Source: a virus. Taken from it: DNA of 25,191 nucleotides. The translations under genes and the position numbers were made by a program. The notes under the pieces were generated by a model that searched no databases, was not told where the DNA came from, and was given only the letters and a program-made list of their open reading frames with translations. This document shows, piece by piece, positions 1-25,191 of this stretch. Location: the IMG/VR virus record IMGVR_UViG_3300046459_000087, positions 1 to 25,191 of that record; one strand, given 5' to 3'. The stretch's first letter is position 1. The number at the start of each line of letters is the position of its first letter.

Positions 1-18
1 TTCGTCACAACGTCACCG
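1..18 (+). repeat. 18-bp repeat, copy 1 (second copy at 18864-18881)
   Basis: The first 18 bases (TTCGTCACAACGTCACCG) recur exactly at 18864-18881. In both places a copy of the 16-bp promoter-like motif follows, directly here and after 21 bases there. The core GTCACAACGTCAC also occurs inverted at 18796-18808. Sequence upstream of the window cannot be seen, so this may be the right edge of a larger control region. Confidence 0.7.
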
Positions 19-34
19 GTCACCGACTCCCTTC
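19..34 (+). promoter_or_regulatory. Phage early promoter-like motif, copy 1
   Basis: Exact copy of GTCACCGACTCCCTTC, the first of nine identical + strand copies. It precedes the nuclease operon. The last eight bases (CTCCCTTC) are perfectly complementary to the Shine-Dalgarno block GAAGGGAG at 56-63, so the two could pair across a 21-base loop if both are transcribed. Promoter function is inferred from position; it does not look like a host -35/-10 pair. Confidence 0.7.
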
Positions 35-68
35 ATGTCGAGAGAGACGACTGATGAAGGGAGCCACC

Positions 69-950
69 TTGCCGAAGGTGCGCACTATCTACCGAAGCGG
101 AAGCCGCTTCTACGTCCACCCGGAAGATCGGGAACGCATCCATCCTGGTGTGACGTCCATCCTGGGCATGCTGCCAAAGCAGAACTTCCTAGCCCCGTGG
201 CAGGCGAAGCTCACCGCAGAGCTTGCCGCTGATTCGCTCAACTTCATCGCTGACATGTTGGCGCGTGCTGGGCGCGAAAGCGTCGTTGATTACCTGAAGG
301 GTGCTGCCCGCCGGTACACGAAGGTTCGCGCTGACATTGGCTCCGAAGCCCATGACATGTTCGAGCGCATGATTCGCGGCGAAGGCGGCTTCACTGAGCT
401 GAACTCGCGCGGTCAGTACGTTGTGCGCGTGTCGCCCGATATGGAGCCGTACCGCAAGCACTTCCACGAGTTCCTTGAGGCGGTGAACCCTGAGTTCGTT
501 CGCGCTGAAGACGTGGTGTGGTCGGACACGTACGGGTATGCCGGCTCGTTCGACGTGTGGCTGTACGTGTGGCTGGACGAGAACGGCAACCCGACCCCTG
601 ACCGTTCCGGTACCCGGCACCTGATCCTGGGCGACTGGAAGACGGGTAAGAACACGTACCCGGACGTTGCGCTTCAGCTTGCCGCGTACGAGCGCGCTGA
701 CTACGTCCTTGACCCGGACGGTAACGCTGAGCCCCTGCCGGAGTTTGACGGCGCTGCGGTGCTTCACATCACGGACGAGACGTGGGCGTTCAAGCCTGTC
801 GACACGAGTGATGACGTCTTCGCTGAGTTCCTGCGGCTTCGGGGCACGTTCGATTGGGACCGTGAACTGTCGCGCAAGGTGATCGGGAAGCCCATCGCGA
901 AGAAGCTTGCCGGCAAGCTCGTGACGGGTACGCAGAGGCGGGCGCGCTGA
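69..950 (+). CDS. RecB/Cas4-like PD-(D/E)XK nuclease
   Basis: A 293-residue protein, probably an exonuclease in phage replication or recombination. The second half carries the core nuclease signature: a YAGSFDVWL strand, then GDWKTG with the catalytic Asp and Lys, then the LQLAAYERAD helix typical of RecB-family enzymes. I chose TTG at 69 because GAAGGGAG (56-63) ends five bases upstream, in the same arrangement as the primase gene at 3730 (GAAGGGA, then CCACC, then the start codon). ATG at 54 would add five residues but has a poorer ribosome site. It is the first gene after promoter copy 1 and is coupled by a TGATG overlap to the next ORF. Family is fairly sure; the exact substrate is unknown. 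Confidence 0.75.
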   Translation: MPKVRTIYRSGSRFYVHPEDRERIHPGVTSILGMLPKQNFLAPWQAKLTAELAADSLNFIADMLARAGRESVVDYLKGAARRYTKVRADIGSEAHDMFERMIRGEGGFTELNSRGQYVVRVSPDMEPYRKHFHEFLEAVNPEFVRAEDVVWSDTYGYAGSFDVWLYVWLDENGNPTPDRSGTRHLILGDWKTGKNTYPDVALQLAAYERADYVLDPDGNAEPLPEFDGAAVLHITDETWAFKPVDTSDDVFAEFLRLRGTFDWDRELSRKVIGKPIAKKLAGKLVTGTQRRAR

Positions 951-1189
951 TGGCTGACTTCTGGCGTGTGAAGCCTGGGCAGTGGCCCGTGCGCAACTCT
1001 GAAGTGCGGGTGCAGCTTAGGCGTAAGACGTTTGTCGGCTCTGTTGTGCTGGATGAGTTCCGCACTTGGGTTGACGACGTTGCGCCGGCCATTGCCGTTG
1101 AGCGCGCGAAGAATGTGATCAGGGAGCGGCGGGCACGCGAAGACTCCGTGCACGCTGTGCTCGGTGACACCCCCGTGAAGGAGGCGTAG
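950..1189 (+). CDS. Small early protein, unknown function (79 aa)
   Basis: The ATG overlaps the stop of the nuclease gene (TGATG), so the two are probably translationally coupled. The product is basic, with no membrane segment and no motif I recognise. The C-terminal half is a likely helix rich in Arg, Ala and Glu (AIAVERAKNVIRERRARED). Operon position suggests a replication accessory role, but no function can be assigned. Confidence 0.65.
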   Translation: MADFWRVKPGQWPVRNSEVRVQLRRKTFVGSVVLDEFRTWVDDVAPAIAVERAKNVIRERRAREDSVHAVLGDTPVKEA

Positions 1190-1191
1190 CC

Positions 1192-1386
1192 GTGCAGGCG
1201 TACAGGAAGACGTCCACGCGTGACCCGTACTGCGTGTATCTCACCAAGGAAGACGCCATGGACATCATGGCTGAGGTGTCCGAGGCGCAAACTGAGCCGT
1301 TCAAGCTCACGGCGTACCCGACGCTGGCCAAGCTCGCGGCCAAGTTGGACAAGGTCTACGGCAGTAAGGAGGCGAAGCGCGCATGA
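1192..1386 (+). CDS. Small early protein, unknown function (64 aa)
   Basis: Starts at GTG 1192 with a strong AAGGAGG seven bases upstream, inside the end of the preceding gene. The product is Lys-rich, soluble and without recognisable motifs. It ends with an ATGA overlap onto a 21-codon Cys-rich ORF. Spacing and the ribosome site make it a real gene in the same operon. Confidence 0.65.
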   Translation: MQAYRKTSTRDPYCVYLTKEDAMDIMAEVSEAQTEPFKLTAYPTLAKLAAKLDKVYGSKEAKRA

Positions 1387-1448
1387 GCGGTCCGAACTGT
1401 CTTTGCAACCCTCAGAAGTCTGGTCTGTGCGGTAGCTGCGGGGGCTAG
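1383..1448 (+). CDS. Cys-rich micropeptide (21 aa)
   Basis: A 21-codon ORF whose ATG overlaps the upstream stop (ATGA). AAGGAGG lies at 1366-1372, ten bases before the start. It encodes four cysteines at residues 6, 8, 16 and 19 (CLC and CGSC), spaced like a minimal zinc knuckle or ribbon. Its TAG stop ends on the first base of promoter copy 2. It may be a metal-binding peptide or a fragment of a longer zinc-ribbon protein; expression is inferred only from the ribosome site and overlap. Confidence 0.45.
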   Translation: MSGPNCLCNPQKSGLCGSCGG

Positions 1449-1463
1449 TCACCGACTCCCTTC
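1448..1463 (+). promoter_or_regulatory. Phage early promoter-like motif, copy 2
   Basis: Exact GTCACCGACTCCCTTC immediately after the micropeptide stop. It lies 34 bases before TTG 1498. The bases after it (GTGG, then AC) resemble those after copy 5. The downstream ribosome site is GAAGGAGAG, only partly complementary to the motif. Confidence 0.68.
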
Positions 1464-1497
1464 GTGGTACGTGCAACCGACTGAAGGAGAGAATCCC

Positions 1498-1704
1498 TTG
1501 CTCGACTTTCTGAAGATGTTCGTGGTGGCGTTCGTGCTGTCGGTCCTGGGGCTGTGCGCTTCGGCGTTCGCGCTCATGATCTATGTCGGCGTGTGGCACG
1601 GGTACAACGCTTCGGTGCCGGCGGTGGGCTTCATCGACTCGCTGTTCACCGTGGGCGTGCTTTCGCTGCTGGGCATCCTGGGTGCCAGCGTGAAGCGCAA
1701 GTAG
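1498..1704 (+). CDS. Small two-helix membrane protein (68 aa)
   Basis: A short inner-membrane protein. From TTG 1498 (GAAGGAGAG eight to ten bases upstream) there are two hydrophobic helices, roughly residues 7-32 and 42-62, joined by a short polar loop, with a Lys/Arg-rich tail (SVKRK). It is a single-gene unit: promoter copy 2 in front and a classical terminator directly behind. Size and early expression would fit a host-takeover or superinfection-related membrane peptide, but this is a guess. Confidence 0.65.
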   Translation: MLDFLKMFVVAFVLSVLGLCASAFALMIYVGVWHGYNASVPAVGFIDSLFTVGVLSLLGILGASVKRK

Positions 1705-1732
1705 CAGCCTGCCGGGCCCACGGGCCACACGG

Positions 1733-1770
1733 AACCCCTCAGTGCCTCACAAGGGCGCTGGGGGGTTTTC
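1733..1770 (+). terminator. Rho-independent terminator
   Basis: A 14-bp stem (1733-1746 with 1754-1767, two G-T wobbles), seven-base loop, then a T-rich tail. It closes the membrane-protein unit, and promoter copy 3 begins 17 bases later. Confidence 0.85.
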
Positions 1771-1786
1771 TGCGTTGCTGCGCCAA

Positions 1787-1802
1787 GTCACCGACTCCCT
1801 TC
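1787..1802 (+). promoter_or_regulatory. Phage early promoter-like motif, copy 3
   Basis: Exact GTCACCGACTCCCTTC right after a terminator, as expected of a promoter that restarts transcription. It serves the RDF gene through an unusually long (about 80-base) leader. Confidence 0.7.
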
Positions 1803-1824
1803 ACAGCAAGAGACAGGAGTAATC

Positions 1825-1861
1825 GGGCGGGTGAGAGGTGTCGAATCCCTCTTGCCCGCCC
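1825..1861 (+). promoter_or_regulatory. 5'-leader hairpin of the RDF gene
   Basis: A 14-bp stem with two G-T wobbles pairs 1825-1838 with 1848-1861 around a nine-base loop. It ends seven bases before the GGGAG ribosome site. No T tail follows, so it is not an ordinary terminator; it could tune translation or mRNA stability of the RDF. Confidence 0.55.
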
Positions 1862-1881
1862 CGGCAAGGGAGATCCCACGT

Positions 1882-2616
1882 ATGGCGCGCAAGAGCATTT
1901 GGGCGAAGGACGAAGAGAACAAGCCGAAGGAGCGGGTTTCCTACTCGGATGACACCGTTGGCCGGCTGCACTCCGGCTATTCGGAGTTCGACGAGAAGAC
2001 GAAGAAGGTTCTTCCCGTCGCGCTGTCTGAGTGGCGCTTCTCGACCGGTGACAAGACCGTTGCCGATGCGGTGGCTGGGCTCTTCGGCGGTGAGCCCGTT
2101 GAGAATGACGAGTCGGCGTCTGAGAACTTCATTGACGTGTTCACCACGGCGGCGAAGGTCCCGGTGATCATCGAGCAGGATGGCATTTACTGGGACATGA
2201 AGCAGTGGATCAACGGCAAGCTTGTCCACCACTGCGACGGCTTCAACTTCCTGAGCCATCCCAGCAACGACGAGATGATCGGTGCCGAGTGCGGGTGCCC
2301 CACGTTGTTCGCTGAGCGGAAGCAGGCGGCGAAGGACTACCAGGGGCCGAACCCTGCGATTGAGGTGAAGTTCCGTCTCGCTGACGCGCCGGAGCTTGGT
2401 GAGTTCAAGTTCACTACCGGCTCTTGGACCCTCTTCAAGGTCATTCACGAGTCCGAAGGCGCGCTAGAGAACGTGGGCGACACGGCGACCGGTTCGCTTG
2501 AGCTTGAGTACGTCGAGTACACGCCGAAGAAGGGGCCGATGCGGAACAAGCTTGTTTCGTACACGAAGCCCAACATCAACATCGGCCGCGCGTATGCCGG
2601 CGCAGATGCTGAGTGA
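1882..2616 (+). CDS. Recombination directionality factor, phiC31 gp3-like (244 aa)
   Basis: Likely the excision-control protein: in phiC31, gp3 binds the serine integrase and switches it from attP x attB to attL x attR recombination. The 244-residue length equals what I recall for phiC31 gp3, and the gene lies among early genes between a Cas4/RecB-like nuclease and the primase. Visible features: a charged N-terminus ([12 protein letters not shown]), a possible Cys/His metal site (residues 114-137, HHCDGFNF to ECGCP), and a beta-rich C-terminal half ending in a Lys-rich segment. Start ATG 1882 has GGGAG nine bases upstream. The 3' end overlaps the next ORF by 11 bases. Identification rests on length, position and remembered similarity, not an alignment. 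Confidence 0.68.
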
Positions 2617-2782
2617 CGAAGGGCGCGCGAATGTGGCGCGATTCCTGAAGGGTGCTGATGATGCGTACATCCGTCGGCCCCTTTGGGAGTTCCGCCCGTC
2701 TTACCGCGCGCACGTCATCCATGAGCGGCGGGTGCGCTTCGGAGTGCCTACCGCTGACGACTTTGATCCGGAGTACCACTAG
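2606..2782 (+). CDS. Small early protein, unknown function (58 aa)
   Basis: ATG 2606 lies inside the end of the RDF gene, and the stop overlaps the next start (TAGTG). The ribosome site is weak, so translation probably depends on coupling. The product is soluble, aromatic and charged ([25 protein letters not shown]) and ends in an acidic tail. No family recognised. Confidence 0.6.
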
Positions 2783-3072
2783 TGGGCAAGCGCGGAACGG
2801 TCACCGACTATGCGGGGGAAGCCCTGTATCAAGGTGACTTGATCAACTACGCCACCCGCTGCGGGAACGGCACGCGCGCCACTGACGCGATCATTCGAGC
2901 CATCAAGGTTCGATACGCGTTCGGCAAGCGCATCCCGTTCCTTCTCGTTCAACCGACGGGCGTGGAATCGCGCAGCGGGTTGGACGAGCGCAAGACGCTG
3001 CGCAAGGAATGGATAGGCACGGAGCACGTGCGCTTGCTGCGTAGCAATGTGACCGGTGAACAAGACAGATGA
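2782..3072 (+). CDS. Small early protein, unknown function (96 aa)
   Basis: Starts at GTG 2782, overlapping the preceding TAG. The product is basic, with a YQGDLIN segment and a likely beta core (RYAFGKRIPFLLVQP); no catalytic motif seen. Bases 2800-2809 match the first ten bases of the promoter motif but encode Val-Thr-Asp and are probably coincidental. Last gene of the RDF operon, followed by a terminator. Confidence 0.6.
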   Translation: MGKRGTVTDYAGEALYQGDLINYATRCGNGTRATDAIIRAIKVRYAFGKRIPFLLVQPTGVESRSGLDERKTLRKEWIGTEHVRLLRSNVTGEQDR

Positions 3073-3079
3073 CGACTGG

Positions 3080-3110
3080 CCCCCTATGGCAATGCGCCGT
3101 AGGGGGTTCG
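3080..3110 (+). terminator. Intrinsic terminator after the RDF operon
   Basis: An 11-bp stem (3080-3090 with 3096-3106, one G-T wobble) with a five-base loop. A moderately T-rich tail follows. It closes the transcript started at promoter copy 3. Confidence 0.75.
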
Positions 3111-3123
3111 TCGTGTTTATGGC

Positions 3124-3136
3124 ACTCACGGTGAGT
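3124..3136. promoter_or_regulatory. Operator palindrome a
   Basis: ACTCAC-G-GTGAGT followed by AGG, with a one-base centre. It sits between a terminator and the start of the 3145 gene and overlaps that gene's ribosome site region (AGGTAGGA). A bound repressor here would block initiation or elongation. Confidence 0.65.
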
Positions 3137-3144
3137 AGGTAGGA

Positions 3145-3330
3145 ATGGAACAGGGAATTACTGGCACTTCCGCCCCGGCGCTGGGGGATCTTCGCGCACT
3201 AGGTGCGGGTCACACGGTGTGGGTTTATGCGGGTGCCGAGAAGCGCGCCGACTGGGCTCGGTATGCCGACGCGATAGGCGCGGCTGTGCTTCGTGGCGCT
3301 GACGTCAGGTGGGTGCGTCGTGGCGCATGA
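3145..3330 (+). CDS. Small protein, unknown function (61 aa)
   Basis: ATG 3145, with a close AGGTAGGA ribosome site that follows operator a directly. The sequence (GAGHTVWVYAGAEKRADWARYADAIGAAV) suggests an alternating strand-helix fold; no catalytic residues recognised. It overlaps the HNH gene by 11 bases. Its promoter is unclear; the operator implies repression in the lysogen. Confidence 0.55.
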   Translation: MEQGITGTSAPALGDLRALGAGHTVWVYAGAEKRADWARYADAIGAAVLRGADVRWVRRGA

Positions 3331-3742
3331 GCCGAAGTGCCCGTGCCAGCCGTGCCGCAACAGGCGCCGGAAGGGGTACATCAAGGACTATTACCGGAAG
3401 CTTCCGCCGGACAAGCGCCACACGCTGAGTCAGAAGCGGCGGGCAACCGCGTACGGCGTTGAACATGCGGAGTACAGCCGTGCCGCGATCATGCGCCGTT
3501 GGGGCTACCGCTGCGCCTACTGTGACGCGCGCGCTGAGCATCTTGACCACGTCCACCCGCTGAGCAAGGGCGGCGCTGACGCTGAGCACAACATGGTGCC
3601 GGCGTGCGCGAAGTGCAATCTGTCGAAGGGTGCGAAGACGCTTGCTGAGTGGTCGCTGACGTTCGGTCCGAAGCCGGCAGGTCACCGACTCCCTTCTGAG
3701 CCCGCGAAGGACGAGAGAAGGGAACCACCGTGGAGTTCGTAG
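3320..3742 (+). CDS. HNH endonuclease (140 aa)
   Basis: HNH/ββα-metal nuclease. CAYC and CAKC flank HLDHVHPLSKGGADAEHNMVP, which gives the catalytic His pair and Asn plus two CxxC structural zinc half-sites. A further Cys group (CPCQPC) lies near the N-terminus. GTG 3320 is the chosen start; the frame opens at 3293 but no better start is visible. The last 15 or so codons contain promoter copy 4 and run 13 bases into the primase gene, so the C-terminus (HRLPSEPAKDE) is coding DNA that doubles as regulatory DNA. It may be a free-standing homing-type nuclease or a recombination helper. Confidence 0.75.
   Translation: MAHEPKCPCQPCRNRRRKGYIKDYYRKLPPDKRHTLSQKRRATAYGVEHAEYSRAAIMRRWGYRCAYCDARAEHLDHVHPLSKGGADAEHNMVPACAKCNLSKGAKTLAEWSLTFGPKPAGHRLPSEPAKDERREPPWSS
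3681..3696 (+). promoter_or_regulatory. Phage early promoter-like motif, copy 4 (inside HNH gene)
   Basis: Exact GTCACCGACTCCCTTC embedded in the 3' coding end of the HNH gene, 34 bases before GTG 3730. The downstream GAAGGG (3717-3722) can pair with CCCTTC of the motif. Its perfect conservation inside coding sequence argues for selection on the DNA motif itself. Confidence 0.7.
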
Positions 3743-6144
3743 AGATCCTGGGGCGCTTCAAGGAAGTCAGCGAAGAGGCGGACGGCGGGTATCTGGCCGT
3801 GTGTCCGGCGCACAACGACTCGCGTCCGTCGCTGCGCATCTGGCGTGGTGACGACGACAAGGTTCGGATGTCATGCCGTGCGGGTTGCAATACGGGTGAC
3901 GTGATCCGCTTCGCTGACCTTGTGTGGGCGGATCTGTTCGACGTGACCGGGGAGGGCAACACGGTTCCGCGTGAGGCTCCGAAGATGGTGACGGGTGCCC
4001 CGGTGACGCGGCTCCGCATGTGGCTGGACGCGCTTCCGCTGGGTGACGTCACGTACGCCGAAGACCGATTCGGTATCGACCCTGAAACGGCTGAGCGCCT
4101 GGGGCTGAGGTTCATGGACGTCGATTTTGACGGCACCCGTAACCCCTCATTTGTCTCCCGCTCGTTCTCGCGCTTCCCGCGCCTCGTGGTTCCGCTGGAC
4201 GGATTCGACGGCGTGACCCGTGGCGCTCAGGGGCGAGACTTGAGCGGCAAGTGTCCTGGGCGGTGGCTGAGCCTGAGCAACCCTGAGGGACAGCGGTGGG
4301 CTCCGTACGGCGTGTTCCGGGGCGAGTCTGGATATGGAGTCGTTCTCATCACTGAGGGGCCCGGAGACGCGCTCACAGCCGTTTCTGTCGGCTATGACGC
4401 TGTTGCCGTCCGGGGCGCTTCGCTGGTCAACAATCCTGAGCTTGTTGCGGAGTTGGCCGCTGGGCTGAAGGGCTTTCAGGTGGTGGTTGCCGGCGACAAT
4501 GATGCGGCGGGCAACGGCTTCACGCTCCGGCTGTCTGAGGGACTTGCCGCGCACGGAATCGACGTGTACGCGCTGACGCTGCCACATGCCGGCGACGACC
4601 TTACGGATTGGCGCGCACGCGTTGGGGATGACTTCGCGTCCGACTTGCACGCCGCTGTTAAGCACGCTCGACCGGTGAAGGATCGCGCGACCGTTGAGGC
4701 GCAGCACCGTAAGGCTGAGGTTGCGAACCGTACCGGCGCCGTTCAGGTGTCGAGCGATCAGGGGGCTGACGCTGCCCGCATCCTGGGTGAGCTTGTCACC
4801 ACGTACGGCGAGTCTGACGCCATGAATGCGCACGCGCTTGTCGCGTGGACGGACGGGCGGATCAAGTACGCGCCTGGGCTGGGCTACTTCGTGTGGGACG
4901 GCGTGACGTGGGTGAAGTCTGCGACGCGCGTGCGGCAGGAGATTCACGCCATGGGTGCGGCGCTCGTGCTCGCTGGGTGCCTGCCGGAATCGCGCGGCTT
5001 CACCATGACCACGCGCATTGATGCGCTCATGACGGAACTTCGCAGCGTCCCCAGCGTGTATGTCGACGCGGAAGAGTTCGACGCGAAGCCGCATCTGTTG
5101 AGCTTCACGAACGGTGTCGTCGACCTTCGTACGGGCAAGCTGCGCGCGCACGACAAGAGCGACATGTTGACGGTGACGCTGCCTGTCGACTATGACCCGA
5201 CGGCTCAGGCGCCCCGCTGGGAACAGTTCATCACTGAGATTTTCCCGGACAACGCTGATCTTGCGAGCTACGTTCGCCGGCTGGTCGGCTACGGCATCAC
5301 GGGCAACACGTCTGAGCAGTGCTTCGCTGTGCTGTGGGGCAAGGGCGCCAACGGTAAGAGCGTGTTCACGGAGACGTTGACTGACGTGTTCGGGCGGATC
5401 ACGAAGACGACTCCGTTCGCCACGTTCGAGGACAAGGGCAGCGGCGGGGGCATTCCGAATGACCTTGCTGCGCTTCGTGGTGCTCGGCTTGTCATGGCGT
5501 CCGAAGGCGAGTCGGGCAAGCCCATGTCGGAAGCCGTGCTAAAGCGGGTCACGGGTAAGGACAAGGTCACGGCGCGTTTCCTGCGTCAAGAGTTCTTCAC
5601 GTTCGCGCCCACGTTCCTGATCATGCTTGCGACGAACCATAAGCCGAAGTTCAAGTCTCAAGACGAAGGGCTTTGGCGGCGCGTGAAACTGATTCCTTTT
5701 ACGCGGTACTTCGCGCCCCATGAGCGTGACTACGACCTTGACAGGAAGCTTCGCGCTGAGTCTGCCGGCATTGTGGCCTGGGCGGTGCGCGGTGCTGTCG
5801 AGTGGTACGCGAACGGGCTTCGTGATCCTGAGTCCATCAGCAGCGCAACGCGCGAATACCGGGCAACGTCCGATGCACTTGCCGGCTTCTTCCCTGGCGT
5901 GCTTGACGAGGCTGACGAAACGCACGTGTTGCCGGGCGCTGACGCGTACACGGCTTACACGGATTGGTGTGAGGCTGAGGGATTGCAGCGCAAGGAGGTG
6001 TGGTCACGGAAGGCGTTTTACGGCGCCATGGAAGAGCGCAACGTGACGAAGAAGAAGACGAACAAGGGCATTGCGCTGGTCGGCGTGAAGTTGGCTGACG
6101 CACCGGTTGCCGTTGGTCCGGGAATTTTCGGCAAGGACGTGTAG
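3730..6144 (+). CDS. Primase-helicase (zinc/TOPRIM primase fused to D5-type SF3 helicase)
   Basis: An 804-residue replication protein. Domains in order: a primase zinc-binding motif (C25, H28 and the CRAGC around residues 49-53); a TOPRIM-like domain with ITEGPGDAL (E209) and the DNDAAG acidic motif (D256, D258); a D5_N/superfamily 3 helicase with Walker A GKGANGKS at 537-544, followed by LVMASEGE and a MLATNHKPKF sensor segment. It should synthesise primers and unwind DNA for the polymerase downstream. GTG 3730 follows GAAGGGAA by six bases. Length and domain order match phage D5-like primase-helicases. Confidence 0.9.
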   Translation: MEFVEILGRFKEVSEEADGGYLAVCPAHNDSRPSLRIWRGDDDKVRMSCRAGCNTGDVIRFADLVWADLFDVTGEGNTVPREAPKMVTGAPVTRLRMWLDALPLGDVTYAEDRFGIDPETAERLGLRFMDVDFDGTRNPSFVSRSFSRFPRLVVPLDGFDGVTRGAQGRDLSGKCPGRWLSLSNPEGQRWAPYGVFRGESGYGVVLITEGPGDALTAVSVGYDAVAVRGASLVNNPELVAELAAGLKGFQVVVAGDNDAAGNGFTLRLSEGLAAHGIDVYALTLPHAGDDLTDWRARVGDDFASDLHAAVKHARPVKDRATVEAQHRKAEVANRTGAVQVSSDQGADAARILGELVTTYGESDAMNAHALVAWTDGRIKYAPGLGYFVWDGVTWVKSATRVRQEIHAMGAALVLAGCLPESRGFTMTTRIDALMTELRSVPSVYVDAEEFDAKPHLLSFTNGVVDLRTGKLRAHDKSDMLTVTLPVDYDPTAQAPRWEQFITEIFPDNADLASYVRRLVGYGITGNTSEQCFAVLWGKGANGKSVFTETLTDVFGRITKTTPFATFEDKGSGGGIPNDLAALRGARLVMASEGESGKPMSEAVLKRVTGKDKVTARFLRQEFFTFAPTFLIMLATNHKPKFKSQDEGLWRRVKLIPFTRYFAPHERDYDLDRKLRAESAGIVAWAVRGAVEWYANGLRDPESISSATREYRATSDALAGFFPGVLDEADETHVLPGADAYTAYTDWCEAEGLQRKEVWSRKAFYGAMEERNVTKKKTNKGIALVGVKLADAPVAVGPGIFGKDV

Positions 6145-6147
6145 CAC

Positions 6148-6163
6148 GTCACCGACTCCCTTC
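6148..6163 (+). promoter_or_regulatory. Phage early promoter-like motif, copy 5
   Basis: Exact GTCACCGACTCCCTTC, four bases after the primase stop. CTCCCTTC can pair perfectly with the polymerase ribosome site GAAGGGAG at 6178-6185, with a 14-base loop. This is the clearest example of motif and Shine-Dalgarno complementarity. Confidence 0.7.
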
Positions 6164-6192
6164 GTGGCACACGTCACGAAGGGAGTTTTTTC

Positions 6193-8043
6193 ATGATTCA
6201 TTACAGCCATGGTGTGAACGGCGAACCGATCACGGTTTACGTGCCGGAGACAGACGCTGACCTTCGCACATTCATGCATTGGGCGCGCAACAAGCCCGTG
6301 CTTGCGCTGGATACGGAGACGACCGGGCTCGATATCTATTCGGCCGGCTATCGGCTCCGCACGGTTCAGTTCGGCACCGCTGACGAAGCCTGGGTCATTC
6401 ACTATGAGTTGGGCGGCCGGTTCGTTGAGGCGGCTCAGTACGTGCTCCGGCACTGTCCGCGCTTCCTGATCCATAACGCCATGTTCGATTGGCTTGTGTT
6501 GGACGCGCACGCGGGTGTGTCGCTGGAGTCGCTTGCCCCGCGCACAACGGACACGAAGATCAAGGCCACGCTTATTGACCCGCGTCAGCCGATGGAAGGC
6601 GGCATCGGTACCGGCCTGAAGCCGCTGAGCGCGTTCTACATCGACCCGGCGGCGCCGGACACGCAAGGTGACCTTACGGCTGTGTTCCGCTCGCTGGGGC
6701 TGACGAAGGCGACCGGGTGGGCGGGTATCGACCTTCGGCACCCCATTTACAACTTGTACGCGGGCTTGGACGTGATCTACACGGCGCGCCTGAATCCGAA
6801 GCTCGACGCGGAACATGAGCGGCTTGGTGTCCGGCCGGCGCTGGTCGACTATGAGCACGAGATAGCCCACATGTGCGCCCACATGCAGCGTGCCGGGCTC
6901 GTGCTGGACCTTGACTACGTCGACACGTTGCGTCGGATGCTGCGCGAAGACGAAGCGAAGCACTTGACCATTGCCGCTCGTTACGGCGTCGAGTCGGTGA
7001 ACTCCGGCGCTCAGGTGTCCGAGGCGCTGCTAGCCATGGGCGAGACGCTGACTGACCGTACTGACGGCGGCGCGCTGAAGGTTGACAAGGCTGTCTTGCT
7101 GCGGCTTGCCGACCTTGATCGGGATTGGAAACCGATTGGGTCGCGCACCCCTAACCCTCTAGCTGACGCTGTCCTTCGCAGCAAGCGCGCCGGCAAGTGG
7201 GTAACGACGTACGCCGACCGGTTCGCCGCGAATGTTGATCCGTCCGGGCGCATCCATCCGATGATCAACACACTTCAGGCGCGCACGGGCCGCATGTCTA
7301 TCAGCGGTGACCTTGCCGCGCAGACGCTGCCTTCGTCCGATTGGATGATTCGCCGCGCGGTGCTCGCTGACCCTGGCCACGTGATCATCAGCACGGACTT
7401 TCAGGCGATCGAGATGCGCGTGTTGGCGGCGCTCGCGGACGTGAAGAAGATGAAGGCCGGGTTCGTGTCCGGCGGCGACGATTTCGATATCCACATGTAC
7501 ACGGCTCAGCTCATCAAGGGTGCCGGGGCGACAGCGAAGGATCGCAAGGTCTTCAAGGGCGCCGGCTTCGGCAAGGTGTACGGCGGTGGCGTGGTCACGA
7601 TCGCGCGGCAGACCGGGGCGCCTGAGGCTGAGATTGCTCGTGCCATCGCTGCGTATGACCGTCAGTTCCCTGAGATCAAGCGTGCGTCGAGCCGTTGGCA
7701 GCGGGAAGCGCGCGCGACGGGGCTCGTGACTGTATCGGTGACTGGTCGCCGGCTTCCGCTGGACCGTGACCGTATGTACGCGGTTGTCAACTATCAGTGC
7801 CAGTCGGCGGCGCGTGACGTGCTGGGTCAGGCCATGATCAACATGCGTGACGCCGGCCTTCTCGACTACTGCAAGTTGCCGATCCATGACGAGATGGTTG
7901 CGTCGGTCCCGAAGGCTGAGGCTGAGGACTTCGCGCGTGAGTTTGAACGCTGCATGTCAATGGACCTGTACGGCGTTCCGGTGACCGCTGACGCTGAGAT
8001 TGGCGGGCGTTCGTGGGGGTCGCTGTACGGGGCTGACTTCTAG
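6193..8043 (+). CDS. DNA polymerase I, family A, with 3'-5' exonuclease domain
   Basis: A 616-residue replicative polymerase without a 5'-3' nuclease domain. Exonuclease motifs: DTETTGL (D40, E42), HNAMFD (D99) and YAGLD (D193). Polymerase motifs: A at D402 (DFQAIEMR, replacing the usual DYSQIELR), B from R451 to Y463 (RKVFKGAGFGKVYG) and C at HDE 565-567. A TGRMSISGDLAAQTLP segment matches the template-binding region. ATG 6193 follows GAAGGGAG by seven bases. It works with the primase-helicase just upstream, each gene having its own promoter motif. Confidence 0.93.
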   Translation: MIHYSHGVNGEPITVYVPETDADLRTFMHWARNKPVLALDTETTGLDIYSAGYRLRTVQFGTADEAWVIHYELGGRFVEAAQYVLRHCPRFLIHNAMFDWLVLDAHAGVSLESLAPRTTDTKIKATLIDPRQPMEGGIGTGLKPLSAFYIDPAAPDTQGDLTAVFRSLGLTKATGWAGIDLRHPIYNLYAGLDVIYTARLNPKLDAEHERLGVRPALVDYEHEIAHMCAHMQRAGLVLDLDYVDTLRRMLREDEAKHLTIAARYGVESVNSGAQVSEALLAMGETLTDRTDGGALKVDKAVLLRLADLDRDWKPIGSRTPNPLADAVLRSKRAGKWVTTYADRFAANVDPSGRIHPMINTLQARTGRMSISGDLAAQTLPSSDWMIRRAVLADPGHVIISTDFQAIEMRVLAALADVKKMKAGFVSGGDDFDIHMYTAQLIKGAGATAKDRKVFKGAGFGKVYGGGVVTIARQTGAPEAEIARAIAAYDRQFPEIKRASSRWQREARATGLVTVSVTGRRLPLDRDRMYAVVNYQCQSAARDVLGQAMINMRDAGLLDYCKLPIHDEMVASVPKAEAEDFAREFERCMSMDLYGVPVTADAEIGGRSWGSLYGADF

Positions 8044-8083
8044 ATCGGGCGTGTTTGGTAACGCGCGTATAACGATCGAAGGT

Positions 8084-8096
8084 ACTCACGATGAGT
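8084..8096. promoter_or_regulatory. Operator palindrome b
   Basis: ACTCAC-GA-TGAGT followed by AGGT: the 13-bp class with one half-site base changed. It lies in the gap after the polymerase gene, just before a GC-rich hairpin. Confidence 0.55.
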
Positions 8097-8126
8097 AGGT
8101 CACTCCGCTTCTGAAAGACGATCAAA

Positions 8127-8159
8127 GCCCCGTTACCTGTAAAGGGAAGGTAACGGGGC
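8127..8159 (+). terminator. Terminator-like hairpin after DNA polymerase
   Basis: A perfect 12-bp stem (8127-8138 with 8148-8159) with a nine-base loop. No T tail follows, so it may be a weak or bidirectional terminator or an RNA stabiliser. Confidence 0.6.
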
Positions 8160-8278
8160 CCCTGGCATATGCCTGATTCGTACATCCAAAGGATGAGACG
8201 GGGTCACGCCTTCGAATCCCTGTAACCCCCTTCCGGCCCGTGCGGGTCATCACGGGTGCCCGGACGGAAATCGAACCT

Positions 8279-8290
8279 ACTCACGTGAGT
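8279..8290. promoter_or_regulatory. Operator palindrome c
   Basis: Perfect 12-bp palindrome ACTCACGTGAGT preceded by CCT, the zero-spacer class. It lies just before the 39-codon ORF and about 200 bases before the sigma-like gene. Confidence 0.65.
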
Positions 8291-8301
8291 GTGTTCGGGT
8301 T

Positions 8302-8421
8302 ATGTTCGAGCTGCACGACGGACCGGAACTGATCAACCCCCGTCGGCAAGAGTCGGTGACCTTGATTGGTTGCCCTCACCTGCCCGCACGTGGGGTGAGC
8401 CTTGCCGTGAAGCGGTTGTGA
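8302..8421 (+). CDS. Possible small protein (39 aa)
   Basis: ATG 8302 to TGA 8421. It encodes a 39-residue peptide starting MFELHDGPELINPRRQ, with no recognisable ribosome site. Operator c is only 11 bases upstream. Third positions are not strongly GC-biased. It may be a leaderless or spurious ORF; no function assigned. Confidence 0.25.
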   Translation: MFELHDGPELINPRRQESVTLIGCPHLPARGVSLAVKRL

Positions 8422-8433
8422 CGCACTCCGTCG

Positions 8434-8482
8434 CTCCCTAAGTCACCGACTCCCTTCAACCGGAATCAAACGACTTAGGGAG
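8434..8482 (+). promoter_or_regulatory. Phage early promoter-like motif, copy 6, framed by an 11-bp inverted repeat
   Basis: The motif GTCACCGACTCCCTTC is at 8442-8457. It is framed by CTCCCTAAGTC (8434-8444) and its perfect complement GACTTAGGGAG (8472-8482), whose end is the ribosome site for ATG 8490. No other copy has this extra symmetry, which suggests special control of the sigma-like gene. Confidence 0.7.
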
Positions 8483-8489
8483 TCACCCC

Positions 8490-9680
8490 ATGCTGTCCTT
8501 CGACACCATCAAGGCCGCGCAGAACCACGACGAACTGTCCGCCCGTCTGAACGCTCAGCGGGAAGTGATCGAGCACATCGAGTCGCGCGTGATCTCCCTC
8601 GCTGACAAGGCGGCGCGCCGCATGGCCCCCCACGGTGGTGCCCGTTACGCGGACTACCGTGACGAGTTCGCTCAGGTTGGCCGCATCGCTGCGTTCGAGG
8701 TTCTGGACCGGTTCACCGACACGACCGTTGACGCGTTCGAACGCCTCGTGTACACGACGGTTCAGCGCACGCTGTTGGACGCTGTTCGCGCCGAACGGAA
8801 CTTCGGGGCTGACGACAAGGCGGTCAAAACGTTCGCTTCCATGCTTGAGGTTGCTGACGACGACATGTTCGAAGCGATGCGGCTTGCGCAGACTGTCCCG
8901 CCGAAGGGAAGCGGCTACCGGCTGAGCGCTCAGCGTGCCAATGCGGCTCGTCTCGCGTGGCTGGGCGCCGTTTCCATCGACAAGGTCGCGGGACCCGGTG
9001 GTGACCAGCATGGGGGCGGCTCGATCGCTGACACGCTTGCGCACCACGACGAAGAGGTTGACGGCGAGATTCGCCCGAAGGTTGGCCGGGGCGCCGTGAT
9101 CGAAGCCGTCACCGTGATCGCGCGGTACGTGACTGTCCCGAAGGATGAGAAGAGCCGCACGGCACTCGCTGAGGCGCTTGAGGTGTTCCGCACGGGGTTC
9201 GGCAACGGGCACGACCTTGAGGCGCTTGAGGACGTCATCAGCGTGCCGCGTGACCCCAACACCCGCCGCTACGTGCTCGACGCCATGGCCGTTCTCGCTG
9301 CCGCTGTTTCCACTGCCACGGAAGGCGCCGTTGACGACGAGCTGATGGGCGCTTCGGACGTTCGCCGCGCTGACGACTCCGCGAAGCACGCACGTGTGAA
9401 CTCCGTCCTTGACTCCATGGGCAAGGCACAGCGGGACGTCCTTCGGCACTCGTTCGGCATCGGTGACGTGCTCGATTTCGGGTGGGGCGACGGGTGTGAC
9501 CTGCCGGGGCTGTGCGAGTTCCTGGGCATGACGTACGACAACGCGAAGCAGCACCGGGCGAAGGGTCGCAAGTCGTTCGCGAAGCGCTACGTGGCCGTTG
9601 TGGGGCTCGACAAGCCCGCCTTTGCCGCTGTCCTTGAAGCCGCTGCCGCCGCGAATCTGACGCGTGGTGGGCGCAAGTAG
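8490..9680 (+). CDS. Divergent sigma-70-like factor (396 aa)
   Basis: Residues about 27-105 read like sigma region 2: RDEFAQVGRIAAFEVLDRF matches the region 2.1/2.2 pattern and FERLVYTTVQRTLLDAVRAERN the region 2.3/2.4 helix. Around residues 158-190, a VSIDKVAGPGG...SIADTLAHHDEE segment resembles the SLD...LGDLL stretch between sigma regions 3 and 4. Residues about 303-370 look like region 4, with LDSMGKAQRDVLRHSFGIGD and a helix-turn-helix LCEFLGMTYDNAKQHRAKGRKSF. The insert before region 4 is unusual. ATG 8490 has AGGGAG seven bases upstream. It would redirect host RNA polymerase, most plausibly to the nine-copy motif that also precedes this gene. It could instead be an anti-sigma or appropriation protein with sigma-like folds. 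Confidence 0.68.
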   Translation: MLSFDTIKAAQNHDELSARLNAQREVIEHIESRVISLADKAARRMAPHGGARYADYRDEFAQVGRIAAFEVLDRFTDTTVDAFERLVYTTVQRTLLDAVRAERNFGADDKAVKTFASMLEVADDDMFEAMRLAQTVPPKGSGYRLSAQRANAARLAWLGAVSIDKVAGPGGDQHGGGSIADTLAHHDEEVDGEIRPKVGRGAVIEAVTVIARYVTVPKDEKSRTALAEALEVFRTGFGNGHDLEALEDVISVPRDPNTRRYVLDAMAVLAAAVSTATEGAVDDELMGASDVRRADDSAKHARVNSVLDSMGKAQRDVLRHSFGIGDVLDFGWGDGCDLPGLCEFLGMTYDNAKQHRAKGRKSFAKRYVAVVGLDKPAFAAVLEAAAAANLTRGGRK

Positions 9681-9690
9681 TCGACGTTTT

Positions 9691-9717
9691 GGGGCGGAGC
9701 CACACGGGTTCCGCCCC
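9691..9717 (+). terminator. Terminator-like hairpin after sigma-like gene
   Basis: An eight-bp GC stem (9691-9698 with 9710-9717) without a T tail. It ends four bases before promoter copy 7, repeating the terminator-then-motif arrangement seen at 1733-1802. Confidence 0.6.
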
Positions 9718-9720
9718 CTA

Positions 9721-9736
9721 GTCACCGACTCCCTTC
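9721..9736 (+). promoter_or_regulatory. Phage early promoter-like motif, copy 7
   Basis: Exact GTCACCGACTCCCTTC. The next seven bases (ATGGCCC) are also identical to those after copy 8. AAAGGAG and ATG 9763 follow. Confidence 0.7.
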
Positions 9737-9762
9737 ATGGCCCACAACAAAGGAGAAACGCA

Positions 9763-9963
9763 ATGATCTTCAAGCTTGAGAACGGTTACCGCGTGCGCAC
9801 CACTCGCGTTGACAGCGGCGTTGAGTTCGAGACGCGCAACGCGAACGGCAACACGATCAGCACGGTCGTTCACCCGCACGCTGAGGCTGTTCCGCTGATC
9901 GCCCGGCTTCGTATCGCGGACGGTATCCGCTTCTGTCGGGTGTACGGCGGCGGCGTTCGCTAG
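9763..9963 (+). CDS. Small early protein, unknown function (66 aa)
   Basis: ATG 9763 follows AAAGGAG. The sequence looks all-beta at the N-terminus (IFKLENGYRVRTTRVDSGVEFETRNA) and ends VYGGGVR; no active site is visible. It has its own promoter motif and is followed by a short hairpin and a tRNA-like gene. Confidence 0.65.
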   Translation: MIFKLENGYRVRTTRVDSGVEFETRNANGNTISTVVHPHAEAVPLIARLRIADGIRFCRVYGGGVR

Positions 9964-9969
9964 CACCAC

Positions 9970-9983
9970 GGGGCTTCGGCCCC
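9970..9983 (+). terminator. Short GC hairpin with TTCG loop
   Basis: GGGGC-TTCG-GCCCC between the 66-residue gene and the tRNA-like gene. It could be a weak terminator or a stable end-protecting or processing hairpin for the tRNA precursor. Confidence 0.5.
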
Positions 9984-9987
9984 ACTC

Positions 9988-10073
9988 GCCCCGGTAGCTC
10001 AACGGAAGAGCATCCCGACCTAGGGCCCGTAAGGGTGCAAGGGACGACGCGGGTTCGAATCCCGTCCGGGGCA
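9988..10073 (+). tRNA. tRNA-like gene with abnormal anticodon arm
   Basis: Acceptor stem GCCCCGG (9988-9994) pairs perfectly with CCGGGGC (10066-10072). The D-arm (GCTC/GAGC) and T-arm (GCGGG TTCGAAT CCCGT) are textbook. Between D- and T-arms lie 37 bases that do not form a normal anticodon arm plus variable loop. TCCC and GGGA can close the arm, but around a 24-base loop that contains its own CCC-GTAA-GGG mini-hairpin. No loop has the usual U before an anticodon, so I cannot name an amino acid. No CCA is encoded. Possibly a decayed or insertion-bearing tRNA, or a tRNA mimic. Confidence 0.6.
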
Positions 10074-10107
10074 CGCAAACACAAACCAGCAGCGAAGGGG
10101 GCGCGCC

Positions 10108-10518
10108 GTGCGCATATGGAGAGTGGCCCACGAGTCAGCTCAGTTCGAAGGTGTCCCCGCCGGCCCGTACAACGGTGGCGCGGAATTGCCCGAAGGCGTG
10201 GCCGCGAAGCTCGGCGGCATGTTCATAGAACACTGCGACAACAACCACCCTTCACCCTTCCACCCGGACAGCGGCCTTCGCGGCATCAACCCGAATGAGC
10301 GTTGCGGGTTCGACTCGCGGGAAGCGCTGAGCGATTGGTTCGAAGGGTTCCTGCCCTTGCTCGCTGAGTGCGGGTTCCGCGTGTACACGTACGACGTTCC
10401 CGATTTCGCGTGCCGTGTGGGGTTCGCCGGCCAGACCGTGTTTGACAAGTACGAGGCGACGGAGCTCACCGTTGAGCCCTTCGCGCTGAAGCCGCAACAA
10501 ATCGCGCTGTTCACCTAA
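10108..10518 (+). CDS. Unknown protein (136 aa)
   Basis: GTG 10108 follows AAGGGGG by a few bases. The product is soluble, acidic and rich in aromatic and Cys residues (MFIEHCDNNHPSPFHPD, NERCGFDSREALSDWFEGF, FRVYTYDVPDFACRVG). It looks like a compact globular phage protein, but no family is recognised. It continues into the 10532 gene after 13 bases; co-transcription with the tRNA-like gene is likely. Confidence 0.65.
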   Translation: MRIWRVAHESAQFEGVPAGPYNGGAELPEGVAAKLGGMFIEHCDNNHPSPFHPDSGLRGINPNERCGFDSREALSDWFEGFLPLLAECGFRVYTYDVPDFACRVGFAGQTVFDKYEATELTVEPFALKPQQIALFT

Positions 10519-10531
10519 GGAGAGAGCACAC

Positions 10532-10834
10532 ATGATGAGTGTCACGAACGAGACGAAGGCTGAACTTGTGGCGGAGAGGGGCCGCGTGGTCGGCTTCATC
10601 AAGTCTTCGGAGCCGGGAAAGATCAGCCTTGCCGTTCCGGGTGACCGCGCCGTAATGACGCCGGCTCAGGCACGTCAGCTTGCCGCATGGCTCATTGAGG
10701 AGGCTGGGCAGGCTCACCCGAAGGAGACGGTTGCCGCTCGTGCCGCACGCCAGTACAGCGCAGAAGAGCGTGCGCGACAGGCTTCAATCCGCGATGCGCT
10801 GGGCGGACGAACCTTCACGCGCCGTACCTACTGA
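10532..10834 (+). CDS. Unknown protein (100 aa)
   Basis: ATGATG at 10532 follows AAGGAGAG. The first half looks like a small beta unit (RVVGFIKSSEPGKISLAVPGDRAVMTPAQARQLAAWL), the second half is a charged helix rich in Ala, Arg and Glu. It may bind nucleic acid or a partner protein. The operator-bearing hairpin at 10863-10897 ends its transcript. Confidence 0.62.
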   Translation: MMSVTNETKAELVAERGRVVGFIKSSEPGKISLAVPGDRAVMTPAQARQLAAWLIEEAGQAHPKETVAARAARQYSAEERARQASIRDALGGRTFTRRTY

Positions 10835-10862
10835 ACCCGAAGCCGCTTCCGCATGACGACGT

Positions 10863-10897
10863 GGGGCGAACCTACTCACAGTGAGTGGGTTCGCCCC
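10863..10897 (+). terminator. Terminator hairpin carrying operator d
   Basis: A perfect ten-bp stem (10863-10872 with 10888-10897) whose apex is the operator ACTCAC-A-GTGAGT (10874-10886), making one nearly continuous palindrome of about 35 bases. The same bases can act as a terminator in RNA and as a repressor site in DNA. Only GTTTGG follows, so terminator strength is uncertain. Confidence 0.65.
10874..10886. promoter_or_regulatory. Operator palindrome d
   Basis: ACTCAC-A-GTGAGT with CCT and GGG flanks, one-base centre. It lies 27 bases before the thyX start, at the tip of a terminator-like stem. Confidence 0.65.
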
Positions 10898-10913
10898 GTT
10901 TGGAGAGACTGCC

Positions 10914-11630
10914 TTGAAGGTTGATGTACTTGCGTACACGATCGTTGACCCGCTGGTCATGTACCGCGCATACGGGTACGCCATGGGTGGTATCGAAAGC
11001 GCAACTTCCCCCACAGACGCCGATGCGCTTGCCGAAGCCGCCGGCCGCATCTGTTACAAGTCCTTCGGACGCAAGAACCCCGACACGGCGACCAACCAAC
11101 TGTACTTGGACAACATCCTGGGGCAGGGTCACTACAGCGTGCTGGAACACAGCTCCGTGACGTTCCTTGTCCGTGACGTGTCCCGCGCACTGCTGACGGA
11201 GCTGACACGGCACCGACACCTGAGTTTCAGCGTGGTGAGTCAGCGGTATGTCAACTACGCCGACACTGAGCCTGTCATTCCTCCCGCGCTGCGCGATGAT
11301 CTGTACGCAACCGAGACACTGCGAGAGGCGTACGCGGAAGACGTGCGCACATACACGGACCTGGTCAAGTACCTGACTGAGGACCGAGGACTCAAGCGCA
11401 AGCAGGCACGCGAGGCTGCGCGAAGCGTTCTGCCCAATGCGGCGCCCGTTGACATGGTGGTAACCGGCAACCTGCGCGCCTGGCGAGATGTGCTGGGCAA
11501 GCGCTGGCACGTTGCGGCGGACGCTGAGATCCGGGAGTTCGCCGGGCTCGTGCTAACGCACCTTCGCGAAGTTGCACCCAACTCCGTTCAGGATGTGCCG
11601 GCCAAGCCTTACGGGGGTGTTGAGCAGTGA
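10914..11630 (+). CDS. thyX: Flavin-dependent thymidylate synthase
   Basis: Makes dTMP from dUMP using methylene-tetrahydrofolate, FAD and NADPH. The diagnostic ThyX motif RHR-x7-S is present as R99-H100-R101 to S109 ([13 protein letters not shown]), and [18 protein letters not shown] upstream matches the family. TTG 10914 with GGAG eight bases upstream gives 238 residues, a normal ThyX length; an earlier GTG at 10881 lies inside operator d and is unlikely. With the dCMP deaminase at 13021 it supplies thymidylate for phage replication. It begins a run of coupled small genes (GTGA overlap at 11627). Confidence 0.92.
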
Positions 11631-11866
11631 AGGCGGGTTGGTTCTTCGTTGTGAAGGAAGCTTGTTTCGGTGCGATCACTGTGCAGCTTCGTGAGCCCCG
11701 AAAGCGTTTCGGCAGTCGGCTGCTGATCTCTCACGACGTGTGGCCCGGTGACCATGAGTCGGGTGCGGCGGCAGTCGAATACGGCAAGGCGCGGGCACTC
11801 GCACGCTGGGAGTTGAACGAGTCGGATCGCCGGAAGTACCGCGAAGCGTTGGAGTTCACGAAGTGA
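11627..11866 (+). CDS. Unknown protein (79 aa)
   Basis: GTG 11627 overlaps the thyX stop (GTGA), indicating translational coupling. The product starts with a beta-rich half ([18 protein letters not shown]) and ends in a charged helix ([21 protein letters not shown]). No family recognised. Confidence 0.62.
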
Positions 11867-12033
11867 GCGACCCGAAGCCGGGAACTGTCCAATGGGAGCG
11901 CAATCGCGCCGACTACTGGTTTGCCGCGTACTCGCGCATGGCGGACGAGCGCACAGCAGCCCTGAAAGACGCGCGCATGTGGCGTGACCGGTTCTTTCGT
12001 GCGATGCGACAGCTAAGGAAGGTGCGCACGTGA
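11863..12033 (+). CDS. Small helical protein (56 aa)
   Basis: GTG 11863 overlaps the previous stop and TGA 12031-12033 overlaps the next GTG, both as GTGA. The product reads [18 protein letters not shown] and then a long basic helix (DARMWRDRFFRAMRQLRK). The double GTGA overlap is the main evidence. Possibly a small nucleic-acid or partner-binding helix. Confidence 0.55.
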   Translation: MSDPKPGTVQWERNRADYWFAAYSRMADERTAALKDARMWRDRFFRAMRQLRKVRT

Positions 12034-12209
12034 GTGCGCCGATAGCGGGAACGGGTCGGAAGCGATGGCACCGAAAGCGGAGTAAGGGTGTCAGCGCCAA
12101 TAGCCGAATCATCCCGCACCGCTACGCCGACGAAGGCGACAGAGGCGCGTGGTTCCGCCGGCTGATCCGTAGCCGCGAAAACAGTTTCTGGCGAAGGGAG
12201 TTGCTGTGA
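12030..12209 (+). CDS. Small, strongly basic protein (59 aa)
   Basis: GTG 12030 to TGA 12207-12209, coupled at both ends by GTGA overlaps. The N-terminal third is Lys/Arg-rich (GTGRKRWHRKRSKG), the rest ends WFRRLIRSRENSFWRREL. The charge suggests nucleic-acid binding. No family recognised. Confidence 0.52.
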   Translation: MSAPIAGTGRKRWHRKRSKGVSANSRIIPHRYADEGDRGAWFRRLIRSRENSFWRRELL

Positions 12210-12433
12210 GCAACGCCGAAGGCAACCCGTTCCTGTCCCTCTCACCCGCTGCTGTCGATGTGCTGGACGACATGCGGGAAGAGTGGAACGACCGTGAACG
12301 GCACGGAGAGTTGAACGGTGGCTGGGGCTACGGTCCGGCCAAGACTGAAGCGCTCAGCGCACTGAACGAACTGATTTGTGCGGCATGGCGCGTGCGCGTG
12401 AACTACGCCGACGTTGAGGAGAACAAAGCGTGA
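12206..12433 (+). CDS. Unknown protein (75 aa)
   Basis: GTG 12206 with AAGGGAG nine bases upstream, inside the preceding gene. Acidic, soluble, Trp-rich product (VDVLDDMREEWNDRERHGELNGGWGYG), probably helical. It overlaps the thioredoxin-like gene by GTGA. Function unknown. Confidence 0.6.
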   Translation: MSNAEGNPFLSLSPAAVDVLDDMREEWNDRERHGELNGGWGYGPAKTEALSALNELICAAWRVRVNYADVEENKA

Positions 12434-12681
12434 GCAACACCCTGGTCATGTTCGGTGCAACGTGGTGCCAGCCGTGCAAGGCAACCCACCCGCTCGCTGT
12501 CGACGCTGCGGAAGCTGCGGGTATCGAGTTCGAGTACGTTGATGTGGAAACGTACGACTCTCGTGCCAGTGATGTAACAACCGTTCCCACACTGCGCGTG
12601 TACGACGAAGATGGTGAGCCGGTTGCTGAGCATCGGGGCGGGGCAACGTTGGGCCAAATAGAGGCCCTGATCGGGGGATGA
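12430..12681 (+). CDS. Thioredoxin/glutaredoxin-like protein (83 aa)
   Basis: A short thioredoxin-fold disulfide oxidoreductase. The active site is W12-C13-Q-P-C16 after the first strand, and the cis-Pro loop is visible as TVPTLRVYDEDGEPV. A typical thioredoxin has about 105 residues, so this is the compact glutaredoxin-like size. Its likely substrate is a host or phage ribonucleotide reductase or another thiol enzyme; no reductase gene is in the window. Its place between thyX and dCMP deaminase fits deoxynucleotide metabolism. GTG 12430 overlaps the upstream stop. Confidence 0.82.
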   Translation: MSNTLVMFGATWCQPCKATHPLAVDAAEAAGIEFEYVDVETYDSRASDVTTVPTLRVYDEDGEPVAEHRGGATLGQIEALIGG

Positions 12682-12685
12682 GCTC

Positions 12686-12832
12686 ATGAGTCTGCGTCGA
12701 CGGTTGATAACGAACGTGGCGTGGAACGTGAGCTTCTTTGTGGGCCCACTGATCCTCTTCCATGCAGCCCGCGCGGTGACGCTGTGGGGCGCATACAAGG
12801 GTTGGTGGGCCCTTTCGATGAACATGCACTAG
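12686..12832 (+). CDS. Single-helix membrane peptide (48 aa)
   Basis: ATG 12686 to TAG 12832. Basic N-terminus (MSLRRRLITN), one hydrophobic helix (FFVGPLILFHAARAVTLWGAY), then a Trp-rich tail. It sits two bases after an out-of-frame ATG and four after the thioredoxin-like stop. The topology suggests a cytosolic N-terminus. Function unknown. Confidence 0.5.
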   Translation: MSLRRRLITNVAWNVSFFVGPLILFHAARAVTLWGAYKGWWALSMNMH

Positions 12833-12842
12833 GAGAGTGGCT

Positions 12843-13031
12843 ATGGGCGTGCGCTTCACGGATCGTGACGGTGCAACGTGGGAGATGTCCAGTCCGACGG
12901 AGGCGCGTTGCCTAAACGAGCCGGACGTGAACCCGAACGATTGGAAGCCGGGCGTGCCGGTGTATCTGCTCGACATTGCGCGTAGCTACGGGCCGCTTGA
13001 GTTCGCGGGTGTGGTGACCTATGCGCCCTGA
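12843..13031 (+). CDS. Small unknown protein (62 aa)
   Basis: ATG 12843 with GGAG seven bases upstream, overlapping the previous stop codon region. It encodes an RFTDRDGATWEM beta segment and a NDWKPGVPVYLLDIARSYGPLEF stretch; compact and soluble. It overlaps the dCMP deaminase gene by 11 bases in another frame. Confidence 0.58.
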   Translation: MGVRFTDRDGATWEMSSPTEARCLNEPDVNPNDWKPGVPVYLLDIARSYGPLEFAGVVTYAP

Positions 13032-13419
13032 TTGGGACACGTACTTTCTCGACATTGCCGCTGTCGTGTCGTCGCGCGCTGACTGTACGCGCTCCCAGGT
13101 TGGCGCCGTTCTCGTGAACGCTTCCAACGAAGTGCGCGGCACGGGTTACAACGGTGCGCCGGCGGGTGTGCCAGGGTGCGCTTCAGCGGGTGCGTGTCCG
13201 CGCGGTCAGCTCACGTACGCGCAGTGTGCGGCGAACACGGATTACAGCAATTGTGTGGCTGACCACGCTGAGCGTAATGCGATTCGTCATGCGCCTGCCG
13301 CTGAGCTTCCTGGGGCGACGCTGTACGTGACGCGTGAGCCATGTCCTTCGTGCTGGACGCTGATCCGTGCGAGCGGGATTCGTCGCGTCGTGACCCCTGA
13401 GGTTGACCTACTCACGTGA
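13021..13419 (+). CDS. dCMP/CMP deaminase family protein
   Basis: Zinc-dependent deaminase expected to convert dCMP to dUMP, the substrate of ThyX. HAE at residues 82-84 supplies a zinc ligand and the catalytic Glu, and PCPSC supplies C108 and C111. RSQVGAVLVN and GYNGAPAGVPGC are typical of dCMP deaminases. Extra Cys residues (GCASAGACPRG, AQCAANTDYSNC) may hold a second zinc. The length, 132 residues, is normal. The 3' end contains operator e and overlaps the next gene by GTGA. Confidence 0.88.
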   Translation: MRPDWDTYFLDIAAVVSSRADCTRSQVGAVLVNASNEVRGTGYNGAPAGVPGCASAGACPRGQLTYAQCAANTDYSNCVADHAERNAIRHAPAAELPGATLYVTREPCPSCWTLIRASGIRRVVTPEVDLLT

Positions 13420-13420
13420 G
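13411..13420. promoter_or_regulatory. Operator palindrome e (in coding overlap)
   Basis: CTCACGTGAG within CCTACTCACGTGAGC. It spans the deaminase stop and the start codon of the next gene and follows TTGACC at 13403-13408. The matching -10 (TACGGC) is weak, so this may be an older or partial duplicate of the promoter/operator at 13583-13611. Confidence 0.55.
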
Positions 13421-13586
13421 CCGCTACGGCGTTGGAGCTGACAAACGCGCGTGGTTCGTGACGCGGGATAACGTCCGGGTGCGGGGCATAGGAGTGTTCA
13501 GGCACAAGGCTGACGCTGAGCACGTTGCGGCACGGCGGAACGAGGGTAAGCGCACGTACGGCACTCTCCCTTCCGCGTCGTGTTGA
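13416..13586 (+). CDS. Small basic protein (56 aa)
   Basis: GTG 13416 overlaps the deaminase stop and lies inside operator e. It ends at TGA 13584-13586, within the -35 of the next promoter. The product (WFVTRDNVRVRGIGVFRHKADAEHVAARRNEGK) resembles a small beta-beta-alpha unit; the AEHVAARRNEG helix suggests a short modifier or DNA-binding protein. No family assigned. Confidence 0.5.
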   Translation: MSRYGVGADKRAWFVTRDNVRVRGIGVFRHKADAEHVAARRNEGKRTYGTLPSASC

Positions 13587-13611
13587 CCTACTCACGTGAG
13601 TACCTTATAGT
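13583..13611 (+). promoter_or_regulatory. Host-type promoter overlapped by operator f
   Basis: TTGACC (13583-13588), a 17-base spacer, then TATAGT (13606-13611): close to the HrdB/sigma-70 consensus. The perfect palindrome ACTCACGTGAGT (13590-13601) fills most of the spacer, so a bound repressor would exclude RNA polymerase. Transcription should begin near 13618, ahead of ATG 13649. Confidence 0.78.
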
Positions 13612-13648
13612 CTCCTTGTCAGCGGGAAACGACGAAGGGCACAAGGAC

Positions 13649-13978
13649 ATGGCTACTCGATACTTCGCCTACTGCGCCACGAAGGGTTGCCGCGAGGCAC
13701 GCCCGTTCCTCACGTTCGAGCGCAACGGGCGGCCGATGATCCGTTCCGCTGAGCACGGGCTTATTGACCTGACCGACGCCGCTGTGTTCCGCCCCGCCGG
13801 CGCTGCCGCTGCCATGACTCGACGTGGGATTGTGTGCCCCTCTCACGGACCGATGCGGGTGGAAGGCATCAAGGCCACGTACAACCCGGACAAGGTCTGT
13901 GACGGACGTTGCACGCACGCTAAGCGGGCATCCTGCGACTGTTCGTGTGGCGGCGCGAATCACGGAAGTTCGTTCTAG
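13649..13978 (+). CDS. Cys-rich zinc-ribbon-type protein (109 aa)
   Basis: ATG 13649, preceded by GAAGG. Cysteines cluster at both ends: CATKGC near the N-terminus, CPSHG around residue 70, and a C-terminal block CDGRCTHAKRASCDCSCGG followed by NHGSSF. I recall similar C-terminal Cys blocks in other actinophage proteins of unknown function. It is the only gene in the window with a near-consensus host promoter directly under an operator, so it may be expressed immediately after infection and silenced in the lysogen. A regulatory or host-modifying role is inference. Confidence 0.7.
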   Translation: MATRYFAYCATKGCREARPFLTFERNGRPMIRSAEHGLIDLTDAAVFRPAGAAAAMTRRGIVCPSHGPMRVEGIKATYNPDKVCDGRCTHAKRASCDCSCGGANHGSSF

Positions 13979-14284
13979 CGTGTGGTCGAAACCCCCAACC
14001 TACTCATTGCGAGTGGGTTGGGGGTTTCGTGCGTTAGTTGACACTCGTTCAACTTGCCTAAGAGGCAAGGAACTTTTTCATCCTGGCATGTGTCAGTGGT
14101 CGGGCGTAGAGTCGTCCACACGTTCGAGGGGCACACGAAACCTTCACGAATACTTCGAATTGATGACACACGCCGATGGGTGTACGCCTCAGGTACTGGA
14201 GGTGTTGCGCCTGTCGGATGACTCGAAACAGTCTGTTGAAGACTCAACATGGGAGCACACATTCCGCCTTTGGGGGGCGACTAC
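13979..14284. other. 306-bp gap with promoter-like and palindromic elements
   Basis: After the terminator there is a TTGACA box (14038-14043) without a clear -10, a palindrome TTGCCT-AAG-AGGCAA (14054-14068), and a possible promoter CTGGCA (14083-14088), 18 bases, TAGAGT (14107-14112). The frame from ATG 14162 reads like protein for about 45 codons (MTHADGCTPQVLEVL) and then turns into Arg-rich noise, so a decayed gene is possible. No complete gene is seen. Confidence 0.4.
13988..14028 (+). terminator. Terminator hairpin carrying degenerate operator g
   Basis: A perfect 13-bp stem (13988-14000 with 14016-14028) whose loop is ACTC-ATTGC-GAGT (14002-14014), a degenerate operator. The stem includes a five-G run and ends GGTTTC. 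Same architecture as 10863-10897. Confidence 0.75.
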
Positions 14285-14623
14285 ATGCACACTGCACCTT
14301 TCACCCTTGCGTTGTCCGCCTGGGTACCGTCCGGGGCCGCTCAGGCGTGGCTTCCGTGCACCTTGCTGGGCACGTCGATGGGCGAGGAACCCATTACAGC
14401 GTGCGGGGAGCTGCGTGCTGTTCTCGTGGCGCATTCACGGCTTCTCGCACGCATTCTCAGCGCTCCGCCGGCACCGAAGTACGCCGGATTTCGCATCATC
14501 GGACGGCGCAAAGACAGCGGCATCCTCGTGGCAGAAGTCGAGTGGAAGCGCTCAGCGGAAACGGGCCAACTCATCCCGGACGGCGACGTGTTCACCGCGT
14601 GCGAGTGGGTTCACGGGGCCTAG
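14285..14623 (+). CDS. Unknown protein (112 aa)
   Basis: ATG 14285 has a G-rich ribosome site (GGGGGG) nine bases upstream; ATG 14249 would add 12 residues but lacks one. The product has a mildly hydrophobic N-terminus and then a globular part (YAGFRIIGRRKDSGILVAEVEWKR, FTACEWVHG). No family recognised. It may be transcribed from the TAGAGT promoter candidate. Confidence 0.55.
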   Translation: MHTAPFTLALSAWVPSGAAQAWLPCTLLGTSMGEEPITACGELRAVLVAHSRLLARILSAPPAPKYAGFRIIGRRKDSGILVAEVEWKRSAETGQLIPDGDVFTACEWVHGA

Positions 14624-14695
14624 TGGAACCTGCCGTTCCGCATGGTGTATGTTCACGGAATATTTGCAAATTGGATACAAGTTTAGGGGGGTTTC

Positions 14696-15211
14696 ATGAG
14701 TCGGCTAGTGCTGTCCGCTGCCGCGTCTGCTGCTGTTTTTGTCACCACGTTGGGTGCTGTTGCGTATAACGCTGACGCCGACTCCAGACAGGGGCACGAC
14801 AGCGCGCCTGACGTGCTTCCGGAGCCCGACGCGACCGTTGCGGAGCCGTTCGCTAGCACGCCGCCGCAAGGTGCCGTAGGGCCCATGACAGCCACTGCGT
14901 CGCCCGTCCCGCTGCCTGCCAAGCCGAAGCACGCTAAGCCGCCTACTGCGACCCCTGAGCCGGCCAAAACGCACCATGCGAAGCCCCGGCACGCGAAGCC
15001 GAAGCACCATGCGACACGCGCCCCGGACGCTGGTGACGACGGACCCTTCAGGGATGCCGAAGGCGATGGAAAAATCATGGATGACCTGTTTGGCACCGTG
15101 CTTCCGGACGGCGTTCTGCCCATGGGTGGCAATGGGGGCAAGCCCGTAGACGTCAGCGGCAACGACAGCGGCAGGCGCGGGCACCACCACAGACACCACC
15201 ACTGGCGTTAG
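14696..15211 (+). CDS. Exported or surface-anchored low-complexity protein (171 aa)
   Basis: ATG 14696 follows a GGGGGG ribosome site. Residues 1-25 form a signal-peptide-like or anchor helix (LVLSAAASAAVFVTTLGAVAY) with a possible AxA-like end. The middle is Pro/Ala/Lys/His-rich and repetitive (AKPKHAKPP, HHAKPRHAKPKHH), the C-terminus is His-rich (GHHHRHHHWR) and could bind metal. It may act at the cell surface, for example in lysogenic conversion or superinfection exclusion; this is inference. Upstream DNA (14650-14690) is unusually AT-rich and could hold a promoter. Confidence 0.65.
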   Translation: MSRLVLSAAASAAVFVTTLGAVAYNADADSRQGHDSAPDVLPEPDATVAEPFASTPPQGAVGPMTATASPVPLPAKPKHAKPPTATPEPAKTHHAKPRHAKPKHHATRAPDAGDDGPFRDAEGDGKIMDDLFGTVLPDGVLPMGGNGGKPVDVSGNDSGRRGHHHRHHHWR

Positions 15212-15215
15212 GCAC

Positions 15216-15231
15216 GTCACCGACTCCCTTC
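15216..15231 (+). promoter_or_regulatory. Phage early promoter-like motif, copy 8
   Basis: Exact GTCACCGACTCCCTTC plus the ATGGCCC extension shared with copy 7. GTG 15239 begins only eight bases after the motif ends. Confidence 0.7.
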
Positions 15232-15238
15232 ATGGCCC

Positions 15239-15988
15239 GTGACTAAGACTCAACTAGCCATGGGAGTACGGGAGTTGGACACGAGAACGATCATAAGAAC
15301 CCGCCGGGTGCTCGTTGGCGGGCGGTGGTTCCTGATCCTGGGGCTTGTGTTTTACAGCCTCATGACAACAACCCCGTTCGTCAGCGCGCACAGCGAGTGG
15401 GAATGGTCCGGCTGGGTGCTGGGGCTGATCGTCGACGCGGCCTTCATCATGGCGCTGTCAGCGGAAAGCACGCTCGCGAAGTACGGCGTCACGAAGCTGG
15501 GGAAGTGGCCGGTTGCCTTCCGCTGGGTGACCGGGTTGGCGTCCGTCTTCCTGAACGTGTGGCTGAGCGTCAGCGAACATGACTGGGTGGGCGTGGCCGT
15601 TCACCTGATCGCGCCGGCGCTCGTCATGCTTCTCGCTGAGGTTGGACCCGTGTACATGAAGGCGCTTGCCGACGCTGAGCGGGAGGCTAACGCCGAAGCC
15701 CTGAGCACCGCTGTAACGCTGGAGATGCGCGGGGCCGACCCGACACCCGCACGGTTCCTGTACGAGCCTGAGACGGAGCCTGAGGCGTACGAGACGCCGG
15801 ATGACAGCGGGCTTGAGGATGCCGGATACGAGCACGCACCGCGCATGTCCCGCAAGGAAGCGAACGAGATCATCGAGAAGGGTTGGCGGCACAAGCTGAA
15901 CCCGATCGAAGTTGCTTCCGCTGCTGGACGCCACCCGGCAACCGTGCGCCGGAAGTACAAGGAACTTGACGCGGCACTGACCGCATGA
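15239..15988 (+). CDS. Four-helix membrane protein with C-terminal helix-turn-helix (DUF2637-like)
   Basis: 249 residues from GTG 15239. Four hydrophobic helices lie at roughly 29-50, 57-80, 92-112 and 118-140. An acidic linker follows (residues 175-200, PETEPEAYETPDD), then a cytosolic domain MSRKEANEIIEKG...NPIEVASAAGRHPATVRRKYKELDAAL that reads as a helix-turn-helix. This resembles membrane proteins with C-terminal DNA-binding domains found in actinobacterial mobile elements, which I associate loosely with DUF2637. Neither GTG 15239 nor ATG 15260 has a good ribosome site; a leaderless start at 15239 is plausible. Possible role: a membrane-tethered regulator or DNA anchor. Confidence 0.62.
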   Translation: MTKTQLAMGVRELDTRTIIRTRRVLVGGRWFLILGLVFYSLMTTTPFVSAHSEWEWSGWVLGLIVDAAFIMALSAESTLAKYGVTKLGKWPVAFRWVTGLASVFLNVWLSVSEHDWVGVAVHLIAPALVMLLAEVGPVYMKALADAEREANAEALSTAVTLEMRGADPTPARFLYEPETEPEAYETPDDSGLEDAGYEHAPRMSRKEANEIIEKGWRHKLNPIEVASAAGRHPATVRRKYKELDAALTA

Positions 15989-15992
15989 CACG

Positions 15993-16037
15993 AGCCCCGT
16001 ACTGACTGCCTTGCCGGCGGCCGGTACGGGGCTTTTT
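15993..16037 (+). terminator. Rho-independent terminator
   Basis: A perfect ten-bp stem (15993-16002 with 16024-16033) followed by five T. It closes the early + strand block and faces the convergent minus-strand pair. Confidence 0.88.
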
Positions 16038-16047
16038 ACGTGGCTGA

Positions 16048-16075
16048 AGCCCTGTACGTGTCGGCGTACAGGGCT
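16048..16075 (-). terminator. Hairpin terminator for the minus-strand pair
   Basis: A perfect 11-bp stem (16048-16058 with 16065-16075) and six-base loop, 14 bases beyond the stop of the minus-strand 49-residue gene. Without a T run it may work together with the adjacent + strand terminator as a bidirectional barrier. Confidence 0.65.
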
Positions 16076-16088
16076 CCGGTATCGGGGG

Positions 16089-16238
16089 TCAGCGGGCAGT
16101 GCGGTACTTGCGCCAAAGCCTCTGACCGTAGGGGCAACCGCTGGTCGCCTTCGGGGCGTGCGCGCACATGTGGCAGTGATCAGCGTGCTTCAGCCACGAC
16201 GCGTAAGCCGTCTGGACGTACTTCAGCGCGGCGCTCAT
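16089..16238 (-). CDS. Small Cys/His protein (49 aa), minus strand
   Basis: Reads MSAALKYVQTAYASWLKHAD, then CHMCAHAPKATSGCPYGQRLW. The CxxC and a third Cys make a zinc-binding fold likely. ATG 16238 overlaps the stop of the 55-residue gene (ATGA), so the pair is an operon. I recall similarly small Cys proteins from Streptomyces chromosomes and plasmids without known function. Coding against the whole early region suggests expression in a different state, possibly in the lysogen. Confidence 0.6.
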   Translation of the reverse strand: MSAALKYVQTAYASWLKHADHCHMCAHAPKATSGCPYGQRLWRKYRTAR

Positions 16239-16402
16239 CGCTTCGTCCCGTGCGGGTGCCGGCGGATCTCAACGTTGCAGTCGGTCACGCGGGACATGTC
16301 GCGACCCTTCCGCGCCTCTTCACGCTCCCTGACAAGGGCTGAACACACTTTGCATCCCGTTGTGGGCTGTGCTTCGTCGAGTACCTGACTAGTCTGTGTC
16401 AC
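16235..16402 (-). CDS. Small Cys protein (55 aa), minus strand
   Basis: GTG 16402 to TGA 16235. It contains CKVCSALVREREEARKGRD and ends DCNVEIRRHPHGTKR. The CxxC, the ALVRERExARxxGD-like helix and the NVEIRRHPH tail match a very common type of small hypothetical Streptomyces protein as I remember it. It is the first gene of a minus-strand pair driven by the promoter at 16515-16543. Function unknown. Confidence 0.65.
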   Translation of the reverse strand: MTQTSQVLDEAQPTTGCKVCSALVREREEARKGRDMSRVTDCNVEIRRHPHGTKR

Positions 16403-16431
16403 GGCGGCACGCTCCAGTCGTGTTGGCCAGT

Positions 16432-16461
16432 ACCCCCGGACCGGTCGCACGGTTCGGGGGT
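16432..16461 (+). terminator. Hairpin in the divergent intergenic region
   Basis: A 12-bp stem with one G-T wobble (16432-16443 with 16450-16461), six-base loop, T-rich TTCGTCGTTTCG after it on the + strand. On the minus strand it would lie in the 5' leader of the small gene pair and could attenuate it. Confidence 0.6.
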
Positions 16462-16514
16462 TTCGTCGTTTCGTCACGGTAGCGCGATCGGCCAGGGTTC
16501 GCCATAGCGCGCCA

Positions 16515-16543
16515 TAGATAACCCTGAGTCGACTGGCACGCAA
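16515..16543 (-). promoter_or_regulatory. Promoter for the minus-strand pair
   Basis: On the minus strand: TTGCGT (16543-16538), a 17-base spacer, then TATCTA (16520-16515). Good sigma-70 spacing, pointing toward the 55-residue gene. It overlaps the -35 of the opposing GntR-gene promoter candidate. Confidence 0.55.
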
Positions 16544-16557
16544 TAGCTACCTACGGT
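16529..16557 (+). promoter_or_regulatory. Promoter candidate for the GntR-like gene
   Basis: TCGACT (16529-16534), 17 bases, TACGGT (16552-16557). The expected start of transcription, about seven bases on, falls at ATG 16565, which lacks a ribosome site, so the mRNA would be leaderless as is common in Streptomyces. Confidence 0.42.
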
Positions 16558-16564
16558 TGGTTGC

Positions 16565-16798
16565 ATGGGTGATCTTGACGACACACGCCCGAAGTGGGTA
16601 CAGATCTTCGAAATTCTCAGCGCGCGAATCGGTGACGGTACGTATCCGCCGGACACGCGCATTCCGACGTCGTTGGAGCTGCAAGCGGAATTCAGCGTGG
16701 CCAACGCGACGGCACAGAAGGTGTATCGGCGGCTCCGCGAAGACGGGCTGATCCGCACCGAACCCGGCATGGGCTCGTACGTGAAGCGGCCGGCGTAG
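16565..16798 (+). CDS. GntR-type winged helix regulator (77 aa)
   Basis: The protein is essentially only a GntR DNA-binding domain: WVQIFEILSARIGDGTYPPDTRIPTSLELQAEF, then a recognition helix around ANATAQKVYRRLREDG and a wing LIRTEPGMGSYV. No effector domain is present, whereas full GntR proteins have about 230 residues or more; such minimal forms are frequent on actinobacterial plasmids and phages. It lies between the divergent minus-strand pair and attP/int, so it could control either. ATG 16565 appears leaderless. Confidence 0.78.
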   Translation: MGDLDDTRPKWVQIFEILSARIGDGTYPPDTRIPTSLELQAEFSVANATAQKVYRRLREDGLIRTEPGMGSYVKRPA

Positions 16799-16826
16799 CC
16801 ACGTTTCCGCTGGTCAGGCGCTTGCG

Positions 16827-16856
16827 TTGTCAAGTTACCCCCAACTGAGCTAACCT
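16827..16856 (+). promoter_or_regulatory. int promoter overlapping attP
   Basis: TTGTCA (16827-16832), 18 bases, TAACCT (16851-16856). The -10 ends at the presumed crossover region, so the promoter lies on one side of the crossover and int on the other. Confidence 0.55.
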
Positions 16857-16880
16857 CAAAGTTGACTCAGTTTGGGATAC
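16838..16880 (+). other. Phage attachment site attP
   Basis: Left arm CCCCCAACTGAG (16838-16849) and right arm CTCAGTTTGGG (16866-16876) form an imperfect inverted repeat around TAACCTCAAAGTTGA. The left arm and the CTCAAAG centre match what I recall of phiC31 attP, with one extra base between them. The site ends about ten bases before the integrase start, as in phiC31. The exact two-base crossover cannot be fixed without attB; the CTCAAAG block (about 16855-16861) is the likely place. Confidence 0.8.
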
Positions 16881-16889
16881 CGTAGAGGC

Positions 16890-18665
16890 ATGACACCAGG
16901 GGTGGTTACCGGGATGGCGATCCACGCGGCGGGTTACGACAGACAGTCGTACGCGAAGGAAAATCAAAGCGTAGCGTCACCAGCATCACAGCGGGCAGCG
17001 AACGAGAAAGCCGCATCGGACCTTCGTCAGCGCGGTGAGGACGTCACGTGGGTTGGCCACTTCTCCGAAGCCCCCGGCACGTCCGCCTTCGGTTCCGCTG
17101 AACGCCCACAGTTCGACCGGCTGTTGAGCGAGTGCCGGCGCGGCCATGTGAACATGATCTTCGTCATGTACGTGAGCCGCTTCTCCCGGCTCGACCCGCT
17201 TGAAGCAATTCCCATCGTAACCGAATTGCTCAACATCGGTGTCACGATCGTGTCCGTTACGGAGGGTACATTCCGTAAGGGCAACATCATGGACTTGATC
17301 CATATCATCATGCGTCTCGACGCCGCGCATAACGAAAGCAAAAACAAGTCTGACGCTATTCAGGGGGTTAAAGAATCGGCAAAGGCGCTCGGTGGCTATT
17401 TGGGTGGGCGACCCCCATACGGCTTTATGATGGTGCCCGAGAACGTGCCAGTGGGCGACGGCAAACACATCACGATTCAGACGCTTCAGCATTCGACGGA
17501 GAAGCTTTCCGGGCCCATCAAGAGTGAGCCTGACGTAATCCGCGAGATGTGGGCGCGCATTCAAAAGCACCGTGACACACCGTTCATTCCGTCCGGGCCG
17601 GGCGTAGGTCACCCAGGCTCAATCAGCGGCATTTGCGCGGCATTCGAAGCTGAGGGCGTACCGACACGAGGTAACGCCGTAGGAAAGCTCACAGCGGGTA
17701 GCACGTGGGACGCCGCTGTCGTTAAGCGCATCTTGCGTGACCCGCGCGTTGCCGGCTTTCAGGCTGACCCCGTGTACAAGACAGACACCGCCGGTAAGAA
17801 GACGTACACGATCACGGAGTACCGCATTCGGCGCGACCCCGTCACCATGGCTCCGCTGACGCTCGACTGTGGACCCATCCTCCCGCCGGACGAATGGCAC
17901 GACCTACAAGGGTGGTTGGACGGCAGAGGGCGCGGCAAGGGGTTGTCACGGGGGCAAGCACTGCTGTCCGCCATGGAGCGGCTGTACTGCGAGTGTGGGG
18001 CGAACGGTTCAGGCCACAAGGCCGGCAGCGTCGGAGCAACCTACCGGTGCACGCGGCGGCGGAAGCTTCCCGGACAGCACGAGGGCGGCAACACAATCAA
18101 CATGGCAGCACTCGACCAGTACGTTGCCGGCCGCATCATGGCGCGCATCGGTACCGCTGACCACGAGGACGAAGCCACGCTAGCGATGCTGTGGGAAGCC
18201 ACACGACGCTTCGGCAAGCTGACAGAAGCCCCTGAGACAACCGGTGAGCGCGCGTCACTCCTCTCCGAACGACACGACGCGCTAGGGGCGCTGAACGAAC
18301 TGTACGAGGACCGGGCGGCCGGCGGGTATGGCGGGGCGATCGGGCGCAAGCACTTCCTGAAGGCTGAGGCAGCGGCAACGGCACGGCTACAGGGTGCGGA
18401 AGCCCGGCTAGCCGAACTCGACCAAGCACAGAACCCGATCATGCCCATTGGTGAGTGGCTGGGTGAGCCTGGCGCTGACCCGATTGGGCCCGACTCGTGG
18501 TGGGGGCGCAGCGGGATGCCTGAGAGACGCGCGTTCGTGGCACTGTTCATCGACCGCATTGAGATCCTGCGGAACCCGGTACCAGGGGCGCAGACACCCG
18601 TGGAGCAGCGCGTGCGGCTCACGTGGGCGACGCCGGAAGAGACCGAGGACGACGTAGCAGCGTAG
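16890..18665 (+). CDS. int: Large serine integrase, phiC31 Int-like (591 aa)
   Basis: Unidirectional attP x attB recombinase. ATG 16890 is chosen because MTPGVVTG...YDRQS aligns with the phiC31 Int N-terminus as I remember it; a TTG at 16872 would lie in attP. The catalytic Ser is S20 in YDRQS. FSEAPGTSAFGSAERP, SRFSRLDPLEAIPIVTELL and MDLIHIIMRLDA mark the resolvase domain. The recombinase domain includes DCGPILPPDEWHDLQGWLDGRGRGKGLSRGQ. The zinc region starts with C367 and C369, then C387. Where phiC31 has a fourth Cys (GTC) this protein has HEGGN, so H376 or H397 may substitute. A coiled-coil (residues about 445-515) and an acidic tail follow. A terminator stands directly behind. Confidence 0.95.
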   Translation: MTPGVVTGMAIHAAGYDRQSYAKENQSVASPASQRAANEKAASDLRQRGEDVTWVGHFSEAPGTSAFGSAERPQFDRLLSECRRGHVNMIFVMYVSRFSRLDPLEAIPIVTELLNIGVTIVSVTEGTFRKGNIMDLIHIIMRLDAAHNESKNKSDAIQGVKESAKALGGYLGGRPPYGFMMVPENVPVGDGKHITIQTLQHSTEKLSGPIKSEPDVIREMWARIQKHRDTPFIPSGPGVGHPGSISGICAAFEAEGVPTRGNAVGKLTAGSTWDAAVVKRILRDPRVAGFQADPVYKTDTAGKKTYTITEYRIRRDPVTMAPLTLDCGPILPPDEWHDLQGWLDGRGRGKGLSRGQALLSAMERLYCECGANGSGHKAGSVGATYRCTRRRKLPGQHEGGNTINMAALDQYVAGRIMARIGTADHEDEATLAMLWEATRRFGKLTEAPETTGERASLLSERHDALGALNELYEDRAAGGYGGAIGRKHFLKAEAAATARLQGAEARLAELDQAQNPIMPIGEWLGEPGADPIGPDSWWGRSGMPERRAFVALFIDRIEILRNPVPGAQTPVEQRVRLTWATPEETEDDVAA

Positions 18666-18670
18666 CGAAG

Positions 18671-18702
18671 GGGCGCCGGCCAGCGTGGCTAGCGCCCTTT
18701 TT
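18671..18702 (+). terminator. Terminator after int
   Basis: GGGCGC (18671-18676) pairs with GCGCCC (18692-18697), with an inner GGCCA/TGGCT stem and a three-base loop, then five T. A classical intrinsic terminator. Confidence 0.85.
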
Positions 18703-18795
18703 GCCGGACTTCGAATCGTTAGTTTGCCTAACTACATGTTCCTTCGTCACGACAGCGGACAGGCGACAGGCGTCTGACCTGCAAGGAGTGATGAA

Positions 18796-18879
18796 GTGAC
18801 GTTGTGACTATATTTCTGAATTCACATAAGAAAACTCTATAGGTAATCCGGATCAGACACCACTTCGTCACAACGTCAC
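18796..18879. repeat. 13-bp inverted repeats flanking an AT-rich block
   Basis: GTGACGTTGTGAC (18796-18808) and its perfect complement GTCACAACGTCAC (18867-18879) enclose 58 bases that include TATATTTCTGAATTC and CATAAGAAAAC, the most AT-rich DNA in the window. TTGTGA (18802-18807), 17 bases, CATAAG (18825-18830) is a weak promoter candidate. Could be a protein-binding region for replication, late transcription or packaging. Confidence 0.65.
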
Positions 18880-18881
18880 CG
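18864..18881 (+). repeat. 18-bp repeat, copy 2
   Basis: Exact copy of bases 1-18. It contains the right arm of the 13-bp inverted repeat and lies 21 bases before promoter copy 9. Confidence 0.75.
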
Positions 18882-18902
18882 CGCTCCCCCGTCGCTGAAC
18901 AG

Positions 18903-18918
18903 GTCACCGACTCCCTTC
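18903..18918 (+). promoter_or_regulatory. Phage early promoter-like motif, copy 9
   Basis: Exact GTCACCGACTCCCTTC with no ORF or ribosome site behind it: the next gene is tRNA-Asp 116 bases on. CCGTCGCT lies six bases upstream, as at copy 6. This copy shows that the motif is not merely a translation element. Confidence 0.72.
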
Positions 18919-18931
18919 ATATAGGTAGAGG

Positions 18932-19029
18932 GGCACGCGCCGCGCATACAGGATCACTTAGATACGGCGGACCGAGCGCGTGCCACTTGTCGGGTTGCTC
19001 CCTTGATCTCTCCCAGGGTTGAGCACCCG
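18932..19029 (+). ncRNA. Structured leader RNA or possible ncRNA before tRNA-Asp
   Basis: Two strong stems: GGCACGCGC (18932-18940) with GCGCGTGCC (18976-18984), nine bp, and CGGGTTGCTC (18991-19000) with GAGCACCCG (19021-19029), nine bp with one bulge, plus an inner CCCT/AGGG. With promoter copy 9 upstream and no ORF, this may be a folded precursor or a separate small RNA. Confidence 0.45.
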
Positions 19030-19034
19030 GCGTT

Positions 19035-19107
19035 GCTTCGTTGGCCTAGCGGTTAGGGCATCGCCTTGTCATGGCGAGGATCACCGGTTCGAATCCGGTA
19101 CGAGGCG
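19035..19107 (+). tRNA. tRNA-Asp (anticodon GTC)
   Basis: A complete 73-base cloverleaf: acceptor GCTTCGT with ACGAGGC (one G-T wobble), D-arm GCC...GGC, anticodon stem TCGCC/GGCGA around TTGTCAT, T-arm ACCGG TTCGAAT CCGGT, discriminator G. CCA is not encoded. Reads GAC/GAT. Confidence 0.92.
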
Positions 19108-19109
19108 CG

Positions 19110-19150
19110 GGGCACACAGCACCGACCACGAGGTTACCCGCTGTGTGCCC
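19110..19150 (+). terminator. Hairpin after tRNA-Asp
   Basis: A perfect 11-bp stem (19110-19120 with 19140-19150) with a 19-base loop, directly beyond the tRNA and abutting operator h. No T run. It may terminate or mark the 3' processing end. Confidence 0.65.
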
Positions 19151-19163
19151 ACTCACGGTGAGT
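19151..19163. promoter_or_regulatory. Operator palindrome h
   Basis: ACTCAC-G-GTGAGT followed by AGG, one-base centre, right after the tRNA hairpin and before the HNH gene. Same order (hairpin then operator) as at 3080-3136. Confidence 0.68.
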
Positions 19164-19189
19164 AGGTTGCCGGCAGGCTGGGGGTGCTG

Positions 19190-19537
19190 ATGCGTACGCA
19201 GTGCATTGACTGTGACGAGTTGGCCACCCATGCCGGCCGGTGCGAAGCCCATCATGCGGAGTACGGGCGCCGGCGCAGCGTGAGAAGCCATGCTGTGCGG
19301 CGTGCGGCGATCGCGCGGGGCAACAATGCGGCGGCGGCGTTGCGGCGGGCTGTGCGGGCTGCTGGTGGCGCTGAGTGTGGTTGGTGCCGGGGCTTCTATC
19401 GGCCGAGCATCGTGGATATCGACCATGTGTTGCCGCTGTCGCAGGGTGGTGAGGACGTTGAGTCGAACGTTCAGCCCTTGTGCAAGGCATGTCACAAGGC
19501 GAAGACGGCTGTTGACTTCGGTAAGCGGCCCTTTTGA
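19190..19537 (+). CDS. HNH endonuclease (115 aa)
   Basis: ATG 19190 (GTG 19184 is an alternative two codons earlier) has a G-rich ribosome site. An N-terminal zinc cluster (CIDC, then C18 and HH) is followed by an Arg-rich helix and the HNH core CGWC...DIDHVLPLSQGGEDVESNVQPLCKACHKAKT. The protein resembles the 3320 HNH in its core but differs elsewhere. It lies among tRNA genes, where mobile HNH genes often insert. A packaging role is less likely than for the 19924 gene. Confidence 0.82.
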   Translation: MRTQCIDCDELATHAGRCEAHHAEYGRRRSVRSHAVRRAAIARGNNAAAALRRAVRAAGGAECGWCRGFYRPSIVDIDHVLPLSQGGEDVESNVQPLCKACHKAKTAVDFGKRPF

Positions 19538-19543
19538 CCGGGG

Positions 19544-19599
19544 CCAGGGGTACGGGTATGGCGCCCGTTTAAGACCTGTTTCCGAACAGGCGCCCCTGG
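19544..19599 (+). ncRNA. Predicted three-way RNA junction
   Basis: Outer stem CCAGGGG/CCCCTGG (19544-19550 with 19593-19599) encloses two hairpins: CGGG/CCCG (19553-19567) and CCTGTT-TCCG-AACAGG (19575-19590). It follows the HNH gene, 95 bases before a tRNA. It is not a tRNA (no T-arm). May be a terminator-like or processing structure. Confidence 0.4.
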
Positions 19600-19694
19600 T
19601 CACTGCTAAACGCGACGCCTAAGGGTGTCGTCCTGCGGTGCTTCGCGGACAGGACTCGCCCTCACACGGCTGGTGACCTACGCGAAGCGCCTGC

Positions 19695-19768
19695 CCGCTG
19701 GTAGCCCAATTGGAAGAGGCTCACGGCTTAGACCCGTGATGTTGTGGGTTCGACTCCCACCTAGCGGA
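19695..19768 (+). tRNA. tRNA with anticodon TAG (Leu by code, but short variable loop)
   Basis: A 74-base cloverleaf: acceptor CCGCTGG with CTAGCGG (one G-T wobble), anticodon stem CACGG/CCGTG around CTTAGAC, T-arm GTGGG TTCGACT CCCAC, discriminator A. The anticodon 5'-TAG-3' reads CTA (Leu), rare in Streptomyces. The variable region is only five bases, whereas bacterial tRNA-Leu has a long variable arm. CCA is not encoded. Confidence 0.85.
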
Positions 19769-19827
19769 CGGAGCACGAGACGCAAGCGGGGCACGCACTC
19801 CCTGGCCCACTACGGGTTCTCGTGCAA

Positions 19828-19902
19828 GTGGGTATAGCTCAGCTTGGCCAGAGCACTCCGTTTGGGACGGAGACGTCGTGGGTTCGAATCCCGCTGCCCG
19901 CA
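19828..19902 (+). tRNA. tRNA-Pro (anticodon TGG)
   Basis: A 75-base cloverleaf: acceptor GTGGGTA with TGCCCGC (two G-T wobbles), D-arm GCTC...GAGC, anticodon stem CTCCG/CGGAG around TTTGGGA, T-arm GTGGG TTCGAAT CCCGC. Anticodon TGG reads CCA, a rare Pro codon in high-GC hosts. The acceptor wobbles leave the identity moderately certain. Confidence 0.88.
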
Positions 19903-19923
19903 CAACATAATCAAGGGGTGACT

Positions 19924-20301
19924 ATGGGTGCTCGTTCTGTGTGCTCGACCCCCGGTTGCCCCGTGCTTGTCTATCCTGCCGGCCGATGCGCTGAGTGTGT
20001 GGCTAAGGCTGCTGCTATGCGTCGCGCGCGTGGTGGGAGCACTGCTAAGCGTGGCTACGACAAGGGGTGGCAGCGTACGCGCAAGGCCTACCTAAGGGCC
20101 CATCCGCTGTGTGAGTGCGCTGAGTGTGCTGCTGTGCCTATGCCATTGCGTCAGCCGGCTACTGAGGTTGATCACATTGATGGGCTCGGACCATTGGGCC
20201 CACGTGGTCACGACTGGTCGAACCTCAGGGCCATGACGAAGGCTCATCACTCACGAGAGACAGCGAAGCATCAGCCTGGTGGTTGGAATGATCGCGAATG
20301 A
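19924..20301 (+). CDS. HNH endonuclease next to terminase (125 aa)
   Basis: ATG 19924 with GGGG upstream. N-terminal Cys pairs (CSTPGC, CAEC), then CECAEC and an HNH core EVDHIDGL...HDWSNLRAMTKAHHSRETAKHQ. In HK97-type phages an HNH protein next to the terminase is required for cos cleavage; the position directly before TerS makes this the natural candidate here. It starts 21 bases after tRNA-Pro. The gap that follows holds the possible packaging site. Confidence 0.85.
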   Translation: MGARSVCSTPGCPVLVYPAGRCAECVAKAAAMRRARGGSTAKRGYDKGWQRTRKAYLRAHPLCECAECAAVPMPLRQPATEVDHIDGLGPLGPRGHDWSNLRAMTKAHHSRETAKHQPGGWNDRE

Positions 20302-20308
20302 TGTGCAA

Positions 20309-20334
20309 TTTGCATACGTTTGCGATTCGTTTGC
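20309..20334 (+). repeat. Three helically phased TTTGC repeats
   Basis: TTTGC at 20309, 20319 and 20330, spaced 10-11 bases (one helical turn), between HNH and TerS. A fourth TTTGC and an inverted GCAAA follow around 20457-20470. Such arrays are typical of terminase small-subunit binding sites. Confidence 0.5.
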
Positions 20335-20363
20335 TTTCGTGAGCATGGGGTGGGGGGTGACCC

Positions 20364-20407
20364 CTGCCGGCCTAGGGGACCTTGAACGCGGGGGAGGGCG
20401 CCGGCAG
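20364..20407. repeat. Inverted repeat in putative packaging region
   Basis: CTGCCGGC (20364-20371) and GCCGGCAG (20400-20407) enclose 28 G-rich bases. The pair lies centrally in the 191-base gap before TerS, a sensible position for cos or pac. The cleavage point cannot be read from sequence alone. Confidence 0.45.
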
Positions 20408-20492
20408 GTGTGCCCGGTTCAAACACCCGTTTGATCTTGCTGGCACGCGCCGGCACTTTGCACTGCAAACACGCGAACGGAGGTGATCACCC

Positions 20493-20945
20493 ATGCCACG
20501 AGGCGGAGCACGCGTACGATCCGGGCCGGCACCGACCAGTCAGGAGCGGAGCCACAAGGCAGACGCGCAAGGCTGGGTGACCCTCCCCGCTGATGGTCGC
20601 GATGGGTATGAGCCGGCCTTCCCGCTGGCCGATCCGTCGCCGCGTGAGATGCAGCTATGGGAGCGCCTTTGGGAGACACCCCAGGCGACCATGTGGGAGC
20701 AACTTCACCAAGAGTTCGAGGTTGCCTCGTACGTCCGGCTGCTCGTTCGTGCTGAGTCTCCACGGTCCTCCGCGATCGTCTGGGGTCAGGTCAAGCAATT
20801 CGCCGAATCACTCGGTTTGAGCGTGAGCGGTATGCAGCGCAACAAGTGGACCATTGCCCCGGTTGGCCAGGCTGACGATGATGCGCCGGCTGTGTCGGGG
20901 GTGTCGTCGCTGACTGCCCGGCTTAAGGCGGTGGGCGGTGACTGA
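20493..20945 (+). CDS. Terminase small subunit (150 aa)
   Basis: Recognises the packaging site and presents DNA to the large subunit. ATG 20493 has one of the best ribosome sites in the window (CGGAGGTGATC). The middle section (EMQLWERLWETPQATMWEQ, YVRLLVRAESPRSSAIVWGQVKQFAESLGLSVSGMQRNKWTI) is the helical pattern of phage TerS proteins, with an Arg/Gly-rich N-terminus that may touch DNA. It overlaps TerL by eight bases. Assignment rests on fold pattern and position. Confidence 0.82.
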   Translation: MPRGGARVRSGPAPTSQERSHKADAQGWVTLPADGRDGYEPAFPLADPSPREMQLWERLWETPQATMWEQLHQEFEVASYVRLLVRAESPRSSAIVWGQVKQFAESLGLSVSGMQRNKWTIAPVGQADDDAPAVSGVSSLTARLKAVGGD

Positions 20946-22548
20946 CGGTAAGTGCTTGGTGGTCACGCTCGCATGGATCGAGGCTCATGCTGTCATCCCT
21001 GACGGGTTTCGGCAAGGTGAGCCGTTCGAGTTGCTTGCCTGGCAACTCAAGGTAGCAAGCAACATGTACACGGTGCGTGACACGGCGGAAGTCGGTCAGA
21101 AGTCGTCTGCGTTCGTCTACCGGCGCGCGCAAGTGATCATGCCTCAGAAGTCCGGCAAGGGCCCGTTTGCGGCTGCTGTCGTGCTCGCTGAGGCTGCTGG
21201 GCCAACGGTGTTCGCCGGCTTCGCTGAGGGTGGCGAGCGGTACCGCTGCAAGGATCACGGTTGCCCCTGCGGCTGGGTGTACGAGTACGCCGAAGGCGAG
21301 CCCATGGCGGTTCCCCAGCCCACGCCGTTGATTCAGCTCTTGGCCACGTCTGAGGATCAGGTTGCCAACGTCTACAGGCCGCTGGTCGCCATGGTCAAGC
21401 ACGGGTCGCTAGGCGCTGTCATGAGCGTGCGTGAAGGCTTCATGCGGGTAGGCGACGAAGGCCGCATTGACGTCGTGACTTCGTCGGCCCAATCGCGCCT
21501 GGGTAACCCGATTACGTTCGCCATTCAGGATGAGACAGGCACGTACACAGCGACGAACAAGATGATCAAGGTCGCTGAGACGATGCGTCGTGGTCTCGCC
21601 GGCATGTCCGGGCGCAGCATGGAGACGACGAACGCTTACGACCCGTCGGAGTACAGCACCGCGCAGCGCACGCACGAGGGTAAGGCCGAGGACGTTTACC
21701 GGTACTTCCCTCAGGCGCCGGCCACGCTGAGCTACCGAAACAAGGTTGAGCGCCGCCGGATTCATAAGGCTGTGTACGTCGACTGCCCGCATATCGACCT
21801 TGACGCCATTGAGGCTGAGGCCGCTGAGCTTCTTGAGTCGGACCCTGGGCAGGCTGAGCGGTTCTTCGGTAACCGCATCATGGCTGGTCACGGTTCGTGG
21901 CTTGAGGCGGCGCACTGGATATCGCGCGCGAGTGACCGCGAGAAGCCGGCGCCATCGGCATACAAGCTGATGAAGGTTCCGATTGTCCTGGGCTTCGACG
22001 GCTCGGATAGCGACGACTGGACAGGCATTCGCGCTGAGACGCTGGAAGGCTTTCAGTTCACGCCCACATACGGGCCTAGCGACCGCCCTACGGTATGGGA
22101 CCCAGCGGAGTGGGGCGGGCAGGTGCCGCGCCTTGAAGTCGACGCAGCGGTTAGCGAACTGTTCGCGAAGTACGACGTCAAACTCATGTACTGCGACCCA
22201 CCTTATTGGGAAACGGAAGTGGACCAGTGGGCTGAGCGGTACGGAGACAGGCGCGTTGTCCGCTGGCACACTCGCCGGCCGATGCAAATGCACGCTGCCG
22301 CTGAGCGGATCAAGACTGACGTCATTAAGAAGGATTCGAATTTCACGCACGACGGTTGCCCGATTACGGAGCGCCACGTGTTCAACGCGCGTATGGCCGC
22401 GCGTCCGTCTGATCGCTATGTGCTGGCCAAGCCTGAGCACAAACGAAAGATCGACCTTGCGGTTGTCAGTGTGCTCACGCATGAAGCTGCGTGTGACGCG
22501 ATCGCCGCCGGCCTGTTGAAGCGTAAGCCCTTTTACATGTCTGCCTAG
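20938..22548 (+). CDS. Terminase large subunit (536 aa)
   Basis: ATP-driven DNA packaging motor and nuclease. The Walker A-like motif is MPQKSGKGP (residues 68-76, non-standard), Walker B FAIQDE with D198 and E199. The C-terminal RNase H-like nuclease shows GFDGSDSDDW (D354) and YCDPPYW (D420), with DLAVVS near the end. Between Walker A and B there is an unusual Cys/His insert C104-K-D-H107-G-C109-P-C111, likely a small zinc loop. GTG 20938 overlaps TerS. Length and order are normal for an HK97-like head module. Confidence 0.9.
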   Translation: MTDGKCLVVTLAWIEAHAVIPDGFRQGEPFELLAWQLKVASNMYTVRDTAEVGQKSSAFVYRRAQVIMPQKSGKGPFAAAVVLAEAAGPTVFAGFAEGGERYRCKDHGCPCGWVYEYAEGEPMAVPQPTPLIQLLATSEDQVANVYRPLVAMVKHGSLGAVMSVREGFMRVGDEGRIDVVTSSAQSRLGNPITFAIQDETGTYTATNKMIKVAETMRRGLAGMSGRSMETTNAYDPSEYSTAQRTHEGKAEDVYRYFPQAPATLSYRNKVERRRIHKAVYVDCPHIDLDAIEAEAAELLESDPGQAERFFGNRIMAGHGSWLEAAHWISRASDREKPAPSAYKLMKVPIVLGFDGSDSDDWTGIRAETLEGFQFTPTYGPSDRPTVWDPAEWGGQVPRLEVDAAVSELFAKYDVKLMYCDPPYWETEVDQWAERYGDRRVVRWHTRRPMQMHAAAERIKTDVIKKDSNFTHDGCPITERHVFNARMAARPSDRYVLAKPEHKRKIDLAVVSVLTHEAACDAIAAGLLKRKPFYMSA

Positions 22549-22559
22549 AAAGGAGCGCG

Positions 22560-24041
22560 GTGGCTACATACGGTGAAGCACTATCGCTTGTTCAGCTACT
22601 TGAGAACGAGCTAATGAACCGGCGTCCGCGTGTCCAGCGGCATTCGGCGTATTACCAGGGTGAGCAGAAGCTAGCGTTTGCGTCGGATCAGTTTCGGAAG
22701 TTTCACGGTGACCGGTACCGCGATTTCGCGGACAACTGGGTACAGGTAACGTCCGACTCGCCGGTTGAGCGACTGACGGTGAACGGCGTTCTGCCCGCCG
22801 GCATGACCGAGGCTGACAAGGAATCGTGGCGCGTCTGGCAAATGAACGCGCTTGACGCTGACTCGCAACTTGGCTTCCTCGGTGCTGTCAACAGTGGGCG
22901 CAGCTTCGTGCTCGTCTGGGGCAATCCGGATGATCCGGAGACGCCTGAGGTGACGTTTGAGGATGCCTCACAGTGCATTGTCGCGTACGTGCCTGGGTCC
23001 CGCCGGAAGCGCCGTGCCGCGCTGAAACGTTGGGATGATGGGTTTCGCAGTTTCGCCACGCTGTACCTTGCAAACGAGGTGTGGAAGTTCGAGCGGCCGA
23101 TTCTGGGCACGAGCACCAAGACGCCGCAGATGCGCTCCGTTGACAATGAGCTTGACCAGTGGCTACCGCGCGACATGGGTGACGAGCCGAACCCTCAGCC
23201 AAACCCTATGGGCGTGGTTCCGATTGTTGAGCTTCCCAACCGGCCGATGCTGGCGGACGAGCCCGTAAGTGATATCGCGGGTGTGATCGCCATGCAGGAT
23301 GCTGTGAACCTCTTGTGGGCGCAGTTGTTCACCGCTGCTGACTATGCGTCGTTCCCTCAGCGCATCGTCCTGGGTGCCGAGGTTCCGGAAATCCCGATCC
23401 TTGACGAGACGGGCCAGATTGTTGGTTCGCGCCCGGTTGATATGGAACGGTTCGCGGTCGACCGCGTCATGTTCTTCACGGGTGATGACGTCAAGGTCAC
23501 TGAGTGGACTGCGGCGAACCTTGAGGCATACACGAACGTGATGGAAGTGGCCGTGGGTCACATTGCCGCACAGACGCGCACGCCTCAGCATTACCTGATT
23601 GGCAAGATGGCGAATCTGTCCGGTGACGCGCTGTTGGCCGCTGAGACTGGTCTAGTCAAGCGGGTTGAAGAGAAGCAGATTTGGTTTGGTCAGGCGCTCC
23701 GCGAGATGTTCCGGCTGATCGCGCTCGCGCAGGGTGACGACGGTAAGGCGAAGGCCATTGCCGGCGGACGAGTGCTGTGGGCTGACGCCGAATCGCGCAG
23801 TCAGGCACAACAGGCTGACGCACTGCTGAAGCTGAAACAGATCGGGTTCCCTTTCGAGTTCCTGGCGCTGCGCTTCGGCATTACGCCGACTGAGCTAGCC
23901 GACATTCTGCTGATGCGCGAGAAGGAGCTACAGGCTGACCCCATGGGCGCGTTCACGTCGCTGATGGCACGTGATCCGGCGCAGGGAGACACCACGAATG
24001 GCAGCAAGTTGGCGGGCACAGCGGCACCAGCAGCAGCGTGA
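22560..24041 (+). CDS. Portal protein, SPP1 gp6-like (493 aa)
   Basis: Dodecameric ring at the capsid vertex through which DNA passes. GTG 22560 follows GAAAGGAG. The N-terminal RRPRVQRHSAYYQGEQKL segment, the central WGNPDDPETPEVTFEDAS region, and the long helical SSP-like part (IAGVIAMQDAVNLLWAQLFTAADYASFPQR; TRTPQHYLIGKMANLSGDALLAAETGLVKRVEEKQ) are typical of this family. Family-normal length. It overlaps the MuF-like gene by 44 bases in another frame. Confidence 0.9.
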   Translation: MATYGEALSLVQLLENELMNRRPRVQRHSAYYQGEQKLAFASDQFRKFHGDRYRDFADNWVQVTSDSPVERLTVNGVLPAGMTEADKESWRVWQMNALDADSQLGFLGAVNSGRSFVLVWGNPDDPETPEVTFEDASQCIVAYVPGSRRKRRAALKRWDDGFRSFATLYLANEVWKFERPILGTSTKTPQMRSVDNELDQWLPRDMGDEPNPQPNPMGVVPIVELPNRPMLADEPVSDIAGVIAMQDAVNLLWAQLFTAADYASFPQRIVLGAEVPEIPILDETGQIVGSRPVDMERFAVDRVMFFTGDDVKVTEWTAANLEAYTNVMEVAVGHIAAQTRTPQHYLIGKMANLSGDALLAAETGLVKRVEEKQIWFGQALREMFRLIALAQGDDGKAKAIAGGRVLWADAESRSQAQQADALLKLKQIGFPFEFLALRFGITPTELADILLMREKELQADPMGAFTSLMARDPAQGDTTNGSKLAGTAAPAAA

Positions 24042-24927
24042 GGCACTAGCGGACGCTACGGCGCGCGCGGTTCTCGCTGAGTGGGCAAAGGTCAATCCTG
24101 ATGATGTGGCGCGCGATTGGGCGCGTCTGCTTCCGAAGGTTACGGCGTATGTGCAGGCTGGTCAGCTTCACGCGGCTGAGGGCACGCATACATTCATGCG
24201 CGAACTGTTGGGCGCTGACGCTGATCTGAGTCCGCAGATTGTGCCTGAACAGTTCGCATCACAAACGCCCGACGGGCGAGACGCAATGGGTTTGCTCGCA
24301 CGCGCGGTCCCGAATGCGATCACTGCGCGGCGTAAAGGGTTCAGTCCGCGTGCCGCAATGGCTCGTGCCGCTGGGTTCCTTGACATGGTTGTGCGCACTG
24401 TGGTCGCTGACACTGGCCGACAGGCTGATCAGGCGGCGATGGTGGCCAACAAGGGTGTAACCGGCTACGTGCGCGTTGTGGAGCTTCCCGCGTGCTCGCG
24501 GTGCATCATCCTGGCCGGCCGCGAGTACGGCGTTTCCAGCGGCTTTCTGCGGCATCCTCGCTGCGATTGCACGATGGAGCCTGTCACGCGCAAGCACATG
24601 CCGACACCACTTCGGCCGGCCGACCTGTTCGACAGCATGACCCCCGCCCAACGACGCAAGGTCTTTGGCGAAGCCGGGGCGAAGGCGATTCAGGATGGGG
24701 CGCGCATCTCCAGCGTGGTCAACGCTCGCAAGAGTATGGATCGCGTCGAGATGTTCGGGAAGACGGTACAGGTGACGCATGTCGGCACCGGTAGCCGGAA
24801 GAACCCGCGTCCCCCGCGTCTGATGCCGGAGGAGATTTACCGCCTAGCCGAGGCGGAGAACAGTGACCCGAAGGCGCAGCGAGAGCACGCCATTCGACTG
24901 CTGTACAAGAACGGCTATCTCCGCTAG
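23998..24927 (+). CDS. MuF-like minor head protein (309 aa)
   Basis: Head morphogenesis protein usually bound near the portal. ATG 23998 follows GGGAG. The N-terminal third is helical; then comes the family signature CSRCIILAGREY...GFLRHPRCDCTMEPV, with the conserved CxxC and HPxCxC arrangement. The C-terminus is basic and ends YKNGYLR. Some relatives carry a C-terminal toxin or protease; none is visible here. Operator i follows 26 bases after the stop. Confidence 0.83.
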   Translation: MAASWRAQRHQQQREALADATARAVLAEWAKVNPDDVARDWARLLPKVTAYVQAGQLHAAEGTHTFMRELLGADADLSPQIVPEQFASQTPDGRDAMGLLARAVPNAITARRKGFSPRAAMARAAGFLDMVVRTVVADTGRQADQAAMVANKGVTGYVRVVELPACSRCIILAGREYGVSSGFLRHPRCDCTMEPVTRKHMPTPLRPADLFDSMTPAQRRKVFGEAGAKAIQDGARISSVVNARKSMDRVEMFGKTVQVTHVGTGSRKNPRPPRLMPEEIYRLAEAENSDPKAQREHAIRLLYKNGYLR

Positions 24928-24953
24928 CGCGCAATGCGCAGCGGTTCCATCCC

Positions 24954-24966
24954 ACTCACGGTGAGT
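24954..24966. promoter_or_regulatory. Operator palindrome i (in late operon)
   Basis: ACTCAC-G-GTGAGT inside the longer palindrome CCCACTCACGGTGAGTGGG, between the MuF-like and scaffold genes. A repressor site within the head-gene operon would silence or block late transcription in the prophage. Confidence 0.7.
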
Positions 24967-24997
24967 GGGTTAACCCCCGCAATGGAGGCGCTTCACC

Positions 24998-25191
24998 ATG
25001 CCCGAAGACATCGAGAACGAGACCGAGACCGACGCTACCGCTGAGGGTGTCACCGACGAGACTACGTCGACTGGCACGGATGACGACACCACTCCGGAGG
25101 GTGCCGACTCCCTAGGCGACGCCGGTAAGCGCGCTCTTGATTCGATGAAGTCGAAGTGGAAGGCGGAGCGTACCCAGCGTCAGGCGCTTGA
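24998..25191 (+). CDS. Scaffolding protein, N-terminal part (runs off the window)
   Basis: ATG 24998 with GGAGG ten bases upstream. The 64 visible codons are strongly acidic and rich in Thr, Glu and Asp (MPEDIENETETDATAEG), then change to a basic, probably coiled-coil start (GKRALDSMKSKWKAERTQRQAL). This composition and the position after portal and MuF-like genes are typical of a phage scaffold before the capsid gene. No stop in frame within the window. Confidence 0.72.
   Translation, partial: MPEDIENETETDATAEGVTDETTSTGTDDDTTPEGADSLGDAGKRALDSMKSKWKAERTQRQAL

Follow-up and report, generated by a model that had tools for sequence, protein, structure and literature searches.

In a virus record of 25,191 bases, referred to here over its whole length as the window, we identify by homology a phage-encoded sigma-70-family factor of the phiC31 gp12 family. 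We propose that this factor, working with the Streptomyces core polymerase, very probably reads nine GTCACCGACTCCCTTC promoters, that of its own gene included, after an initial start by the host polymerase.

The record belongs to a Streptomyces phage, a phiC31 relative by gene order, with genes for an exonuclease, gp3, gp4, an HNH protein, a primase, a DNA polymerase, the sigma factor, gp13 to gp15, ThyX, dCMP deaminase, the gp25-position protein, a serine integrase and tRNAs (Table 1). An Rfam scan returned tRNAs only, among them a fourth (9988-10073, 52 bits) that was missed by ARAGORN and lies directly after the gp13 homologue. The packaging genes at 19822-24927 are near those of phage Dubu (terminase 87%, portal 82%, protease 76%) and the early region is phiC31-like, which makes the genome a mosaic; this packaging stretch holds no copy of the motif.

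Table 1. Positions in the window of the sigma gene, the regions of its product, the motif copies and the elements of the gap upstream of the sigma gene
Feature	Position	Strand	Basis or remark
Sigma-70 family factor, phiC31 gp12 homologue (396 aa, ATG start)	8490-9680	+	PHROG 15865, TIGR02937, tblastn, PDB profile
Sigma region 2, residues 27-108	8568-8813	+	Sigma70_r2 in 15/15 members; superposition of residues 1-164 model
Region 3-like segment and region 3.2 linker, residues 109-190 (PPKG..RLS, SID...SIADTL)	8814-9059	+	Family alignments; probable, from position and resemblance
Helical insert, residues 191-287	9060-9350	+	Family alignments, AF2 model
Sigma region 4 with helix-turn-helix, residues 288-374	9351-9611	+	Profile match to RpoD region 4
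Motif copy 1, before exonuclease gene (54)	19-34	+	
Motif copy 2, before small ORF (about 1490)	1448-1463	+	
Motif copy 3, before gp3 (recombination directionality factor) homologue (1831)	1787-1802	+	
Motif copy 4, before primase (3730)	3681-3696	+	
Motif copy 5, before DNA polymerase (6193)	6148-6163	+	
Motif copy 6, before sigma gene itself	8442-8457	+	Ends 32 nt ahead of sigma start codon
Motif copy 7, before gp13 homologue (9763)	9721-9736	+	
Motif copy 8, before gp25-position gene (15239 or later start)	15216-15231	+	
Motif copy 9, before tRNA genes	18903-18918	+	
Operator-like palindrome CCTACTCACGTGAGT	8276-8290		In polymerase-sigma gap; overlaps weak -35 TACTCA 8278-8283
TATGTT, TANNNT -10-like element, 17 nt after TACTCA	8301-8306	+	Candidate host-type promoter
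Second operator-like palindrome	8081-8101		Same polymerase-sigma gap

The earlier note had described the protein as a divergent phage sigma factor. The sigma-70 homology holds, but the protein is not an unknown one: it corresponds to phiC31 gp12 (61% identity by tblastn), whose family already bore the name RNA polymerase sigma factor in PHROGs and RefSeq, a name given by homology. PHROG 15865, 'RNA polymerase sigma factor', matches the window protein from end to end (E 7.4e-150; residues 1-396 on 1-386 of 386), and the gene follows that for DNA polymerase in all complete phages examined. Taken singly, the window protein misses the curated Pfam and NCBIfam cut-offs, as TIGR02937 (sigma70-ECF) covers residues 23-364 with an E-value of 4.8e-9 and 36 bits (cut-off 42.9), and Pfam Sigma70_r2 gives 0.0031 and 17.7 bits (gathering score 24). 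The missed cut-off reflects a library threshold rather than a biological defining feature, and the family as a whole supports membership. Sigma70_r2 is matched in all 15 members (the window protein and 14 relatives; best 4.6e-11), and a family profile run against all PDB chains retrieves almost only sigma factors (best 2.3e-7), matching RpoD regions 2 and 4 in the correct order, the FGI signature of region 4 included. ECF (group 4) sigma factors have regions 2 and 4 and lack region 3; here, Sigma70_r3 finds a match in one member only (E 0.061), and the alignment shows a segment like region 3 and a linker of the 3.2 type. The relatives themselves depend on the query used, with a single protein recovering only one from the viral contigs and a profile recovering 27; an alignment of the whole family was too divergent for the contig scan.

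The domain layout anticipated in the earlier note, a region 2-like part, a linker and a region 4-like helix-turn-helix, is borne out by these comparisons. The first extends over about residues 27-108 according to Sigma70_r2, TIGR02937 and the family profile against the PDB, the SID...SIADTL stretch (residues 162-183) aligns with VSLD...GSLADTL of the relatives, which puts it where sigma factors have the region 3.2 linker, and the helix-turn-helix part (about 288-374) can be aligned with RpoD region 4, its FGI signature included. Between linker and region 4 sits an insert of about 95 residues (roughly 191-287), which the phiC31 clade and a number of other relatives possess and the short Rowa, Shaeky and Sycamore types lack; an internal duplication suspected within it was not supported. 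The earlier note had suggested looking for a sigma fold in a predicted structure. The AlphaFold2 model of the whole protein has a mean pLDDT of 79 and a pTM of 0.32, because of which the placement of its domains is unreliable. Foldseek searches with this model rank sigma factors first (5ipl_F, probability 1.00, E 6.5e-3), with no E-value below 0.001 in the PDB searches, that with residues 1-164 included. Superposed on isolated sigma region 2 structures, the residues 1-164 model gives TM scores of the target of 0.65 (2mao) and 0.72 (8b3z). Among viral models, a relative from a Streptomyces phage scores best (7.2e-8), and most of the next matches are phage sigma factors.

The motif GTCACCGACTCCCTTC occurs in nine exact copies, all on the forward strand of the window and none on its reverse strand, at gene junctions that include the sigma gene's own; both the count and the copy ahead of the sigma gene had been reported before and were confirmed here. 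By chance, 0.2 matches would be expected at 3 mismatches, and none of 100 shuffles reached nine even with 3 mismatches allowed. All but one of the copies lie wholly outside predicted genes, the one at 3681 falling within the 3' end of a listed HNH reading frame. Across 13 phages, 122 sites, in part orthologues of one another and not independent, give a logo that consists of one contiguous block, with no conserved -35 and with no TANNNT or other host-type element conserved beside it. A pyrimidine-purine step follows at +24/+25 from the motif start (purine in 98%), and then a purine-rich stretch. The purine of this step is probably the transcription start, about 10 nt past the motif, which would then span about -25 to -10. 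The lack of a conserved -35 is unusual for a sigma factor with a region 4, and counts against the sigma factor reading the motif.

Comparison across relatives ties the motif to the sigma factor. Phages with a sigma factor at 53-84% carry the window motif at the same junctions, in the variants GTCACC, GTTGCC (phiC31) and GTCGCC (TG1), and the early-promoter element of phiC31 is conserved at the same junctions as the window copies. The window motif is missing from Rowa, Shaeky, Attoomi, Dubu, Sebastisaurus and Sycamore, all with a divergent sigma factor, and most phages of this kind have their own asymmetric repeat instead. When the repeat search was seeded with nothing but the sequence ahead of each sigma gene, nearly every relative proved to have a forward-strand repeat ending 29-46 nt ahead of the sigma start codon: GGCATTCGACTCACTA in Rowa, GGCCATCGACTCCCTA in L047 and L052, GGTAACCGACTCGCTA in L044, GGCGTTCGAACCGCTC in L042, CTTAACCAACTCACC in Sycamore and GGGAATCCCCTCCGCTC in Sebastisaurus. 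The exception is Dubu (27% sigma), which has no such repeat ahead of its sigma gene. The Shaeky motif was noticed only by eye, beside that of Sycamore; k-mer scans of Attoomi, Dubu and Shaeky were swamped by codon repeats and worked better on non-coding DNA only.

Other repeats in these genomes were set apart from the sigma-linked ones. We did not accept the palindromic repeats of Dubu, Shaeky and Sycamore as promoter motifs, since they are operator-like and present on the reverse strand as well. Shaeky (L019) and Sycamore (L023) hold many palindromic repeats of the TGACGTTAAGGGGT type on both strands, probably the operator of their repressor. In Sycamore (L023:32707-36919), a further repeat, GAACACGCCGAACGGA, often doubled, lies 17-33 nt before the start codons of small genes and is distinct from the sigma-linked motif.

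Sebastisaurus is the sharpest case, in that its sigma factor and motif are different and the rest of its early region is similar. Its polymerase, exonuclease and primase are 72%, 68% and 70% identical to those of the window, and with gp3 included the range is 65-72%, as against 34-36% for its sigma factor; its own motif stands at the corresponding junctions, before the genes for dNMP kinase, exonuclease, gp3, primase, methylase and sigma, the gp13- and gp25-position genes and others. More generally, the distance between motifs is correlated with that between sigma factors (r 0.78) and with that between DNA polymerases (r 0.77), and once the polymerase is controlled, the motif-sigma correlation is 0.40 (p 0.001, n = 28 phages), or 0.42 (p 0.018, n = 14) with one phage per sigma cluster. 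Under the same control, the region 4.2 helix-turn-helix alone gives 0.51 (p 0.0035); the region 3-like segment also tracks the motif (p 0.0045), and region 2 by itself falls short of significance with one phage per cluster (p 0.13). Because region 2 is not significant and the region 3-like segment is, the correlation singles out no one DNA-contacting part, and the idea that only the DNA-binding regions of the sigma factor track the motif was not supported. Sigma factor and motif co-occur and co-diverge beyond the DNA-polymerase control. Together with Sebastisaurus, this supports the suggestion of the earlier note that the sigma factor may read the nine-copy motif. Both the link between this sigma factor and the promoters and their lineage-by-lineage co-divergence appear to be new: in the open-licence literature, where absence proves little, we found no report of gp12 function, of a connection of gp12 to the early promoters or of the co-divergence, and we know of no experiment on gp12.

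The same data bear on an alternative that we consider unlikely: gp12 would be a sigma factor, but the motif would serve for activation or antitermination and be read by a different co-inherited phage protein that acts with a host sigma. A contiguous motif of about 16-20 bp, with no separate -35 and -10, fits an activator or a dedicated polymerase, and with the sigma factor controlled, part of the correlation between motif and DNA polymerase is left over (partial 0.35). The motif-sigma correlation nevertheless survives the converse control, and no TANNNT or other host-type element is conserved next to the motif. Among the window genes compared, those found in all 13 phages are exonuclease, gp3, HNH, primase, polymerase and sigma factor alone, and of these six the sigma factor is the sole transcription-initiation protein and the only one of regulatory type, the repressor gene lying outside the window.

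The motif is no signal of the host: across 393 Streptomyces genomes, the GTNNCCGACTCCCTT pattern was counted 0-3 times in each but one. That one carries a prophage and is alone in having a sigma factor at 62%, and 11 of its 12 motif copies share one strand, in about 40 kb around the sigma gene. Another genome (G058, 58% sigma) has no GTNNCCGACTCCCTT copy in its prophage, where GTCTCTGACTCCCT is found in 11 copies within 2 mismatches, 33 nt ahead of the sigma start.

Two further readings depart from recognition of the motif by a gp12-type sigma factor. We regard it as very improbable that a phage RNA polymerase, and not the host core with gp12, reads the motif: a contiguous promoter with the start close behind does resemble the promoters of single-subunit polymerases, but, in line with what had been noted from the sequence before, no RNA polymerase gene is seen among the 20 larger window ORFs scanned, and none is annotated in the complete records of phiC31, phiBT1, TG1 and Vash (a PF00940 search gave no match, and neither did its controls). 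That the motif is no promoter at all and serves as a repeat for replication, packaging, recombination or RNA processing, with gp12 acting at some other promoter, is hardly credible, given that near-perfect identity of copies is also found in repeats of other uses but is joined here by a single orientation, a position outside predicted genes in eight of nine cases, a near-constant distance ahead of start codons, the pyrimidine-purine step with its purine-rich stretch, co-divergence with the sigma factor and, reportedly, phiC31 early transcripts that start at highly conserved phage-specific promoters.

The 450-bp gap between the DNA polymerase and sigma genes, strongly conserved in 14 relatives, offers a candidate for how the sigma gene is first switched on. 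Its palindrome CCTACTCACGTGAGT, which matches the phiC31 repressor operator (CIR), overlaps the -35-like element, and TANNNT at the 17-nt spacing is found in 13 of 14 relatives by alignment; a scripted check found an earlier overlapping TANNNT in two of these relatives and none in L038. This arrangement points to a putative host-type promoter that would be blocked by the repressor in the lysogen. The regulon, described earlier as self-contained, is therefore probably not fully so, as the conserved operator-plus-TANNNT suggests a host-polymerase start under repressor control.

Several other features mark this gap and its surroundings. A terminator-like hairpin (AGCCCCGTTACC..GGTAACGGGGC, 8126-8160) follows the DNA polymerase gene and is kept in most relatives, and a near-invariant non-coding block (GCACGACGGACCGGAACTGATCA..CCCCGTCGGCAAGAGTCGG, 8310-8356) separates the operator from the sigma motif in 14 of 14 aligned relatives; a leader hairpin can form in this block, but shows no covariation, and we do not claim it as an RNA structure. 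Nine operator-like palindromes around CTACTCACGTGAGTAG or CTCACGGTGAG occur in the window, at 3125, 8085, 8280, 10875, 13411, 13591, 14003, 19152 and 24955, and resemble the conserved inverted repeats of phiC31.

The homology, the motif with its placement and the co-divergence of sigma factor and motif are shown by the comparisons above; from them we infer how the factor would bind core polymerase and recognise its promoters, where transcription would start, what the host-type promoter would do and in which order these steps would occur. On infection or induction, the host polymerase would start the sigma gene at the operator-controlled TANNNT-type promoter in the upstream gap, so that release of the repressor would allow the first sigma factor to be made. 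This factor would bind the Streptomyces core polymerase and direct it to the nine GTCACCGACTCCCTTC promoters, with transcription starting some 10 nt past each motif and with no conserved -35 taking part. The copy before the sigma gene would give positive feedback, and the others would drive the genes for exonuclease, directionality factor, primase and DNA polymerase, the gp13- and gp25-position genes and the tRNAs. More tentatively, it is possible that the sigma factors of temperate phages form a large family, each with a private contiguous promoter (at about -25 to -10, with no -35), and that some lineages have exchanged all of their ten or more promoters along with the sigma factor; natural orthogonal pairs, and an unusual way of recognising promoters, would be the result.

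phiC31 is the model Streptomyces phage, and integration tools in wide use derive from it. If gp12 reads the early promoters of phiC31, the missing activator of the lytic programme would be named, and the joint change of sigma factor and signal would explain how phiC31-related phages switch on their early genes. If true, the family would further offer many natural sigma/promoter pairs without cross-reading, useful for Streptomyces expression tools, and a clean case of a transcription factor changing together with its whole regulon.

The known systems set these proposals in context. phiC31 gp12, at 61% identity, is like the window sigma factor in family, in its place after the DNA polymerase and in having its own motif ahead, and the phiC31 motif (GTTGCCGACTCCCTTA or ..TTCCTTA) differs from that of the window by few bases. 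phiC31 reportedly has phage-specific early promoters with a repeated conserved element before early genes; this arrangement, like the gene order, is shared with the window, and to our knowledge no factor that reads these promoters has been identified. T4 gp55 and SPO1 gp28 are phage-made sigma factors with cognate promoters that redirect the host core to phage promoters. Those two serve the middle or late genes of lytic phages, whereas the genes here would be early genes of a temperate phage, with a contiguous element and with promoter sequences private to each lineage. With the bacterial factors sigma B, sigma F, WhiG, RpoS and RpoD, the window sigma factor has in common a region 2, a linker and an FGI-type region 4, and it differs from them in its identity of only about 14% in fold alignments and in the insert of about 95 residues before region 4.
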